Positions 1-64,000 of a DNA stretch of 64,000 nucleotides are shown piece after piece. The stretch is from Planococcus rifietoensis (GTDB lineage Bacteria; Bacillota; Bacilli; Bacillales_A; Planococcaceae): assembly GCF_001465795.2 (NCBI RefSeq), contig NZ_CP013659.2, positions 62,001 to 126,000 on the forward strand. The letters are read 5' to 3'. Position 1 is the stretch's first letter. Each line of letters opens with the position of its first letter. Below the pieces are notes generated by a model. That model was not told the origin of the DNA and made no database searches. It saw nothing but the letters and a program-made list of their open reading frames with translations. Made by a program: the position numbers and the translations under genes.

Positions 1-480
1 GAAAACTACACGCGTACATTGTCAGTGGGTGGGCAAGGTGCGTCCATGCCACACCGTGATAACTACCTATCGCTTGATGAAACGTATAAGGACGTCTATG
101 GAGTACCACTTCTGCAACTGACCTATAACTTTACCGATCAGGATCGTGCGCTGCACAAATACCTTACGGAAAGAGCAGTTGAAATCATGGAGGAAATGGG
201 TGCTAAAACGGTTGTCGGCAGAGCACCGATTTCAGATTACGACATCGTTCCTTACCAAACGACACACAATACGGGCGGCACAATAATGGGTGGAGATCCT
301 GCAACGAGCGTCGTGAACAACTACTTGCAACATTGGGATATGGAAAACCTATTTGTTGTAGGCGCAGGGAATTTCGCGCACAACGGTGGCTATAACCCAA
401 CCGGAACAGTCGGTGCGCTGGCATATCGCTGTGCAGAAGGCATCATCAAATACAGCCAAGATGGCGGTTCTTTAGTTTAA
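1..480 (+). CDS. GMC family oxidoreductase, C-terminal part (cut by window edge)
   Basis: The reading frame is open from base 1, so the true start lies outside the window; about 159 C-terminal residues are visible. They match the C-terminal substrate domain of FAD-dependent glucose-methanol-choline oxidoreductases: THNTGG carries the expected active-site His, and GGYNPTGTVGALAYR carries the matching Asn near the flavin. Family members oxidise sugars, gluconate or alcohols, and many bacterial ones are the large subunit of a membrane-bound dehydrogenase whose small subunit has a Tat signal. The stop lies 19 bp before tatA, which suggests one operon and a Tat-exported partner encoded to the left. 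The substrate cannot be told from this fragment. Confidence 0.85.
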   Translation, partial: ENYTRTLSVGGQGASMPHRDNYLSLDETYKDVYGVPLLQLTYNFTDQDRALHKYLTERAVEIMEEMGAKTVVGRAPISDYDIVPYQTTHNTGGTIMGGDPATSVVNNYLQHWDMENLFVVGAGNFAHNGGYNPTGTVGALAYRCAEGIIKYSQDGGSLV

Positions 481-499
481 ATTGTGAGGAGGAAAAGAT

Positions 500-727
500 A
501 TGGGTGGATTGGCTTCAATTGGTGTACCAGGCTTGATCATCATTTTGGTTATCGTATTGATTATTTTCGGGCCGAAAAAACTTCCGGAAATCGGCGGAGC
601 CGTCGGCAAGACTTTCTCGGAATTCAAACGTTCGACAAAAGGCTTGATGGACGACGATGATGAAGAGGACAAAGATAAAAAGGATAAAAAAGAAACAGTA
701 GAAACGAATAAAACCGAAAGTTTATGA
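500..727 (+). CDS. tatA: Sec-independent protein translocase TatA
   Basis: 75 residues with the TatA plan: one N-terminal membrane helix (about residues 6-22), the hinge [11 protein letters not shown], an amphipathic helix, then a very acidic and lysine-rich tail. TatA forms the pore that carries folded twin-arginine substrates across the membrane. The start has GAGGAGG 9 bp upstream. tatC begins 11 bp after the stop, so the two form a minimal Gram-positive TatA-TatC system. Its position behind a GMC oxidoreductase suggests dedicated export of a subunit of that enzyme; this part is inference. Confidence 0.95.
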
Positions 728-737
728 AGGTGGTTAA

Positions 738-1625
738 ATGGATCCGTACGGAGAAAACAATCTGATCAGTCCCTTGCATAAGAAAAAGGCGAGCGAAGAT
801 CCGGCGGGACAGGAAAAGCAGAAAGCCGACTCCGGAACGGAACATGAAACCGGAGGCGTGCCTAAAGAGCCGACTCCGGGCGGGGGCCAAAAACCCCCAG
901 AAGAGCCGGAAGATCGAGTGGAGACCTTAGTCGACCATCTAGGGGATTTGCGAAAACAATTGATCAAAAGTTCCATCGTTTTCCTATTTTTCCTCTTGCT
1001 CGTCTTTTCCACTTTGAATTTTTGGTTTCCTTATGTGGTGAAGGGGAACGAACTGGTCATTCTCGGCCCGCTTGAAGTCGTGAAATTCTATACATCGATT
1101 TCTGCCACGATGGCGCTCGGCTTGTCGCTGCCGTTTTTGATCCATTTCATTTGGCAGTTCGTCAAACCCGGCCTCGAAGAAACCGAAGCGAGATTTCTTG
1201 GCTTGTATTCGCCGGTCATGCTGCTCTTGTTTGTATTCGGCGTCGCTTTCGGCTATTTCATCGTTAACCCGTTGAGTTATCAATTCCTGATTGGCCTCGG
1301 GGCAGCAAATTTCGATGTAATGATTTCAGCGAATGAATACGTCCATTTCTTGATTATGACGACGATTCCGCTTGGCTTATTGTTCGAAATGCCGATTTTG
1401 GCATTGTTCTTGTCATCGATTGGCGTCTTGACGTCTGGGTCGATGAAGAAGGTCCGGAAATGGTCGTATCTTGGCTTGGCGATTGTTTCCGCTTTGATCA
1501 CGCCGCCGGACTTTCTTAGCCAGCTGCTGGTTTTGATTCCGATGGCAGGATTATATGAAGCCAGCATTTATGTGGTGAAGAAAATGGAAGCACGGAACGA
1601 ACGCATGGAAGATACGACTGTATAA
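738..1625 (+). CDS. tatC: Sec-independent protein translocase TatC
   Basis: 295 residues. The TatC core, with six membrane helices, starts near residue 60 (VDHLGDLRKQL) and includes the typical FxPGL-type segment QFVKPGLEETEARF. TatC binds the twin-arginine signal peptide and recruits TatA. Before the core is a hydrophilic stretch of about 55 residues rich in Glu, Lys, Gly and Pro, longer than usual; whether it is a real N-terminal extension or the start lies further in is uncertain, but GAAGGTGG lies just ahead of this ATG. Last gene of the unit, followed by a strong terminator. Confidence 0.93.
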   Translation: MDPYGENNLISPLHKKKASEDPAGQEKQKADSGTEHETGGVPKEPTPGGGQKPPEEPEDRVETLVDHLGDLRKQLIKSSIVFLFFLLLVFSTLNFWFPYVVKGNELVILGPLEVVKFYTSISATMALGLSLPFLIHFIWQFVKPGLEETEARFLGLYSPVMLLLFVFGVAFGYFIVNPLSYQFLIGLGAANFDVMISANEYVHFLIMTTIPLGLLFEMPILALFLSSIGVLTSGSMKKVRKWSYLGLAIVSALITPPDFLSQLLVLIPMAGLYEASIYVVKKMEARNERMEDTTV

Positions 1626-1637
1626 TGGAATGAACAA

Positions 1638-1682
1638 GGGCTGACCCAAAACATCATGATATGATTTGGGCCAGCCCTTTTC
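1638..1682 (+). terminator. Rho-independent terminator after tatC
   Basis: Long inverted repeat (GGGCTGACCCAAA with TTTGGGCCAGCCC) followed by a T tract. It ends the GMC-tatA-tatC unit. Confidence 0.9.
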
Positions 1683-1715
1683 CTGTATCGCTTACTTGAA
1701 AAGGAGGACGTGAAA

Positions 1716-2183
1716 ATGCCGATGGAAATCAGAGAAATCGAAGACTTGCGCGAAGTGGATGCAATGGACCTTGTAGAAGAAAGTGAATCAGAAGGGTACC
1801 GTTTCCTGAGGAGGCTCGTCGATCAGTACGAGGACGGAAGCAATCGCTTCGATCAACAAGGTGAAGTATTGTATGGTGTGTTCGACCCTCATGGCAAATT
1901 GGTCGCAATCGGAGGATTGAACCGGGATCCTTATTCCACGAAAGAAGGAATCGGCAGGCTGCGGCGTATTTATATTGCGAAAGCTGTAAGAAGAGAAGGA
2001 ATCGGAACAAAATTATTGCAAGCGATCATCGATTTTGCCAAAGGCCAATTCAGTGAACTTGTGGTAAGGACGGATTCAGCTTCAGCGGATGCCTTTTACC
2101 GTGCGAATGGTTTCTCTGGAGACGTCGGCTTGCCGGATGTCACGCACCGGCTCGTTCTGGAGCAACACGCTGCTAAAAAATAA
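1716..2183 (+). CDS. GNAT family N-acetyltransferase
   Basis: 155 residues with the GNAT fold; the acetyl-CoA loop is seen as RREGIGTKLLQAII after the beta-4 segment RLRRIYIAKAV, and the C-terminal part ASADAFYRANGF is the usual beta-6 to helix-4 region. The substrate is unknown. I chose ATG 1716 rather than GTG 1710 because AAGGAGG ends at 1707, which leaves a normal 8 bp gap only for the ATG. The gene stands alone between the tatC terminator and the next unit. Confidence 0.85.
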   Translation: MPMEIREIEDLREVDAMDLVEESESEGYRFLRRLVDQYEDGSNRFDQQGEVLYGVFDPHGKLVAIGGLNRDPYSTKEGIGRLRRIYIAKAVRREGIGTKLLQAIIDFAKGQFSELVVRTDSASADAFYRANGFSGDVGLPDVTHRLVLEQHAAKK

Positions 2184-2342
2184 GGCCGATTTTCCAATCG
2201 AACGTTTTTGACATCATTCCTCAATTGAACGAACGGCTAAAAAGCCGTTTGCAGAATCACCTTTTCTTGTACAATGGAAGTCGGAGGGCTGCCATTTGGG
2301 AAAAGGTGATTTTTTTTTGAATTGCATCGGAGGTGGAAGAGA

Positions 2343-2849
2343 ATGCGTAAAGTGATTGTATCGGCGTATGACGAAAGATGGCCAAATGCGTTTGAAAATG
2401 CCGCAGCAGAAATTCGCAGCATGCTCGAATCCAACTGTCTGGATGTGCAGCATATCGGCAGTACCGCAGTGCCGGGAATTGCTGCCAAACCGGTGATTGA
2501 TTTGCTCGTGATCGTTTCTGATATAGAAGCTATAGACCGCTTTGAGGAGGATTTCCGAAAGCTCGGCTATCAAGCCAAAGGCGAAAACGGGCTGGCAGGG
2601 AGGCGTTATTATGAGCGAGGCGGCAATGAACGCACGCATCACGTCCATTGTTATGAACAAGGCAATCCCGAAATCTTGCGCCATTTGGCATTCCGGGATT
2701 TCTTGATGGTGAATCCGCAAGTTGCCGAAGCCTATGGTGAATTAAAGATGAAGTTAGCGAAGCAATACCCGTTGGACATCGAACAATACATAAATGGAAA
2801 ACAAGCGATGGTCCAGGAAATTGAGAAAAAGGCGATAGGAGAGATTTGA
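2343..2849 (+). CDS. GrpB/UPF0157 family protein (nucleotidyltransferase fold)
   Basis: 168 residues. The motif HIGSTAVPGIAAKPVIDLLV is the signature of the GrpB (UPF0157) family, which has a nucleotidyltransferase-like fold: GST plus the acidic IDLLV strand. RTHHVHC is also typical. The biochemical role of most members is not established; the family includes the C-terminal domain of some dephospho-CoA kinases. ATG 2343 is preferred over an in-frame TTG at 2322 because GGAGGTGG lies 6 bp ahead. The stop overlaps the start of the next gene by one base, so the pair is translationally coupled. Confidence 0.85.
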   Translation: MRKVIVSAYDERWPNAFENAAAEIRSMLESNCLDVQHIGSTAVPGIAAKPVIDLLVIVSDIEAIDRFEEDFRKLGYQAKGENGLAGRRYYERGGNERTHHVHCYEQGNPEILRHLAFRDFLMVNPQVAEAYGELKMKLAKQYPLDIEQYINGKQAMVQEIEKKAIGEI

Positions 2850-3262
2850 TGGAAATGGCGAATTGGAAAGGCGCTGCCGGCGTCTGTGTAAACGATCGAA
2901 ACGAAATTTTATTGGTGCTGATGAAAGCACCGGAAGAAGACAGCAAATGGTCGGTTCCCGCAAGCGGTATTGAAGCGGGCGAGACGCTCGAACAATGCTG
3001 TGAGCGTGAGTTCGAGGAAGTGACAGGGCTTACGGTCAAGGCGGGCGAACTCCTGAAGACGCGGGACGGTAATTACGAAGATGCTGCTGTATCATTTGAT
3101 TTGCATTATTTTCGGGTTGAAGTGACAGGCGGCGAACTAACCATCCCAAAAGAGGATTTTTTGATTGAAGATATCGCCTGGAAATCTATCGATGAAATTG
3201 AAAAGATCGATCTTGCCTACCCGGATGATTTGGAGCTTTTCAAATCGCTTGTTGCGGCTTGA
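2849..3262 (+). CDS. Nudix-fold protein with altered Nudix box
   Basis: 137 residues; the Nudix fold is clear from WKGAAGVCVND through the box GIEAGETLEQCCEREFEEV. Nudix enzymes hydrolyse nucleoside diphosphates linked to another moiety. The box departs from the consensus GX5EX7REUXEEXGU: the leading Gly is Ser (PAS instead of PGG) and the second Glu of the EE pair, a metal ligand in MutT, is Val (REFEEVTGL). The protein may be weakly active, changed in specificity or a non-catalytic sensor. It starts on the last base of the preceding stop codon, with AGGAGAG upstream. Confidence 0.8.
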   Translation: MEMANWKGAAGVCVNDRNEILLVLMKAPEEDSKWSVPASGIEAGETLEQCCEREFEEVTGLTVKAGELLKTRDGNYEDAAVSFDLHYFRVEVTGGELTIPKEDFLIEDIAWKSIDEIEKIDLAYPDDLELFKSLVAA

Positions 3263-3331
3263 GTTCAGCAGGATTTAAAAAATGAGGCTGGGGTAAAGAA
3301 CTACAAACGAATTTTTCGGGAGGGCGATCGC

Positions 3332-3508
3332 ATGGACAAGGAACGGAAAGACAAAGAAGGCGAGAAACTGCTGCCGGATGTGGAACCGAGACGCCATCAG
3401 CCACCTGACAAGGAATTGGATCCGATGCCGGACAGGGATTTGGAATACGAAGAAAACTCTAACGAAAAATACCGGGACCAGACACCGAATGACAACCAGA
3501 ATGACTAG
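3332..3508 (+). CDS. Small, highly charged hypothetical protein (58 residues)
   Basis: ATG 3332 to TAG 3508, with GGGAGG 8 bp upstream and a terminator straight after the stop, so it looks like a real small gene. The product begins MDKERKDKEGEKLLPDVE; it is dominated by Asp, Glu, Lys, Arg, Pro and Asn, has no membrane segment and no cysteine, and is probably disordered. I do not recognise a family. Confidence 0.6.
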   Translation: MDKERKDKEGEKLLPDVEPRRHQPPDKELDPMPDRDLEYEENSNEKYRDQTPNDNQND

Positions 3509-3516
3509 ATTAACCG

Positions 3517-3543
3517 GCCGCTTGTAATAGAGCGGCATTTTTT
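3517..3543 (+). terminator. Rho-independent terminator
   Basis: Short hairpin GCCGCT/AGCGGC followed by six T, directly after the 58-residue ORF. Confidence 0.75.
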
Positions 3544-3603
3544 ACGTGGTTTGGATAAGGAAGGTTTCGAAGCCTGTTCATCAGGAAGAAAAGGGGGAGA
3601 CTT

Positions 3604-4554
3604 ATGCCGCGGCATCAATTTGCGAATGCAGTATGGCAAGAGGAGAACGCGATGGAGTCGGCGGATTTCCGCCAACTGCTCACAGATAACCCGAAATTGC
3701 AGCAATGGATCGATCAGTCAAAAAGCTTAACCGTCAATATTCTTCATGCCGATACTTCCCAGCTCGACAGGGAAGTTTTATGGGGCTCATTGATTTATAA
3801 GCAAAGCCGTCATGCACGCGATGCACAGGATGTCTTTCATTTTTACGTATCTTCGGAGCTATTGGTAACGAGCACGCTTGATTTTGAGGAAGACTTGGAT
3901 ATGCCGAGGCATTTGATGATTCAACAAATGGAAGTTGCAGAATCGCCGATCGAAGTGATGATGATCTTACTCTGGGGCATGGTCGGTTCGGTGTTGCATA
4001 AAATCGACGGGTTTGAAGAGCGTCTTCATCACTTGCTATGGAATATCAAAGAACATAATAACCGGAAAACCTTGGAAAGCATCGAGGAAGTGCGTCACGA
4101 AATCTTGTTATGGAAGCATTTGATCATGGGGTTCCGGGAAATTAGCATGGCAATTGAAGAAACCTTCGGTGGAGATATCCATGAAGGTAGAGAATATAAG
4201 CGGACCGCTAAGCGGATTGATCGCTGTGTCATGCTCGTTGAATCTTATGAAGATGAAATCAGGAACATGGTCGATATGGAAAATGTCGTCGCCAATTACC
4301 GCGGCAACGAAATTGTCAAAACGCTGACAGTGCTCACAACTTTGTTCACGCCGGTCATGGCGTGGGGCGCTTTATGGGGCATGAATTTCCGTATAATGCC
4401 GGAGCTTGATTTAAGATACGGTTATGTAATGTCGATTGCTGTCATCCTGATTTCTACATTTATGCTTTATTTGTACTTCAAACAAAAAGGCTGGACGGGC
4501 GACATTCTCCGTTCGATCGATAACAAAGGCAAAGAAAAACAAAGGCAGGACTGA
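3604..4554 (+). CDS. CorA family divalent metal (Mg2+) transporter
   Basis: 316 residues with the CorA plan: a large soluble N-terminal part, a long helical stretch (about residues 150-245), then two C-terminal membrane helices. The first ends in the ion-filter motif GMN (WGALWGMNFRIMPEL). CorA pentamers let Mg2+, Co2+ or Ni2+ enter. The start at 3604 has AAGGGGGAG ahead; a second in-frame ATG at 3652 (MESADFRQ) also has AGAGGAG upstream, so the first 16 residues are uncertain. The stop lies inside the terminator hairpin shared with the converging gene. Confidence 0.88.
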   Translation: MPRHQFANAVWQEENAMESADFRQLLTDNPKLQQWIDQSKSLTVNILHADTSQLDREVLWGSLIYKQSRHARDAQDVFHFYVSSELLVTSTLDFEEDLDMPRHLMIQQMEVAESPIEVMMILLWGMVGSVLHKIDGFEERLHHLLWNIKEHNNRKTLESIEEVRHEILLWKHLIMGFREISMAIEETFGGDIHEGREYKRTAKRIDRCVMLVESYEDEIRNMVDMENVVANYRGNEIVKTLTVLTTLFTPVMAWGALWGMNFRIMPELDLRYGYVMSIAVILISTFMLYLYFKQKGWTGDILRSIDNKGKEKQRQD

Positions 4555-4571
4555 TTTCAGTCCTGCCTTTG
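4541..4571. terminator. Bidirectional terminator between converging genes
   Basis: Near-perfect palindrome: AAAGGCAGGACTGA pairs with TCAGTCCTGCCTTT. It has A and T flanks on both sides and overlaps the stop of the CorA gene, so it serves both strands. Confidence 0.85.
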
Positions 4572-4883
4572 TCATTTCGGTTTGTCTTTTTTCAGTTCCT
4601 CGAGCAGTTCGGTGTAGCGATGCAAGTCACGGTCGTCGTATTTGCCAATATAATTGATCAGCATTTCCTCGACATCCCGCCGTTGACGTTCGGCTGCGAT
4701 GAGTTTTTCTTTCATTGACTTCTGCTTCCAAAGTATTGTATCTTCCACGTCTTCCATTTTGTTCAGCATATCGATTTCTGCGAGCAGTACCAATGCGGCG
4801 TTCTTTTTCTCTTCATACTTTTTCAATGCCTTGTCAATTTTCCGCGTGTCGTTCTCATAGGTCATATTGGAATACATCGACAT
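4572..4883 (-). CDS. Hypothetical coiled-coil protein
   Basis: 103 residues, almost entirely helical and rich in Lys, Glu, Leu and Met, with heptad-like spacing from about residue 15 to 75 (KIDKALKKYEEKKNAALVLL and on). No membrane segment, cysteine or recognised motif. Reading the minus strand, GGAGGAGGAG lies just before two in-frame ATGs; the inner one (base 4883) has a proper 7-base gap, the outer (4889) almost none, so I use 4883. I do not recognise the family. Confidence 0.65.
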   Translation of the reverse strand: MSMYSNMTYENDTRKIDKALKKYEEKKNAALVLLAEIDMLNKMEDVEDTILWKQKSMKEKLIAAERQRRDVEEMLINYIGKYDDRDLHRYTELLEELKKDKPK

Positions 4884-4954
4884 ATGCATGCTCCTCCTCC
4901 GCCGTTTATACTCTTACATTAACAGGTATTAGAATATTCTGTCTATAATAATAG

Positions 4955-5000
4955 GCAAAAAGATGGCGGAAATTCTCCTCATTATGGAGTGCTTTCCGCC
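4955..5000 (-). terminator. Terminator for the HxlR-type regulator
   Basis: On the minus strand GGCGGAAA and TTTCCGCC can pair across about 20 bases, followed by a T-rich run. The hairpin includes the stop codon of the regulator gene. Confidence 0.6.
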
Positions 5001-5317
5001 TTCTCTGCAGTCTCTATCCAATTTTGTGACCAGCGTTCGATTTCCTTCATGACCGGCTGCAGCGAAGCGCCTTTTTCAGTCAACGAATATTCAATCCGCA
5101 CAGGCGTTTCGGGATAGACGATGCGTTCGACCAAACCGTCTCCTTCAAGCGTTTTCAGCCGTTCGGACAGGAGGCGGCCACTGATCCCGATTTCTTCCGT
5201 TAATTGGCCAAAACGTTTGGAGCCATCCATCAATTGATAGATGATCAGGCCTGTCCAGCGCTGTCCCAATAAGGAAATAGCTGCTTCAAACCGTGGGCAA
5301 ATTTCCTGGCTTTTCAT
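4982..5317 (-). CDS. HxlR family transcriptional regulator (YodB/CatR-like)
   Basis: 111 residues, a single winged-helix domain of the HxlR type: CPRFEAAISLLGQRWTGLII, then GISGRLLSERLKTLE as recognition region and the wing VRIEYSLTEKG. The conserved Cys7 is at the place used by YodB and CatR of Bacillus subtilis to sense quinones and other electrophiles by thiol modification. It is transcribed away from a CatE-like dioxygenase, and a dyad-rich promoter lies between them, so it most likely represses that gene and itself. ATG 5317 is chosen over GTG 5323 because AAGGAG is then 8 bp away. Confidence 0.88.
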   Translation of the reverse strand: MKSQEICPRFEAAISLLGQRWTGLIIYQLMDGSKRFGQLTEEIGISGRLLSERLKTLEGDGLVERIVYPETPVRIEYSLTEKGASLQPVMKEIERWSQNWIETAEKAESTP

Positions 5318-5377
5318 GGTCACCGCTCCTTTTTCTTCATAATAGCATATCCATAAAAGAATTAAAAAACAGATGAC

Positions 5378-5422
5378 TTGACGTAACTAGGTTATTAAAA
5401 TAAAATTAGTTACAAATAGTAA
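5378..5422 (+). promoter_or_regulatory. SigA-type promoter with HxlR operator dyads
   Basis: TTGACG (5378-5383), 17 bp, TAAAAT (5401-5406). A perfect 7-bp inverted repeat, GTAACTA (5383-5389) and TAGTTAC (5407-5413), brackets the -10 box, and a second dyad TTAC-AAATA-GTAA (5410-5422) covers the start-site region. Repression by the divergently encoded HxlR protein is inference from position and symmetry. Confidence 0.7.
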
Positions 5423-5440
5423 GTGGATGGAGGAGTTATC

Positions 5441-6289
5441 ATGAGTTTTCATCAAAAGCCTGTGCATTATGTCGAAAGCCTAGCATTGAAAGTTTTGGAT
5501 TTGAAAGGGATGAGTCGTTTCTATACGGAAGTGTTGGGGTTTGAAACCATCGAAGAAAAGGAAAACGAGACCGTTCTCGGGGTAAGCGGGCAAGAAATTC
5601 TGACGCTTCAATCCGCGCCGGAGTTCAAGGCGAAAGCCGGCCGCTTTGCCGGATTGTATCATTTCGCGGTACTATTGCCCGACCGGAAAGAACTCGGCAA
5701 AATATTGCTCCATCTTCATGAGTTACAGATTCCGATCGGTTCTTCCGATCATCAAGTGAGCGAAGCTTTGTACCTGTCGGATCCTGAAGGGAACGGCATC
5801 GAAATCTACCGCGACCGCGAACCCGGTGAATGGGAATGGCGCGGAGACCAAGTGCATATGACGGTCGATCCGCTCGATGTTCAGGAAGTCGCACAAGCAT
5901 CAAATGGCGAGAAATGGAGCGGCATGCCAGCGGGCACTGTGCTTGGGCATATTCATCTCCATGTCTCGGATCTCCAGGCAGCGCACGACTTCTATACCGG
6001 GGCGATCGGCTTTGGCCTGGTCGCGAACCTTGGCAATCAAGCGCTGTTCGTCTCGGACGGAAACTATCACCATCATATCGGATTGAATATCTGGAACGGC
6101 ACAGGCATTCCGGCTTTGCCGGATCAGACGGCAGGACTCGCGCATTACGTCATCCGTGTCGCAGATGAACAAGCACAAAATGCCATGCGCGACCGCTTGC
6201 AGGCATACGGCGCTGACATTCACGTGGACGGTGCGGCGTTGGAGACAGCTGACCCATCCGGCAACCGCATTCGTATTTTAACTGCATAA
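5441..6289 (+). CDS. catE: VOC family catechol-2,3-dioxygenase-like protein (CatE-like)
   Basis: 282 residues made of two vicinal-oxygen-chelate modules (about 10-130 and 168-282). The segments GLYHFAVLLPDRKELG, SEALYLSDPEGNGIEIY, GHIHLHVSDL and YHHHIGLNIW are very like B. subtilis CatE, an extradiol dioxygenase that protects from catechol. The two metal His of the second module are present (HLHV, HHIG), but the last ligand position, usually Glu, reads Arg in DPSGNRIRI; the first module keeps Glu. ATG 5441 follows GGAGGAG by 5 bp. Divergent from an HxlR repressor, which fits electrophile-induced expression. The symbol is by resemblance only. Confidence 0.82.
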   Translation: MSFHQKPVHYVESLALKVLDLKGMSRFYTEVLGFETIEEKENETVLGVSGQEILTLQSAPEFKAKAGRFAGLYHFAVLLPDRKELGKILLHLHELQIPIGSSDHQVSEALYLSDPEGNGIEIYRDREPGEWEWRGDQVHMTVDPLDVQEVAQASNGEKWSGMPAGTVLGHIHLHVSDLQAAHDFYTGAIGFGLVANLGNQALFVSDGNYHHHIGLNIWNGTGIPALPDQTAGLAHYVIRVADEQAQNAMRDRLQAYGADIHVDGAALETADPSGNRIRILTA

Positions 6290-6292
6290 AAA

Positions 6293-6323
6293 AATCCCCG
6301 AGACCAAGGTGTCTCGGGGATTT
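6293..6323. terminator. Bidirectional terminator
   Basis: AATCCCCGAGAC pairs with GTCTCGGGGATT, with A-rich and T-rich flanks. It lies between the CatE-like gene and the converging small ORF. Confidence 0.88.
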
Positions 6324-6328
6324 CTGCA

Positions 6329-6574
6329 TTAAGGTGCCGGGCACGAAGCGGATGCATCCGCATATAATAAGGTTTGTGTGGAACGTCCAGGCGCAACGGC
6401 TTGCTGGACATTGCCCGTTTGTTCGGGCATCAGGTTATCTCTTGTTTCCGTATAAGCCTGGAGCCGTTCCTGGTTTTGCCAGTCTTCAAAAGGTTCATTA
6501 TAAAAGCCCAATAGGATCAATCCGCAAAATACGGCAATCAATGTGATGCCAAGTAACGAAAGGAAACCTTTCAT
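6329..6574 (-). CDS. Small hypothetical single-pass membrane protein
   Basis: 81 residues: a hydrophobic helix at about residues 4-24 followed by a polar tail with PFEDWQNQERLQAYTETRDNL. The tail ends in Ala/Ser-rich sequence with one Cys (SCPAP). No lipobox or known domain. It sits 5 bp from a bidirectional terminator, which supports transcription on this strand, but its ribosome site is weak (GGCGGG). Not recognised. Confidence 0.5.
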   Translation of the reverse strand: MKGFLSLLGITLIAVFCGLILLGFYNEPFEDWQNQERLQAYTETRDNLMPEQTGNVQQAVAPGRSTQTLLYADASASCPAP

Positions 6575-6700
6575 GATTCAATCCCGCCTTCTCATAGATG
6601 CTGGTATTAAGAACGCAAACCGTTCGGAAAAGGTTCCCGGTTGAAGAAATCGCAAAGACTGAGATACTTATAAGTAAGCAGACATACGGGAGGGGAAACC

Positions 6701-7771
6701 ATGATTTCATTGAATACAGACATTTGCCGCTTGCTCGGGATCGAGTATCCGATCATCCAGGCAGGAATGGCGGGCGGCCCGACCACTGCCGAACTGGTAG
6801 CGGTAGTTTCGGAAGCCGGAGCCCTGGGGACGCTAGGCGCTGCCTATTTGACGCCTGGCAAGCTGAGAGAAGACATTATGGAGATACGCAAACGGACCAA
6901 TAAGCCATTTGCAGTCAATTTATTCGCGCCCGTGCCAAAAGATGATTTCTCGCGCATCGATGAAGTGAAACTAGCGCTGCAGCCGATCTACGAGGAGCTG
7001 GCAATTGACGGCAAAAGCGCTGAATACAGCTCTCCGGATCACGGGGAAGAGCTGTTCCGCATTTGCCTTGAAATGAATGTGCCGATCATCAGTACAGCAT
7101 TCGGTTCGCTGTCGCCTGAGCACATGGCAGAAGCCAAAGCGCAAGGTGTCACCATCATCACCATGGCGACGACAGTCAGTGAAGCAATGAAAGCGCAGGA
7201 AGCAGGAGCCGACGCTATCGTGGCACAAGGCAACGAAGCGGGAGGGCACCGTGGCAGCTTTTCGTTCGATCGCCATCCAATGGGTGCACAGGTCGGCTTG
7301 ATGGCACTGCTTCCACAAATTGCAGACGCTGTGGATGTGCCGGTTATCGCGGCTGGTGGCATCGCGGACGGTCGAGGGTTAGTGGCATCGCTCACGCTCG
7401 GCGCACAAGCCGTTCAAGTCGGAACGCGTTTTGTTGCAGCGAAGGAATCGGGTGCGCATCGGGCATACAAGCAAGCGATCTTCGAAAGCGATGAAGAAAG
7501 CACCGTCGTGACGAAAAGTTTCTCAGGACGCCCGGCACGCGGCATCAAAAATTATTTCATCGAACAATTCGAATCATCGGGAACCAAACCGCTGCCATTT
7601 CCGTCCCAAAATACAGTAACAAAAGAAATACGCGGAGCAGCGGCAAAAGCCGACAATCCGGAATTCATGTCGTTATGGGCAGGACAGGCAACAAGAGGTA
7701 TGACGCAGGAAGAAGGCGCGGCGGAAATCGTCTCTTCCATGATGGATCAAGCACATGCGCTCTTGCGGTAA
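6701..7771 (+). CDS. Nitronate monooxygenase-like FMN-dependent oxidoreductase
   Basis: 356 residues, a TIM-barrel flavoprotein of the nitronate monooxygenase (2-nitropropane dioxygenase) family. It starts with the typical LGIEYPIIQAGMAGG and has QGNEAGGHRG, with the catalytic-type His, then VPVIAAGGIADGRG and LGAQAVQVGTRF, which bind FMN phosphate. Members oxidise alkyl nitronates, and several act as NAD(P)H:quinone reductases. The start is preceded by GGGAGGGG. No partner gene is adjacent. Confidence 0.9.
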   Translation: MISLNTDICRLLGIEYPIIQAGMAGGPTTAELVAVVSEAGALGTLGAAYLTPGKLREDIMEIRKRTNKPFAVNLFAPVPKDDFSRIDEVKLALQPIYEELAIDGKSAEYSSPDHGEELFRICLEMNVPIISTAFGSLSPEHMAEAKAQGVTIITMATTVSEAMKAQEAGADAIVAQGNEAGGHRGSFSFDRHPMGAQVGLMALLPQIADAVDVPVIAAGGIADGRGLVASLTLGAQAVQVGTRFVAAKESGAHRAYKQAIFESDEESTVVTKSFSGRPARGIKNYFIEQFESSGTKPLPFPSQNTVTKEIRGAAAKADNPEFMSLWAGQATRGMTQEEGAAEIVSSMMDQAHALLR

Positions 7772-7797
7772 TACGGCTCGAGTTTCCTGTTTCTGCG

Positions 7798-7806
7798 TGC
7801 TATACT
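7798..7806 (+). promoter_or_regulatory. Extended -10 promoter element
   Basis: TGCTATACT, an extended -10 box with no good -35, 35 bp before the DUF368 gene. Confidence 0.45.
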
Positions 7807-7841
7807 GTTAAAAGTGATTTTGAAACGAGGAGATTGAACGA

Positions 7842-8687
7842 ATGGAATGGAAAAATATATACCGCGGTATTTTGATGGGCATCAGCGATTTGATTCCGGG
7901 GGTCAGCGGAGGGACGATTGCGTTTATCCTTGGGATTTATGATCGCCTGCTTGAATCGATCAGCGGCTTTTTCAGCCGCGAATGGAAAAAACAGCTGGGC
8001 TTTCTCGTACCTCTAGGCATGGGGATCGTTATCACCTTATTATTGTTCAGCCGATTTATCGAATTTTTGCTGGAAAACCATTACGAAGCGACGCAATTTT
8101 TCTTCATGGGGCTGATCCTTGGGGTCTTGCCTTATATTATGAAGCAAGCGGAAGTGAAAAAGAATTTCACGGCGCGCCATTTGGTCATCTTGCTGGTCAT
8201 CGGGGCAGCGCTTGCTTCCATGGCCTTTATCCAGACCGATGATAATGTAGCGCCGATTACGGAATTGAGCTTGCCGACGTTCTTCCTGCTGTTTTTCTCT
8301 GGCTGGATCGCGAGCATGGCGATGCTGTTGCCTGGCATCAGCGGCTCGTTTATCTTGTTGTTGATCGGTGTTTATTCGACGGCCATCAACGCCTTATCGA
8401 CATTGAACTTGCCGATCGTCTTGGCAATCGGTGCCGGCGTCATGGTTGGATTTGTCGTCTCAAGTAAAGCGATCAGCTATTTGTTGGAGCATTTCACGTA
8501 TGTGACGTATGCGGCCATCATCGGCTTGATCCTTGGCTCGCTATTTGTCGTATTCCCAGGATTTGCGGCTGACCCAATGACCTTGGTGACTAGCCTGATT
8601 ACATTCACGGTCGGCTTATTGTTCACACTGTGGTTCAGTTCGCCGAAGAAAACCGATATTACGAGCGAACACAATGTGGAAGCTTAA
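7842..8687 (+). CDS. DUF368 family membrane protein, likely polyprenyl-phosphate transporter
   Basis: 281 residues with about eight membrane helices and the DUF368 hallmarks SDLIPGVSGGTIAFILGIYDRL and LLPGISGSFILLLIGVY, two inverted glycine-rich re-entrant motifs. DUF368 and DedA proteins were recently shown in Gram-positive and other bacteria to bring undecaprenyl phosphate back across the membrane (PopT and UptA work). UppP, which makes undecaprenyl phosphate outside the membrane, is encoded 1.3 kb downstream on the other strand, a fitting neighbour. AGGAG precedes the ATG. Assignment of the transport role is by family. Confidence 0.85.
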   Translation: MEWKNIYRGILMGISDLIPGVSGGTIAFILGIYDRLLESISGFFSREWKKQLGFLVPLGMGIVITLLLFSRFIEFLLENHYEATQFFFMGLILGVLPYIMKQAEVKKNFTARHLVILLVIGAALASMAFIQTDDNVAPITELSLPTFFLLFFSGWIASMAMLLPGISGSFILLLIGVYSTAINALSTLNLPIVLAIGAGVMVGFVVSSKAISYLLEHFTYVTYAAIIGLILGSLFVVFPGFAADPMTLVTSLITFTVGLLFTLWFSSPKKTDITSEHNVEA

Positions 8688-8701
8688 CAAATGAAAATAG
8701 C

Positions 8702-8742
8702 AAAGCGGACGGTGAAAAGCACTCCTTTTCCCGTCCGCTTTT
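8702..8742 (+). terminator. Rho-independent terminator after DUF368 gene
   Basis: AAAGCGGACGG pairs with CCGTCCGCTTT across an 18-base loop, followed by a short T run. Confidence 0.8.
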
Positions 8743-8836
8743 GGTATTTATTTAAGGAAAAAAGTAAAAAAGGCTTTTTGCTTTCCGGATTTCGCTTTTG
8801 CGATTACACTGAAATGAAGAGAAAGAGGTGATGCGT

Positions 8837-9964
8837 GTGCGGAAATTATTTGGCATCCTGTTGCTCATAGTCTTATTGTTTTTCACCCGCCCAGTATGGG
8901 AAGCGTCTGTCGAAGAATACGTCGACCTGGGCTTTTTGGATTCTGTAGATGAAGTGATCGGAAATGTAACAGCTGACACGGATGTTTCCAAAGCGCTCGA
9001 TGAAGCCAAGTATTTCACGACGCGCATCAGCCATCAATTGCAGGCGATGGTGACAGAAAGCTCAGCTGTCTTGCCTGAAGCGGTCGCAAAACCAGAGCTA
9101 TCGGATACGGATTCCATGGTGGCGGTCCATAATGTCACGCTTGGCATGAGCAAGGAGCAAGCCCAGCAAAAAGTCGGCTTGCCGCTGCGTTTGATGGAGA
9201 ATGAATATGGAACCGACTGGCATAGCTACCATCAGGATTACCAAAACTATGTGTTGCTGTCCTATGACAATAACGGCGAGGTCAACGGCATGTTCACCAA
9301 CCAGGATCTCATCTCTTCCACGGAAGGGTTCTCGATGGATTCGACCAAAACGCAAGTGCGCGAGTTATTCGGGACGCCGCTGACGAGCCTGCAAAAAGGG
9401 CGTGTGCAATATATTCTGGATTCGCGCGATGAGTATGACTTGTTTGAAACGGCGGATTCCTATACGACGGTTTTCTATGATGTCCACGAAGGGGATACGG
9501 TCACGGCGGTCCAGGTCATCGACAAGGATTTGGAAGAACAGCGCAGCGAAATTTACGCGGAGCCTTCACAGGAAGTGAAAGAAGGCTATGAATTGTTATT
9601 GTTCGAACTGACCAATTCAGCAAGAATCCAGCGCGAGCTACCGCTTTTGAAATGGGACGGTGAAACGATGGAAACGGCGCGTGACCATAGTCAGGAAATG
9701 GCGGATGAGCGTTATTTCAGCCATACCAACCCGGCTGGCCAATCACCTTTTGATCGCATGAAAGAAGATGGCATTACGTTCTTTATCGCCGGTGAAAACT
9801 TGGCATACGGGCAGTATAGCGCCGTATTCGCCCACGAAGGGCTCATGAATTCGATGGGCCACCGGGAAAACATCGTCAAGCCCGACTTCGGCTATCTCGG
9901 TGTCGGCGTTGCATTCAACTCGGACCAGCAGCCGTATTTCACGGCAAACTTCTTTAATCGCTAA
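8837..9964 (+). CDS. CAP (SCP/PR-1) domain surface protein with CAP-associated N-terminal domain
   Basis: 375 residues. A signal or anchor helix (residues 3-18) is followed by a Bacillus-type CAP-associated domain (about 95-230: VHNVTLGMSKEQAQQKVGLP, then a related second repeat GFSMDSTKTQVRELFGTP). A CAP domain lies at about 245-375, with DHSQEMADERYFSHTNPAGQSPF and GENLAYGQ. YkwD-like proteins with this plan are exported; their biochemical role is unclear, though CAP domains bind lipids or act on the cell wall. GTG 8837 is the likely start because GAGGTG ends at 8830; GTG 8828 and ATG 8831 lie within or against the Shine-Dalgarno. Confidence 0.85.
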   Translation: MRKLFGILLLIVLLFFTRPVWEASVEEYVDLGFLDSVDEVIGNVTADTDVSKALDEAKYFTTRISHQLQAMVTESSAVLPEAVAKPELSDTDSMVAVHNVTLGMSKEQAQQKVGLPLRLMENEYGTDWHSYHQDYQNYVLLSYDNNGEVNGMFTNQDLISSTEGFSMDSTKTQVRELFGTPLTSLQKGRVQYILDSRDEYDLFETADSYTTVFYDVHEGDTVTAVQVIDKDLEEQRSEIYAEPSQEVKEGYELLLFELTNSARIQRELPLLKWDGETMETARDHSQEMADERYFSHTNPAGQSPFDRMKEDGITFFIAGENLAYGQYSAVFAHEGLMNSMGHRENIVKPDFGYLGVGVAFNSDQQPYFTANFFNR

Positions 9965-9972
9965 GAAAAAAT

Positions 9973-10006
9973 CCCTCTATTGCATCTGCGCAATAGAGGG
10001 GTTTTT
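9973..10006. terminator. Bidirectional terminator
   Basis: CCCTCTATTGC pairs with GCAATAGAGGG, A-run on the left and T-run on the right. It serves the CAP gene and the converging uppP. Confidence 0.88.
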
Positions 10007-10008
10007 CA

Positions 10009-10839
10009 TTAGTTCAGTAAGAACCAAGCGAGCACGACGAGCGGGCCGACGATAAAGCAGTAGATCGCAAAATACTTGAGCTGGCCTTTTGCCATGATGT
10101 TCATGAACCATTTCAGCGAGAAGTACGAAGCAACGAGCGAGCCGACAAAGGCCATGATATACGGCACGGCCATTGTCGATAGATTATCGTCATTGACGAT
10201 ATCGGTGATGCTCAGCACAGCCCCGCCAAAACTGACCGGAATGAACAGCAGGAACGAAAAGCGCAATGCTGTCTCTTGGTTGATGCCGCGAGCCATAGCG
10301 GCAACAATTGTGGCACCGCTGCGGCTGATGCCCGGGATCAAAGCGACAGCCTGTGCGCCGCCGATGATCCAGGCATCTTTCATTGTCATATTGCCGTCTT
10401 TGCGTTGGCCTCGCATATTGCGGATGAACCAGAGCGCAAGACCGGTGACCACTAAGGTGATACCTACCGTGACGATTGTCGACAAATAGGAATCAATCGT
10501 ATCCTGGAATAAGACGCCGATGATGCCTGCAGGAATGGTCGCGACGACCAAATAAACGATGAACATGAAATCGCGCCGCGTTTCCGGCGTTTTTTCTTTG
10601 AAGAATTTCAAGCCGTTAATGACCAGCCGTTTAATGTCTTCGCGGTAAATGATCAAGACGGCAATCAGGGATGCGCTATTGACGAGCAAAGCAAAAGTCG
10701 AATTGCTTCCCTCGATTTCCACATCGAGAAAATATTGCGCAATCAGCAAGTGGCCGCTCGAAGAAATCGGGATCGGTTCCGTTAGCCCTTGAAATAGCCC
10801 GAGCAGTAAAAATTTAATGGTAAGCCATAATTGTTCCAT
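10009..10839 (-). CDS. uppP: Undecaprenyl-diphosphatase UppP (BacA)
   Basis: 276 residues, seven to eight membrane helices. It has both catalytic signatures of BacA-type phosphatases: [15 protein letters not shown] near the N-terminus and [10 protein letters not shown] at about residues 170-180. The enzyme removes one phosphate from undecaprenyl diphosphate on the outer face, recycling the lipid carrier of peptidoglycan and teichoic acid synthesis and giving some bacitracin resistance. AGGAGG lies about 9 bp before the ATG on the minus strand. Confidence 0.95.
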
Positions 10840-10987
10840 CTGTATGTATCCTCCAAATTCTATTCATTCTTGCAACTACAGTCATAAGACGTGCAGTGTT
10901 CGAAAAAGTTCACCTTACATAAAAACATATAATACCATATAATCGTGATAAACTGGGTATACACATGAAAGAAAGGAAGTGTAATAG

Positions 10988-12067
10988 GTGACAAATAAAT
11001 TATGGTTTCAAGCGGGCGTCGGAATCATCCTGACACTGGTCATCATTCGTTTATTCATCGAAGTCCAGGGGATTTTCGACCCGCTGTTCATCATTGCGGG
11101 AACGATTTTCGTGCCGCTGCTTCTCGGGGGCGTGTTGTTTTATTTGACGCGTCCGCTGCTGTATTTTTTGGAGAAACGCAAATTCCCGAAATGGGCCGCC
11201 ATTTTAACTATCGTTTTCTTGATTGTTTTGGTCTTTTATCTATTATTTGCAATGGTTGGGCCGGCGGTAACAAAGCAAGTCAACTCGCTTGTCGACAATG
11301 CCCCGGGCATTATCAATGACGTAGAAGACTACGCGCAGTATCTGCTCGCTCAGCGTGACCGCTTGCCGGATTCGCTGGAAGAGCAAATCAATGATATGAG
11401 CGGTCAAATTGGCGACCGCATCGGGGATATCGGCGGCTGGGTCGTGTCGTTCCTTACAAGTTTCATTTCGGGGGTCATTACGCTCGTTCTCGTGCCGTTC
11501 TTCTTGATTTACCTATTGATTGACCACCGCAAATTCGTGCCGTTCATTTCCGGCTTCTTTAGCGGACAGCGCAAGCTGTGGGTCATTAAGACCTTGAAAG
11601 ACATTGACCACACCTTGCGTTCGTATATCCAAGGTCAGCTGTTCGTCAGCTTTTTAGTTGGAGTAATGCTGTTAATCGGATATTTAATTATCGATTTGGA
11701 TTATGCGCTATTATTGGCGTTGATCGGCATGGCGACAAATGTCATCCCGTTTCTCGGGCCATATATCGCCGTCATCCCGGCGATATTGATCGCGTTGGTG
11801 CAGGATCCGATCATGGCAGTGTATGTTGCCATCATCATGTTGATTGCACAACAGATCGAGAGTAATTTCATCACGCCGAACGTCATGGGCAACGCACTCG
11901 ATGTCCACCCGCTGACAGTCATCACATTGATCCTGGCAGCCGGAAACATCGCGGGCATTTGGGGAATCATCCTCGCGATTCCGTTCTACGCGGTCGTGAA
12001 AACGATCATCAAAAATATTTACGCAAGGCGTCAGGAAATCCGCTCGACCGCAACAAGAGAAGTATAA
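10988..12067 (+). CDS. AI-2E family permease
   Basis: 359 residues with the AI-2E/PerM plan: membrane pairs at the N-terminus, a central soluble helical part (about 95-150: QVNSLVDNAPGIINDVEDYA), then further helices including FLGPYIAVIPAI and QQIESNFITPNVMG, the most conserved family segment. Members are called AI-2 exporters, but several are Na+(Li+)/H+ antiporters or have unknown cargo, so the substrate is open. GTG start with AAAGGAAG 7-8 bp upstream. Confidence 0.88.
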   Translation: MTNKLWFQAGVGIILTLVIIRLFIEVQGIFDPLFIIAGTIFVPLLLGGVLFYLTRPLLYFLEKRKFPKWAAILTIVFLIVLVFYLLFAMVGPAVTKQVNSLVDNAPGIINDVEDYAQYLLAQRDRLPDSLEEQINDMSGQIGDRIGDIGGWVVSFLTSFISGVITLVLVPFFLIYLLIDHRKFVPFISGFFSGQRKLWVIKTLKDIDHTLRSYIQGQLFVSFLVGVMLLIGYLIIDLDYALLLALIGMATNVIPFLGPYIAVIPAILIALVQDPIMAVYVAIIMLIAQQIESNFITPNVMGNALDVHPLTVITLILAAGNIAGIWGIILAIPFYAVVKTIIKNIYARRQEIRSTATREV

Positions 12068-12073
12068 GTGAGA

Positions 12074-12099
12074 ACCCGCAGTCCAGGCTGCGGGTTTTT
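12074..12099 (+). terminator. Rho-independent terminator after AI-2E permease gene
   Basis: ACCCGCAG pairs with CTGCGGGT, followed by five T. Confidence 0.85.
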
Positions 12100-12114
12100 C
12101 TTATGGCGAATTGC

Positions 12115-12169
12115 TTGACGGCAAATAGTTTACCCCCTAAACTACTATTAGTTGAGGGGGTAAACTATT
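12115..12169 (+). promoter_or_regulatory. Promoter with paired MarR-type operators
   Basis: TTGACG (12115-12120), 17 bp, TAAACT (12138-12143). Two 19-bp palindromes of one pattern overlap it: TAGTTTACCCCCTAAACTA (12126-12144, perfect arms) and TAGTTGAGGGGGTAAACTA (12149-12167, one mismatch), with centres 23 bp apart. Together they also make a perfect 15-bp inverted repeat (12124-12138 with 12155-12169). The second site runs over the Shine-Dalgarno of the MarR gene. Binding by that MarR protein is inference. Confidence 0.75.
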
Positions 12170-12170
12170 T

Positions 12171-12614
12171 ATGGATATGCGCATTAAAGAAGCAGTCGAA
12201 TTGTTTCAGGAAGTATTATTTTACGGAACGGAGCGGGTCATCCGTTCAGTGGACAATCCGTTATGGGAAGAGTTTTCCCCTGAGCAGATGCAATCGCTGA
12301 AACTCATTGGCAAAGAAGGCCAAATCACATCGGCAAGACTTGCGGTGCTGCAAGGTGTACATAAAAGCGCCGTCTCGAACCGGACAAAAAAACTATTGCA
12401 AAAAGAATTGATTCAAGTGGTCCAGACGGCAGACCGGCGGGAAAAGCTGCTTGAATTGACCGATGCCGGAAAATCGGTCCTCGAGGAGTCGGATAAAATT
12501 CTAGCAGAGTACTTGGAAAAGCTGATGTCAGAACAAGTCGACGACCAGGAGATCGAGCAATTCCTGGTGATTTTCAGAAAGCTCAGCGCAATCATGAAAA
12601 CGGATGGAGTGTAA
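12171..12614 (+). CDS. MarR family transcriptional regulator
   Basis: 147 residues with a MarR winged helix (about 35-105): the recognition region LQGVHKSAVSNRTKKLLQKEL and the wing DRREKLLELTDAGK are clear, flanked by dimerisation helices. It probably represses its own operon through the two palindromes upstream. Its stop is 3 bp before the MMPL transporter start, so the pair is one operon; the usual logic is a ligand that frees the repressor and induces efflux. GAGGGGG, part of the operator, is also the ribosome site. Confidence 0.92.
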   Translation: MDMRIKEAVELFQEVLFYGTERVIRSVDNPLWEEFSPEQMQSLKLIGKEGQITSARLAVLQGVHKSAVSNRTKKLLQKELIQVVQTADRREKLLELTDAGKSVLEESDKILAEYLEKLMSEQVDDQEIEQFLVIFRKLSAIMKTDGV

Positions 12615-12617
12615 AGG

Positions 12618-15239
12618 ATGCAAACGATACTGAAATTAAAATGGCCGATCATGATCGGGCTCATCGTATTGACAGCGGCATTGTTTTTAGTGGCGCCAAA
12701 TTTAACGGAACAAGCGGAAGAAGCAGGTTCGTTCCAATTGTCCGAACAAGCGGACTCGCAGCGTGCGGCAACGATACTGGAATCGGCTGATGTGTCAGGG
12801 CAGACGATTTCATTGGTGATCGAACTGGAGTCGGAACTCAATGAAACAAGCGAGCAGCAGATCGCGGACATGAGAGCGGAAATCGAAGCGCTCGGCGATC
12901 CTGTGACGACAGTGTTGGACCCATTTGAAAATGAAGAATTGGAAGCGCAGCTGGTGGCGGAAGATCGCCAGACGGTCTTGCTTCCGGTATCGATTGAAGG
13001 AACAGATGAAGAAGCGGCGGCACTCGCGGATGAAATCCGTGAAACGATTGTGCCGGACGATTTAACCGTCTACTTGACGGGTGAGGCAATCATCAACCAA
13101 GACGTTAACACCAGTGCCCAGGAAGGCCTGAAGAAAACCGAGATCATCACGGTAGTTTTGATTTTCGGCTTGCTGCTGGCGGTGTTCCGTTCGTTTATCA
13201 CGCCGATCATCCCGCTGGTGGCGGTAGGGCTCAGCTATTTGCTCAGTCAATCGCTCGTGGCGTTTTTCATCGATTGGTTCGGCTTCCCGGTTTCGAATTA
13301 CACGCAGATTTTCCTGGTGGCGATTCTGTTCGGTCTCGGGACCGATTACTGCATCTTGCTGCTCAGCCGCTATAAAGAAGAACTGACAGAAGGAAAAGGT
13401 GTACAGGAAGCGATTCTGAACACATACCGGACGGCAGGGAAGACTTTGTTCATCAGCGGCTTCTCCGGCTTTATTGCCTTTGCGGCTATCGGCTTTGCGG
13501 AATTCCCGATTTTCAAATCGGCAGTTGCCGTTGCGGTCGGCATCGCCGTCCTCCTCGTCGTTCTGTTTACCGTCATGCCGTTTTTCATGGCGGTGCTAAA
13601 AGACAAGCTGTTCTGGCCAAGTAAGGGCTCAGCGTCCCATAAAGACAGCAAGTTGTGGATCTGGATCGGCAAATTGTCCGTCAACCGTCCACTTTGGTCG
13701 ATGCTGCTTGTGGCGGCCATCACTGTTCCTTTGCTGTTCTCTTATAACAACGACCTGTCATTCAATACAGTAGACGAGATCAGCTCGGATTATGAATCGG
13801 TGAAAGGCCTCGATGCCATTGAATCGGCATTCGGCGCAGGCAATACGATGCCGGTCCAAGTCGTCATTAAAGGCGAAGAAAGCCTGACGGCAGAAGAAAC
13901 GATCCCGTATCTGGATGCTTTGGCGCAGGATATGGAAAAAGTTGAAGGTGTCGACATGGTTCGTGCCATTACTCGCCCTACCGGTTCGGTGATTGATGAA
14001 TTCTTCGTCGATCATCAGCTTGGCCTCATTGCAGAAGGGCTTGAAGAGGCGAATGCTGGAATTGGCGAAGTCCAGTCCGGCCTTGGTGAAATTGAAACAA
14101 ACCTGGAAACGATCAGTGGACAGGCAGGAGGCGCTGGCCTTCGCGAAGCAGCTGCAGGCTTGTCGCAAGTGAACGGGCAGCTTGAACAGATTTCAGGCGG
14201 CCTCCTGCAGACCGGCAATATTGAACAGACCGTCGGTGCGCTCGTTCAAGTGAATGCCGGGCTTTCAGAAATTGAACAAGGCTTAAACGGCGGCGCTGGC
14301 CAATACGATGAATTAGCTGCTGGCATCGGGGAACTTGCGCAAGGCGTCGGCGCTTCATCAGACGGCCTTACGGAAATCAGCGACGGCTTGACTGAAATCG
14401 CCGATACACTGACAGGCATCAGCGATAGCGAAGCGGTGCGCGGCACAGGCATTTACCTGCCTGAAGGCACTTTGGAACAAGAAGAGTTCGAACCGCTGCT
14501 TGATCGGTATGCATTTGCCGATGGCGAAGGCATGTTGATGGAAGTGGTGCTCGAAGAAGATCCCTATTCTCCGGAAGCGATCGACATCGTCACGAATTTA
14601 AAAGAAGCGGCTGAGAGAAGCATTAACGGTACGCCTCTTGAAGAAGTGGACATTGCATACGGCGGGGTGCCAAGTATCAATAGCGACTTGAAGGACATCT
14701 CCGAGAGTGACTTTACGCGTACGGTCAGCATTATGCTCATCAGTTTGTTCGTGGTATTGGCAGTGCTGTTGCGTTCTTTCATCATGCCGCTGTTTATGAT
14801 CGGCTCTCTCTTATTAACCTATTACAGTTCGATTGCGATCACCGAGTTGATTTTCGTCGGATGGCTCGGTTATGACGGCATTACATGGGCCGTTCCGTTC
14901 TTTGGCTTTGTCATGCTTGTCTCGCTCGGCATCGATTACTCGATCTTCCTGCTCGATCGTTACCGTGAAGAAGCTTTAACGGCCGCAGACTTCTCGAAAG
15001 CGATGCACCGGTCGATGGCGAAAATGGGAACAGTCATCATCACGGCTGCCATTTTGCTCGCCGGAACGTTCGGCGCGATGCTGCCATCCGGAGTGCTCAG
15101 CCTGATGCAGATCGCAACCATCGTCATCACTGGCTTGCTGCTTTACGGCTTGATCGTCTTGCCGCTGCTCGTGCCGGCAATTACCGTTTCATTTGCGGGC
15201 GGCGCTTGGTGGCCATTCGGATTGAAAAAGAAAAAATAA
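12618..15239 (+). CDS. MMPL/RND family efflux transporter (YdfJ/YdgH-like)
   Basis: 873 residues in two homologous halves, each with one membrane helix, a large outside domain and five further helices. The repeated motifs GLGTDYCILLLSRY and SLGIDYSIFLLDRY carry the Asp-Tyr pair used for proton coupling in MMPL proteins. The second outside domain (about 390-690) contains a Gly/Ala/Gln-rich helical repeat region around LEEANAGIGEVQSGLGEIE, likely a coiled-coil hairpin. The cargo is probably a lipid or hydrophobic compound. Co-transcribed with the MarR regulator in front. Confidence 0.92.
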   Translation: MQTILKLKWPIMIGLIVLTAALFLVAPNLTEQAEEAGSFQLSEQADSQRAATILESADVSGQTISLVIELESELNETSEQQIADMRAEIEALGDPVTTVLDPFENEELEAQLVAEDRQTVLLPVSIEGTDEEAAALADEIRETIVPDDLTVYLTGEAIINQDVNTSAQEGLKKTEIITVVLIFGLLLAVFRSFITPIIPLVAVGLSYLLSQSLVAFFIDWFGFPVSNYTQIFLVAILFGLGTDYCILLLSRYKEELTEGKGVQEAILNTYRTAGKTLFISGFSGFIAFAAIGFAEFPIFKSAVAVAVGIAVLLVVLFTVMPFFMAVLKDKLFWPSKGSASHKDSKLWIWIGKLSVNRPLWSMLLVAAITVPLLFSYNNDLSFNTVDEISSDYESVKGLDAIESAFGAGNTMPVQVVIKGEESLTAEETIPYLDALAQDMEKVEGVDMVRAITRPTGSVIDEFFVDHQLGLIAEGLEEANAGIGEVQSGLGEIETNLETISGQAGGAGLREAAAGLSQVNGQLEQISGGLLQTGNIEQTVGALVQVNAGLSEIEQGLNGGAGQYDELAAGIGELAQGVGASSDGLTEISDGLTEIADTLTGISDSEAVRGTGIYLPEGTLEQEEFEPLLDRYAFADGEGMLMEVVLEEDPYSPEAIDIVTNLKEAAERSINGTPLEEVDIAYGGVPSINSDLKDISESDFTRTVSIMLISLFVVLAVLLRSFIMPLFMIGSLLLTYYSSIAITELIFVGWLGYDGITWAVPFFGFVMLVSLGIDYSIFLLDRYREEALTAADFSKAMHRSMAKMGTVIITAAILLAGTFGAMLPSGVLSLMQIATIVITGLLLYGLIVLPLLVPAITVSFAGGAWWPFGLKKKK

Positions 15240-15273
15240 GTTTTAAAGGCTGCCTTATAATTACCTTGAAATG

Positions 15274-15310
15274 TCCGGAGAAAAAGAAGTCCTTTTTCTT
15301 CGGATATTTT
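15274..15310 (+). terminator. Rho-independent terminator after MMPL gene
   Basis: TCCGGAGAAAAAG can pair with CTTTTTCTTCGGA, followed by a T-rich stretch. Confidence 0.65.
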
Positions 15311-15339
15311 ATTTGTATGTTCGTGTTCGTCCAATCTCT

Positions 15340-15510
15340 TCAATTCAGAACATGTGATGGGAATGGAGACGGTGACTCCTGCGGGAGCAGTGACGGAGCC
15401 TTGCGACGGAGCGACGCGAGCTGAAGACCCTGGACTGAGCGCAGCGAGGGAAGCGGCTGAAGCCGTGCCCGCGGAAAGCGTCCGTCGAAATGGACATCAC
15501 TCATTTCTTA
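15340..15510. repeat. GC-rich REP-like intergenic element, type 1
   Basis: Most of the gene-free stretch 15311-15606 is this GC-rich, frame-free sequence. It contains GGTGACTCCTGCGGGAGCAG and ends in CCCGCGGAAAGCGTCC. A related element at 47341-47462 shares the order ACTCC, GCAGGAG and CCACGGAAAGCG. Such elements occur between genes in many Bacillaceae and Planococcaceae (recollection, not checked). No gene is supported here. Confidence 0.55.
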
Positions 15511-15606
15511 TGGGCAGCCCTTTTTCTATTATTTCGCAAACGGCGAAGCACACCGTATGCATGTTATAATGAAGTCAGAAATCCAAAGAAGAAATGGGGA
15601 TGTCCA

Positions 15607-16059
15607 GTGCTGACATTTGAGCAAAAACTAGAAGTGATCGAAGCGTTTCCGGAACTGACACGAAAAGAAGTATCGATGAAACGAGTTAACTTCCAATTTG
15701 AAGAAAGCCTCTACGATAAGAAAAATGTGGTCTATCATCTTCACCCGAACGGCAACGGTTTTGTCTTCGTCGGTGATTTGCCGCAATACGAAGCGGACAA
15801 CCGCGGCTTGGTCAACATCCGTGATTTTTCAGCGAGCCAGTTGCGCAGCATCATCGCCGATTCGATCGATTATTTGGGCCAGGAACCAGAACCCCCTTAT
15901 GATAAACGGTGGACCAATAGAGAAGGTGAAAAACTTGATCTTGTCTACGAAGAGCCTTTCTGGAATATCTATACAGGTAAAAACTTAGAAGAAAGTTTCG
16001 GCACGTTCGATGACGCTGAAGATTATCTGCTCGACCAAGGATTCAGCGAGCGAAAATAA
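15607..16059 (+). CDS. Conserved-looking hypothetical protein (150 residues)
   Basis: GTG 15607 begins MLTFEQKLEVIEAFPELTRKE; a longer open frame upstream runs into the REP-like element and is unlikely to be translated. The product is soluble, with several aromatic and acidic segments (VYHLHPNGNGFVFVGDLP, DKRWTNREGEKLDLVYEEP). I do not recognise the family. Its stop TAA shares one base with the ATG of the next GNAT gene, so the two are coupled. Confidence 0.7.
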   Translation: MLTFEQKLEVIEAFPELTRKEVSMKRVNFQFEESLYDKKNVVYHLHPNGNGFVFVGDLPQYEADNRGLVNIRDFSASQLRSIIADSIDYLGQEPEPPYDKRWTNREGEKLDLVYEEPFWNIYTGKNLEESFGTFDDAEDYLLDQGFSERK

Positions 16060-16511
16060 TGAACATCCGAAAATTGGGTATGTACGAGGAATTGCCGATC
16101 GGGCTGTTGCTGGAAGCGGATCCGTCTGAGCAGCTAGTCCGCGACTATTGTACTGGCGGTCATTGCTTTATCGCCGAATGGCAGGAAACCGTCGTGGGCG
16201 TGTTCGTCTTGACTGCGCTGGATTCCGAAACAGTCGAAATTAAAAACATTGCCCTTGCTGAGCGTGAGCGCGGCAAAGGGCTTGGCAAGCGCTTAGTGTT
16301 TTTGGCGCTCGAAGAAGCAAAAAAACTCGGTTTCTCGGCTGTCGAGATCGGCACCGGAAATTCGAGTTTGGCGCAATTGGCGCTCTACCAAAAATGTGGC
16401 TTCCGTATGAAATCGATTGACCGGGACTTTTTCATCCGCCATTACGAAGAGCCGATTTTTGAAAATGGCTTGCAGTGCCGGGATATGGTCCGGCTCGATT
16501 ATCGGTGGTAA
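16059..16511 (+). CDS. GNAT family N-acetyltransferase
   Basis: 150 residues. VEIKNIALAERERGKGLGKRLV is the beta-4 strand plus acetyl-CoA loop; LAQLALYQKCGFRMKSIDRDFF is the C-terminal GNAT part. The substrate is unknown. It overlaps the preceding hypothetical gene by one base, so both are translated from one message, and a terminator follows. Confidence 0.87.
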   Translation: MNIRKLGMYEELPIGLLLEADPSEQLVRDYCTGGHCFIAEWQETVVGVFVLTALDSETVEIKNIALAERERGKGLGKRLVFLALEEAKKLGFSAVEIGTGNSSLAQLALYQKCGFRMKSIDRDFFIRHYEEPIFENGLQCRDMVRLDYRW

Positions 16512-16514
16512 CAG

Positions 16515-16544
16515 GCGAATGCAGCAGATGCATTCGCTTTTTTT
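16515..16544 (+). terminator. Rho-independent terminator
   Basis: GCGAATGC pairs with GCATTCGC, followed by seven T. Confidence 0.85.
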
Positions 16545-16633
16545 GTCTTTAAATGTCAAAAGGCCGGCTTGTATGCGACGAAAAAGAGGAAAATTCTGAC
16601 CATTTTCGGTATGCTGAGAGAAGAGGTGAGGAC

Positions 16634-18283
16634 ATGTTCAAGAAAGTGATACTGTACACAAACCGTTTGGATGAAATGAAAGGGTTTTACGAATACCAGT
16701 TGGGCTTCCGGATTGTTGAAGAAGACGACACCAGCTTTGCGCTTTCAATCGGCACGTCCGTTTTGGAATTCCGCCAGTCGGACAGTGCGTCTTTTTACCA
16801 TTATGCAATCAATATTCCAGGCAACCAATTCAGTTTGGCCAAATTCTGGGCGCGTGCGCGCGTTGAGCTGAACCGCCAGGAAGGCATGGACGAAATTTAT
16901 TATTCGAATTTCAATTCCGATGCCTTCTATTTTCAGGATCCTGCCGGCAATATCGTTGAGTTTATCGGACGCCGCCACGTCGACATCATGGATGATTTCA
17001 CAATCGATTCCTTACTCGACATCAGTGAAGTCGGCATCGTTTCGCCATATGTCAAGGAAGTGGGCGAGTCATTGGAACGGATGGAAATTCCCGTACGCGG
17101 CAATAAAGGGATCGATCCGACAACGCTGAATTTTCTCGGCAAAGATCCCCATTTTCTGGTGCTCGTACCGCCAAAACGTACGTGGTTCTTCTCCAAGCTG
17201 AAAAGTGAAACGCATCCCCTGGCAATCGAACTTACGGACGGACGGATGATCGAGATCGATGCGGAAGGGCATATGGTGCAAAAGCAAGCAGATAATCCGG
17301 TTTCCGACTTAATGGAATCGGCCTCATTTTCAGGGACTGCACATATGGCCGGCAATGAAAATTGGTCGCTTGCCAAAGGATTCGCGAACCGTGCGGATGA
17401 ACGGCCGATTGCTGTCGACAGCCGCTTCGGCATCGCGTCCGGCAGCAAGATCTTTACAGCTGTCGCTGTGTTGCAATTGGTGGAGCAAAACAAGCTCGAA
17501 CTTTCAGCGAAGCTGTCAGAGCTATTGCCGAAGACCTTCCCGAATTTCAACGCGACGGTTCACCAACTGTTGTGCCATACATCAGGCCTTCCTGATTACT
17601 TCGACGAAGAGGCGATGGATGACTTCGAACAATTATGGCAAGAGACTCCGATGTACCGGATGGAGACGCCAGCTGATTTTGTACCATTGTTCCGCGACTT
17701 GCCACCTGTCGAAGAACCGGGGACACGTTTCCGATATAATAATGCGGGCTATATCGCACTCGGCCTGATCATCGAGCAAGTGACTGGCGAAGAATTCGCC
17801 GATTACGTCGAGCGGGAAGTGTTGGCGAAAGCGGATATGTCGGACTCGGGTTATTTCCGCCTGGATCGTTTGCCGAAAAATACGGCGTATGGATATATTG
17901 AGGAAGACGGCTCTTGGCGCACGAACCAATACGCGATTCCAGTTCGCGGTGGAGCGGACGGAGGCGCCTTCGTCACGGCAGGCGATATGGCGAAGTTCTG
18001 GAACCGGTTGATGGATGGGACTTTATTGTCTGAAGAGATGAAAAATCGCCTGCTGACGGTCCAGGCGCAACAAGGTGACGAAGCTTACGGCTACGGTGTG
18101 TGGATTGAGGAGCAAGAAGGAGTAGCGGTGAAGTATCATGTAATGGGGTACGACCCTGGCGTGAATTTCCATTCGGGCTATTATCCCCAGCAAAAATCCA
18201 TCGTTACTGTATTGTCAAATGCCGGGGAAGGCGCGTATGATATAGTGAAAGCCATTGAACGCGAGAAAAAACTGAGAGGGTGA
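16634..18283 (+). CDS. VOC (glyoxalase-fold) and serine beta-lactamase-fold fusion protein
   Basis: 549 residues in one frame with no internal break. Residues 1-115 are a VOC module ending in FQDPAGNIVEFIGRR; residues about 116-210 look like a second, weaker VOC half. From about 230 to the end it is a class C beta-lactamase/PBP4*-type serine hydrolase with all three active-site motifs: S269-G-S-K272 (SxxK), Y368-N-N370 (YxN) and H513-S-G515 (K/HxG). No signal peptide or membrane helix is seen, so the hydrolase would act in the cytoplasm, unlike usual relatives. ATG 16634 follows GAGGTGAGG. A tiny membrane ORF is coupled to its stop. The substrate is unknown. Confidence 0.85.
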   Translation: MFKKVILYTNRLDEMKGFYEYQLGFRIVEEDDTSFALSIGTSVLEFRQSDSASFYHYAINIPGNQFSLAKFWARARVELNRQEGMDEIYYSNFNSDAFYFQDPAGNIVEFIGRRHVDIMDDFTIDSLLDISEVGIVSPYVKEVGESLERMEIPVRGNKGIDPTTLNFLGKDPHFLVLVPPKRTWFFSKLKSETHPLAIELTDGRMIEIDAEGHMVQKQADNPVSDLMESASFSGTAHMAGNENWSLAKGFANRADERPIAVDSRFGIASGSKIFTAVAVLQLVEQNKLELSAKLSELLPKTFPNFNATVHQLLCHTSGLPDYFDEEAMDDFEQLWQETPMYRMETPADFVPLFRDLPPVEEPGTRFRYNNAGYIALGLIIEQVTGEEFADYVEREVLAKADMSDSGYFRLDRLPKNTAYGYIEEDGSWRTNQYAIPVRGGADGGAFVTAGDMAKFWNRLMDGTLLSEEMKNRLLTVQAQQGDEAYGYGVWIEEQEGVAVKYHVMGYDPGVNFHSGYYPQQKSIVTVLSNAGEGAYDIVKAIEREKKLRG

Positions 18284-18287
18284 GTCG

Positions 18288-18386
18288 ATGGACGGAAAAA
18301 AACTGGCCATGAGCGTAGTGGTCGGAACGCTCCTGTTGGTCGCGATCATTTTCCTGGTCTTCCAATTGTATTTCATCATGAATTAA
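18288..18386 (+). CDS. Small single-pass membrane peptide (32 residues)
   Basis: The ATG lies 5 bp after the stop of the fusion gene, with GAGAGGGTGAG spanning that stop as ribosome site. The product MDGKKLAMSVVVGTLLLV and onward is one hydrophobic helix with a short Lys-containing head and ends FIMN. A terminator follows at once. Spacing, ribosome site and terminator make a real small gene plausible; the function is unknown. Confidence 0.55.
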   Translation: MDGKKLAMSVVVGTLLLVAIIFLVFQLYFIMN

Positions 18387-18387
18387 A

Positions 18388-18413
18388 AAAAGCTGCCATT
18401 GGGCAGCTTTTTT
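18388..18413 (+). terminator. Rho-independent terminator
   Basis: AAGCTGCC and GGCAGCTT with an ATTG loop, followed by a T run. Ends the fusion-gene unit. Confidence 0.88.
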
Positions 18414-18439
18414 CTTTGTGACTGATGAAATAAGGGAGG

Positions 18440-18760
18440 GAAGTGAGTGGAGAAAGCTTGTACTATTCGACTGCGTTGCAGGAAGCTCGCAGGGTGCGGG
18501 TCATGCAGCTGATGCGAAAGGAACTGTTAGTTAGAAAGAAGAGATTTGAAAAGCTTCCGCTTTTCGACTGCGTTGCAGGGGAGCTGCTTGCCGTGGGGCG
18601 GGTGTTGAGCCAACGTGCCAAAAGCGCGGCACGTTTGTCTCGCCAGCCCGCGCGGTCCCACAGGCGTCAGCCCCCCTTCCACTCCGTCTCTAGTTTTAGA
18701 AGGAAGAGAATTTCTTCTATCCGCTCGACTGAAAATGTGGAAATGCTTCATGCTTTGTAG
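18440..18760. repeat. Dispersed repeat alpha, copy 1
   Basis: Shares long near-identical stretches with 53369-53701 on the same strand. These include GTCATGCAGCTGATGCG, a segment ending AAAGCTTCCGCTTTTCGAC, and a GC-rich part around GCCGTGGGGCGGGTGTTGAG. Inside lies a perfect hairpin, AACGTGCC (18612-18619) with GGCACGTT (18628-18635). No convincing ORF. Part of the gene-free region 18414-19329. Confidence 0.8.
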
Positions 18761-18840
18761 CTCATATCATTTGGAACAAGAGAAGGCGATAGTGAGTACT
18801 AGTTTCACCACAAGCTTCTTAACTCAAATGCTATAGGACT

Positions 18841-19090
18841 AGATGCTTCATCGCAGGAAGCGATTTCCCCGCTAGCTGGCAACTAGTTACAGAAGCAGAA
18901 CTGACTAAACGCATCCGAATCAATGGAATTTCTCAGTCGGCCAGCGTAAGGGGGTGAGCCGACGCAATAAGACAGGTGCTTTTCCTGGCTTGTTGCCAAA
19001 GGCCAACCCAAAGCCGGGCGGCGACTACCAAGGTGAATCCTGAATCGAATGCAGAAACACTTCGACACGCAAACCCTAGCTATCTTCACT
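18841..19090. repeat. Dispersed repeat beta, copy 1 (full unit)
   Basis: About 250 bp shared with 53779-54024 and, without the middle hairpin, with 19099-19289. Landmarks in order: GGAAGCGATTTCCCCGCTAG, CCGGCAACT-like box, CTCAG, a 13-bp hairpin (18964-18976 with 18984-18996), AAGGCCAACCCAAAGC, then CACTTCGACACGCAAACCC. Structure rather than coding seems conserved. Confidence 0.8.
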
Positions 19091-19098
19091 TCTGTTCT

Positions 19099-19289
19099 AT
19101 TCGGGAAGCGATTTCCCCGCTAGCCGGCAACTGAATACAAAAAGAAAGCTATATAAACTAGCATCATTCAATAAAATCTCTCAGCCGCCCAGCGCCAAAG
19201 GCCAACCCAAAGCAGGGCGGCGAATACTAAAGCGACGCTTATATCAATACGCCGGAACATTTCCATACACAAAAACTCGCTATCTCACC
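19099..19289. repeat. Dispersed repeat beta, copy 2 (short unit)
   Basis: Follows copy 1 directly in the same orientation. It keeps the GGAAGCGATTTCCCCGCTAG head and the AAGGCCAACCCAAAGC box but lacks the internal 13-bp hairpin. GCCGCCC and GGGCGGC can pair around that box. More diverged at its right end. Confidence 0.75.
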
Positions 19290-19329
19290 TAAAGAACGCG
19301 CTTCATTGCATGCATATATTTTTAGACAA

Positions 19330-19362
19330 TAAAAAATGGACTCTTCCGAAGAAGAGTCCATT
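19330..19362 (-). terminator. Terminator of the cold shock gene
   Basis: ATGGACTCTTC pairs with GAAGAGTCCAT; on the minus strand it is followed by six T. Confidence 0.88.
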
Positions 19363-19379
19363 GAAAGTTTAAGGGTTAA

Positions 19380-19580
19380 TTAAGCTTTTGATACGTTAGT
19401 AGCTTGAAGACCGCGTTGGCCTTGCTCGATGTCAAAAGTAACTTCTTGACCTTCGTCAAGAGTTTTGAATCCTTCGCTTTGGATAGCTGAGAAGTGTACG
19501 AATACGTCGTCTCCGCCTTCGCGCTCGATGAAGCCGAATCCTTTTTCTGAGTTAAACCATTTTACTTTACCTTGTTCCAT
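19380..19580 (-). CDS. csp: Cold shock protein (CspA/CspB family)
   Basis: 66 residues, a single cold shock domain with both RNA-binding motifs: KGFGFIERE (RNP1) and VFVHFSAI (RNP2), starting [17 protein letters not shown]. Such proteins bind single-stranded RNA and DNA and act as RNA chaperones. A longer open frame extends upstream, but ATG 19580 has GAGGAGGAA just ahead and gives the standard family length. About 200 bp of A/T-rich sequence before it could be the long 5' leader usual for csp genes. Confidence 0.95.
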
Positions 19581-19794
19581 GTGTGTTTCCTCCTCGTATG
19601 CTAATGCATACATTGTATTACTATCCTTGCTCAAATCCTTCAGATAAAATCTGATACTTAATGAAAAGCCATCGAACAAAAATAATTCTTCCTTAGAATA
19701 GCACGGTACTATTTGAAATGCAAGGATTAAGTTCGGTTGCTTCTTTTTCCCGCCATTCGTTATAGTTGAATGAAGAGGGATAGGAGGGGGATCG

Positions 19795-20316
19795 ATGCAG
19801 CGGATTATGGTGATCGGTGTGTCAGCTGGAGCTGGCAAATCAACGTTTGCAAGACGTTTAGGAAAAGTGGCTAATCTGCCGGTGCATCATTTGGATGCGT
19901 ATTACTGGAAGCCGGGCTGGGTTGAAGCAGAGGAAAAAGAATTTCAGCACAAGCAACAGGAGCTAGCGGACGAGCCGCGCTGGATCATGGAAGGGAACTA
20001 TAATAGCACGGCCGCTATCCGCTTGGCAGCTTGCGATGCCCTTATCCAATTGCAGCTTCCACTGTGGCGCTGTTTATGGCGGGTATTGAAAAGGCGCATT
20101 CAATACCGTAAACAAGCTAGGCCGGATATGGCGCCAGGATGTCCTGAAAAGCTGGATTACGAGTTTTTGAAGTTTATTGTGACGACCTATCACGAGCGGC
20201 AAAAATCGCAACACCATTTAATAGAAGAATTTATTAGGAAGTATCCTGAAAAACAGGTGTATATCCTCCGTACACAAAAGGAAATTGAGGCTTTTTTGGA
20301 ACAGGTCGGTAAATAG
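19795..20316 (+). CDS. P-loop nucleotide kinase-like protein (FlaR/adenylate kinase-related)
   Basis: 173 residues. The Walker A motif [10 protein letters not shown] is at residues 8-17, with [12 protein letters not shown] and WIMEGNYN typical of the proteins annotated as FlaR or topology modulation proteins, which resemble adenylate and shikimate kinases. The substrate is not known, and the topology role is an old label with little support. AGGAGGGGG lies just ahead of the ATG. Stands alone. Confidence 0.82.
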
Positions 20317-20408
20317 TTTCAATTTTACAGTCAATTGAAAAAACTTGGAGACGATGGATAGGGAACATGGTATTCTGATAGTACGAAAGAAACGAGGGGG
20401 AATGGGCT

Positions 20409-21125
20409 TTGAAAGACCGCCTATATGAAGGTACACTGACCAATGTGCGTATGCACAAACAGGTGCCAATGTATATGAAGCGCCTGTACCTGGAGGATTT
20501 GGCTGAAATCGAACGGGTTCAGCAAACGGTTATCGACTCGCTGCCAGAGAAAAATACGTTGCAGCCGTTGTCGACTGAAGAATTTCTGTTTATTTTGCAG
20601 CATAACGGGCTGATTGTCGGGGCTTTTGTAGAAGGAGAGCTAGTGGCTTTTCGGGCACTACTCGTTCCGGAAATTGACGAGGAGCATCTTGGGCGCGATA
20701 TCGGGCTTTCTGAAGAAGAGCTTGGCAACATGATTTATCAGGAAATTTCGGCTGTCGCTCCCGATTACCGTGGAAACCGCCTTCAGCAGAAGTTGGCCGA
20801 AGTGGTCATGAAGGAATTGAAGAAACTGGAGAAAAAATTCCGCTACGTGGCCTGCACAGTGGCACCGATGAATATCCCGAGCCTGAAAGATAAATTTACG
20901 CAGCACATGCACATCGCTGCGCTAAAGAAGAAGTACGACGGCTTGGAACGCTATATCCTTGTAAAAGATCTCGAACAGCCAAATGCAGATTACGGCAATC
21001 AAGTCACGGCACCGATCGACGATCTACAAAAACAGCAAGAATTACTAAATGAAGGATATGTTGGAATCGGCTTCCAGATGGTCAAAGGCTTTCATGCGCT
21101 GCAATTTGCCAAACCTCTTAGTTGA
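20409..21125 (+). CDS. GNAT-like acetyltransferase (238 residues)
   Basis: A GNAT domain lies at about residues 20-190: EISAVAPDYRGNRLQQKLAEVV is the strand and acetyl-CoA loop, and VAPMNIPSLKDKFTQHM resembles the distal GNAT part. About 50 further residues follow. TTG 20409 is used with GAGGGGG about 9 bp upstream; ATG 20451 is the alternative. The MurE-like ligase gene starts 105 bp downstream on the same strand, so a shared role is possible but unproven. Confidence 0.75.
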   Translation: MKDRLYEGTLTNVRMHKQVPMYMKRLYLEDLAEIERVQQTVIDSLPEKNTLQPLSTEEFLFILQHNGLIVGAFVEGELVAFRALLVPEIDEEHLGRDIGLSEEELGNMIYQEISAVAPDYRGNRLQQKLAEVVMKELKKLEKKFRYVACTVAPMNIPSLKDKFTQHMHIAALKKKYDGLERYILVKDLEQPNADYGNQVTAPIDDLQKQQELLNEGYVGIGFQMVKGFHALQFAKPLS

Positions 21126-21230
21126 TCGGTAATTTTTTTTAAAAAGCGACTCGAATTGTGGAACACTCCAGCGCTTTCCTGTAAAATTATCAGAAATTCA
21201 CATAAATTTATCTTCAAGAGGAGTTACGAT

Positions 21231-22730
21231 ATGAAGTTGCAATTTGCACAAATCCCCGGGGTACGCATATTAAAATCATTCGGGCCAGAGTCAGTGGACA
21301 TCCAAGCGATTGTCTATAACTCTTCGGCTGCACGGAATGGTTCTGCATTTTTTTGCGTCATCGGGGAAAATACAGACGGACATCTATACATAGAGCCTGC
21401 CATCGAAAACGGTGCGCAGGCGATTATCGGCTCCAACGAGGAAATTCTATCCCATCAAGCCAAGCTTTATCCTTCTGTCAGCTTTGTGTTGGTGGCGGAT
21501 GTGCGCAATGCACTCGCACACACCTCAGATTTCTTTTTCGGCTCGCCGCAGCATGATTTGTTTAAAATCGGCGTGACGGGAACAAATGGCAAGACTACAA
21601 CGGCTACCTATGCCCGCAATTTATTCAATTTGCTGGGAACACCTTGTGGATTTATCGGCACAACGGGCGTCGAGACAGCTCAAGGCAAAGTGCCGTTTGA
21701 GAAAAGTACGCCAACCACGCCAATCGCTTCAGACATCCACCAGATTTTCTCCATGCTGGTCGATGCCGACACGCAGGCAGTGGCGATGGAAGTGTCTTCG
21801 ACTGCGTTGGATCAGCAGCGGGTGGAAGGAATCGTTTTCGATGTAGCCATCCATACGAATTTATCCGAGGAGCACCTCGAGTATCATAAAACTTTTGAGC
21901 ATTACCGGGAGTCCAAGTTGAAGTTGTTTGAACGTGCGAAAGCAGCTGTCGTCAATCTTGACGATCCCGGTTTAAGCGGGGGCATTTTAGCAGTGGCGGA
22001 TTATCCGGTGCTGAGCTATAGCCAAGATCCGTCGAGCGGCGCTGACCTGATCTGGGGAAATTACAGCGCATCTGCACAAGGCATGCGCTTTGAGTTGAAT
22101 TATAGAGGTGATATCCGGATCATTGAAGCTCCGCTATTTGGCGACTACAATGCCGCGAATTTGACGGCGGCGATTGCGACTGCCTTACACGCAGGGCATT
22201 CAATCGACCAAATCATTGCGGTCTTGCCGAATATGCCTCAAGTAGAAGGGCGTTTTCAAGTGATCAGAGGCCCTGAAGAACGGACCATCATTTTGGATTA
22301 TGCCCATACGCCAGTCGCGATCGATGCGGTCTTGACGGAAGCCCGTAAATTGCCCCATCGCCGCCTGATTGCACTGATTGCCGGAATCGGTATCCGGGAT
22401 TTTGCCAAGATGCCGAAAATGGCAAAAGCGTCTGAAGGGAAAGCAGATGTCTTGGTCGTTACAGTTGACCATCCGGGTTACAACGATCCGGAAGAAGTTG
22501 TTTCGGAAGTGATCAAGGGCTTCAGTGTCCCGTACATGCAAAAAGTGCTGAAGGCGCCAACGCGCAAACAGGCAGTGGAAAAAGCGCTCGCGGAAAGCGG
22601 GCCGGAAGACATCATCTTGCTGTCGAGCGGCTGTATCAACGGCGCCCAGATTATTAAAGGGGAACATATCCCGCATTCAGATGAAGCGATAATCGAAGCG
22701 TTTTTCTCGAGCAAAACCGGGGGATTTTAG
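21231..22730 (+). CDS. MurE-like Mur ligase (divergent, outside a cell-wall cluster)
   Basis: 499 residues with the three Mur ligase domains. The ATP loop GVTGTNGKTTTATYARNLF is near residue 115, STPTTPIASDI and AMEVSSTALDQQRV follow, and YRESKLKLF holds the lysine that is carbamylated in MurE. Family enzymes join an amino acid to a UDP-MurNAc peptide. The amino-acid-selecting motif, DNPR in DAP enzymes and DNPA in Staphylococcus aureus, reads D413-H-P-G here, and the usual GGDRD-type motif is GIGIRDFAKMPKM. It is therefore a diverged paralogue whose substrate may differ. ATG 21231 has AGAGGAG upstream. Confidence 0.82.
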   Translation: MKLQFAQIPGVRILKSFGPESVDIQAIVYNSSAARNGSAFFCVIGENTDGHLYIEPAIENGAQAIIGSNEEILSHQAKLYPSVSFVLVADVRNALAHTSDFFFGSPQHDLFKIGVTGTNGKTTTATYARNLFNLLGTPCGFIGTTGVETAQGKVPFEKSTPTTPIASDIHQIFSMLVDADTQAVAMEVSSTALDQQRVEGIVFDVAIHTNLSEEHLEYHKTFEHYRESKLKLFERAKAAVVNLDDPGLSGGILAVADYPVLSYSQDPSSGADLIWGNYSASAQGMRFELNYRGDIRIIEAPLFGDYNAANLTAAIATALHAGHSIDQIIAVLPNMPQVEGRFQVIRGPEERTIILDYAHTPVAIDAVLTEARKLPHRRLIALIAGIGIRDFAKMPKMAKASEGKADVLVVTVDHPGYNDPEEVVSEVIKGFSVPYMQKVLKAPTRKQAVEKALAESGPEDIILLSSGCINGAQIIKGEHIPHSDEAIIEAFFSSKTGGF

Positions 22731-22810
22731 CGGCGAGGGTCGCTTTTTTCGGGTGGAATGTGTTTAATAGAAGAGAAGCTAATTAAAGACTAAGAATTGG
22801 AGTGAATGGA

Positions 22811-24193
22811 ATGCAGTATCGTACAGAAAAAGACACGATCGGTGAAATTCAAGTTGAAGCTGACAAAATGTGGGGCGCGCAAACTCAGCGCAGCGTCCAA
22901 AACTTTGCCATCGGAACAGAACGTATGCCCCATGAAGTGGTCATGGCATTTGCTCAATTGAAAAAAGCGACAGCTAAAGCGAACCACAAGCTCGGCAAGA
23001 TGTCTGACGCAAAAATGCGCGCCATCGAAACAGCTGCGAACGAAGTGATCGAAGGCAAATGGAACGACCATTTCCCGCTCGTCGTTTGGCAGACAGGAAG
23101 CGGCACGCAGTCCAATATGAACATGAACGAAGTATTGGCACGCCGCGGAAACGAAATTTTGGCGGAACAGGGATCGGATGAAAAACTTCACCCGAACGAT
23201 GATGTCAATATGTCCCAAAGCTCGAATGATACATACCCGACGGCGATGCACGTTGCGGGCGTTCTAGCGGTTACGGAGCAATTGATTCCAGCGGTCCAGA
23301 AGTTGAAAGCGACGTTGGATGAAAAAGCGAAGAAATTCGACGACGTCATCAAAATCGGCCGCACACACTTGCAAGATGCTACACCGCTGACATTGGGCCA
23401 AGAGATTAGCGGCTGGCGCCATATGTTGGAGAAAAGCGAGCGCATGATCAAAGAAAGCGTCGAGCATATGCGTGAACTTGCGATCGGCGGAACAGCTGTC
23501 GGAACGGGCATCAACGCAGACCCGAAATTCGGCGGCTATGTTGCGGAATTCATCGCAGAAGCGGTCGGCACGGAGTTCACTTCAGCGGAAAATAAATTCC
23601 ATGCACTGACAAGCCACGATGAAATGGTTTATGTGCACGGTGCGGTCAAAGCGCTTGCGGCGGATGCGATGAAGATTGCCAACGACGTACGCTGGCTCGC
23701 AAGCGGTCCGCGCAGCGGCATCGGCGAAATCACGATTCCGGCAAATGAGCCGGGCAGCTCGATCATGCCGGGGAAAGTCAACCCGACGCAAAGCGAAGCC
23801 TTGACGATGGTATCGGCCCAGGTCATGGGCAACGACGCTGCGATCGGATTTGCAGCAAGCCAGGGGAACTTTGAACTCAACGTCTTCAAACCGGTCATTG
23901 CATACAATTTCCTGCAATCGGTCCGCCTGTTGACGGATTCACTTGTTTCTTTCAACGATAATTGTGCAATCGGCATCGAAGCGAACTTGGACGTCATCGA
24001 AAACCACGTGAAGAATTCCTTGATGCTCGTCACTTCGCTCAACCCGCATATCGGCTACGAAAAAGCGGCAGCGATTGCTAAACAAGCACATAACGAAGGT
24101 ACGACGCTGAAAGAATCAGCAGTTAAGAGCGGCCATTTAACGGCGGAGCAATTCGACGAATGGGTTCGCCCGGAGAATATGGTAGGAAAATAA
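22811..24193 (+). CDS. fumC: Class II fumarate hydratase
   Basis: 460 residues. The superfamily signature [11 protein letters not shown] is present, as are [14 protein letters not shown] and [11 protein letters not shown]. FumC interconverts fumarate and malate in the citric acid cycle without an iron-sulfur cluster. ATG 22811 is preferred over GTG 22802 because GGAG ends at 22802. Monocistronic, with its own terminator. Confidence 0.95.
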
Positions 24194-24197
24194 TGCA

Positions 24198-24228
24198 AAC
24201 AGCCGGGATTTTCCCGGCTGTTTTTTTT
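24198..24228 (+). terminator. Rho-independent terminator after fumC
   Basis: ACAGCCGGGA pairs with TCCCGGCTGT, followed by eight T. Confidence 0.92.
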
Positions 24229-24319
24229 GTGGAACAAGGAGTTTGGCGGCAGGAAATAGAAGTAGAGGGAACAAGGAAATGAAAAAGTAAGACACAAGAA
24301 ATTACAGAAGAGGTGCAGT

Positions 24320-24982
24320 ATGCAAAAACCATTTATTACATCATGGAGCGGTGGCAAAGACTCCGCTTTAGCATTTTACCGCGCGGTTCAGCAAGGGCAT
24401 GTGCCGATTGCGTTGTTCACCATGTTTGAAGAAGACGGAGAACGCTCGAAATCCCATGGGCTGAAAAAGCAGATCTTGGAAGCACAAGCGGAACGGATGG
24501 GCTTGCCTTTAGTGATCGGGCAAGCCGACTGGTCAGGATATGAAAAAGAATTTATTCGCCACTTGCAGCATTTCAAGGAACAAGGCATCGAAATGGGTGT
24601 GTACGGGGATATTGACCTGCAGGATCATCTTGATTGGGTTGAAAAGGTCAGCAAACAGGCAGAACTTGATGTCTTGCATCCCTTATGGCAAGAAGCCCGC
24701 CGCTCACTGTTGGAAGAACTGGTCGAAGAAGAGTTTAAAGCCGTCATTACAGTGGTGGATACTGCGCGTGTCGGGGAGGAGTTTCTCGGACGTGCTTTCA
24801 CCCGTGAGCTGATTGAAGAACTCGAGGCACTCGGCATCGATGCTTGCGGAGAGGAAGGGGAATTCCATACCACATTGGTGGACGGCCCGATTTTTGTTGA
24901 ACCGTTGCCAGTGGAGTTCGGAGATATCGTGCGCAACGGGCAATACGCAATGCTTGAAGTGAAACTTCAAACAGGGGAGTGA
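24320..24982 (+). CDS. Dph6-related ATP pyrophosphatase
   Basis: 220 residues. The PP-loop SWSGGKDSALAFYRA is at residues 8-22, and CGEEGEFHTTLVDGPIF is the second family motif. The eukaryotic and archaeal relative Dph6 makes the amide of diphthamide on EF-2, a modification bacteria lack, so the target of bacterial members must be something else. It is followed by a tandem GNAT gene 6 bp downstream, probably the same operon. AGAGGTG precedes the ATG. Confidence 0.85.
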   Translation: MQKPFITSWSGGKDSALAFYRAVQQGHVPIALFTMFEEDGERSKSHGLKKQILEAQAERMGLPLVIGQADWSGYEKEFIRHLQHFKEQGIEMGVYGDIDLQDHLDWVEKVSKQAELDVLHPLWQEARRSLLEELVEEEFKAVITVVDTARVGEEFLGRAFTRELIEELEALGIDACGEEGEFHTTLVDGPIFVEPLPVEFGDIVRNGQYAMLEVKLQTGE

Positions 24983-24988
24983 TCGAAT

Positions 24989-25984
24989 GTGATCCAGATC
25001 ATCAGTGTAGAAGAAAAGCATATCCGCCAAATGTCTGCATTGCTTTCAAAACGCCAGTCGCGGGAGCGAAAGATTTTCCCGTATCTGCCGGATAAGTTCG
25101 AGGAAATCGACGAGGCGGAGATTGTCATCCGCAAATTGCTCGAGCGCCCATACGTCAGTGGCGTGGTCGCTGTCCGCGGCATTGATGTGATTGGATACCT
25201 GATTTATGAATTCAAGGAAGAAGCCCATCGCGGACGCTATGTATGGATGGATTATGAATCGATCGCCATCAGCGAGCATGAAAACCCGCGTCTGTTGCGC
25301 TTATTATATGCGGATGCTGGAGCGGAATGGGTTAAGCATGGCTATTTCCACCATGTGCTGATGGCGCCGCTTGGGGATGAAATGGTGTTCGAGCAATGGC
25401 TCGATCAAGGATTCGCGTTCGAGCAAAAATACGCGATCCTGTCCCTGGATGATTACGAACCGAAAAACGGCACGTTGCCCGAACTCGAATTTCGGCGCGG
25501 CACGAAGGCAGATGCGCCGCTTTTAAAAAAGATGGCGGTGTGGAATAGCATCCATCAGGCAGCTGCACCTTCTTGGCATCCAATTACGAGAGAAACGATG
25601 GAAAACGTTCAGAAAAGCTATGTCGCGCTGACGGAAGACGAAGAAGCCTATCTATGGCTCGTTAACCAAGGTGAACAGGCTGCCGGCTTCCATGTGTATT
25701 TCCGCAAGGAGGATCCTTTTAGTTTGGTGACGCCTGAAAATTGCGTGGAGCTGCCAGCTGCTTCGACCAACCCGGATATGCGCGGTCGCGGCATCGGCCG
25801 CGCACTGGCCAATCATTGCTTCGGTGAATTGAAGAAAGAGGGCTATGATTATATTTTTGCCGACTGGCATACACCAAACCAAATGGCTTCCTATTTCTGG
25901 CCGCGGATGGGTTTCCAGCCCGTCATGGTCAGAATGTCGCGCCAGATCGACCCACGCATTTCATGGGCGCATGGCCATGATTGA
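24989..25984 (+). CDS. Tandem GNAT acetyltransferase (331 residues)
   Basis: Two GNAT modules. The second (about 165-320) is clearer, with NPDMRGRGIGRALANHCFGEL as acetyl-CoA loop and ASYFWPRMGFQPV at the end. The first (about 1-155) is weaker and lacks a clean RGxGxG/A loop. Tandem GNATs often modify small metabolites or antibiotics; the substrate here is unknown. GTG start with AGGGGAG upstream, 6 bp after the Dph6-like gene. Confidence 0.8.
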   Translation: MIQIISVEEKHIRQMSALLSKRQSRERKIFPYLPDKFEEIDEAEIVIRKLLERPYVSGVVAVRGIDVIGYLIYEFKEEAHRGRYVWMDYESIAISEHENPRLLRLLYADAGAEWVKHGYFHHVLMAPLGDEMVFEQWLDQGFAFEQKYAILSLDDYEPKNGTLPELEFRRGTKADAPLLKKMAVWNSIHQAAAPSWHPITRETMENVQKSYVALTEDEEAYLWLVNQGEQAAGFHVYFRKEDPFSLVTPENCVELPAASTNPDMRGRGIGRALANHCFGELKKEGYDYIFADWHTPNQMASYFWPRMGFQPVMVRMSRQIDPRISWAHGHD

Positions 25985-26076
25985 ATAGTGAGCATCGCTT
26001 TACTTGCTCGTGGAAACTAGCTTCGTTATACTCGTAGGCGCGTTCGAAATGACGATATTTCCCAGGCCTTTTCTTG

Positions 26077-26106
26077 AAAAAACTACATTTCTGTGTAGTT
26101 TTTTCT
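26077..26106 (+). terminator. Rho-independent terminator
   Basis: AAAAAACTACA pairs with TGTAGTTTTTT. It closes the Dph6-like/GNAT unit. Confidence 0.8.
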
Positions 26107-26174
26107 TTTTTTACGATTACAGTGCAAAACTGTCGGGAAGGCAAGAAAGGGATTAAATAATTGAGGGGGATTCG

Positions 26175-27752
26175 ATGAAAAAGAAAGGCTTGATCGATTA
26201 CCGGATTTTTCTTCCGGCTTTGATCATCATCATCGCAATCAGTGTTCCGCTCGCACTTTATGAAAGCCGTTCACTGGAATTGCTGAATGGGATTTTTACG
26301 ACAATTGTTGAAGTATTCAGCTGGGGCTATCTGTGGTACGGCATTATCCTGGTCGGGGCGGCGCTGTATTTTTCCTATTCCAAATACGGCGATATCGTTC
26401 TCGGTGACCCAGCAGAAAAGCCGCGTTTAACTTTGTTCGAGTACGCATCCATTTTGATTGCCATGGGGCTCGGTTCGACGATCATGCGCACAGGCATGTT
26501 GCAATGGACATCCGTGGCGAACAACCCGCCGGCCGGAATGGACGCGGGTTCACCGGAATCGATTTTAATGGGCAATGCCTACAGCATGTTCTTATGGGGC
26601 TTCCAAGTATTCGCGATTTTCGTCATGATCGCCCCGGCGATGGCTTATACGCTGCACGTCAAGAAAAAGCCGATGATGCGTATGTCCGAAGCGGCTCGTC
26701 CGGTTTTCGGCGATAAGTTGACGGATGGTTGGGCAGGGCGCCTGCTCGACATCCTGTTCTTGCTCAGCATCATGACAGGGGCTGCGGTAACGCTCGGCTT
26801 GGGCGCACCGATCATCACGTATAATCTTTCTGCGTTGATGAACATTGACGTAACGTTCGGGTTGACGCTCATCGTCACCATCGTCTGGGTGGCGCTGTTT
26901 TCCATCAGCGCTTATCTCGGTGTGGAAAAAGGCATCAAACGGCTCAGTACCTTCAATATCTATTTAGCTGGTGCCTTTACGCTGTTTATTCTATTGGCTG
27001 GGCCTGGTGTCTTTATCCTGAATTATTTCTCAGACAGCGTTGCGTCACTGTTCACGAATTACTTGAGTTTTTCACTCAATACGGACTCAGTTTACCAAGG
27101 TGCGGCGTCGCATGTGCAAAGCAATACGGTGTTCTGGTTTGCTTACAGCGCCACATGGGCGATGCTGCATTCGGTGTTTGCGGCCCGTATTTCAAGAGGG
27201 CGCACCATCCGTGAGATGATCATGACCTATCTATTGGCGCCGACGCTGTTGTCATGGATTGCGACGGGCGTTCTTGGCGGGCTCGGCGTCCACCGGTATT
27301 TGACGGGTGAACTGCCGATTTTGGATATGGTGAAAGAAGAGCGGATGGCGGTCATTCCTGAAATTCTTTCGACCTTGCCGCTTGGCGGATTGGCGATTGT
27401 GATTTTCATTATCGTCGCGCTCATCTTCCTGACGACTACGCTCGACTCGACGACTTACACGATTGCTGCTTATACGAGTACGCTTGATATGAGCAAAAAC
27501 GAACCGCCGAAAATTTTGCGCATCCTCGTTGCCGGCATCATCACCGTCATTTCACTGGTGCTCATGAGAATCGGCGGCTTGGCACCGCTCGAAGTGGTGT
27601 CCGGCTTGATGGGCTTGCCGATCATTTTCATCACTTTCCTGATGATTTATTCGGCGAAGAAAATGATGGACCAAGACCGTGCGTGGCTCAATAATGTGCG
27701 AGACAAGGAAACGCCTTTGAAACGGTCAAAACAGAAAACGAAAAGTGAATAA
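26175..27752 (+). CDS. BCCT family transporter, divergent
   Basis: 525 residues, 12 predicted membrane helices and a basic C-terminal tail. The diagnostic segment ARISRGRTIREMI (about residues 335-350) places it in the betaine/choline/carnitine family. The Trp-rich helix just before it, which forms the trimethylammonium box in BetP-type proteins, reads WFAYSATWAMLHSVF and has lost most Trp; the glycine segment near residue 100 reads GLGSTIMRTGMLQW instead of a GxGxGLLFWGVAEP-like sequence. The substrate may therefore not be betaine. GAGGGGG precedes the ATG. Stands alone. Confidence 0.82.
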   Translation: MKKKGLIDYRIFLPALIIIIAISVPLALYESRSLELLNGIFTTIVEVFSWGYLWYGIILVGAALYFSYSKYGDIVLGDPAEKPRLTLFEYASILIAMGLGSTIMRTGMLQWTSVANNPPAGMDAGSPESILMGNAYSMFLWGFQVFAIFVMIAPAMAYTLHVKKKPMMRMSEAARPVFGDKLTDGWAGRLLDILFLLSIMTGAAVTLGLGAPIITYNLSALMNIDVTFGLTLIVTIVWVALFSISAYLGVEKGIKRLSTFNIYLAGAFTLFILLAGPGVFILNYFSDSVASLFTNYLSFSLNTDSVYQGAASHVQSNTVFWFAYSATWAMLHSVFAARISRGRTIREMIMTYLLAPTLLSWIATGVLGGLGVHRYLTGELPILDMVKEERMAVIPEILSTLPLGGLAIVIFIIVALIFLTTTLDSTTYTIAAYTSTLDMSKNEPPKILRILVAGIITVISLVLMRIGGLAPLEVVSGLMGLPIIFITFLMIYSAKKMMDQDRAWLNNVRDKETPLKRSKQKTKSE

Positions 27753-27770
27753 TTAGTCGAATGATTGAAT

Positions 27771-27810
27771 AAACCCAGTCTTCCCCATCATGAGGGAGCT
27801 GGGTTTTTTT
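27771..27810 (+). terminator. Rho-independent terminator after BCCT gene
   Basis: AAACCCAG pairs with CTGGGTTT, followed by a T run. Confidence 0.85.
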
Positions 27811-27963
27811 AATGCAAGGACTCGGATGTGCCGAGGAAATTCTGGACAAATTCGATTTTAGCGTGGAAGATAAAGGTATCGCTATCGATTTCACAGCTTG
27901 CTATCTCTGTGTTAACACACAAGCACGCCAAATTACCGACTCATTAAAGGGGAGTGTTGAGAA

Positions 27964-28383
27964 GTGTACAAGAAAATTTTACTTGCTGTAGATGGTTCCG
28001 ACCATTCAGTCCGCGCAGCTAAAGAAGCTGTGAAATTAGCTAAAGGATCGGATGATTCGCAGATTACCATCGTCTTTGTAGCAGATCACGACAATGCAAA
28101 AAACGAAGTGCTTCATAGCGGCAGTTCAGCAGAGTTGGATTTCCAGCGCCGCAAGAAATTGCAGCCTGTAGAAGAAGCAATCGGAGCAGCCACTATCAAA
28201 TACCGCGTAGAAATACTACACGGTACACCAGGACCAACAATCGTTGAGTATGCCAATAAAGAATCGTTTGACGTATTGGTTATTGGCAGCCGTGGCTTGA
28301 ATTCCTTGCAGGAGATGGTGCTCGGCAGCGTCAGCCACAAAGTGGTCAAGCGCGCGAACTGCCCGGTACTGATCGTAAAATAA
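27964..28383 (+). CDS. Universal stress protein (UspA family)
   Basis: 139 residues, one Usp domain. LLAVDGSDHSVRAAKEA is the N-terminal strand and helix. The ATP-binding pattern G2xG9xG(S/T) is complete in GSRGLNSLQEMVLGSVS, followed by KRANCPVLIVK. It probably binds ATP. GTG start with GGGGAG upstream and its own terminator. Confidence 0.93.
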   Translation: MYKKILLAVDGSDHSVRAAKEAVKLAKGSDDSQITIVFVADHDNAKNEVLHSGSSAELDFQRRKKLQPVEEAIGAATIKYRVEILHGTPGPTIVEYANKESFDVLVIGSRGLNSLQEMVLGSVSHKVVKRANCPVLIVK

Positions 28384-28385
28384 GA

Positions 28386-28413
28386 AAAAGGGCTCCCGAG
28401 TGGAGCCCTTTTT
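28386..28413 (+). terminator. Rho-independent terminator after usp gene
   Basis: AAAGGGCTCC pairs with GGAGCCCTTT, followed by a T run. Confidence 0.88.
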
Positions 28414-28440
28414 GCTGTAGCAGGCAGAAGGGAGAACAAG

Positions 28441-29706
28441 GTGAAACATACTGCGCCAATACATACGCCGTTTTATTATGGCTGGGTCATCGTCGCGATT
28501 TCGGCGTTATCGTATTTCTTTTCGGGACCCGGTCAAACCTTTTCCAATGCCATTTTCATCGATTATTATATTGAAGAGTTCGGATGGAGCCGCTCCACGG
28601 TGTCAGGGATTTATTCTGCGGCTACATTGCTCGCAGGTTTCCTGATTTTTATGGTCGGCAGGCTATTCGATAGCCAGGGAGCACGCAAGATGGCGGTCAT
28701 CATCTCCAGCTTGCTGGGGCTCGCCTGTTTGTTTAACGGATTGATCGCCAACACTTTCATGCTGTTCATCGGCTTCTTTTTGATTCGCCTGCTCGGGCAA
28801 GGCTCGATGTCACTCACGCCGAAGTCGCTCGTGCCGCAATGGTTCATCGCCAAAAGGGGACGCGCGCTCAGCCTCGCAGCACTCGGGGCGATGGTCGGCT
28901 CTGCCGTCTTTCCATTGCTCAATGTATGGCTGATCGAAACCTTCGATTGGCGCATTGCGTGGATGTTGCTCGGCGCGTCCGTGTTGGTTATTTTTACGCC
29001 GCTTGCGTTTTTGCTGATCCGCAACAAACCCGAAGATATCGGCTTGCGTCCTGACGGGGAAGTGATTCCTGAAGGGGAAACCGCAGAGAAGAGTTTGTCG
29101 GCAGATATTAGCTGGACCGTGAAAGAAGCGCAGAAAACCCGCGCCTTTTGGTTGCTGCTGTTTTGCGTCGCCACGCCAGCCTTGGTGAACACCGGAATCA
29201 CATTCCATTTAGTATCGATTTTTTCACAGCAATCGCTGACGCCTGAAGCAGCAGCGACGGTACTTAGCTTGATGGCGGTCGTCGGATTTCCGGTAACGTT
29301 TTTGGCCGGCTATTTGCTGGATAAAATCGAAGTGCGCTGGATGCTGGTTGCCTTGTTTGTTGGAGAAATCATTTTCATTTTGCTGCTCCAGCAAGCGACG
29401 GTTCTGTCGTTAGCAATCCTGTTCGGCGTCGTATGGGGAGTTGTGTCAGGGATTGAGCGGGTCACCTTAAGTATTGTCTGGCCCAATTATTACGGCCGCC
29501 AGTATATCGGCAGCATCAGCGGCATCGCGATGGCGATCATGGTCATCGGCTCTGCTTTAGGGCCTTTGCCGTTCGGCTTGTTTTACGATTTCCTTGGCGG
29601 CTACGATGAAGCATTAAGTTTTCTGCTCATCATTCCGGCCTTAGCGATCGTCGCTTCCATCCTGGCAAAACCGCCCGTGAAAGAAGAGTTGAAAACCGGA
29701 CAATAA
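28441..29706 (+). CDS. MFS transporter (monocarboxylate/oxalate-formate type)
   Basis: 421 residues, 12 membrane helices. The N-terminal segment YYGWVIVAISALSYFFSGPG and EFGWSRSTVSGIYSAA are typical of the OFA and monocarboxylate-like branch, and GRLFDSQGARK is the loop 2-3 MFS motif. An organic anion is the likely substrate, but this is only by family. GTG start directly at 28441 with GGGAG upstream; it begins 28 bp after the usp terminator. Confidence 0.82.
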   Translation: MKHTAPIHTPFYYGWVIVAISALSYFFSGPGQTFSNAIFIDYYIEEFGWSRSTVSGIYSAATLLAGFLIFMVGRLFDSQGARKMAVIISSLLGLACLFNGLIANTFMLFIGFFLIRLLGQGSMSLTPKSLVPQWFIAKRGRALSLAALGAMVGSAVFPLLNVWLIETFDWRIAWMLLGASVLVIFTPLAFLLIRNKPEDIGLRPDGEVIPEGETAEKSLSADISWTVKEAQKTRAFWLLLFCVATPALVNTGITFHLVSIFSQQSLTPEAAATVLSLMAVVGFPVTFLAGYLLDKIEVRWMLVALFVGEIIFILLLQQATVLSLAILFGVVWGVVSGIERVTLSIVWPNYYGRQYIGSISGIAMAIMVIGSALGPLPFGLFYDFLGGYDEALSFLLIIPALAIVASILAKPPVKEELKTGQ

Positions 29707-29732
29707 AAAAGAGCGCTCAGGCGCTCTTTTTT
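29705..29732. terminator. Bidirectional terminator
   Basis: AAAAAAGAGCGC pairs with GCGCTCTTTTTT. It lies between the MFS gene and the converging resolvase-like gene and touches both stop codons. Confidence 0.9.
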
Positions 29733-30273
29733 AATTCTCCAAATAACGATACAGAGTGGATTTGCTGATGCCGGTCTGTTCTTTGATCTCGGCCAAGCTA
29801 TAGGATTTGCTTTTATACATTTCAATCGCTTTTTTGACATTGGCATCCGGCTTGCGCGGTCGCCCGGCGTGCATGCCTTTTTGCTTGGCTTCCGATAAGC
29901 CTGCTTTGGTCTTCGCGCTGATGGAATCGCTCTGGAATTCGGCGATGGATTTCGCGATTTCCAAAAATGAAAACGACGTTCCTTTCGCGGTATCGATATG
30001 TTCTTTAACGGCATGAAGGAACGCGCTTTTTTCTTCGAGCGCTTCAACCAGGTCCACCAATTGGCGGGTTGAATCTGCCAGCACATGGAGTTTCATCACG
30101 ATGATGCGGTCTCCAGGGCCGACAGCTTCAAGCATGCGTTCCAGCTCAATCCGCTGTTTCGGGGAACTGTGGGATTCTATATGGATGACATCGCAGCCGA
30201 ATTCTTCAAATAGGGTGCGCTGCTTTTGACAATCTAAATCTTCTTCAATGGCTCTTGCATAACCGATTCGCAC
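29731..30273 (-). CDS. Resolvase-like protein lacking the catalytic serine
   Basis: 180 residues with the order of small serine recombinases: N-terminal resolvase fold (1-110), long helix with SISAKTKAGLSEAKQKGMHAGRPRK, then a C-terminal helix-turn-helix (SLAEIKEQTGISKSTLYRYLEN). The active site is gone: YARVS of true resolvases reads Y5-A-R-A-I9, and the KLDRLxR motif reads KLHVLADST. It should not cut DNA, so a DNA-binding regulator is more likely. GTG start with AGGAG 8 bp away. A 16-bp palindrome lies just upstream and may be its own site. Confidence 0.8.
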   Translation of the reverse strand: MRIGYARAIEEDLDCQKQRTLFEEFGCDVIHIESHSSPKQRIELERMLEAVGPGDRIIVMKLHVLADSTRQLVDLVEALEEKSAFLHAVKEHIDTAKGTSFSFLEIAKSIAEFQSDSISAKTKAGLSEAKQKGMHAGRPRKPDANVKKAIEMYKSKSYSLAEIKEQTGISKSTLYRYLEN

Positions 30274-30285
30274 GTAAAAAACTCC

Positions 30286-30301
30286 TCACTGTACAAAGTG
30301 A
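30286..30301 (-). promoter_or_regulatory. Palindrome upstream of the resolvase-like gene
   Basis: TCACTGTACAAAGTGA, 5-bp arms around GTACAA, between a minus-strand TATAAT (near 30308-30315) and the ribosome site. Possible autoregulatory operator; not proven. Confidence 0.4.
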
Positions 30302-30451
30302 ATATATTATAACATATTAATTTTTTTGTAAAAATGGACCCAAAAAGGTTCCATTAATGGAGTGTCGGTGCTAAACTGTTTTCATTGTGAAAAAATAAGG
30401 TTTTCAGGATATGGAGAAACGTTCAAATAAAGAATAGAGGAGCTCGATTAC

Positions 30452-31912
30452 GTGAAACAAAGTCTTAAAACCCAATGGTTCGGGAATATCCGCGGCGATA
30501 TATTGTCAGGGATTCTCGTCGCTATTGCACTTATTCCGGAAGCCATTGCCTTCTCCATCATTGCAGGGGTCGATCCGATGGTCGGTTTGTATGCTTCCTT
30601 CAGCATAGCGGTCATCATCGCCTTCGTCGGCGGGCGGCCCGGCATGATTTCGGCCGCTACAGGCGCGATGGCGCTATTGATGGTGCCGCTTGTCCGTGAC
30701 CACGGGCTGGAATACTTGCTCGCTGCCACGATTTTGACAGGGGTCATCCAGATCCTGTTCGGCGTCTTCAAAGTGGCAAGAGTGATGAAATTCATCCCAC
30801 GCGCTGTCATGATCGGCTTTGTCAACGCGCTGGCCATCTTGATATTCATGGCGCAAGTGCCGCATTTCATCGGCATCAACAATATGACCTATCTCTTCGT
30901 GGCTATCACGCTGGCCATCATCTACATCGTGCCGCGCTTTTTCAAAGCCATCCCGGCCCCGCTTATCGCGCTGGTGGTGTTGACGGCAGTGGCCATCTAT
31001 TCCGGGTTCGAATTGCGCACAGTGGGCGATCTCGGCACGATCAGCCAGACGCTCCCGAGCTTCTTGTTGCCGGATGTGCCATTCAACTTGGAAACCTTGT
31101 CGATCATCTTCCCGTACTCACTTGCGCTGGCGATTGTCGGCTTGCTCGAATCGCTCTTGACGGCGAATATCGTCGATGACATGACCGATACAACAAGTGA
31201 CAAGAACAAAGAAGCCAGAGGGCAAGGCATTGCCAACTTCGTCACCGGTTTCTTCGGCGGAATGGCGGGCTGTGCGATGATCGGGCAATCGGTCATCAAC
31301 GTCAAATCGGGCGGCCGTGGCCGCTTGTCGGCACTCGTTGCCGGTACGTTCCTGATGTTTTTGATCATCGTTCTCGGCAATGTCGTTGTGCAAATCCCGA
31401 TGCCGGTGCTTGTCGGCATCATGATCATGGTATCGATCGGGACATTCGACTGGGCTTCGTTCACTTACTTGAAAAAAGCACCGAAAACCGATTCCATCGT
31501 TATGGTCGCAACTGTCGCCATCGTCGTTTATACGCACGATTTATCGATTGGTGTACTGGCGGGCGTCTTGCTAAGCGCCATCTTCTTCGTCTCGAAGATT
31601 TCCAAGATCAAAGTGGAAAAACGCTTGTTGGATGCTACACAATACCGCGTGGAAGGGCAATTGTTCTTCGCTTCGGTTGAAGACTTCCTAGAGAAATTCG
31701 ATTTCGATATCGAACGCGAGAAAGTGATTATCGATTTCACGGATGCCCATATTTGGGACGATTCCGGCGTCGGCGCCGTCGACAGGGTCGTGCTGAAGTT
31801 CCGCGAAAATGCCAATGAAGTGGAAGTGACCGGCCTGGATGCCGGAAGCCAGAAACTGATCGATCAATTGGCGATCTTTAAAAGCTCGAATGCTAAACTA
31901 CCCACCCATTGA
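30452..31912 (+). CDS. SulP family anion transporter with STAS domain
   Basis: 486 residues: SulP membrane core with [26 protein letters not shown] at the N-terminus and a C-terminal STAS domain (about 395-486) with [23 protein letters not shown]. Family members carry sulfate, bicarbonate or dicarboxylates; this one is shorter than plant-type members and its substrate is not certain. GTG start with AGAGGAG upstream. Divergent from the resolvase-like gene, which could regulate it. Confidence 0.88.
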
Positions 31913-31922
31913 TGAAATTATA

Positions 31923-31957
31923 GAGAAGCCCGTCCTTTCAAAAAGGACGGGCTTCTT
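31923..31957 (+). terminator. Rho-independent terminator after SulP gene
   Basis: AGAAGCCCGTCCTTT pairs with AAAGGACGGGCTTCT, a very strong stem with a short T run. Confidence 0.85.
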
Positions 31958-32095
31958 TGCGTCTGGACACATCAGCGGAATCAAATAATAAAAAAAATGT
32001 AAAGCGTTCACCTTTTAGAAATATTTTCTATTTAAACAATTTTTTTATACTATATAATAACCGTAAATGGGTTTTACAGGAAAAGAGGAATCATT

Positions 32096-35000
32096 TTGAA
32101 AAAGACATTCATCGGGGCAGCAATCGTCGTGCTGTTATTGCTATCACCATTTCTTATCTGGCTGTTTCAAGGAAGCGAGCCTTTGAACGTGGCGATTGTC
32201 GACAAAACCGTCCCAACGGAAAATTACCGCGAACATAAGGGACTGACTTGGATCTTGAACCATAACCGTTATGTTAAAGAGGATGAGTCGGACTACCGCG
32301 CAGATACCGATTACTTCGGTTTTATGCCGAATGAAAACGACAAGGATTATGAAATTCGGGGCATCGAGGAACTCGGATCGGGCTATGATTTGATTTATTT
32401 GGCTGATGCCTATGGGGTATATGAAGACGATCTCCCTTGGCAAGAGGCCAAAGGTGAACGCTCCGAGCTCATCTATGGCGGCTTGGAGATGGCTGAATGG
32501 CAAGCGATCAAGCAGCAAGTAATCAATAAGGGCAGTGATTTAGTCGTTGAATTCAATACATTCGCTTCCCCGACAGATGCTGCTGTCAGCACGGATATGG
32601 AAGAATTTTTAGGCATCAAGTGGAGTGGCTGGAGTGGGCGCTATTTTCCTGACTTAGCAGGTGCCGAGGTGCCTGCATGGATTGTCCAGAATTATGAACA
32701 GGAGGCAGAAGATTGGCAGTTTACGGGCGGAGGGTTCGTGCTTGTTGAAGATGCCAGTGGCGAGATTGTTGTGTTGTCTGAAGAGCGGGGCGATATCGAA
32801 AATGCCGGACTGCACGTGAAATTCACAGAGCCTGGGCAAACGGCTTTCGGTCTTCAGGAAAGTCCGACATTCGATTATTGGTTTGATATCAATGAAGTAC
32901 AAGGACAGACCGAAGTGCTTGCCGAATACGAATGGTCTCTCGGCGAAAAAGGCCAAGCGGCGCTTTCTGAACGCGGGATTCCGGAGAATTTTCCGGCCGT
33001 CATGTACACGACTGTAAATGATGCAGACGTCTATTATTTTGCTGGCGACTTTGTTGACGTCGAGGATGTGCCGTCATTCTACCAATACGGGGGGCTTGCC
33101 AAGATGCGGGATTGGATGTCATTTGGCGGCAACGATAGTTTTTATTGGAAAACGTATGTGCCAATGATGGAATCGATTCTTGCGGACAGTTCAGGAAAAG
33201 AGCGGGAAACGCCGTCACAAGTGTCGTCGGCAGCTGAAAAAGACGGGATTTCCTATCCATCGCGTGTAAACGGCGAGCAGTTTGAAGTGTTCGAAGACGG
33301 TGAGTGGAAAGAATTCACCGTCAAAGGCGTCAATATGGGCATGGCAAAACCCGGCACCTTCCCTGGCGAAGCAGCGATCACTCGCGAGGAATATGACCGC
33401 TGGTTCAAGGCAATCGGGGAAATGAACGCCAATGCGATTCGCGTCTATACGCTCCACCCGCCTGCTTTCTATGAAGCCTTGGCCAAGTACAATGAATCAG
33501 CCGAAACGCCACTCTATGTCTATCACGGTGTATGGATTGATGAAGGGCCGCTAGAAGAAACCTTGGATGCGTTCACGCCTGAAATTACGGAACGTTTCCA
33601 GCAAGAGATGAAAAAAGTGGCGGATGCCGTTCATGGTGATGCTGAAGTTGATGAAGAGCCGGGGCATGCTTCCGGAACTTACACGGCAGACATTTCCGAT
33701 TACGTCATCGGCTGGATGATTGGTATTGAATGGTATCCGTTTACAGTCGACGAGATGAACCGTAAATATCCGGATCTTGGCGAGTTTTCGGGCACATATA
33801 TCGAAACCGAAGATGCCAATCCGATGGAGTATTGGATTGCGGAGCAGCTGGAAGTTTTAGCTGCCTATGAATACGAAACCTATGACAGCATGCGACCGCT
33901 CAGCTTCACGAATTGGGTGACGACCGATAATGTCGACCAACCGTCAGAGCCGAGTGAACAAGAAGACTTGGCGACGGTCGATCCAAACCATATTCGTACG
34001 ATCGGTGAATTGGACGAAGTAGGCATGTTTGCATCGTATCATGTCTATCCATACTATCCGGATTTCCTGAACTTAGAAGAGAAATATACGGAATTTATCG
34101 ACCACCGCGGCGAACGCAATAATTACGCGGGGTATTTACGTGATTTGAACGAATCGCACGATATGCCATTGTTGATCGCGGAATTCGGTGTGCCGGCTTC
34201 AAGGGGCATGACCCATAAAAATCCTTTCGGCTGGAACCAAGGCTTTATTTCCGAGAGTGAGCAAGGGGAAATCGCCAGCCGTTTGTATGAAGATATCCTC
34301 GAAGAAGGAATGCTTGGCGGTTTGGTATTCACTTGGCAGGATGAATGGTTCAAGCGCACATGGAACACGATGGATTATGACAATCCCGATGAGCGCCCGT
34401 TCTGGTCCAATGCCCAAACAAACGAGCAGCAATTCGGCTTGCTCAGCTTTGACCGCCATAAAGTGAAAGTCGACGGCAAAGACGATTGGCAGGATGGATC
34501 ACCGCTGTATGAAAAAGAGCAAGGCGCCTTGCGCTCGCTATCGATGGATTCCGATGAGCGCTATGTATACGTCAAAGCAGAGTTCGATCCACAACAGGAG
34601 TGGTGGAATGAAGACCGCTTGAACTTGTACTTCAGTGTGCGGGAAGATCAAGGAATCGAAGTGGCAGATAGTTTCCTGGCTGATTTCGAACTGACCATCG
34701 ATGGGGAAGAGTCGGCGATCAATGTCGCTGGCGATTACGACACCTTCTATTACGATTACTACGAACAGCTTAAAATGATTCCAAAAGAGCCGAATATTGA
34801 AAACAACTTCCACCCAATGCGCTTAGCGCTGAATAAGGAATTCACGCGGCCAGACACAGGAGAAGTCTATCCTTTCGAGTATTATGAAACAGGGAAACTG
34901 CGCTTTGGCATAGCCGATCCTGAAGCCGATCAATACGATTCCTTAAACGACTATTACTATTCAGAAGAAACCGGGATTTTGGAAATCCGGATTCCGTGGA

Positions 35001-35257
35001 TGCTGCTGAATGCCAAAGACCCGGCGAAAAAAGAATTCACGGGCGATTTGCAAAAAGACGGCATCGCGGCGAGCATGACCGTTGAAGGCATAAAAGCCGC
35101 AGCGGTTCTTGAGAATTCAAATGGAAAAGAACTTGAATCGATGGGACTGGACAGCAGCAAGCTTTATTCATGGGAAGCATGGGAGCTGCCGCAGACACAG
35201 GAACGCTTGAAAGAGTCCTATTACATTTTGCAAGAAACGTTCAAAAATACTGAGTGA
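32096..35257 (+). CDS. Large membrane-anchored extracellular protein with glycosidase-like core
   Basis: 1053 residues. An N-terminal hydrophobic helix (about 4-24) without a clear cleavage site suggests anchoring. Residues about 30-170 resemble a small alpha/beta domain (LNVAIVDKT, YDLIYLADAYGVYE). Residues about 400-780 look like a GH2/GH5-type barrel: NAIRVYTLHPPAFYEAL, YHGVWIDEGP, GWMIGIEW with Glu545, and LLIAEFGVPASRG with Glu696, a plausible acid/base and nucleophile pair. The last 250 residues look like a beta-rich carbohydrate-binding or DOMON-like domain. The protein is very acidic. TTG start with AGAGGA 7 bp upstream. No characterised relative is known to me; substrate and activity are inference. 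Confidence 0.75.
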   Translation: MKKTFIGAAIVVLLLLSPFLIWLFQGSEPLNVAIVDKTVPTENYREHKGLTWILNHNRYVKEDESDYRADTDYFGFMPNENDKDYEIRGIEELGSGYDLIYLADAYGVYEDDLPWQEAKGERSELIYGGLEMAEWQAIKQQVINKGSDLVVEFNTFASPTDAAVSTDMEEFLGIKWSGWSGRYFPDLAGAEVPAWIVQNYEQEAEDWQFTGGGFVLVEDASGEIVVLSEERGDIENAGLHVKFTEPGQTAFGLQESPTFDYWFDINEVQGQTEVLAEYEWSLGEKGQAALSERGIPENFPAVMYTTVNDADVYYFAGDFVDVEDVPSFYQYGGLAKMRDWMSFGGNDSFYWKTYVPMMESILADSSGKERETPSQVSSAAEKDGISYPSRVNGEQFEVFEDGEWKEFTVKGVNMGMAKPGTFPGEAAITREEYDRWFKAIGEMNANAIRVYTLHPPAFYEALAKYNESAETPLYVYHGVWIDEGPLEETLDAFTPEITERFQQEMKKVADAVHGDAEVDEEPGHASGTYTADISDYVIGWMIGIEWYPFTVDEMNRKYPDLGEFSGTYIETEDANPMEYWIAEQLEVLAAYEYETYDSMRPLSFTNWVTTDNVDQPSEPSEQEDLATVDPNHIRTIGELDEVGMFASYHVYPYYPDFLNLEEKYTEFIDHRGERNNYAGYLRDLNESHDMPLLIAEFGVPASRGMTHKNPFGWNQGFISESEQGEIASRLYEDILEEGMLGGLVFTWQDEWFKRTWNTMDYDNPDERPFWSNAQTNEQQFGLLSFDRHKVKVDGKDDWQDGSPLYEKEQGALRSLSMDSDERYVYVKAEFDPQQEWWNEDRLNLYFSVREDQGIEVADSFLADFELTIDGEESAINVAGDYDTFYYDYYEQLKMIPKEPNIENNFHPMRLALNKEFTRPDTGEVYPFEYYETGKLRFGIADPEADQYDSLNDYYYSEETGILEIRIPWMLLNAKDPAKKEFTGDLQKDGIAASMTVEGIKAAAVLENSNGKELESMGLDSSKLYSWEAWELPQTQERLKESYYILQETFKNTE

Positions 35258-35261
35258 AGAA

Positions 35262-35336
35262 AAGACCCAATACCGGGCTGCCCCAGAACCGTTAGGAACA
35301 ACTAACGGCCTTGAGGCAGTTCGTACTGGGTCTTTT
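35262..35336 (+). terminator. Branched terminator after the 1053-residue gene
   Basis: Outer stem AAGACCCAATA with TACTGGGTCTT, and inside it a perfect hairpin CCGTTAG/CTAACGG (35289-35308). A T run follows the outer stem. Confidence 0.75.
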
Positions 35337-35379
35337 TTATGGTGAACAGCTTCGGCTATTTCATTTACGAAAAAACAAT

Positions 35380-35430
35380 TGAAAATAATTCTCATTTAGT
35401 TATTGAAAGTGGTTTTTATTCTGCTATACT
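35380..35430 (+). promoter_or_regulatory. Promoter of the siderophore-binding gene with upstream Fur-like box
   Basis: TTGAAA (35403-35408), 16 bp, TATACT (35425-35430). Just upstream, TGAAAATAATTCTCA (35380-35394) matches the 7-1-7 Fur box with two mismatches. Confidence 0.65.
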
Positions 35431-35446
35431 AATAAATGTGGTTAAG

Positions 35447-35461
35447 TGATAATGATTATCA
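35447..35461 (+). promoter_or_regulatory. Perfect Fur box
   Basis: TGATAATGATTATCA is an exact 7-1-7 match to the Bacillus Fur consensus. It lies just after the promoter, so iron-bound Fur should block early transcription. Confidence 0.85.
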
Positions 35462-35575
35462 GTATCATCTGATCATTGAAGGGAGCGATTTTTCAAGAGT
35501 TACCGAAGAAAGATTACATAATGCACAACGGATGTCCATCATCCAATAATTTCAATAGAAGAGGAGACGGAAAAA

Positions 35576-36526
35576 ATGAAGAAATGGATAACGGCAATTT
35601 TAGTAGCAATGATGTTTGCAGTTCTTGCAGCTTGTGGGGCAGAAGAAGAGGCGACAGACAGCCAAACGGCGGATGCACAAACAACGGAAACGGTTAAAGT
35701 GACGCATGAACTGGGTGAGACGGAAGTACCGAAAAACCCTGAAAAAGTCGTCGTATTCGATTTTGGGATTCTGGATACACTTGATCAATTGGGAGTAGAA
35801 TCTGTTGCAGGCGTTGCACAAGGGAATATTCCTACATATTTGGAGCAATACGAAGACACTGAGAAATACGAAAACATCGGCACATTGAAAGAAGCAGATT
35901 TTGAAGCGATCCACGCTATGGATCCGGACTTGATCATTATCTCCGGGCGCCAAGCGGAAATGTATAACGAGTTCAGCGACATCGCACCGACTATTCACTT
36001 AGGCGTAGATACAACAGATTATATGAACTCGTTCACAACGAATATGGAAACGGTCGGGGAAATTTTTGGCAAAGAAGCGGAAGTTGAAGAAGAGCTTGCA
36101 GCCATCAACGAGCAAATCGAAGGCATTAAAGAGAAAACAGCGACTTCTGATGAAAAAGGCTTGATCGTTCTGGCCAATGAAGGAAAAGTCAGCGCATACG
36201 GAGCAGCTTCACGCTTCGGTATCATCCATGACGTGTTTGGCGTCAAACAAGCGGACGAAGGCATCGAAGCGTCTACGCATGGCCAAAGCATCACGTATGA
36301 ATACATCCTCGATACGAACCCGGACATGATGTTTGTCGTCGACCGCAATGCAGCAGTCGGCAATGACGCAAGCGCGAAAGATTCATTGGAAAATGAATTG
36401 GTCCAGAAAACGAATGCTTATCAAAACGATAAGATCATTTATTTGGATCCGGATTACTGGTACCTATCCGGCGGTGGGCTGCAGTCTGTCAGCGAAATGG
36501 TCAATGCCATCGAATCTGCATTTTGA
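35576..36526 (+). CDS. Iron-siderophore ABC transporter substrate-binding lipoprotein
   Basis: 316 residues. A lipoprotein signal ends in VLAAC (Cys20). The rest is a class III binding protein joined by a long helix, of the FhuD/YclQ type: TEVPKNPEKVVVFDFGILDTLDQLG, MDPDLIIISGRQ and YLSGGGLQSVSEMV. YclQ-type proteins bind catecholate siderophores such as petrobactin. Regulation by iron is indicated by a perfect Fur box. No permease or ATPase gene is next to it, so it must use a transporter encoded elsewhere. The leader from promoter to ATG is about 140 bp. Confidence 0.92.
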   Translation: MKKWITAILVAMMFAVLAACGAEEEATDSQTADAQTTETVKVTHELGETEVPKNPEKVVVFDFGILDTLDQLGVESVAGVAQGNIPTYLEQYEDTEKYENIGTLKEADFEAIHAMDPDLIIISGRQAEMYNEFSDIAPTIHLGVDTTDYMNSFTTNMETVGEIFGKEAEVEEELAAINEQIEGIKEKTATSDEKGLIVLANEGKVSAYGAASRFGIIHDVFGVKQADEGIEASTHGQSITYEYILDTNPDMMFVVDRNAAVGNDASAKDSLENELVQKTNAYQNDKIIYLDPDYWYLSGGGLQSVSEMVNAIESAF

Positions 36527-36530
36527 GTAT

Positions 36531-36557
36531 AAAAGCCCCGGCATTCCCGGGGCTTTT
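36531..36557 (+). terminator. Rho-independent terminator after the binding-protein gene
   Basis: AAAAGCCCCGG pairs with CCGGGGCTTTT, followed by T. Confidence 0.88.
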
Positions 36558-36583
36558 TCTCAATCATAAGGAGGAATAGAGAT

Positions 36584-37219
36584 ATGGAACAAATCAATTC
36601 TTATATCAATAAAGTGTTTGTCGAGCAAGACGAGGTGCTGGAAGGAGTGCTTGCCGCCATTAACGCACAAGGCATGCGGCCGATTTCGGTATCGCCAGCG
36701 TCCGGAAAACTGCTGACGATGCTCGTGGCGATGACGGAAGCGGAACGGGTATTGGAAATCGGCGCACTTGGCGGCTATAGTGGGATTTGCCTGGCGCGAG
36801 GCTTTGGCGAAAAAGGCCATTTGACTTCGCTGGAACTGGAGCAGGACTATGCGGAACTGGCAAGCGCCCATCTGGCAAAAGCGGGATTCAGTGGGCAAGT
36901 CGATTATTTGACTGGCCCTGCCTTGGAGAGCTTGGCGCAATTGAAAAACGACGGACGAACATTCGATTTCTTTTTCATCGATGCCGACAAGGAGAATTAC
37001 GAAAATTATTTAGCCGCTTGCTTGGAGCTTGCAGAAAACGGGGCATTGATTGTCGCCGATAATGTATTAGCAGGGGGAAGTGTGGCAGATGCGGGCATTC
37101 AGCGCCAGCATACCGAAGCGATGAAGAAGTTCAACGAAACGGCTGCAAGGCATCCGCAATTGGAGTCGATCCTGCTGCCGGTCGGCGATGGATTGCTCGT
37201 GTCGAGAGTGAAAAAATGA
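36584..37219 (+). CDS. SAM-dependent O-methyltransferase (CCoAOMT-like)
   Basis: 211 residues of methyltransferase family 3: VLEIGALGGYSGICLARGF is the SAM-binding glycine loop, TSLELEQDYAELA the acidic ribose-binding strand, and FDFFFIDADKENYENYL the metal and catalytic Asp region. Caffeoyl-CoA-type enzymes use catechol-like substrates with a divalent ion. The target here is unknown. AAGGAGG precedes the ATG. Single gene between two terminators. Confidence 0.9.
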   Translation: MEQINSYINKVFVEQDEVLEGVLAAINAQGMRPISVSPASGKLLTMLVAMTEAERVLEIGALGGYSGICLARGFGEKGHLTSLELEQDYAELASAHLAKAGFSGQVDYLTGPALESLAQLKNDGRTFDFFFIDADKENYENYLAACLELAENGALIVADNVLAGGSVADAGIQRQHTEAMKKFNETAARHPQLESILLPVGDGLLVSRVKK

Positions 37220-37221
37220 CA

Positions 37222-37255
37222 AAAGGACGGAAGGCGTGAGAGCCTTCCGTCCTTT
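37222..37255. terminator. Terminator between converging genes
   Basis: AAAGGACGGAAGGC pairs with GCCTTCCGTCCTTT. The T run is better on the minus strand, so it mainly ends the esterase gene. Confidence 0.75.
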
Positions 37256-37276
37256 GCTCGATAAATAGAGCAGAAT

Positions 37277-38020
37277 TTATTCGTATTTGCGGAAAAAGGC
37301 GAGCGTGCCGTCGATGATCCGTTGTTGGTCGTGATCAAGCGTCGCCACATGGTAGCTATCCGGCATTTCGATAAGGTCTTTTTCTTCAGATGAAATATGC
37401 TCGAAAATGAATGTTGAATTAGCCGGTGGAACGACATGGTCTTCCGGCGAGACGAACAGCAGGGTAGGGCAATGGATGGCCGACAGGTTTTTTCGGACCA
37501 AATCCATGAAGGGCAGGATCTCCTTAACGGAAGCGACCGGTGTTTTGTCGTAGGCAAGCTCAGTGATTCCCGGTTTTTTGATATCGGATCCGATGGCGTC
37601 CAAAAAGCGCACATCCTGCAACTCCTTAACGCCCTCCATGTCTGGAACTTCAACAGCAGCGTTGATCAAGGAAATGGCAACGATCTCCGGATGGTTTTCC
37701 GCCATATAAAGTGCGAGAGTGCCGCCCATCGACAAGCCAGCCACGAAAATCTTATCGCAGCGCTCCGACAGCCAAGCGTAGGCCTCCTCGACAGAAGCGA
37801 TCCAGTCCTGATACGTGCTGGTTTCCATATCTTCATAATGCGTCCCATGCCCTTTAAGGCGCGGGGCATAGACGCTATATCCTTCGTTCGCGAAAGCCTC
37901 AGCAAGCGGGCGCATGCTTTGAGTCGTGCCGGTAAAGCCGTGGGATACGAGAATCCCTGTTTTCCCGCCTTCGGAAATAAACGGCTCTGCGCCGGGAAGA
38001 ACATCAAAATGGTGTGTCAT
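37277..38020 (-). CDS. Carboxylesterase of the Est30/monoacylglycerol lipase type
   Basis: 247 residues, alpha/beta hydrolase. GLSMGGTLALYMAENHP carries the nucleophile Ser in GxSxG, the Asp is likely in LFVSPEDHVVPPAN and the His in MPDSYHVATLDHD; HGFTGTTQSMRPLA gives the oxyanion hole. Length and order match Geobacillus Est30, a soluble esterase for short and medium chains. ATG 38020 is used because AAAAGGAGG lies just upstream; an open frame of 25 more codons is not likely translated. Confidence 0.88.
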   Translation of the reverse strand: MTHHFDVLPGAEPFISEGGKTGILVSHGFTGTTQSMRPLAEAFANEGYSVYAPRLKGHGTHYEDMETSTYQDWIASVEEAYAWLSERCDKIFVAGLSMGGTLALYMAENHPEIVAISLINAAVEVPDMEGVKELQDVRFLDAIGSDIKKPGITELAYDKTPVASVKEILPFMDLVRKNLSAIHCPTLLFVSPEDHVVPPANSTFIFEHISSEEKDLIEMPDSYHVATLDHDQQRIIDGTLAFFRKYE

Positions 38021-38142
38021 CCAAAAACCTCCTTTTAGGTAGTCCTTAAGTATTCGTTGCTTTTTGGGAAAGTCCTGCCCATTCAACTGCCTCAAAAAGG
38101 AATGCTATACTAATGGAAGAATAATCAACTGGGGGAGATCGC

Positions 38143-38541
38143 GTGCAAAACGTACAGGAATATACGCAATTGATCGAGCAGTTCGAGAACGGCCCTTATT
38201 TCCAAATGCTCGGTTTTGAAATCGACCGGGTAGAGTATGGCAAGGCGTCCATACGTTTGAAGAAAAAACCTAAAAATGACAATATGCAAAATATGCTGCA
38301 CGGCGGCGCGATCATGTCGGGAATCGATATCGTCATGGGGCTTGCCTCGCGCTCGCTCGGAAGCGATGCGGTTTCGACGATTCAAATGGAAGTTCGTTTC
38401 ATCAAAAGCTTGGCGGAGGGAACGGCCATTTTCCACGCTGAAATGCTGCATCAGACGAACAGTACAGCGGTCCTCACAGGACGCGTTGTCAGTGATCAAG
38501 ATGAATTATTGGCCTATAGCACAGGCACGTTCAAATTATAA
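38143..38541 (+). CDS. PaaI-type hotdog-fold thioesterase
   Basis: 132 residues. The hotdog core NMLHGGAIMSGIDIVMGLASRS carries the HGG motif of PaaI thioesterases, followed by STIQMEVRFIKSLAEGT. These enzymes release CoA from aryl- or acyl-CoA. Start GTG with GGGGGAG upstream. Monocistronic with a good terminator. The physiological substrate is unknown. Confidence 0.87.
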   Translation: MQNVQEYTQLIEQFENGPYFQMLGFEIDRVEYGKASIRLKKKPKNDNMQNMLHGGAIMSGIDIVMGLASRSLGSDAVSTIQMEVRFIKSLAEGTAIFHAEMLHQTNSTAVLTGRVVSDQDELLAYSTGTFKL

Positions 38542-38551
38542 ATTGTGATCG

Positions 38552-38585
38552 CTCCTATTCGCTTCTAGCGAATAGGAGTTTTTTG
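38552..38585 (+). terminator. Rho-independent terminator after thioesterase gene
   Basis: CTCCTATTCGC pairs with GCGAATAGGAG, followed by six T. Confidence 0.9.
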
Positions 38586-38611
38586 ATTGGCTGCAATTGG
38601 AAGCCGTTCTC

Positions 38612-38666
38612 TTGACCCACCAGCCGCGGCTTGTTATAATTACTTTTAATTAAAGATATTTTAATT
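38612..38666 (+). promoter_or_regulatory. Promoter and operator of the MhqR-like operon
   Basis: TTGACC (38612-38617), 17 bp, TATAAT (38635-38640). A dyad AATTAAA-GATAT-TTTAATT (38648-38666) covers the expected start site. Autorepression by the MarR protein encoded next is inference. Confidence 0.7.
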
Positions 38667-38689
38667 CGAAGTAAAGAGGTGAAATATAA

Positions 38690-39169
38690 ATGGAGTTCTC
38701 CAACCAAAACCTGAAAGCTGTAACGGTTTTGATTCGCGCTGCGGATGCGGTCCATGATGCCATTAAACGCGACGTGGCGGGATACGGCTTGAATGCGACC
38801 GAATTCTCGGTGCTCGAACTGCTCTATCATCAAGGCCGGCAACCGATACAGGCAATCGGCAAGAGAGTGTTGATTGCAAGCAGCAGCATCACCTATGTGG
38901 TCGATAAGCTGGAGCACAAGGGCTATGTCGAACGGGAAGCGTGCAAAGAAGACCGGCGCGTGACTTATGCGCTTTTGACGGACGACGGCCAGGAATTGAT
39001 GAAGCGGATTTTTCCTGAACATGAACGGCAGATGGATAAAGTGTTTGCCGGACTTGGGCAAGAGGAAGTAGTGGAGTTGATTGAGAAGCTGAAAAAAGTC
39101 GGCTACGAGGCACAAGACAGTATGGAACCGAAAGATAGAATATTAAAAGACAAGGAGCGGTATGCATGA
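38690..39169 (+). CDS. MarR family regulator (MhqR-like)
   Basis: 159 residues with a MarR winged helix: LNATEFSVLELLYHQG, IQAIGKRVLIASSSITYVVDKLEHKG (recognition helix) and the wing KEDRRVTYALLTDDG. It shares one reading overlap (ATGA at 39166-39169) with a ring-cleaving dioxygenase. That arrangement and its sequence resemble MhqR of B. subtilis, which controls hydroquinone-detoxifying dioxygenases and is released by quinone stress. The regulatory site is predicted over the start site of transcription. Confidence 0.85.
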   Translation: MEFSNQNLKAVTVLIRAADAVHDAIKRDVAGYGLNATEFSVLELLYHQGRQPIQAIGKRVLIASSSITYVVDKLEHKGYVEREACKEDRRVTYALLTDDGQELMKRIFPEHERQMDKVFAGLGQEEVVELIEKLKKVGYEAQDSMEPKDRILKDKERYA

Positions 39170-40149
39170 ACGAATTGAAAGGGATCCACCATGTAACGGC
39201 GATTACGAGCAGCGCCGAGAAGAATTATGAATTTTTCACGTATGTATTGGGCATGAGATTGGTCAAGAAAACGGTGAACCAAGATGATATCCAAACCTAT
39301 CACTTGTTTTTCGCTGACGATAAAGGCTCAGCCGGGACTGATATGACTTTCTTTGATTTTCCGGGAATCCCGAAAGGCTCTCACGGCACGAACGAAATTT
39401 ACAAGACAGCTTTCCGGGTACCGACGGATGAAGCGCTTAGCTATTGGGAAAAACGTTTCGACAAATACGAAGTGCAGCATACGGCCATAACCGAGCAATT
39501 CGGCGTCAAAACTTTGTCGTTCACAGACTTCGATGACCAGCAGTATATGCTCGTATCGGATGAGAACAATGAAGGCGTACAGGCAGGCACGCCGTGGCAG
39601 CAAGGCCCGGTCCCGCTTGAATTTGCCATTACCGGCCTTGGCCCGATCCATATCCGCATCGGGCAATTCGATTACTTGAAGGAAGTGCTCGAAAAGGCGA
39701 TGCATATGAAAGAAATCGCTGAAGAAGGATCGCTTCATCTGTTCGAGATGGGCGAAGGCGGCAACGGTGCGCAAGTGATTGTCGAACATAATGCAGAATT
39801 GCCATCCGGCCAGCAAGGTTTTGGCACGGTGCATCACGCCGCGTTCCGCGTGGCGGATCGCGAAGCATTGAACGAATGGACCAGCCATATGCAGGAAATC
39901 GGATTCTCGACTTCCGGCTATGTCGACCGCTTCTTCTTCGAATCATTGTATGCACGGGTCGCACCCGGTCTATTGTTCGAATGGGCAACGGATGGCCCGG
40001 GCTTCATGGGCGACGAGCCATATGAAACACTTGGGGAGAAACTCTCTTTGCCGCCGTTTTTGGAACCGAAGCGCGAACAGATCGAAAGCATGGTGCGGCC
40101 GATTGATACGGTGCGCAGCACGAAGGATATCGAAAAAGAATACCTATAA
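39166..40149 (+). CDS. Ring-cleaving VOC dioxygenase (MhqA/MhqO-like)
   Basis: 327 residues, two VOC modules. Metal ligands are visible as His in GIHHVTAI, His in GFGTVHHAAF and Glu in LLFEWATDGPGF, the usual set of this family. MhqA and MhqO in B. subtilis cleave methyl-hydroquinone-type compounds and belong to the MhqR regulon. Co-transcribed and overlapping by 4 bp with the MarR gene before it. Unlike the CatE-like protein at 5.4 kb, its metal site is complete. Confidence 0.87.
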   Translation: MNELKGIHHVTAITSSAEKNYEFFTYVLGMRLVKKTVNQDDIQTYHLFFADDKGSAGTDMTFFDFPGIPKGSHGTNEIYKTAFRVPTDEALSYWEKRFDKYEVQHTAITEQFGVKTLSFTDFDDQQYMLVSDENNEGVQAGTPWQQGPVPLEFAITGLGPIHIRIGQFDYLKEVLEKAMHMKEIAEEGSLHLFEMGEGGNGAQVIVEHNAELPSGQQGFGTVHHAAFRVADREALNEWTSHMQEIGFSTSGYVDRFFFESLYARVAPGLLFEWATDGPGFMGDEPYETLGEKLSLPPFLEPKREQIESMVRPIDTVRSTKDIEKEYL

Positions 40150-40159
40150 GAAAAATCCG

Positions 40160-40188
40160 GCACTGCTCACAATGGGCAGTGCTTTTTT
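40160..40188 (+). terminator. Rho-independent terminator after dioxygenase gene
   Basis: GCACTGC pairs with GCAGTGC, followed by six T. Confidence 0.85.
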
Positions 40189-40303
40189 ATGAGAAGACAA
40201 AGAGGAAAGAATGTCCAAAAAACTGAAATAATGGGACGATTTTGGGAACTTATTCCACTTATGTTCGTAAGTATAGATAGTACAAGGGAAGGGGAGAAGG
40301 GCA

Positions 40304-40603
40304 ATGCCGAAATGCCAAAATTGCGGAACAACATGGACATGGGGACAGACCGTCTGCCGCCTGTTCACACTTGGGGAGAGCTTACCTTGCCCGTCTTGCA
40401 GGCAGGAGCAATTCATGACGATGGAATCGCGGAAAAAGACCAGTTTGTTTGTCTTTGCCGCTCCGCTCATCATGTTTATTTCGGTCGCTTTCGGTATTGA
40501 CCCGTTCGTTTCCCTCGCCCTGTTCCTGGCTTCCTTTTTAGTGATCATGGGCATCTACCCATTTTTTATCGAATTGACAGACGAGCGTGGGCCGATGTGG
40601 TGA
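40304..40603 (+). CDS. TIGR04104-type membrane protein with CxxC-x20-CxxC zinc ribbon
   Basis: 99 residues. CQNCGTTW at the start and CPSCRQEQF about 20 residues later form a four-cysteine metal site. Two membrane helices follow (about 45-62 and 66-86), and a short tail ends DERGPMW. This spacing is the hallmark of a small Bacillales family of unknown function. The ribosome site AAGGGGAGAAGG is strong. It lies alone upstream of the riboflavin leader. Confidence 0.75.
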   Translation: MPKCQNCGTTWTWGQTVCRLFTLGESLPCPSCRQEQFMTMESRKKTSLFVFAAPLIMFISVAFGIDPFVSLALFLASFLVIMGIYPFFIELTDERGPMW

Positions 40604-40669
40604 CTGGTGAAATCCGAGTTTCTTTATAGGGAATGAGTTGGCTGTGGGCGACAAATGAAGATTCTTTTC

Positions 40670-40698
40670 TGGACAGCCCCTGAAGCTTGCGCTAAACT
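40670..40698 (+). promoter_or_regulatory. Likely promoter of the riboflavin operon
   Basis: TGGACA (40670-40675), 17 bp, TAAACT (40693-40698). Transcription would start about 13 bases before the first FMN aptamer. No comparably good promoter is seen between the two aptamers. Confidence 0.6.
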
Positions 40699-40718
40699 TA
40701 CAGATAATCATCTATAGC

Positions 40719-40843
40719 GTTCTTCGGGGTCGGGTGAAATTCCCAATCGACGGTAACGGAGCAATCCGAAGCCCGTGAGCCTTTCGGGGCAGGATTTGGT
40801 GCAAGTCCAAAGCCGACAGTTAAAGTCTGGATGGGAGAAGAAC
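40719..40843 (+). promoter_or_regulatory. FMN riboswitch (RFN element), copy 1
   Basis: Complete RFN aptamer: closing stem GTTCTTC with GAAGAAC, GGGTGAAATTCCCAATCGAC, GCCCGTGAGC, GATTTGGTGCAAGTCCAAA, GCCGACAGT and GTCTGGATGGGAGAAG. FMN binding favours the terminator that follows at 40894. This copy has its own full expression platform, separate from copy 2. Confidence 0.95.
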
Positions 40844-40893
40844 CGTCAAGCAGCCTACTAGCAATCGCTTAGGTTTATTTGATATGAACTTTC

Positions 40894-40928
40894 AAGGCCC
40901 CTTTCTTTTTATGGAAGGGGCCTTTTTT
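40894..40928 (+). terminator. Terminator of FMN riboswitch copy 1
   Basis: AAGGCCCCTTTC pairs with GGAAGGGGCCTT and six T follow. Lies between the two aptamers. Confidence 0.9.
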
Positions 40929-40957
40929 GCATACTATGGATGATCAACTGAATAGTA

Positions 40958-41082
40958 TTCCTTCGGGGTCGGGTGAAATTCCCAATCGACGGTAACGAAG
41001 CAATTCGAAGCCCGTGAGCCTTTCGGGGCAGGATTTGGTGCAAGTCCAAAGCCGACAGTTAGAGTCTGGATGGGAGAAGGAA
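40958..41082 (+). promoter_or_regulatory. FMN riboswitch (RFN element), copy 2
   Basis: Second complete aptamer, nearly identical to copy 1 and 239 bases further on. Its closing stem is TTCCTTC with GAAGGAA, different in sequence from copy 1 but again paired. Inside, CGAA (40996-40999) with TTCG (41004-41007) replaces CGGA with TCCG of copy 1, a pair-preserving change. Followed by its own terminator and then ribD. Confidence 0.95.
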
Positions 41083-41132
41083 GAACACGGAAATTATAGA
41101 GTTTTCTATAGTTCTATTTCCTATTGTCTTCT

Positions 41133-41163
41133 AACCCATTGGCTAATCAATGGGTTTTTATTT
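41133..41163 (+). terminator. Terminator of FMN riboswitch copy 2
   Basis: AACCCATTG pairs with CAATGGGTT, followed by a T-rich run, 20 bp before the ribD ribosome site. Confidence 0.88.
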
Positions 41164-41184
41164 TGTTCTGAAAGGTGTGATCAA

Positions 41185-42267
41185 GTGGACGATCAGCAAA
41201 TCATGAAGCAAGCACTGGAGTTGGCGCGTTCAGCTGCCGGGCAGACGTCCCCCAACCCGCTCGTCGGATCGGTGATTATCAAAGATGGGCGCATCATCGG
41301 CATGGGCGCGCATCTAAAAGCAGGGCAAGCGCATGCAGAAATCCATGCGCTGAATATGGCAGACACTGAAGCGCGGGGCGCGGATTTATATGTGACGCTG
41401 GAGCCTTGCAGCCATCATGGCCGGACTGGGCCTTGCGCAGATGCGATTATAAAAGCCGGCATTCGCCGTGTCGTCGTCGCAGTGCTGGATCCGAATCCGC
41501 TCGTTTCGGGCCAGGGCATCCAAAAGCTTGAAAATGCCGGGGTTATTGTAGAGACCGGTGTCTGCGAGCAGGAAGCTGCGGAGTTGAACCGGATGTTCTT
41601 CACCTTTATCCGCAAAAACCGGCCGTTCGTCACATTGAAGCATGCCATCACGCTAGACGGCAAAATCGCTGTATACGGCGGCCGTTCAGAAAAGATTACG
41701 GGGCCTGAAGTGCAGCGCGATGTCCACAAACTGCGCTTGCTGCACGACGCCATCCTCGTCGGGGCCCAGACCATTGCACTCGATAACCCCCGTTTGACCA
41801 ATCGGTTTGCCGGTTCCCCGAAGCAGCCGATCCGCGTCATCTTGGATCGCCACCTGCGCATCCCAATAGAGAGCCACGTCATTCAAGTACCTGATGCCCC
41901 TACTTGGATTATCGTCGGATCACAGGCCGATATCGACAGCCGCGGAACATTTCCGGATCATGTCCGCATTCTCCAACTGGACACGCCGGATGTGGAAATC
42001 GCTGCCGCATTGGAATTGCTTGCTGAGCAAAAGGTGTTGTCTGTCCTTGTGGAAGGCGGCCAAAAAATCAATACCGCTTTCTTGAAAAGCGGGCAAGTGG
42101 ATGAAGTTGCTACGTATATTGCACCGATTATTCTCGGTGGCGAAGGAACCGTTTCCGTCTTCGGCGACCTGCAAACCAGTTCTGCGTCAAACGGCATTCG
42201 CTTGGAGACACAGAAGGTAGAACGCCTCGGAACGGATCTGAAGATCATCTCCACCTTAAAGGAGTGA
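41185..42267 (+). CDS. ribD: Bifunctional riboflavin biosynthesis deaminase/reductase RibD
   Basis: 360 residues. The N-terminal deaminase (1-145) has HAEIHAL and PCSHHGRTGPC, the zinc ligands; the C-terminal reductase (about 146-360) has TLKHAITLDGKIAVYGG and LVEGGQKINTAFL. It deaminates and then reduces the pyrimidine intermediate. The open frame runs up into riboswitch copy 2, but GTG 41185 with AAAGGTGTGA upstream gives the family length. First gene of ribD-ribE-ribBA-ribH. Confidence 0.95.
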   Translation: MDDQQIMKQALELARSAAGQTSPNPLVGSVIIKDGRIIGMGAHLKAGQAHAEIHALNMADTEARGADLYVTLEPCSHHGRTGPCADAIIKAGIRRVVVAVLDPNPLVSGQGIQKLENAGVIVETGVCEQEAAELNRMFFTFIRKNRPFVTLKHAITLDGKIAVYGGRSEKITGPEVQRDVHKLRLLHDAILVGAQTIALDNPRLTNRFAGSPKQPIRVILDRHLRIPIESHVIQVPDAPTWIIVGSQADIDSRGTFPDHVRILQLDTPDVEIAAALELLAEQKVLSVLVEGGQKINTAFLKSGQVDEVATYIAPIILGGEGTVSVFGDLQTSSASNGIRLETQKVERLGTDLKIISTLKE

Positions 42268-42272
42268 CACAA

Positions 42273-42908
42273 ATGTTTACAGGCATTATTGAAGAAAAGG
42301 GGCAACTCGCCGGCATCAAGCGCGGCGCATCCAGCATGGAAATGACGATCCGTGCAAATGTTGTCTTAGAAGAGACGAAAATCGGCGATAGCATTTCAGT
42401 CGAAGGGGTCTGTTTGACCGTGACTTCTTTATCAAGCGGCCGTTTCACGGTGGATGTCATGCCGGAAACCTTCCACGGCACGACCCTTTCTTCACTTAGT
42501 ACATCCAGTGCTGTCAATCTGGAACGTGCCATGGCGGCGAATGGCCGTTTCGGCGGACATCTTGTCGCGGGCCATATCGATGGGGTCGGCAAGATCTTGC
42601 GCAAGCGCCCACAGGAAAATGCCATGTATATCGATATAGCGGCGCCTCCTGAATTGCTTGCGCAGTCGATCGTCAAAGGGTCCGTCGCGATCGACGGCAT
42701 CAGCTTAACGATTTTCGAACTCAGCGAAAATCATTTGACCGTTTCGCTTATCCCGCATACGGCAGGAGAAACGACTTTGGGCAGCAAAAAAGTAGGCGAT
42801 TCGGTCAATCTTGAAACCGATATGTTCGGGAAGTACGTGCAGCGTTTTATGGAGCATGCGCCAAAACAACCGATGAACGCCGATTATTTGCGGCGCCACG
42901 GATTTTAA
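42273..42908 (+). CDS. ribE: Riboflavin synthase alpha subunit
   Basis: 211 residues, two lumazine-binding repeats: [10 protein letters not shown] with [22 protein letters not shown] in the first half and GHIDGVGKI with [22 protein letters not shown] in the second. It dismutates two lumazines into riboflavin and a pyrimidine. ATG 42273 lies 9 bp after GGAG and 5 bp after the ribD stop, so translation is probably coupled. Confidence 0.95.
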
Positions 42909-42920
42909 AGGAGCAAACCG

Positions 42921-44111
42921 ATGCTAAATACAATCGAAGAAGCAGTAAAGGATTTGCAGGCAGGAAAAGTCATTATTCTAGTAGATGACGAATCAAGGGA
43001 GAACGAAGGCGATTTTGTCTGTCTTGCTGAACATGCGACGCCTGAAAACATCAATTTCATGGCCACTCACGGCCGGGGGCTCATCTGCACGCCGGTCTCG
43101 CCCGATATCGCCTTGCGGTTGAAACTCGACCAAATGGTCAGCCATAACACTGACCATCATGAAACAGCATTTACCGTCAGCATCGATCATAAAGATGCCA
43201 AGACGGGCATCAGTGCATTCGAACGGTCGGACACCATTTTGCAAATGCTCGACACAAAAGCCGTGCCGCAGGATTTCAAACGGCCGGGGCATGTCTTTCC
43301 GCTTGTCGCAAAATCAGGCGGCGTTTTCCAGCGCCAAGGCCATACGGAAGCGTCAGTCGATTTGGCGCGTCTCAGCGGCAGCGAACCGGCAGCGGTCATT
43401 TGTGAAATCATGAACATTGACGGCTCGATGTCGCGCATGCCGGAACTGGAAAAGCTGGCGGATGAGTTCAATTTGAAACTTATTACCATCGAGGATCTCT
43501 ATGCGTATCGCGCGGAGAAAGACCCGATCCTCAAGCGGGAATCGAGTGTCCACATGCCGACCGACTTCGGTGAATTCCGCATGGTTGGCTACTCCAACCG
43601 GTTAGATACAGAAGAGCATGTCGCCATCGTCAAAGGAAATCCGGAATCGGTGGAAGCGCCGATTGTGCGCATTCACTCAGAATGCTTGACCGGCGATATT
43701 TTCCACTCGCGCCGCTGCGATTGCGGGGCGCAACTTACGAAATCGCTTGAATTGATCGAACAGGCAGGGACGGGCATCGTCCTTTACATGCGCCAGGAAG
43801 GTCGCGGCATCGGCTTGTTGAACAAACTGAAAGCGTATGAGCTGCAAGAGCAGGGCTTGGATACCGTCGAAGCCAATGAACAGCTAGGCTTCCCGGCGGA
43901 AATGCGCGATTATACATTATGCGCTTTGATGCTGAAAGATCTGGGCGTGTCGCGCGTTAGGCTGTTGACGAACAATCCAGCCAAGACAGATGCGCTTATC
44001 GAATACGGCATCGAAGTGGAAGAACGGCTCGCGCTCGTCATCCCGCCGACTGAAGACAACACACAATACATGAAAACGAAAAAACAACGGATGCATCATC
44101 TAATCGACTAA
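42921..44111 (+). CDS. ribBA: Bifunctional DHBP synthase/GTP cyclohydrolase II
   Basis: 396 residues. The first half (1-200) is dihydroxybutanone phosphate synthase, with [18 protein letters not shown] and [14 protein letters not shown]. The second half is GTP cyclohydrolase II, with [21 protein letters not shown] holding the zinc Cys residues and [13 protein letters not shown]. Together they make both precursors of the pathway. AAAGGAG precedes the ATG, 12 bp after ribE. Confidence 0.97.
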
Positions 44112-44123
44112 GGAGTGTTTACA

Positions 44124-44591
44124 ATGGAAACAGTTTACGAAGCAAATTTGATTGGCTCGGATTTAAAAATAGCAATCGTTACAGGGAGATTCAATGACTT
44201 TATCACGTCTCGCCTGCTGGACGGTGCCGTCGACGGCTTGGTGCGCCACGGCGTCAATAAGGAAAACATCGATACTGCCTGGGTACCGGGAGCATTTGAA
44301 TTGCCGCTGGTCGCGAAAAAAATGGCGGAAACGAAAAAATACGACGCCGTCATCGCACTTGGCACCGTGATTCGCGGTTCGACGACGCATTACGATTATG
44401 TCTGCAGCGAAGCGGCAAAAGGCATTGCGCAAGCCGGCATGTCGACAGGCGTTCCGGTCATTTTCGGTGTCTTGACGACGGAAACGATCGAGCAGGCGAT
44501 TGAACGCGCTGGCACGAAAGCCGGAAACAAAGGCTACGAAGCGGCGGTTTCTGCAGTTGAAATGGGCAATTTGATGAAAGCATTCGACTGA
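44124..44591 (+). CDS. ribH: 6,7-dimethyl-8-ribityllumazine synthase
   Basis: 155 residues. [39 protein letters not shown] with the catalytic His, and [24 protein letters not shown] are the standard motifs. It joins the two precursors into lumazine, the substrate of RibE. ATG 44124 is chosen over GTG 44115 because AGGAG lies at 44110-44114. Last gene of the operon. Confidence 0.96.
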
Positions 44592-44680
44592 TCCCAAAGA
44601 GCTGAAAACAGGTTTTAGATTGGCGGAATGAACCAGATATTTTCTGACTATCAGTCATTTAATACAAGTGAATAAACACG

Positions 44681-44720
44681 ATGAGCCTGCATTCTTTTAT
44701 GAATGTAGGCTCATTTTTTT
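44681..44720 (+). terminator. Rho-independent terminator of the riboflavin operon
   Basis: ATGAGCCTGCATTC pairs with GAATGTAGGCTCAT (one G-T pair), followed by a long T run. Confidence 0.9.
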
Positions 44721-44819
44721 ATGGCGTTTCGCTTGATGGCATAGCAAAGCGATAAAATTTCGACCTGTAATATATCGAGTTCAAAAGATATTTTGTTTAA
44801 ATCTTATTATAATAATGCA

Positions 44820-44848
44820 TTGACAATTAACAGAAGTTTTAGAATAAT
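44820..44848 (+). promoter_or_regulatory. SigA-type promoter of the symporter operon
   Basis: TTGACA (44820-44825), 17 bp, AATAAT (44843-44848). About 110 bases of leader follow. The gene-free stretch 44592-44966 otherwise holds only the ribH terminator and a cre site. Confidence 0.7.
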
Positions 44849-44936
44849 GAAAAAAGAAACCATCTATTATCCTTAAAATGGAAAGGGAGGGGGAAAGGCG
44901 AATCATTAGCTGTGATAGGCCGTCCGTAGGCATATT

Positions 44937-44950
44937 TGTTAGCGTTTTCA
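44937..44950. promoter_or_regulatory. CcpA cre site
   Basis: TGTTAGCGTTTTCA fits TGWNANCGNTNWCA fully, and its complement TGAAAACGCTAACA fits the stricter TGWAARCGYTWNCW. It lies in the leader, 17 bp before the first gene, where CcpA usually acts as a roadblock. Confidence 0.75.
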
Positions 44951-44966
44951 AAGAAGGAGTGAGTCG

Positions 44967-45152
44967 ATGATTTGGGTTCTTATATTGAGCCTTATCACCA
45001 TCGTGTCTGTAGTAGCAGGGTTAAGAAGGCGGAAGGTAGTCTATTTCTTCCTTCCATTTGCATCGATTTTTGCATTCATGCTCGTCAAAGTCATTATGGT
45101 GCCACTCCCATTCCTGGATACGGTCCGTTTTATTTTCCAGTTGAGGGGGTGA
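44967..45152 (+). CDS. Small membrane protein, first gene of the symporter operon
   Basis: 61 residues with two hydrophobic helices (about 1-18 and 24-44) split by the basic turn GLRRRK. Ribosome site GAAGGAG 8 bp ahead. It precedes the DUF4212 small subunit and the symporter on the same strand with short gaps, so it may be an accessory subunit. I do not recognise the family. Confidence 0.6.
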   Translation: MIWVLILSLITIVSVVAGLRRRKVVYFFLPFASIFAFMLVKVIMVPLPFLDTVRFIFQLRG

Positions 45153-45202
45153 ACTTCGCAATAGAGGAATTCGGCTTCTAAACCGGCAAAGGGGTGAGTA
45201 AT

Positions 45203-45481
45203 TTGAGGAAAATCGATAAAAAACAAGCAGATGCGTATTTCCGGACTCGTACCACGTTGGTCACCATCTATTTACTGATCGGGTTTTCGGCATCTTTCGG
45301 GGTTGTCATGTTCGCGGAGGAATTGTCGGGCTTCAGCGTCAATGGAATGCCTTTCCATTATTTCATGGGAGCGCAAGGAGCAGTGTTGACCTTCATCATC
45401 TTGCTGTTCGTTAACGCCATCGTCAACGACCGGATCGACAAGAAATTCGGTTTGGATCAAGACTTGGAAGACAAAAAATAG
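45203..45481 (+). CDS. DUF4212-type sodium/substrate symporter small subunit
   Basis: 92 residues, two membrane helices (about 18-40 and 55-76) with the family pattern TIYLLIGFSASFGVVMFAEEL and MGAQGAVLTFIILLFVNAIVNDRIDKKFG. Such proteins are found directly before VC_2705-type sodium:solute symporters and are thought to be their small subunit. TTG 45203 fits AAAGGGG best; GTG 45194, three codons earlier, is the alternative. Confidence 0.78.
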   Translation: MRKIDKKQADAYFRTRTTLVTIYLLIGFSASFGVVMFAEELSGFSVNGMPFHYFMGAQGAVLTFIILLFVNAIVNDRIDKKFGLDQDLEDKK

Positions 45482-45545
45482 CAAAGTGCTTCCGACTGAC
45501 TGCAAGCGATGGATAAAATTGCATAATTGACAAGGGGGAGAAGCA

Positions 45546-47225
45546 GTGGATTCACAATTTCTCGTATCACTTGTATTGATCCTGGCAACATTCGGCTTGT
45601 ATATCGGCATCGCCGTCTATAATATGGCCAGGCAAACATCCGACTTTTATGTAGCGGGGCGCAATGTTCCTGCTGTATTCAACGGGATGGCGATCGGTGC
45701 CGACTGGATGAGTGCCGCGTCGTTCATCGGGATGGCGGGGACGGTCATGTTGCTCGGATATGACGGCCTTGCCTATATCATGGGCTGGACAGGTGGTTAT
45801 TTGCTTTTGACTTTCCTATTGGCGCCGCAGCTCCGGAAATCGGGGCGCTACACGGTGCCGGAGTTTATTGGCGACCGCTATAGCAGCAGCACCGCGCGCT
45901 TGATCGCGGCAGTTGCCACCATCATCATCAGTTTTACATATTCTATTGGGCAGCTCTCAGGGTCAGGCGTCGTAATTGGCCGGCTTTTGGAAGTGCCGAC
46001 AGCTGTCGGGACGATCATCGGTGTCGTTTTGATCGCTTTCTACTCAGCACTTGGCGGGATGAAAGGGATTACGTGGACACAGGTGGCTCAATACCTGGTT
46101 TTGATCATCGCCTATTTAATTCCTGTTATTTTCATGTCGCTGCAACTGACGAGCAACCCGATTCCTTGGCTGTCTTACGGGCAGATTATCGGTGAACTCC
46201 AGCAGCTCGATCAACAGCTTGGCGTTTCTGAATACGTTGTGCCGTTTACGGAAGCGACCAAATGGCAGTTTTTGGCACTTATGTTTACATTGATGGCCGG
46301 AACAGCTGGGTTGCCTCACGTTATCGTGCGTTTCTACACGGTTTCTACAATGAAAGCAGCTCGTTGGAGCGGGGCGTGGGCATTATTGTTCATCGGTTTG
46401 CTTTACTTGTCTGCACCGGCTTACGCAGCATTCTCCCGTTTTATCCTGATGACTCAAGTAGCCGGCTCTTCGATCGCCGATCTTCCGGCTTGGACAACAT
46501 CTTGGGTCAACACCGGCTCATTGTCGGTGGCGGATACAAACAGTGACGGCATCCTGCAGTGGGAAGAAATCGTTATCAGCAACGATATCGTGGTCATGGC
46601 AACGCCTGAAATCGCCAATCTCGGCGTCTTTGTTGTTGGCTTGATGGCTGCTGGTGCTATGGCCGCGGCACTCTCAACAGCAGGTGGGCTGATGATTGCC
46701 ATTTCCGCCGCGTTATCACAAGATATTTATTATCGTTCAATCAACCCGAAAGCGACGGAAAGCCAGCGTTTGCTCGTAGGTCGTTCGTCAATCATCATCG
46801 CGACTGTCGCAGCCGGCATCGTGGCGTTGAATCCGCCGGGCGCGATCACGCAGATTGTGGCATGGGCATTTGCGCTTGCATCCGGCACGTTCTTCCCAGC
46901 GCTGATTCTTGGCGTATGGTGGAGACGGGCGAATGGGCCGGGCGTCATTGCCGGCATGTTGGTCGGTTTAACGGTTACCTTGACGTATATTTTCGCTGCT
47001 AAATTCGGCGGCTTTACGATTCTTGGCATTATCGATACAGGCGCCGGGGTCTTCGGAGCAACGGCGGCAATTTTGACGATCATCATCGTTTCACTGGCGA
47101 CGAAGCCGCCATCGAAAGAAACGCAAGAAGAAGTGCTGGACTTGCGCTATCCAGAAGGCATGACATATAAAGACGGTGAAGTATGGCGCACCGACCCGGT
47201 CGAAACCAAACGTCCGGAGCATTGA
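45546..47225 (+). CDS. Sodium:solute symporter, VC_2705-like (acetate/propionate type), with EF-hand-like loop
   Basis: 559 residues, SSS family, about 13 membrane helices: TSDFYVAGRNVPAVFNGMAIGADWMSAASFIGM at the start, and the core sodium-site region LPHVIVRFYTV. The nearest named relatives carry acetate or other short acids. Between helices 8 and 9 is an insertion with D330-T-N-S-D334-G-I-L-Q-W-E-E341, the pattern of a calcium-binding EF-hand loop. GTG start with AAGGGGGAG upstream. Third gene of an operon with a cre site, so likely repressed by glucose. Confidence 0.88.
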   Translation: MDSQFLVSLVLILATFGLYIGIAVYNMARQTSDFYVAGRNVPAVFNGMAIGADWMSAASFIGMAGTVMLLGYDGLAYIMGWTGGYLLLTFLLAPQLRKSGRYTVPEFIGDRYSSSTARLIAAVATIIISFTYSIGQLSGSGVVIGRLLEVPTAVGTIIGVVLIAFYSALGGMKGITWTQVAQYLVLIIAYLIPVIFMSLQLTSNPIPWLSYGQIIGELQQLDQQLGVSEYVVPFTEATKWQFLALMFTLMAGTAGLPHVIVRFYTVSTMKAARWSGAWALLFIGLLYLSAPAYAAFSRFILMTQVAGSSIADLPAWTTSWVNTGSLSVADTNSDGILQWEEIVISNDIVVMATPEIANLGVFVVGLMAAGAMAAALSTAGGLMIAISAALSQDIYYRSINPKATESQRLLVGRSSIIIATVAAGIVALNPPGAITQIVAWAFALASGTFFPALILGVWWRRANGPGVIAGMLVGLTVTLTYIFAAKFGGFTILGIIDTGAGVFGATAAILTIIIVSLATKPPSKETQEEVLDLRYPEGMTYKDGEVWRTDPVETKRPEH

Positions 47226-47226
47226 A

Positions 47227-47260
47227 AAAAGAGCGGAAGCCTAAGCTTCCGCTCTTTTCA
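47227..47260 (+). terminator. Rho-independent terminator after symporter gene
   Basis: AAAAGAGCGGAAGC pairs with GCTTCCGCTCTTTT. A similar hairpin stands at 47496-47527. Confidence 0.88.
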
Positions 47261-47340
47261 TAGTGTTGAATAAGTCTAGGGTCCACTAAACTTTTAAAAA
47301 CGTGATTGCGTTTTGACATTTAAAAATCAATGACCTATCT

Positions 47341-47462
47341 AAGTATTTGGAGAAGCGTTCGCTCGACTCCAGTGGATCAGCGAGACGACCGAGACCCCGC
47401 AGGAGCGTAGTGACGAGGAGGCTTGGGCGCGAGCCCACGGAAAGCGAGCGATAAGCTTCGGA
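47341..47462. repeat. GC-rich REP-like intergenic element, type 1
   Basis: Resembles 15340-15510 in its order of short motifs: CGACTCCAGTGGATCAGCG, GACCCCGCAGGAGCG, GAGCCCACGGAAAGCGAGCG. Lies between two terminators in the 330-bp gap between converging genes; no gene is supported in that gap. Confidence 0.5.
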
Positions 47463-47495
47463 AAATACGATTTCTTAACTTTCTCGATAAGTTGA

Positions 47496-47527
47496 AAAGA
47501 GCGGAAGTTCAAGCCTCCGCTCTTTTC
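47496..47527. terminator. Bidirectional terminator before the converging glycosyltransferase gene
   Basis: AAAAGAGCGGA pairs with TCCGCTCTTTT. Probably ends the minus-strand glycosyltransferase gene. Confidence 0.75.
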
Positions 47528-47555
47528 TACGTGCGCCAAATGGGAGTGACGGTCT

Positions 47556-48602
47556 TTATTCTTTGCGGAAAACCCAAGCGCGCTGGGCCACGAAACCGAA
47601 GATGAACAACACCGTATCGACCATCACTTTCAAGATTACTTCTCCGCGGCCGAGCCATTCTGCATACAAGAAGTGGACCGAGGCAGCCGAAACGCCCATG
47701 ATGAAAGCTGCCAATATATAATAGCGCAGCAAGGATCGCCTAGAGCCCTGCTTAAAGACTTTGTTGCGATTGATATAGTAATTGAATAGGGAAGACAGGA
47801 TGCGTGCCGCCACTGTGGCGATGATGATGAACGCTTCCGGCGATTCGTCTCGCAAGAGCTGGACGAACAGCCAGAACAAGGCGATATCGAGCCCGAATGA
47901 GGCCGCGCCTGATATCCCGTAGAATATAAAGATCTTGTAAATATGGTAAGAGTCTCGGAGCGGGTGGAAATGGGACGACTTATTCTCGTCCAAATAAACG
48001 GTTTCAATCGTCACTTCCGATACCGGGATGTAATTCTTTTTCAACGCCGCGAGCATATTCATTTCATATTCAAAGCGTTCGCCGAGCACGTCGAGCAGCC
48101 TTGGCAAAAACTTCACAGGAATTCCCCGCAGGCCGGTCTGTGTATCGCTCAGGTCGGCACCGGTCGACAAGCGGAATAACAGGCGCGTAAACCGGTTGCC
48201 GAAACGGCTGCGGAACGGGATATTAGGCTGAGAAAAATCTCGAGACCCCAACACCACATGGTTCGGCGAAGCATCCAGCTCGTTGGCAATTTTGACCATA
48301 TCCGACACCAAATGCTGGCCATCTGCATCAGCAGTAATGATGGCTTCGATCGGCAATTGATGATTGAGGATATAATGGAACACCGTTTTCAACGCGCGCC
48401 CTTTTCCTTGGTTGACTGCATGGGTCAATAAAGTTACTTGCGGAAACTTTTTAAGCTCATCAAAAAAGCCTTCATAGGCGGCTCCACTGCCGTCATTCAC
48501 GACAATGATCCGGGAAAAGCCGGCTGATATCGCTTCTTCAATTATAAGTTTGCATGGCTCTTCCGGTTTATAAGCCGGAATGACGATAGCGAATTGTTCC
48601 AC
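47556..48602 (-). CDS. GT2 glycosyltransferase fused to a GtrA-like membrane domain
   Basis: 348 residues. Residues 1-225 are a GT-A fold family 2 glycosyltransferase: IVIPAYKP, IIVVNDGSG, ADADGQH (metal-binding DxD) and DTQTGLRGIP. Residues 225-348 hold four membrane helices of the GtrA type (FFYGISGAASFGLDIALFWL, ARILSSLFNYYINRNKVF). DPM1-like proteins of this type put a sugar on undecaprenyl phosphate and GtrA helps it across the membrane, for wall polymer decoration. I use GTG 48602, 6 bp from AAAGAGG; TTG 48608 touches that site. Confidence 0.88.
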   Translation of the reverse strand: MEQFAIVIPAYKPEEPCKLIIEEAISAGFSRIIVVNDGSGAAYEGFFDELKKFPQVTLLTHAVNQGKGRALKTVFHYILNHQLPIEAIITADADGQHLVSDMVKIANELDASPNHVVLGSRDFSQPNIPFRSRFGNRFTRLLFRLSTGADLSDTQTGLRGIPVKFLPRLLDVLGERFEYEMNMLAALKKNYIPVSEVTIETVYLDENKSSHFHPLRDSYHIYKIFIFYGISGAASFGLDIALFWLFVQLLRDESPEAFIIIATVAARILSSLFNYYINRNKVFKQGSRRSLLRYYILAAFIMGVSAASVHFLYAEWLGRGEVILKVMVDTVLFIFGFVAQRAWVFRKE

Positions 48603-48761
48603 AGGCAACCTCTTTCCATTTCTGGCATCCAGAAATAAGATACTGGCATATGTTTCTATCTCTATATAATGATACTACCCCAATTCCGGTTCTTTAGTCG
48701 TGCCCTGCAGGAATTGCTTGGCGGTTTTTGGTAGGAATCGATTCATAATCCCGCATGCAAC

Positions 48762-49319
48762 TTAATCGGAGATGACATCTTCGGGGCGGTAGCCATCCTG
48801 CAGCTGACGGATCGACAAGCCAAAATCCAGTTGAAGATGGGGATAATCTTTGAAACGTTGCCAATCACCGCCCCATTCGAAGCCGAGCTCTTTGGCCATG
48901 TCCGCTACTTCAAACCAGTCGGGACGGCCATTTTCGTTGCCGTCGCGCTCGATGTCCCAAACGACAGAACCATCAGGCAAGCGCAGCGCGAAATCGATGG
49001 CCAGTCCGTAATTATGGTAGGACTCGCCACCTTCTGCATAAGTGACGACGTTCCCGCCCCGCGAGCGGCCTTGGGCATGGATCTCGTTCTGCTCTTCAAC
49101 GGAACGGAAACCGTCGGTGATGAGGATATCGATGCCGGCTTCTTCAGCTTGAGCGATGAGCTGGTCGCGTTTAGATTCGACGATCGGGTGCAGTCCAGTC
49201 GGCAGCGGCCGATCAGCGCGTTCGTTGCGCTCTTCAATTTCGCGTTCGATCCAAATGAACAAAAATGCACCGAGGATGAGCAAGAATAGCAAAGAAAAGA
49301 CGGTGCGGAATGTTTTCAA
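48762..49319 (-). CDS. M15 family peptidoglycan peptidase (CwlK/VanY-like), membrane anchored
   Basis: 185 residues: an N-terminal anchor helix (about 5-24), then an M15 domain with the zinc site visible as SYHNYGLAIDFAL (His and Asp) and KDYPHLQL (His), and GFEWGGDW between. CwlK-type enzymes cut the L-Ala-D-Glu bond of peptidoglycan; VanY-type cut D-Ala-D-Ala. The GFEWGGDWQRFKDYPH region is closest to the CwlK type. TTG start with GAGGTGA 7 bp upstream. Confidence 0.88.
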   Translation of the reverse strand: MKTFRTVFSLLFLLILGAFLFIWIEREIEERNERADRPLPTGLHPIVESKRDQLIAQAEEAGIDILITDGFRSVEEQNEIHAQGRSRGGNVVTYAEGGESYHNYGLAIDFALRLPDGSVVWDIERDGNENGRPDWFEVADMAKELGFEWGGDWQRFKDYPHLQLDFGLSIRQLQDGYRPEDVISD

Positions 49320-49422
49320 GTAATTTCACCTCGTAACATGATTGTAGCAAAAATCCTTAAGCAAGTATCCGGCAGGAGTTTTTGGTACGATAAGAGAAAC
49401 AGAATTTTTGGAGGGATACATA

Positions 49423-50154
49423 ATGGTCATTGAATTAATGAAATCACATGCATCGGTCCGCGACTATAAAGACCAGCCACTAACGCGCGCGCAAGTCCAT
49501 GAATTGGTCGAAGCGGCTCAATATGCGGCAACGTCCCACTTCGTGCAAGCTTATTCCATCGTTTGGGTGACGGATGAAGACAAGCGCAAACGCCTTGGTG
49601 AGCTGTCCAAAAACCCGAAACAGATGGAAGGGGCAGGAGCTGTGTTCTTAATGTGCGCAGACTACAACCGGTTGGGGCACGCCGCGAAACTGCAGGGCGA
49701 AGACATTGTCTTCGACCAGGCGGAGAACTTGTTGGTCGCGGTCACGGACGTCGGGTTGCTCGCGCAGAACTTGGCACTTGCCGCTGAATCCAAAGGCTAT
49801 GGCATCTGCTATATCGGTGGAGTGCGCAACAATATGGAAGAAATCAGCAAACTTGTTGGTTTGCCAGAAGGCGTTTTCCCGGTCTACGGCTTAACGGTCG
49901 GCGTTCCGAACGAAGCCAACGAAGTGAAGCCGCGTCTTCCTGTAGAAGCTGTGCTTCATGAAAATGAATACGACGAAGCGAAATACGCAGAAATTTTGCC
50001 GGCATATGATGAAACGATCATGGCCTATTATGCTGCACGTTCAAACAATCAAAAAACTGCGAAATGGAGCGAACAGATGGCGACGTTCTTGAACAAGCCG
50101 CATCGCCCCGATTTGAAGGATGTCTTGGCGAAACGCGGATATCTATTCAAATAA
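49423..50154 (+). CDS. NADPH-dependent nitroreductase/flavin reductase (NfsA/NfrA-like)
   Basis: 243 residues of the nitroreductase family with the NfsA-type FMN site: HASVRDYKDQPL at the start, AATSHFVQAYSIVWV, and GICYIGGVRNN. It reduces nitro compounds, quinones or FMN with NADPH. ATG 49423 has GGAGGG about 8 bp ahead; TTG 49408 would precede that site. The next gene, an NAD(P)-binding protein, follows after 47 bp. Confidence 0.9.
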   Translation: MVIELMKSHASVRDYKDQPLTRAQVHELVEAAQYAATSHFVQAYSIVWVTDEDKRKRLGELSKNPKQMEGAGAVFLMCADYNRLGHAAKLQGEDIVFDQAENLLVAVTDVGLLAQNLALAAESKGYGICYIGGVRNNMEEISKLVGLPEGVFPVYGLTVGVPNEANEVKPRLPVEAVLHENEYDEAKYAEILPAYDETIMAYYAARSNNQKTAKWSEQMATFLNKPHRPDLKDVLAKRGYLFK

Positions 50155-50201
50155 GAAGTGCATTCATCAATAACTGGAATGATTGAGGAGGCTGAGAAGC
50201 A

Positions 50202-50816
50202 ATGAAAATCGCTTTATTTGGAGCAACGGGAAGAGTCGGCAGATATGTCTTGAACATGGCGCTTCGCGACGGCCATGAAGTGAAAGCGCTGGTTCGGAGA
50301 GCAGACCTTGAACCCCATGCGAATCTGGATATGATCGTCGGAAATGTCCGCAACGAAGAGGACATTCGCCAGACGCTCGAAGGGGCGGATGCTGTGATTA
50401 GCGCAATCGGCACCGATCGCACGACTACCTTATCGGATGCGACGCCGCTGATCGTGAAGGCGATGGAAGCGGAAGGCATACGGCGCATCATCACTATCGG
50501 GACCGCCGGTATTTTGAACAGCCGCTTGAGTCCAGGGCTGCTCCGCTACCAGGGCGGCGATTCCAAGCGCCAACTGACCTTTGCGGCGGAAGAACATGAA
50601 AAAGCCTATAAATCACTGGAACAAAGTGAATTGGACTGGACAATCGTATGCCCAACGTATTTGCCGGACGGCGAACCGAAAGGCTATTTCCGTTTTGAAG
50701 AAAATTACCTGCCTGAAGACGGCAAAGAAATCACGGCCGGTGATACGGCATTATTCGCCTATGAGCAATTGGATTCGGATGATTTCCTGAAAAGCCGCGT
50801 CGGCATTGCATATTGA
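50202..50816 (+). CDS. NAD(P)-binding SDR-like protein (NmrA/YwnB-like)
   Basis: 204 residues, atypical short-chain dehydrogenase fold: IALFGATGRVGRYVLNMAL is the dinucleotide loop, VISAIGTDRT the second strand, and ELDWTIVCPTYLPDGEPKGYF matches the YwnB type. Such proteins often bind NADPH and act as sensors or reductases of flavin-type compounds. GAGGAGG precedes the ATG. A shared terminator with the converging ABC permease follows. Confidence 0.85.
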   Translation: MKIALFGATGRVGRYVLNMALRDGHEVKALVRRADLEPHANLDMIVGNVRNEEDIRQTLEGADAVISAIGTDRTTTLSDATPLIVKAMEAEGIRRIITIGTAGILNSRLSPGLLRYQGGDSKRQLTFAAEEHEKAYKSLEQSELDWTIVCPTYLPDGEPKGYFRFEENYLPEDGKEITAGDTALFAYEQLDSDDFLKSRVGIAY

Positions 50817-50823
50817 ATGACAA

Positions 50824-50857
50824 AACCCCTTGAACTATGAAAAGTTCAAGGGGTTTT
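50824..50857. terminator. Bidirectional terminator
   Basis: AACCCCTTGAACT pairs with AGTTCAAGGGGTT, with T on the right and A on the left. Confidence 0.88.
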
Positions 50858-50865
50858 TGCATGCA

Positions 50866-51807
50866 TCAGGCAGTAACGTCACGTTTTGAGAATGTCCAAT
50901 AACTGATCACCATAAAGACCAGGAAATAAACAGTCAAAACGATGAGCGACATGGCCATCGTGATATCTGGGATGGGCATGAAGCCAGTATAGAATTGAGT
51001 CAAATCGGTATGTGTAAACAAATAATATTTGACGATTTCAAAGCGCTGCAACAAGAAGACGAGTTGCACGCCGACAAACATCAAGAAAATCGATACGCCG
51101 ATCGCAAGCGAACTGGAGCGGAAAACCGTCCCGAGCATGAACGCGAACGTACCAATCATCCATGTGCTCGCCAAGCTAAGCACGGATAGTTTCAATGCTT
51201 CAGCCCAGTAAGAGCCTTCCACCACTTCCGATCCGTTCCACACCAGGAATGCGCCGTCTCCAACTCCAAAGAAAATCCAACTGAACAAAGCGATCGATAC
51301 GAAAGTAAGAATGGCAAATAATAAGGCAAACAACATCGTTGTAATGTATTTGGATGTCAGTATTTTCCATCGTTTAACCGGGCGCGTCAACAGCATCTTG
51401 ATCGTTCCTTGTGAGAACTCAGAAGCAACGATTCCCGCGCCGACGATGACCGTAAACAATGTCACGAGCGATAGCATCATATGGCCATCCAGCACTTGCT
51501 GCTGCAGACTTTCAACTTTGAAAGGCTCAGCATCATTGGCCAAGCGGTATTCTGCGATGGCTGCCTGGCCTTCGTAATAATCTTGTTGGGCAGGGCCAAT
51601 GTCCGGATTTTGCAATTGATCCTCGGCTGAAGCCAAGTTCATCATTTCCATCTCCTGCCAATCCATCTCTGGCACCGGGGAGGTGGATTCGATCCATTTG
51701 GTGATGCCCGCATTTGCCAATAAGATGACAATCAATAAAACTGCCATGATCCATGTCGCTTTTTTACTCCATAATTTCATCCATTCATTTTGTATGAGCT
51801 TGAGCAA
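50866..51807 (-). CDS. ABC-2 type transporter permease
   Basis: 313 residues, six membrane helices with an outside loop of about 70 residues after the first (residues 38-110, Glu/Asp-rich). EFSQGTIKMLLTRPVKRWKILTSKY is typical of BcrB/NatB-like permeases paired with BcrA-type ATPases. It overlaps the ATPase gene by 23 bp and uses TTG 51807 with GGAGG upstream. The pair probably exports a peptide, antibiotic or ion; no regulator lies next to it. Confidence 0.88.
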   Translation of the reverse strand: MLKLIQNEWMKLWSKKATWIMAVLLIVILLANAGITKWIESTSPVPEMDWQEMEMMNLASAEDQLQNPDIGPAQQDYYEGQAAIAEYRLANDAEPFKVESLQQQVLDGHMMLSLVTLFTVIVGAGIVASEFSQGTIKMLLTRPVKRWKILTSKYITTMLFALLFAILTFVSIALFSWIFFGVGDGAFLVWNGSEVVEGSYWAEALKLSVLSLASTWMIGTFAFMLGTVFRSSSLAIGVSIFLMFVGVQLVFLLQRFEIVKYYLFTHTDLTQFYTGFMPIPDITMAMSLIVLTVYFLVFMVISYWTFSKRDVTA

Positions 51808-52708
51808 TTTCGCCGCCTCCAGTCATTTCAAGGAATTGATCTTCTAAGGTGGTGCGGTGCGGCTGGACAGCGTATAGATCAACGCCTGCAGCAGTGAGCA
51901 GCTTGATGGCGCCCGGGATGTGCTCCGGTTCTGTATCGATCAAATAGCCGTTTTCATGCGGATGCACCGTGAAGCCTATTTCTTCGAGCACTTGTTTCGC
52001 CTGGTCGGCCGGCTTGGCTTCTATGTAATAGCGGGATTGCTGATGTTCGTTGACATTTTTGATGTCGATCAATTCGCCGTTCTGGATAATGGCGATGCGG
52101 TCGCACAATAATTCGATCTCTGACAATAGATGGCTGGAGACGAAAATGGCGACATCGTTCTCACGTGCCACTTTGCGCAAATACATGCGGAATTCGCGAA
52201 TGCCTGCAGGGTCGAGGCCATTTGTCGGCTCATCCAAAATCAAAAACTCTGGATTGTTGAGGAGTGCTTGTGCAAGGCCAAGGCGTTGGCGCATGCCGAG
52301 TGAATACGAACCGACTTTTTCCTTGATGCGGTTTTGCATCCCGACTTGCTGGATTACTTCGTCGATGCGGGCTTTTGTCACACCTTTATGCATACGCGCG
52401 AAATGCACCAGGTTTTTGTAGCCGGACATGAATTTATACATCTCCGGATTTTCGACAATGACGCCGACTTTTTCGATGCTTCTTTCAAAATCGGTGCGGA
52501 TCGATTTACCGCCAATCAGGATATCGCCTTGCGTCGGCTTCATCAATCCGACCATCATGCGGATCGTCGTCGTCTTACCTGCCCCGTTCGGCCCAAGAAA
52601 CCCGGTAATTTCCCCTTTATGGAGATCCAAGTTCAAGTTTTTGATGATCTGCTTTTTGCCGATCGTCTTTGAGAGCTTGCGAATCTCAACAATTTTCTCA
52701 TTGCTCAT
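51785..52708 (-). CDS. ABC transporter ATP-binding protein (BcrA-like)
   Basis: 307 residues. Walker A GFLGPNGAGKTTTIRMM, signature YSLGMRQRLGLAQALL, Walker B EFLILDEPTNGLDPAGI and the switch VSSHLLSEI are all intact. The last 90 residues form the extra domain of bacitracin-export type ATPases. ATG 52708 is chosen because GAGGTG then stands 6 bp away; GTG 52717 lies inside that site. First gene of a two-gene operon with the permease. Confidence 0.92.
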   Translation of the reverse strand: MSNEKIVEIRKLSKTIGKKQIIKNLNLDLHKGEITGFLGPNGAGKTTTIRMMVGLMKPTQGDILIGGKSIRTDFERSIEKVGVIVENPEMYKFMSGYKNLVHFARMHKGVTKARIDEVIQQVGMQNRIKEKVGSYSLGMRQRLGLAQALLNNPEFLILDEPTNGLDPAGIREFRMYLRKVARENDVAIFVSSHLLSEIELLCDRIAIIQNGELIDIKNVNEHQQSRYYIEAKPADQAKQVLEEIGFTVHPHENGYLIDTEPEHIPGAIKLLTAAGVDLYAVQPHRTTLEDQFLEMTGGGEIAQAHTK

Positions 52709-52854
52709 ATGAGCCACCTCTTTCCGTTTTGCTTCCTTCAGTACTAACGATTCATTTCCCAGAAAGTTTCAGTTTTCTGGAAATCCGGCAGGCTTAACTA
52801 TCGCCTCAACGGGAATAAACCAATTAACAACGAATATATGGAGGGTTTGGCTTT

Positions 52855-53274
52855 ATGAATGAATTGCAGGAAAAAGAACAAGTGCTCATGGCGTATTACG
52901 CACAGTATTACAAAGGCGCATCTTTGGAGGAAATTCAAGAGCTCGACCGCCGCTTATCGCAAGGCATCGGGGTAGAGCAGTATAAAAAGGCGATGGCCGA
53001 ATTGAAAGAACAAGGCCTGGTCCATGGCTTGGAAGCGGTCGAGGAAAGAAATCAAGACGGCGTCGATTCCCCGATGGCGACAAATGAAGGCATGCTCTAT
53101 ATCAATGATGTCCTCAATCTGCAGTCAGATGCGGTAGAAGACCACCAGCTCGATTATTTGGCGAAGCATCTGGAAACCAGCCACCTGGAACTGACGCTGG
53201 AGCCGGTGAAGAGCTATATTGAGTCGGTCGTCAAAGAACAGGCGGATGAAAAGCCGAACGACAACACGCCTTGA
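52855..53274 (+). CDS. Hypothetical protein, possibly winged-helix-like
   Basis: 139 residues, acidic and helical at the N-terminus (EQVLMAYYAQYYKGASLEEI, YKKAMAELKEQGLVHGLEAV). This resembles the helix pattern of small winged-helix proteins, followed by TNEGMLYINDVLN and a polar tail. No motif gives a function. The ribosome site GGAGGG is about 12 bp ahead of the ATG. Own terminator. Confidence 0.65.
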   Translation: MNELQEKEQVLMAYYAQYYKGASLEEIQELDRRLSQGIGVEQYKKAMAELKEQGLVHGLEAVEERNQDGVDSPMATNEGMLYINDVLNLQSDAVEDHQLDYLAKHLETSHLELTLEPVKSYIESVVKEQADEKPNDNTP

Positions 53275-53281
53275 ATAGTTG

Positions 53282-53318
53282 AAAGCCACTTCTTGAAAAA
53301 AAGAAGCGGCTTTTTTTG
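53282..53318 (+). terminator. Rho-independent terminator
   Basis: AAAGCCACTTCTT pairs with AAGAAGCGGCTTT with one mismatch, followed by seven T. Confidence 0.85.
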
Positions 53319-53368
53319 TGTGAAAAATAGTTGGCAAATATTCAACTGCAAGATGGAACGAAATTTAG

Positions 53369-53701
53369 GGAAGCGGAGTGGAAAAGCTTCCGCTTACGAC
53401 TGCGTTACAGGAGGCTGCTTGAGGCTCACAGGATGCGAGTCATGCAGCTGATGCGACAAGAACTGTTAGATAGAAAGAAGAGATTTGAAAAGCTTCCGCT
53501 TTTCGACTTCGTTGCAGGGGGCTACTTGCCGTGGGGCGGGTGTTGAGCCAACGTGCCAAAAAGCGCGGCACGTTTGTCTCGCCAGCCCGCGCGGTCCCAC
53601 AGGCGTCAGCCCCCTTCCACTGCGTCTCTAGTTTTAGAGTGGAAGGAAATTTTTTCCTGTTTACTCGACAGAAAATGTAGAAATGCTTCATGTTTTGCAG
53701 T
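53369..53701. repeat. Dispersed repeat alpha, copy 2
   Basis: Second copy of the sequence at 18440-18760, same strand. It keeps the perfect hairpin AACGTGCC (53550-53557) with GGCACGTT (53567-53574) and the long GC-rich stretch around it. The part after about 53650 is more diverged. Belongs to the gene-free region 53319-54124. Confidence 0.8.
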
Positions 53702-53778
53702 TTAAATCATCTTTGATGCAGAGAGTCTGATTATTTCTGTTCCATCAACAAGATTTTCTACTCAAGCTATAATATGTC

Positions 53779-54024
53779 AGATGCTGCATCCCAGGAAGCG
53801 ATTCCCCCGCTAGCCGGCAACTCCATACAGAAGCAGATCTACTTAAACAGTCAGCTTGCAATGAAATCTCTCAGCTGCCGGCGTCAAGGGTGAGCCGACG
53901 CAGTAAGACAGGTGCTCTTCCTGACTTACTGCCAAAGGCCAACCCAAAGCCGGACGGCGAATAGCAAGGTGAAGCCCGAATCGAATGCAGAAACACTTCG
54001 ACACGCAAACCCTCGCTATCCTCA
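53779..54024. repeat. Dispersed repeat beta, copy 3 (full unit)
   Basis: Matches 18841-19090 along its length, including the 13-bp hairpin (53900-53912 with 53920-53932), the AAGGCCAACCCAAAGC box and CACTTCGACACGCAAACCC. One base pair of the hairpin is changed on both sides relative to copy 1. Confidence 0.8.
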
Positions 54025-54035
54025 TATGCGCTCAA

Positions 54036-54070
54036 ACCAGGAAGCGATTCCCCCGCTAGCCGGCAACTAG
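54036..54070. repeat. Dispersed repeat beta, copy 4 (head only)
   Basis: Contains only the head GGAAGCGATTCCCCCGCTAG and GCCGGCAACTAG, directly after copy 3. This is the same place where copy 2 follows copy 1 at the other locus. Confidence 0.7.
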
Positions 54071-54124
54071 TAGATGAAGCTTAAATCAACATCAGCAACA
54101 ATTCCACAATCAAACTTATTCTCA

Positions 54125-54155
54125 CAAAAAAAGAAACCAATGCTAAGCATTGATT
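54125..54155 (-). terminator. Terminator of the minus-strand methyltransferase unit
   Basis: AACCAATGC pairs with GCATTGATT (one mismatch allowing G-T); on the minus strand it is followed by a run of T. Confidence 0.75.
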
Positions 54156-54175
54156 CCTTCCACACATATCTGAAG

Positions 54176-54430
54176 TTAAAGTCCGAGCACAAAGAATGCA
54201 AGGAAGATGGTGACGATGACCAAAGTGTTGGTGATCAGCGAGGTCCGTTTGCTGACGGGTTCATCAAGTGCCGGGAAGCGTTCGACGAGGCGGATGCCCC
54301 CGTAGATCAGCACCATCAAAAGGGCTAAAGTCAATATGAGCGGCATATCGTAGACGCGGACGTCGATAAAACGGATAAAGATGACCGAGAAAGCAAGGAT
54401 CATGCCGTTGACTAAATTTTTTCGTTTCAT
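54176..54430 (-). CDS. Small hypothetical membrane protein
   Basis: 84 residues, three hydrophobic segments (about 8-24, 29-46 and 64-82). The basic start MKRKN suggests the N-terminus is inside. Its ATG overlaps the stop of the methyltransferase gene (ATGA), with AAGGAG just upstream, so the two are translated together. Not recognised. Confidence 0.7.
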   Translation of the reverse strand: MKRKNLVNGMILAFSVIFIRFIDVRVYDMPLILTLALLMVLIYGGIRLVERFPALDEPVSKRTSLITNTLVIVTIFLAFFVLGL

Positions 54431-55584
54431 AGGAGCTCCTTCAATTCGTTTTCAAGAAACGGTTTGGCATTTAACAGTTTGGTGAATTCCCGGTAGCGCT
54501 CCAATTGTCCCGCTGCCGGTTTTTTGTTCGTGCGGTAAGCGCGGATCAAAATGTTTTTCGGCGTGTGCTCCATATCGATGAACTCCATCAATTGGGTTTC
54601 ATAGCCGACCAAAGAAAGCAGTTCCGCACGGATGGAATCGGTCGCGAGTGCGCTAAAGCGCTCCTTGATCAAACCATGCTGCAGCATGATATCAAGCGGG
54701 GATGATTGGATTTGGCCATTGAGCTCGTGTTGACAGCACGGCACGCTCAAGATGACACCGGCATTCCATTTAACAGCACGGGCGAGCGCCATATCAGTCG
54801 CAACGTCGCATGCGTGAAGCGTGACGACCATATCGACTGCGGTGTCTTGGTCGTAATCGTTGATATCGCCGACGAGGAATTCCAGCTGCTGGTAGTCGAG
54901 GTCACGGGCGATGTTCTGGCATTCCTCGATGACGCTTTTTTTCAAGTCAAGCCCCGTGACGCGCAGGTCGAGTCCTTTTTCGATGCGCAAATAATGATAC
55001 AGCGCGAAGGTCAGGTAGGATTTGCCGGAGCCGAAATCGAGTATGCGGATCGGGCGGTCTTTCGGCAAATGCTCGAGTGCATCGTCGATGAATTCGATAA
55101 AGCGGTTGATCTGGCGGAATTTATCGTATTTCTGTTTCTTGACTTTACCATCCGGTGACTGGACGCCGAGTCGCACAAGAAACGGGTACGGCTTGCCATC
55201 CGCTAGCAGATAATCTTTCTTGCGGTTGTGGGACAAATCGGCGGCAGCGTGTACGTCCGCTTCTGATTTATAGCTCACTTTGAATTTTTTGGTCAATTGG
55301 ATCTGGACTTTTTCGTCGGTGAACTGGAACAAGCCTTGCCGGAAGTCGGCGAATAATTGTTCGACCTCTGCAGCTGCCTGTTCGACTGTCAGGTTTTGGT
55401 GTTTCAAGATCTGTTCATATTGATATTCGAACTGGATGCGGTAGCCTTCTTTCAGTTCGACCGGTTTTAATTTGATGCGTTTCAAGTCGTTCGATTTTTG
55501 GCGTGGCTGGCTGATGGTGGCCGTGACGAGTGCGTGGCTGTGCAGTTTTTCTGCAAGTTGGGCGTGCATAGTTTGGAGTTCCAT
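54427..55584 (-). CDS. METTL25/RRNAD1-like SAM-dependent methyltransferase
   Basis: 385 residues. The C-terminal two thirds (about 165-340) hold a class I methyltransferase: IRILDFGSGKSYLTFALYHYL is the SAM loop, LRVTGLDLKKSVIEEC the acidic strand, TLHACDVATDMALARAV and LSVPCCQHELN typical of the METTL25/RRNAD1 type. The N-terminal 150 residues are specific to bacterial members. The target is not known; RNA or protein is possible. AAGGG precedes the ATG. Confidence 0.85.
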   Translation of the reverse strand: MELQTMHAQLAEKLHSHALVTATISQPRQKSNDLKRIKLKPVELKEGYRIQFEYQYEQILKHQNLTVEQAAAEVEQLFADFRQGLFQFTDEKVQIQLTKKFKVSYKSEADVHAAADLSHNRKKDYLLADGKPYPFLVRLGVQSPDGKVKKQKYDKFRQINRFIEFIDDALEHLPKDRPIRILDFGSGKSYLTFALYHYLRIEKGLDLRVTGLDLKKSVIEECQNIARDLDYQQLEFLVGDINDYDQDTAVDMVVTLHACDVATDMALARAVKWNAGVILSVPCCQHELNGQIQSSPLDIMLQHGLIKERFSALATDSIRAELLSLVGYETQLMEFIDMEHTPKNILIRAYRTNKKPAAGQLERYREFTKLLNAKPFLENELKELL

Positions 55585-55734
55585 GGAAAATCCCTTCCGT
55601 CTTTATGATAGCCTCATTTTAGCACGGCTGGCAGTCTGGGGCGACTTCGCAAGCTGGAAATGGCGCTTTCCTTTTATTTGGAATTTTGTGATAATGAAAT
55701 GGATGAAACCGTTTTCAACAAGGGGGACAAAGAA

Positions 55735-57375
55735 ATGGCAATTCTCGATCAAACAGTAGGGGAAATTGTACGGGAGCAGGCGAAAAAGTTTCCGCAGACG
55801 GAAGCGTATGTCTATCCGGAAAAAGGCATCCGCAAAACCTATGCCGAATTTGACCAAGAGACCGATGCGCTGGCGAAAGCGTTCATGGGGCTAGGCATTG
55901 AAAAAGGCGAGCATATCGCCATTTGGTCCGACAATAAACGTGAATGGCTGCTTAGCCAATATGCCACAGGCAAGATGGGCGGCGTACTGGTCACCGTCAA
56001 CACGAGCTACCAGGCGAATGAGCTGGAGTATCTGCTGAAGCAATCGGATTCCACAACCTTGATTCTGGGGGAAGAATTCAAGGGGACGGATTATATCGAA
56101 GTGTTGAATCAAGTCTGCCCGGAGCTGGAACATGCAGAAAAAGGACAGCTCGATTCGCCTAAGCTTCCGCATCTGAAACGCGTCATCGTCATGAGCGAAA
56201 ATAGCTATCCGGGCATCTACACATGGAGTGAATTTGAAGCATTCGCCGAAAGAGTGACGGATGAGCAGCTCGAACAGCGCTTTCGTTCGATGGCTCCGGA
56301 CGAAGTCATTAACATCCAATACACATCCGGGACGACCGGATTCCCGAAAGGCGTCATGCTGACGCATCGCAACGTCGTTAACAACGGGCGTCTCGTCGGC
56401 GATATGATGAATTTGGATGAAACCGACCGCCTGTGCATCCCGGTGCCGTTTTTCCATTGCTTTGGCTGTGTGCTTGGGACGCTCGCAGCAGTGACGCACG
56501 CGACGACGATGGTCATCGCGGAACAGTTCGAGCCGAAGCGCGTATTGCAGATGGTGCAGGACGAGAAATGCACCGCGCTTCACGGCGTGCCGACGATGTT
56601 CATCGCCGAACTCAACCATCCCGATTTCGACTCGTTCGATACTTCGACATTACGCACGGGCATCATGGCAGGCTCCACTTGCCCGATCGAAGTAATGAAG
56701 AAAGTCATCAGCGATATGGGTGCAAGCGAAATCACCATCGCCTACGGGCAAACCGAATCATCGCCGGTCATCACGCAGACCGGCAAAGACGATGCCATCG
56801 AAAAACGCGTCGCGACGGTCGGCAAGCCGCATGACGACGTCGAAGTGAAAATCATCGATCCGGCGACTGACGAACGAGTCGTGAAAGGCATGCCTGGCGA
56901 ATTGTGCACGAGAGGCTATTTGATCATGAAAGGCTATTACAAAAACGAAGAAGCCACGAAAGAAGCAATCGATTCTGATGGCTGGTTGCATACAGGCGAC
57001 ATTGCCGTTGAAGACGAAGATGGCTATATCTCGATCACGGGCCGCATCAAGGACATGGTCATCCGCGGAGGGGAAAATATCTACCCGCGTGAAATTGAGG
57101 AATTTCTCTATCAGCACCCGTCCGTACAAGATGTACAAGTGGTGGGGGTGCCGGACCCAAAATACGGCGAGGAATTGATGGCCTGGGTTATCTTGAAAGG
57201 GGGCGAGACGCTCAGTGCGGATGAACTGCGGACGTATTGCAAAGGAAAAATCGCCCATCATAAAATCCCGCGCTATATCGAATTCATCGAAGAATACCCG
57301 ATGACTGCATCCGGGAAAATTCAAAAATTCAAGCTGCGCGAAATGTCGGAAGAAATCGCTGAGAACGTCAACTAA
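55735..57375 (+). CDS. Acyl-CoA synthetase (AMP-forming, YngI-like)
   Basis: 546 residues, ANL superfamily. IQYTSGTTGFPKGVMLTHRN is the P-loop, TIAYGQTESSP the second core motif, GWLHTGDIAVEDEDGYISITGRIKDMVIRGGENIYPREIE the hinge, and ASGKIQKFKLRE carries the catalytic Lys near the end. It activates a fatty or aromatic acid to the CoA ester. ATG 55735 follows AGGGGGAC by about 7 bp; an open frame of 25 codons upstream is unlikely. Probably monocistronic. Confidence 0.92.
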   Translation: MAILDQTVGEIVREQAKKFPQTEAYVYPEKGIRKTYAEFDQETDALAKAFMGLGIEKGEHIAIWSDNKREWLLSQYATGKMGGVLVTVNTSYQANELEYLLKQSDSTTLILGEEFKGTDYIEVLNQVCPELEHAEKGQLDSPKLPHLKRVIVMSENSYPGIYTWSEFEAFAERVTDEQLEQRFRSMAPDEVINIQYTSGTTGFPKGVMLTHRNVVNNGRLVGDMMNLDETDRLCIPVPFFHCFGCVLGTLAAVTHATTMVIAEQFEPKRVLQMVQDEKCTALHGVPTMFIAELNHPDFDSFDTSTLRTGIMAGSTCPIEVMKKVISDMGASEITIAYGQTESSPVITQTGKDDAIEKRVATVGKPHDDVEVKIIDPATDERVVKGMPGELCTRGYLIMKGYYKNEEATKEAIDSDGWLHTGDIAVEDEDGYISITGRIKDMVIRGGENIYPREIEEFLYQHPSVQDVQVVGVPDPKYGEELMAWVILKGGETLSADELRTYCKGKIAHHKIPRYIEFIEEYPMTASGKIQKFKLREMSEEIAENVN

Positions 57376-57387
57376 TGAAAAAAATGG

Positions 57388-57417
57388 CCAGGTGAAGGCA
57401 ATCCTTCATCTGGTTTT
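57388..57417 (+). terminator. Weak Rho-independent terminator
   Basis: CCAGGTGAAGG pairs with CCTTCATCTGG with one mismatch, but only four T follow. Confidence 0.55.
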
Positions 57418-57581
57418 CTGTTGGATAGACCCTTCGACTGTTCATTTGTAAATAATCAGCGATATTCAGAAAAGAAAGTTTAATGTCGCGCCAATTAGGG
57501 CACACAAGTAAAAGAAGTTATCTTGAATATAGGATAATTCGTGCAAGCCACGGAGCAAATCGATAAAGGAGAGGTTATGAC

Positions 57582-58196
57582 ATGAGCAACGTAAACTTAG
57601 CGATTATTTATTACAGTTCGACAGGAACCAATTACCAAATGGCACAATGGGCAGAATCGGCTGCAAAAGAATCAGGAGCACAAGTGAAGATTGCAAAAGT
57701 GAAAGAAAATGCGCCGATGGGGGCGATTGAATCGAACCCCGCTTGGAAAGAGCATTACGAAGCGACGCAAGATGTGCCGGAAGCCGATAATGATTTGCTT
57801 GAGTGGGCAGACGCCATCATCTTCAGTGTGCCGACGCGTTTCGGCCATGTCTCTTCACAAGTACAGCAATTCTTTGATATGACCGGCGGCTTATGGGCAC
57901 AAGGCAAATTGGCGAATAAAGTGGTAAGCGCCATGTCTTCTGCGCAAAATTCGCACGGTGGGCAAGAAGCGACCGTACTTTCGGTTTACACGACGATGCA
58001 CCATTGGGGTGCGATCATTGCGGCGCCTGGCTATACAGATGAAGTATTGTTTAAAGCAGGCGGCAACCCTTATGGCACGAGCGTCACGGTCGACCAGGAC
58101 GGCAATATGGTCGAAGATGTACAAGATGCCGTGGCACACCAGGCAAAACGTACGGTGCAAGTTGCTGGATGGGTTAAAAACGGCTTGAACGGGTAA
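57582..58196 (+). CDS. wrbA: NAD(P)H:quinone oxidoreductase type IV (WrbA)
   Basis: 204 residues, flavodoxin-like: IIYYSSTGTNYQMAQWA binds the FMN phosphate, SVPTRFGHVSSQVQQFFDMTGGLW is the diagnostic WrbA loop, and SSAQNSHGGQEATVLSVYTTMHHWG follows. WrbA reduces quinones by two electrons and so avoids semiquinones. Ribosome site AAAGGAGAGG. Monocistronic with its own terminator. Confidence 0.94.
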   Translation: MSNVNLAIIYYSSTGTNYQMAQWAESAAKESGAQVKIAKVKENAPMGAIESNPAWKEHYEATQDVPEADNDLLEWADAIIFSVPTRFGHVSSQVQQFFDMTGGLWAQGKLANKVVSAMSSAQNSHGGQEATVLSVYTTMHHWGAIIAAPGYTDEVLFKAGGNPYGTSVTVDQDGNMVEDVQDAVAHQAKRTVQVAGWVKNGLNG

Positions 58197-58228
58197 CTAA
58201 AAACTACACGCCAAAAAGGCGAATGCTG

Positions 58229-58260
58229 GCAGACAGGCGAATGCGCCTGTCTGCTTTTTT
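58229..58260 (+). terminator. Rho-independent terminator after wrbA
   Basis: GCAGACAGGCG pairs with CGCCTGTCTGC, followed by six T. Confidence 0.92.
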
Positions 58261-58277
58261 AGTCGAGGAGTGGTAGT

Positions 58278-59000
58278 TTGGAATGGCTTAGCTTGCTGTT
58301 TGTAATGGGATTTGTCGTTATCCATCTATTTTCGAAAAACATGAATTTCTTGAAAGCTGTACCGCGCAGCCGGTTCTTATCGATTGCAGGCGGCATTTCT
58401 GTCGCCTACGTATTTTTGCATTTATTGCCTGAGTTAGGCGAATTTCAAGAAGAGGTTCACGAGGAGTTCGGCGGCCCGGGGGAAAGCTTCCTGAGCAATC
58501 ATATTTACTTAGCTGCAATGGCGGGGCTGGTCATTTTTTACGGTTTGGAGCAAATGGTGAAAAGTTCGAAGCGCCGGACAGCGGAAGGCAAGTCTTCTTC
58601 AGGCGTCTTCTGGATCCATATCGGCTCCTTTGCTATGTACAACGGGGTCATTGGCTACTTGATGATGCGCGAGGAATATGAAGGCGTGGTCGGGATGGCC
58701 CTGTTTTTCATTGCGCTCGGCGTCCATTTCATTACCAATGACAAAGGCCTCCGGGAAGCGCATAAAGGCGAGTATGACCGTTACGGCAGGTGGCTTCTCG
58801 CTGCGGCAATCGTCGCCGGCTGGTTCATTGGCTGGATGACGGAAGTGCATGAATTGATCATTGCATTTCTCATGGCCTTGATTGCGGGCGGTGTTATTCT
58901 AAACGTACTGAAAGAAGAATTGCCCGAAGAGCGTGAAAGTAGTCTAGGTGCTTTTATAATAGGACTGGCCGTATACTCTGTATTGCTATTGTTCATTTAA
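58278..59000 (+). CDS. ZIP-like multi-pass membrane protein
   Basis: 240 residues, about seven to eight hydrophobic segments. ISVAYVFLHLLPELGEF and the final AFLMALIAGGVILNVLKEELPEE recall helices of ZIP metal transporters, where His and Glu face the pore, but overall similarity is weak. VGMALFFIALGVHFITNDKGL also carries a membrane His. TTG start with CGAGGAG upstream. A metal transporter is possible; unproven. Confidence 0.65.
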   Translation: MEWLSLLFVMGFVVIHLFSKNMNFLKAVPRSRFLSIAGGISVAYVFLHLLPELGEFQEEVHEEFGGPGESFLSNHIYLAAMAGLVIFYGLEQMVKSSKRRTAEGKSSSGVFWIHIGSFAMYNGVIGYLMMREEYEGVVGMALFFIALGVHFITNDKGLREAHKGEYDRYGRWLLAAAIVAGWFIGWMTEVHELIIAFLMALIAGGVILNVLKEELPEERESSLGAFIIGLAVYSVLLLFI

Positions 59001-59119
59001 ATAAAAAAATGATGCCATTTATAAAAAAGGGGAATAATCTTTAGGATATCGGGTAGAGTATTAGGTAATGAATCACGTGCGCAATCCTCGCGTTAGTGTC
59101 GAAAGGTGATGTTTATGCC

Positions 59120-59278
59120 ATGATCACGAAAGAGGAAGAGGCAGTCTTTGAATATGAACTTCAGAAATTGACGGCAGAGTGCCAGGAATGCCTGGATACT
59201 TCTTTAAAGAGAAAGATCCAAGATGATGCCTTGTGGTTACAGGCAATCGTTTTCCCAAGCTCCCGAAGAAAGCCGTGA
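59120..59278 (+). CDS. Small hypothetical protein (52 residues)
   Basis: MITKEEEAVFEYELQKLTAE and onward: helical, acidic, with one Cys (ECLDTSL) and a basic end SSRRKP. ATG 59120 has AAAGGTGA about 10 bp ahead. A terminator follows 24 bp after the stop, which supports a real transcription unit. Not recognised. Confidence 0.55.
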   Translation: MITKEEEAVFEYELQKLTAECQECLDTSLKRKIQDDALWLQAIVFPSSRRKP

Positions 59279-59301
59279 AATGAGCGAATATCCGATATTC
59301 C

Positions 59302-59331
59302 AGCCACGCAGCCTTGCTGCGTGGCTTTTCT
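59302..59331 (+). terminator. Rho-independent terminator
   Basis: AGCCACGCAG pairs with CTGCGTGGCT, followed by T-rich sequence. Confidence 0.85.
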
Positions 59332-59453
59332 TTATGAAATGTGAACCGTTTTGTAACAATTTCCCGGGAAATGGCTTTCAGGGCGTGCGTCCCCAAAGGA
59401 ATCTACCTGTTGCTCCTTTATAATAGGGGTAAGTGAAAGAAAGGGCGATGGGA

Positions 59454-61184
59454 ATGGGAAGTTTGAAGCAAATGGCCTACAGCCAGAACAATCGCATACG
59501 GTTGTTGTTTCTAGCCTCATTGGCAAAAGGGCTTGCGATGATCGGGCAGGCTTTGTTTTTTGTATGGGTAGCTGATTCAGTATTTCTGAAATCCGCCTCT
59601 TTTGAAGACGTACTGCCGTTATTGGCTGCGCTGCTGGCGGTCATTGTGCTGCGGGCTGGCGCAAGTTATGCGATCGGCCGGCTCGGCATCACGCTGTCTG
59701 TGGAAGCGAGACGCCGTTTGCGCCGGGAATTGATTGCTTCGTATAAAGAAAATCCGCTGCAAGGGTCGATTGCCGGGCAGTCGGGGCGGAAAGTCGGCTT
59801 GCTGCTCGAAGCAGTCGATGACACGGATGGTTATTTCAGTAAATATATTCCCCAGATGATCCAAAGCTATACAATTCCGCTGATGCTTCTCGGGGTGATT
59901 TTTTACCTGAACTGGACAACGGGGCTGATCATCTTGATCACCGCGCCGTTCATCCCTTTGTTCATGGCGATCGTCGGCAAAAGAACGAAACAGAAGGCAG
60001 ATGAAAAAGTCGAGCAATTGGCTGGGTTTTCAGGCGCTTTTCTCGATGTCCTGCAAGGGCTGACAACGTTGCGCTTATTCGGCCAGGCGAAGCGGCAAAG
60101 CGACACGATCCGTGACAATAGCTTGAAATTCCGCGATTCGACGATGGACGTCTTGAAATCAGCTTTTCTGTCTTCTTTGACGCTTGAATACATTTCCATG
60201 CTGAGTATCGGGATTGTGGCGCTCGAAATCGGTTTGCGCCTTGTCGTTTTCGATAGCATCACCTTTTTCCCGGCTTTTCTCGTCATGCTGCTCGTGCCGG
60301 ATTTCTTCAATTTATTGAAGGAGTTTGGCAGCGCTTTTCATACGGCGAGAGGCAGTGCGGCATCTGCTGAGCTGCTGGCAGAAGAATTGGCGAAAAACCA
60401 TCAGCCGGTCGTGTGGGGCGAATCCCCAGTCAATGCACCGATTGAGTTGGCGTTAGAGCAAGTCGGCTTTCAGTACGGGGAAGGGTTTCAGCTCGAACCG
60501 GCAAGTTTCAAGCTCGAAGCGGGAACATCTACCGCGCTGGTCGGGGCAAGCGGTTCCGGCAAAAGCACCTTGATGAATGTTGTAGCGGGGTTATTGCCGG
60601 CTACGAGCGGGCGATTGCTGATCAACGGCCTCCCGCAAGAACAAGTGGGCGAAGATGAATGGTTCGGGCAATTGAGCTACATTACGCAAGACCCTTATTT
60701 ATTTGCAGGGACGATTAAAGAAAATATCGAACTCGGGGCGAATCAAGCCGTGGCGCCACAAGAATTGATTGCAGCGGCACAGAAAGCGGGCATTCTGGAA
60801 TTGATCGAGTCGCTCCCTGAAGGATTCGAAACGGTGATCGGTGAAGCGGGGCGCGGATTGTCTGGCGGCGAAAAGCAGCGGCTTGTGTTAGCGCGTGCAT
60901 TTCTCAAGAAGCCGTCGTTATTGTTTTTTGATGAACCGACTGCAGGGCTCGACCTTCATACAGAGCAAGTGCTGCAAAATGCCATCGAAGAGCTGTCGAA
61001 AGAAGCTACCGTTATCACGATTGCACACCGTCTGCACACGATCCGCAACGCATCACGCATTATCGTCTTGGAAGCAGGGAAAGTGGAAGCCATCGGCACG
61101 CACGAAGAGCTAATGGACAGCTTCAGTCCGTACCGTTCCATGATTGAGGCGCAGCAAGGAGGCAAACAGGCATGGGTGAATTAA
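59454..61184 (+). CDS. cydD: ABC exporter subunit CydD
   Basis: 576 residues: six-helix exporter domain (about 15-310) and nucleotide-binding domain with Walker A VGASGSGKST, signature LSGGEKQRLVLARAFL and Walker B LLFFDEPTAGLDLH. CydDC exports glutathione or cysteine, or handles haem, and is needed to assemble cytochrome bd. ATG 59454 is used with AAAGGG 8 bp upstream; ATG 59448 and GTG 59433 are other options. Overlaps cydC by 13 bp. The cydAB oxidase genes are not in the window. Confidence 0.92.
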   Translation: MGSLKQMAYSQNNRIRLLFLASLAKGLAMIGQALFFVWVADSVFLKSASFEDVLPLLAALLAVIVLRAGASYAIGRLGITLSVEARRRLRRELIASYKENPLQGSIAGQSGRKVGLLLEAVDDTDGYFSKYIPQMIQSYTIPLMLLGVIFYLNWTTGLIILITAPFIPLFMAIVGKRTKQKADEKVEQLAGFSGAFLDVLQGLTTLRLFGQAKRQSDTIRDNSLKFRDSTMDVLKSAFLSSLTLEYISMLSIGIVALEIGLRLVVFDSITFFPAFLVMLLVPDFFNLLKEFGSAFHTARGSAASAELLAEELAKNHQPVVWGESPVNAPIELALEQVGFQYGEGFQLEPASFKLEAGTSTALVGASGSGKSTLMNVVAGLLPATSGRLLINGLPQEQVGEDEWFGQLSYITQDPYLFAGTIKENIELGANQAVAPQELIAAAQKAGILELIESLPEGFETVIGEAGRGLSGGEKQRLVLARAFLKKPSLLFFDEPTAGLDLHTEQVLQNAIEELSKEATVITIAHRLHTIRNASRIIVLEAGKVEAIGTHEELMDSFSPYRSMIEAQQGGKQAWVN

Positions 61185-62875
61185 AAACGGTTTTTTGGCT
61201 GACGCTGAAAGAAAAACGGGACGTTGCTCTTGCCATAATGTTTGGCTTCCTGGCGGGGCTTGCCGGTGTGGCACTTCTCGGGTCAAGTGGGTATTTGATT
61301 TCGAAGGCAGCGCTGACTGCCCAAATGACGACTTTGGTCGTGATGGCAGCATCGCTTAAATTATTCGGCTTTGCAGCCGCCATTACCCGTTATGCGGAAC
61401 GGCTGTTTTCACACCGCGCAACATTTACGATGCTCGGCCATTTGCGCAGCAGTTTCTTTGAGCGGCTGGCACCGCTCGCACCGGGCATTTTTCAGCGCCA
61501 TCAGAGCGGTGATCTGTTATCGCGCATCGTTGGCGACGTGGAAAGTTTGCAAAATTTCCTGCTGCGCGTATTGTACCCACCGATTGTCGTGGGCATGGTC
61601 TTGGTGGCCACAGTGTTCTTCACTTCGTTTTATTCACTGCCCATGGCCTTGATCGTCTTGGCAGGCGCAATTTTTGTGGTCGTCGTCCTGCCGGCATTCT
61701 TCGCTCTCCGGAGACGGAAGAAAACACATGCGACAGGAGAAACCCGTGGAGAGTTTGCGGCCGCATCGGCGGAATTTCTTTACGGATTCAAGGATTTGAA
61801 AATCCATTTGGCGCTCGATCAAAAAAGCGCAGAATTACAGGAAAGCGCACACCGTTACGAACAGGCCCAGCAAAACGAAGGGCTTGAAGAAAACCGTGTC
61901 CAATCCGTGAATGCGCTTGTGGCTTTTCTGGCTTCGTTTTTCGTTTTGGCGACTGGGGCGTATTTCGTGTCCATCGGGGAATTGTCCGGTCTGTATTTGG
62001 CGATGCTTGTCATGGTATCGCTTGGGGCATTTGAAAATGTCGGTCCACTCGCTGCACTTCCGGCGTATTATGAAGAAAGCCGGATCGCTGCGCGCAGGCT
62101 TGACGAAGTGGTGGATGAAGAGCCGGATAACAGCGCCGGTACGATGCCAGAGGGGCCGGTGGATATTCAGGCCGATCGTCTAAGCTACCGCTATCCGAAT
62201 GACAGCCGCTTGTCGCTTGATGAAGTCAGTTTCCAGTTGCCGCAAGGATCCAAAACGGCGATTGTCGGACCGAGCGGTTCAGGCAAGTCGACCTTATTGC
62301 AGCTATTGCTGAAAGTGGCAGTACCCGAGAATGGCGAAATCCGTTTCGGAAATGAAGCGCTTAGTGGCATGTGCCCAGAAAATGTATGGGAGCGCATGAA
62401 CATCGTGCTTCAGGAGAACCATTTCTTTTCAGGGACAATCGAGAGCAATTTGCGCATTGCGAATGAGCAGGCGGACACAGAACAATTGCACGAAGCACTC
62501 AAACTCGTACGCTTGGGACATTTGGAGCTGTCTGCACCAGTTTATGAAAAGGGCCGCAATTTATCGGGCGGTGAAAAGCAGCGCCTCGCGATGGCACGGG
62601 CATTCCTGAAAGGCGAGCGGCTATGGCTGCTGGACGAACCGTTTTCATCGGTCGACGGTGTAACCGCCCAAGCGATCTACAACGAGCTGTTCGCCCGCCA
62701 TCCGCAGGACACGTTCGTCATCATCAGCCACGATTTATCGGGGCTTGAAAGCATGGACCGCATCCTGGTGTTGGAAAACGGACGCTTGATCGAGCAGGGC
62801 AATTACCAGGAATTAATGGACCGCCGTGGTTATTTCTACGGTTTAAAGAAAATAGAGGAACAAGTTTTCGTCTGA
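61172..62875 (+). CDS. cydC: ABC exporter subunit CydC
   Basis: 567 residues with the same plan as CydD: membrane domain (about 15-305, with SSGYLISKAAL and RYAERLFSHRATF, a CydC hallmark), then Walker A VGPSGSGKST, signature LSGGEKQRLAMARAFL and Walker B LWLLDEPFSSVDG. It forms a heterodimer with CydD. AAGGAGG lies about 10 bp ahead of the ATG, inside the end of cydD. A bidirectional terminator follows. Confidence 0.93.
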   Translation: MGELKTVFWLTLKEKRDVALAIMFGFLAGLAGVALLGSSGYLISKAALTAQMTTLVVMAASLKLFGFAAAITRYAERLFSHRATFTMLGHLRSSFFERLAPLAPGIFQRHQSGDLLSRIVGDVESLQNFLLRVLYPPIVVGMVLVATVFFTSFYSLPMALIVLAGAIFVVVVLPAFFALRRRKKTHATGETRGEFAAASAEFLYGFKDLKIHLALDQKSAELQESAHRYEQAQQNEGLEENRVQSVNALVAFLASFFVLATGAYFVSIGELSGLYLAMLVMVSLGAFENVGPLAALPAYYEESRIAARRLDEVVDEEPDNSAGTMPEGPVDIQADRLSYRYPNDSRLSLDEVSFQLPQGSKTAIVGPSGSGKSTLLQLLLKVAVPENGEIRFGNEALSGMCPENVWERMNIVLQENHFFSGTIESNLRIANEQADTEQLHEALKLVRLGHLELSAPVYEKGRNLSGGEKQRLAMARAFLKGERLWLLDEPFSSVDGVTAQAIYNELFARHPQDTFVIISHDLSGLESMDRILVLENGRLIEQGNYQELMDRRGYFYGLKKIEEQVFV

Positions 62876-62906
62876 GCTGTTCAGGCTGGCCGAAAACTGC
62901 GCTACA

Positions 62907-62938
62907 AAAAAGACGCGTCTATGCAGACGCGTCTTTTT
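62907..62938. terminator. Bidirectional terminator
   Basis: AAAAAGACGCGTCT pairs with AGACGCGTCTTTTT. It ends cydDC and the converging small gene, whose last codons lie in the hairpin. Confidence 0.92.
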
Positions 62939-63170
62939 GCCGTTCGGCTATGAGTGGTTGGTGCTTTAAGGCATCGTCGAGTTTCATTTGTTCAAGTTCC
63001 AGCCGCAGCTTTTGTGTTTCGATAAGGTAATTGTCATGCTTGAGCTTTTCGAGTTCCACTTCCGTCTCCAGCGCACGCTGGTGCATTTTCTTCTTTTTGG
63101 TCAAATAGTCCGTCCAGATAGCGACGAGGGGAATGGAAAAGACCATGATGACGGCTACCAGTCCTGTCAT
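62919..63170 (-). CDS. Small membrane-anchored coiled-coil protein
   Basis: 83 residues: one N-terminal helix in the membrane (about 2-21), a basic patch KKKKMHQR, then a charged coiled coil (LETEVELEKLKHDNYLIETQ and on). The plan recalls PspB of the phage shock system, but sequence likeness is too low to name it. ATG 63170 fits GAGGTG at a 6-bp gap. Its stop lies inside the terminator stem. Confidence 0.7.
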   Translation of the reverse strand: MTGLVAVIMVFSIPLVAIWTDYLTKKKKMHQRALETEVELEKLKHDNYLIETQKLRLELEQMKLDDALKHQPLIAERQKDASA

Positions 63171-63258
63171 AGTGTTCACCTCTATTCAGATTATTCTGCA
63201 TATAATTCAGTATACACGTTTTTCTTGATTTTAGAAAGTTATGGAAAAAGCAAAAACC

Positions 63259-63272
63259 ATGACAGGTGTCAT
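63259..63272 (+). promoter_or_regulatory. Palindrome upstream of the desaturase gene
   Basis: ATGAC-AGGT-GTCAT, perfect 5-bp arms, about 110 bp before the desaturase start. Could be an operator, for example for a DesR-type regulator. A second small hairpin, ATGGGC/GCCCAT, lies at 63345-63361 just before the ribosome site. Confidence 0.4.
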
Positions 63273-63380
63273 ACTCAGAAACAGACGTTTATGTCTTATG
63301 AAGAAGACGGCAGGAGCGTAATATGATGATTAACAAGTACACCGATGGGCACGACGCCCATTCTAGGAGGAAGACAAGAT

Positions 63381-64000
63381 ATGAGCAAAGAAAAGACAGC
63401 GCAATTACGTAAGTTTGTCGCCCCTTTCGAAAAAGCAGATGTTAAAGCAAGTGTTCAACAAATAATTAACACGATACCCCCATTTTTCATTCTTTGGTTT
63501 TTAGCTTATCTCGCACTGGATGTTTCTGTTTGGCTAACAGTAGGGATTTCCATCGTCGCAGCTGGATTTGTCGTCCGCATGTTTATCATTTTCCATGACT
63601 GTACACACGGATCGTTCTTTAAAAACAAAAAAGCGAACGCGGTCGTCGGAACGATTACCGGCATATTGACGCTTTTCGCTTATGAAAAATGGAAACGCGA
63701 GCACGCGATTCATCACGCATCGAGCGGCAACCTCGACAAGCGCGGAGTCGGCGATATCTGGGTCATGACGATTGACGAGTACGTAGAAGCTTCCAAATGG
63801 GAACGTTTCAAATACCGTATGTATCGCAACCCTCTCGTTATGTTTGGGTTAGGGCCATTATTCCTCGTATTGATCTCAAGCCGTTTCAACCGTAAAGATG
63901 CACGCAAGAAAGAACGCAACAATACGTACTTCATTAATGCTGCATTGGTCGTTCTTTATACGATCATGATTTTGGCAATCGGCTGGCAGGCATTTGTATT
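63381..64000 (+). CDS. Membrane fatty acid desaturase, N-terminal part (cut by window edge)
   Basis: 206 residues are visible and the frame is open at the window end. Helices at about 30-65 are followed by the first histidine box HDCTHGS and the second HAIHHASSG; the third box would lie outside. This is the Des-type acyl-lipid desaturase family, which puts double bonds into membrane lipids in the cold using oxygen and ferredoxin or flavodoxin. AGGAGG is 10 bp ahead of the ATG. In B. subtilis the gene is controlled by DesK-DesR; no such pair is visible here. Confidence 0.93.
   Translation, partial: MSKEKTAQLRKFVAPFEKADVKASVQQIINTIPPFFILWFLAYLALDVSVWLTVGISIVAAGFVVRMFIIFHDCTHGSFFKNKKANAVVGTITGILTLFAYEKWKREHAIHHASSGNLDKRGVGDIWVMTIDEYVEASKWERFKYRMYRNPLVMFGLGPLFLVLISSRFNRKDARKKERNNTYFINAALVVLYTIMILAIGWQAFV

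Follow-up and report, generated by a model that had tools for sequence, protein, structure and literature searches.

Tandem FMN riboswitches upstream of the riboflavin operon in Planococcus and related genera

The ribDEAHT leader of Bacillus subtilis contains a single FMN riboswitch, as opposed to the two that are present in the stretch of Planococcus rifietoensis DNA analyzed here (64,000 nucleotides, hereafter the window). According to the available text of PMC12288461, the B. subtilis leader resembles the present one in having an FMN aptamer, termination before ribD and a pause in the leader, the last of these being putative in Planococcus. Tandem FMN riboswitches are also on record: in the available portions of the two relevant sources, 31 doublets and 4 triplets are filed as pseudo-cooperative, with multiple expression platforms (PMC9481103), and doublets (87%) and triplets (13%) are described as overrepresented upstream of ribE, ribB and ribH among Bacillota (PMC12452182). 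As far as these portions go, the known doublets and triplets have the same architecture as the Planococcus pair, namely complete aptamers in a row with multiple platforms. Because tandem and triple FMN switches before rib genes have been published, novelty of the architecture, which an earlier note on this DNA implied, is not supported, and the list of ligands that the note gave for known tandem arrangements (glycine, TPP, SAM/B12) omitted FMN, already described in the available text of both sources (PMC9481103, PMC12452182).

Tandem riboswitches for other ligands offer two further points of comparison. The glycine riboswitch also consists of two same-class aptamers in a row, but these serve one expression platform and bind cooperatively (PMC9481103, available text), whereas the Planococcus pair has two platforms; no platform shared in the manner of glycine was found in the 13 tandem Planococcus leaders, all of which carry a terminator between the aptamers. 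Tandem TPP riboswitches, described in the same portion of PMC9481103, are serial independent attenuators that respond to one ligand, as we propose for the pair studied here, with a different ligand and aptamer. The less ordinary detail of the Planococcus pair is the combination of nearly identical aptamers with two unlike expression platforms. Neither such unlike platforms nor the spread over 10 genera reported below was seen in the available text of PMC9481103 or PMC12452182, and the string "Planococc-" is absent from the main texts of both. Among open-licence papers in PubMed Central, Planococcus together with riboswitch and riboflavin retrieved only a Bacillus pumilus genome paper, and the phrase 'tandem FMN' had no match.

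In the window, both aptamers match the RF00050 model from end to end (model positions 1-138), with scores well above the gathering score of 66.2. Copy 1 lies at 40716-40846 on the + strand (107.7 bits, E 4.4e-24), starting at 40716 and not at 40719 as previously assigned, and copy 2 at 40955-41085 on the same strand (110.7 bits, E 6.7e-25). The copies are 97% identical across 119 nt, and their starts are 239 nt apart, in agreement with the earlier description of two full RFN aptamers at this distance. Both the scores and the rib-gene context place them in the FMN riboswitch aptamer class (RF00050), and the covariance-model search that had been proposed as a check recovered the pair in related genomes as well as in the window. 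Open reading frames between the copies reach at most 46 aa, that is, no gene intervenes. An inverted repeat, ATACTAT...ATAGTAT, noticed by eye in the alignment, adjoins P1 just 5' of copy 2 (40930-40965) and occurs as a G-U tolerant variant in other species.

Each aptamer is followed by its own intrinsic terminator on the + strand, as first described for this locus. Terminator 1 (40894-40928; 40894-40924 in the scan) is GC-rich and has 12 pairs, an energy of about -21 kcal/mol and a T tail; terminator 2 (41133-41164; 41133-41156 in the scan) has a T-rich tail and an energy of about -11.5 kcal/mol, with 10 pairs counted by the scan. The region 40300-41400 contains four terminator-like sites compared to a shuffle mean of 1.4. 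A terminator after each copy is present in all 13 tandem Planococcus leaders, with energies of -18 to -22.4 kcal/mol for terminator 1 in 12 of them (-12.9 in L052) and -11.5 to -13.8 kcal/mol for terminator 2 in all 13; a single compensatory change (T-A to C-G) is present in the terminator 2 stem of G014 and G019. The linkers contain additional + strand hairpins, one between aptamer 1 and terminator 1 (40845-40883), predicted in the copy 1 terminator folds of the four leaders folded, and one between aptamer 2 and terminator 2 (41089-41121, GGAAAT...ATTTCC), seen in the alignment and by folding.

As had been stated, ribD follows both switches (41185-42267, + strand, 360 aa), with a GTG start. 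Three further + strand reading frames come next, which, by the usual make-up of the rib operon, we take to be ribE (42273-42908, riboflavin synthase alpha chain, 211 aa), ribBA (42921-44111, 396 aa) and ribH (44124-44591, lumazine synthase, 155 aa).

Upstream of copy 1, a sigma-70-like promoter, TGGACA-17-TAAACT (40670-40698, + strand, 9 of 12 consensus matches), is the sole promoter-like site that passed the scan of 40300-41400. Because one such site is what shuffled sequences yield (mean 0.9), the support for this promoter comes from conservation and not from consensus: TGGACA is kept in 13 of 13 tandem Planococcus leaders, and the second hexamer is TAAACT in 11 of these, TAGACT in one and TAAAAT in one. 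The consensus scan found no good promoter between the copies, where the best sites have 8 of 12 matches. Of the two parts of the earlier claim, the promoter before copy 1 is supported by conservation, and the lack of one as good between the copies holds by consensus. These observations bear on the possibility that copy 2 is a working switch with a hidden promoter of its own, copy 1 ending a separate short RNA. Terminator 1 is indeed strong, and it is part of the fold predicted for the free copy 1 RNA at full length; nevertheless, the only site between the copies that is common to all 13 leaders, TTGATA..TTTCTT, overlaps the hairpin of terminator 1, the other sites are no better than 8 of 12, and the upstream TGGACA is invariant, so that we regard this reading as very unlikely.

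The pair was resolved in 13 of 46 Planococcus genomes as two full-length FMN matches upstream of rib genes with a spacing of about 239 nt; contigs with the tandem pattern include those of P. citreus, P. maritimus and P. maitriensis, among others. Each of these 13 genomes has one further FMN match elsewhere; in the genome of the window, this third switch lies 5' of a ribU-like gene. A 14th tandem case is G035, whose leader opens with copy 1, breaks off into 192 N and resumes in the last part of copy 2, followed by terminator 2, a gap inside the pair as would be expected of an unresolved repeat. An assembly artefact or strain oddity was rejected as the source of the tandem arrangement given the 13 resolved genomes, three of them assembled as single contigs (G000, G015 and G019); the pair is thus not confined to the present assembly, and a tandem pattern is found in 64 of 261 genomes of the family.

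A single leader match is present in 31 of the 46 Planococcus genomes (26 above the cut-off and 5 as weak split matches), G003 has no FMN match other than the third switch, and G035 retains a weak fragment. The 31 single leaders precede ribE, as confirmed for 27 of them (25 by the start motif and two more by ORFs), and the gene upstream of the single leader is unlike that of the tandem clade in all seven cases inspected. The aptamers of the single leaders (L061-L065 and L067-L092; 31 ribE leaders) have an enlarged arm between CCGTGACCC and GGTGGAGCTGG, P4 by our own reading, with a length of 161 to 425 nt compared to 136 nt for the window copies under the same rule. The insert in the arm of G023 belongs to a dispersed repeat; a 118-nt part of the insert has 14 matches in G023 itself, 23 in G007 and 11 in the genome of the window. 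L081 resembles a deletion scar. The single aptamer thus seems, from these sequences, to have tolerated repeats inside one arm.

The RibD proteins of the tandem clade are only about 45-50% identical to those of other Planococcus genomes, and RibD of the other type can be encoded away from the rib leader (for example, in G020), G005 having both types. In G019 (L054), most of the ribD gene downstream of the tandem leader has been lost, only a 36-residue piece being matched before an intact-looking ribE, and both riboswitches are complete despite this loss. Exchange of the rib operon may have occurred within Planococcus.

Across the family, two spacing patterns matched 24 and 42 of 261 genomes, giving 64 distinct genomes in 10 of 19 genera, and the reversed-pattern control had no matches in the same 261 genomes. 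The number 64 is probably an underestimate, since the patterns miss variants and other spacings, as they did the triplet of G068. A second rule, which required two or more aptamers, was passed by 63 of the 64 pattern matches; the 64 leaders analyzed below exclude L133 (G077), which failed this aptamer rule, and include L108 (G068), a triplet by Rfam. Doublets were detected by Rfam in Ureibacillus, Solibacillus, Lysinibacillus, Psychrobacillus and one further relative, and triplets in Kurthia sibirica as well as in another genus, represented by three genomes. The first gene after these 64 leaders is ribD in 16 cases, a ribD remnant followed by ribE in one (G019), ribE in 47 and ribU in none. 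Conversely, the 20 ribD loci of the family that were searched with Rfam have one FMN match in 14 cases, two in one, three in three and none in two. A terminator was detected downstream of the first copy in 58 of 64 leaders, of the middle copy in 5 of 5 and of the last copy in 55 of 64; the 6 first and 9 last copies at which the terminator rule found none could reflect either absence or a miss of the rule. In an earlier search with a tandem pattern, 13 of the 15 stretches retrieved were confirmed by Rfam as tandem FMN cases. The other two, the Bacteroidota contigs L037 and L038, had nothing above the gathering score and were taken as chance matches.

In the alignment of the 13 Planococcus leaders, only 3 of 131 columns of aptamer 1 and 7 of 131 columns of aptamer 2 are variable. 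The linkers vary more (29 of 108 and 21 of 99 columns), as do the upstream region (71 of 130) and early ribD (30 of 65). Selection therefore appears to have maintained both copies, the aptamers being nearly frozen relative to the surrounding sequence; like the aptamers, the terminators and the promoter-like site, this conservation is read from the sequence. Could one of the copies be a non-functional duplicate, neutral or in decay? In favour of such a duplicate, the aptamer tree of several genera has the copies clustered by genus rather than by position, such that the duplications look fairly recent on the scale of the family. In Planococcus, however, both copies have barely changed while the linkers and the coding sequence diverged (RibD by up to about 11% from that of the window in 12 of the 13 tandem genomes, G019 being set aside), and copy 1 and copy 2 have kept their separate identities, all of which makes a functionless copy very improbable.

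The origin of the copies was addressed with a tree built from 36 aptamers at 18 loci; good support is limited to 8 of its 30 inner branches. In Kurthia, Lysinibacillus, Ureibacillus and Planococcus, the copies of each genus fall together, with copy 1 and copy 2 remaining distinct within Planococcus; those of Solibacillus, Psychrobacillus and G068 show no clear grouping, and those of G050 and G085 group partly by position. One ancient duplication for the whole family is not favoured by this tree, and the clustering by genus fits repeated duplication or homogenisation, conversion being expected to look alike. The tip of P3 in copy 2 occurs in two forms that are a paired double change apart, one of them being the form of copy 1. 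On a ribD tree of 12 genomes, from which G019 was left off because its ribD is mostly gone, the two forms imply 3 changes, 2 of which are forced by supported branches; 83 of 500 label shuffles were equal or better, and these sequences thus give only a hint of gene conversion between the copies. The distribution suggests that riboflavin synthesis in this family is commonly under serial FMN control, which probably arose repeatedly.

The best explanation of this arrangement, and one that we hold with considerable confidence, is that the two copies are independent FMN-controlled attenuators in series, an organization of the 'pseudo-cooperative' type. By analogy with the known family, from which FMN binding, termination and the dose response would carry over to this leader, a single transcript from the promoter 5' of copy 1 would meet two complete FMN riboswitches one after the other. 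FMN bound to the nascent aptamer would hold the P1 helix and the pocket and so block the antiterminator, and the terminator just downstream would then stop RNA polymerase; ribD-ribE-ribBA-ribH would be reached only by transcripts that escape both stops. That the message must pass two FMN-controlled stops was the central proposal of the earlier note, and it is probably the right reading of the leader: each copy has its terminator in 13 of 13 leaders, and those of the window form in folding when the aptamer pairs are enforced.

The note further proposed that two stops in series should give a tighter or steeper shutdown of flavin synthesis. Read-through fractions multiply, and therefore deeper repression and a somewhat steeper response would be expected. 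In a model of two independent switches, run for three settings of basal (10-20%) and maximal (80-95%) termination, maximal repression was 20- to 324-fold with two switches compared to 4.5- to 18-fold with one, of which it is the square, while the 10-90% FMN range narrowed from 81-fold to 45-59-fold and the half-point fell to about half. According to this model, doubling would gain much more in depth than in slope, the 'tighter' part of the proposal being predicted and the 'steeper' part to a modest extent only.

By prediction, each aptamer has an expression platform of its own, consisting of a terminator and alternative folds. When the Rfam aptamer pairs are enforced on the window sequence, each terminator forms; when the free transcript is cut before the 3' arm of the terminator, an antiterminator forms instead. 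In copy 1, the predicted partner of the terminator arm is the 5' strand of the aptamer (GGGGUC and the L2 stretch UGAAA; -15.9 kcal/mol in the window), with candidate antiterminator parts at 40726-40739 (GGGGTCGGGTGAAA, J1/2 to L2) and, by folding, 40890-40901 (TTTCAAGGCCCC). In copy 2, the predicted partner is the 3' strand (AUGGGAGAAG with CUUCUaaCCCAU; -14.0 kcal/mol), with candidate parts at 41070-41079 (ATGGGAGAAG) and, again by folding, 41128-41139 (CTTCTAACCCAT), all four parts being on the + strand. Shuffled arms gave equally low energies in 35 of 500 cases for copy 1 and 41 of 500 for copy 2 in the window, and in 35-85 and 18-41 of 500, respectively, over 7 of the 13 leaders. The duplexes beat shuffles only moderately and are therefore suggestive, not proven, and the same strength attaches to the predicted difference in strand between copies 1 and 2. 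Two of the 13 second copies (L049 and L059) favour the 5' strand under one scoring. Among the FMN leaders of the family, the first copies prefer the 5' strand in 26 and the 3' strand in 24 cases (n=58), and the last copies in 15 and 39 cases, respectively (n=55).

The complete copy 2 RNA, like that of copy 1, was predicted to fold with its terminator, in this case in 3 of the 4 species folded. Because the terminator is present in the folds of complete free RNA, control would have to be kinetic, and a leader that is OFF by default at equilibrium is possible under these predictions. Enforcing the Rfam pairs costs 14-18 kcal/mol relative to the free fold in an energy model that includes neither the ligand nor tertiary contacts.

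Kinetic control brings the linkers into focus. According to the available text of PMC12288461, a NusG-dependent pause at TTNTTT in the B. subtilis ribD leader gives FMN longer to bind, and N81 and T82 are the NusG residues named for reading this motif. These pro-pausing residues are present in the NusG of the window's genome (VVRNTPGVTGF, N81 T82). A motif that contains TTNTTT, GGTTTATTT, lies in linker 1 of the window (40872-40880, + strand) and is conserved in the first linkers of Planococcus: GGTTTATTT or GGTTTCTTT occurs in linker 1 of 13 and in linker 2 of none of the 13 leaders. In other genera, 39 of the 56 upstream linkers and 35 of the 51 last ones carry such a motif, with mononucleotide-shuffle means below 1, the longer motif having been picked post hoc from the alignments. 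For TTNTTT itself, with shuffles that were roughly dinucleotide-preserving, the Planococcus counts are 13 of 13 first linkers compared to a shuffle mean of 6.8 (maximum 11) and 0 of 13 second linkers compared to 2.5, and those in other genera 38 of 50 first and middle linkers compared to 33.5 and 38 of 42 last linkers compared to 25.8. TTNTTT is a weak statistical signal. By analogy with B. subtilis, we hypothesize a NusG pause in the linker of copy 1.

These differences between the platforms invite a refinement of the serial scheme in which the copies are unequal and provide two FMN thresholds rather than one steeper response: copy 1 would be a kinetic gate with a NusG-dependent pause, a very strong terminator and a 5'-strand antiterminator, and copy 2 a differently tuned gate with a weaker terminator and a 3'-strand antiterminator. 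The greater strength of terminator 1 across the Planococcus leaders, the confinement of the longer motif to their first linkers, the difference in the preferred antiterminator strand, and the NusG residues together with the pause known for the B. subtilis ribD leader (PMC12288461, available text) are all in line with this refinement. Nonetheless, TTNTTT is not far above shuffles and its longer version was chosen after the fact, the 13 leaders are close relatives that represent few independent events, the gapped relative G035 has TTATTT in the linker of copy 2, and other genera often carry the motif at both copies; we therefore consider two thresholds possible but not probable. A bolder version, which we find rather doubtful, holds that near-identical aptamers, perhaps homogenised by gene conversion, feed two different decision mechanisms, copy 1 using the 5' (pocket-forming) strand after a NusG pause and copy 2 the 3' strand without such a pause, so that one ligand would be read first by a kinetic gate and then by a gate of different tuning, and that the state of copy 1 may bias copy 2. 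Since the antiterminator of copy 1 would not need the 3' strand, the freed strand could pair with the terminator 2 arm and thereby cause such a bias. Whichever form the two serial attenuators take, the Planococcus pair is a natural test bed for the question whether doubling of a riboswitch buys depth, slope or two thresholds.

Elsewhere in the window, a match to the cspA thermoregulator (RF01766) is present at 19332-19737 on the - strand, with 85 bits compared to a gathering score of 78.
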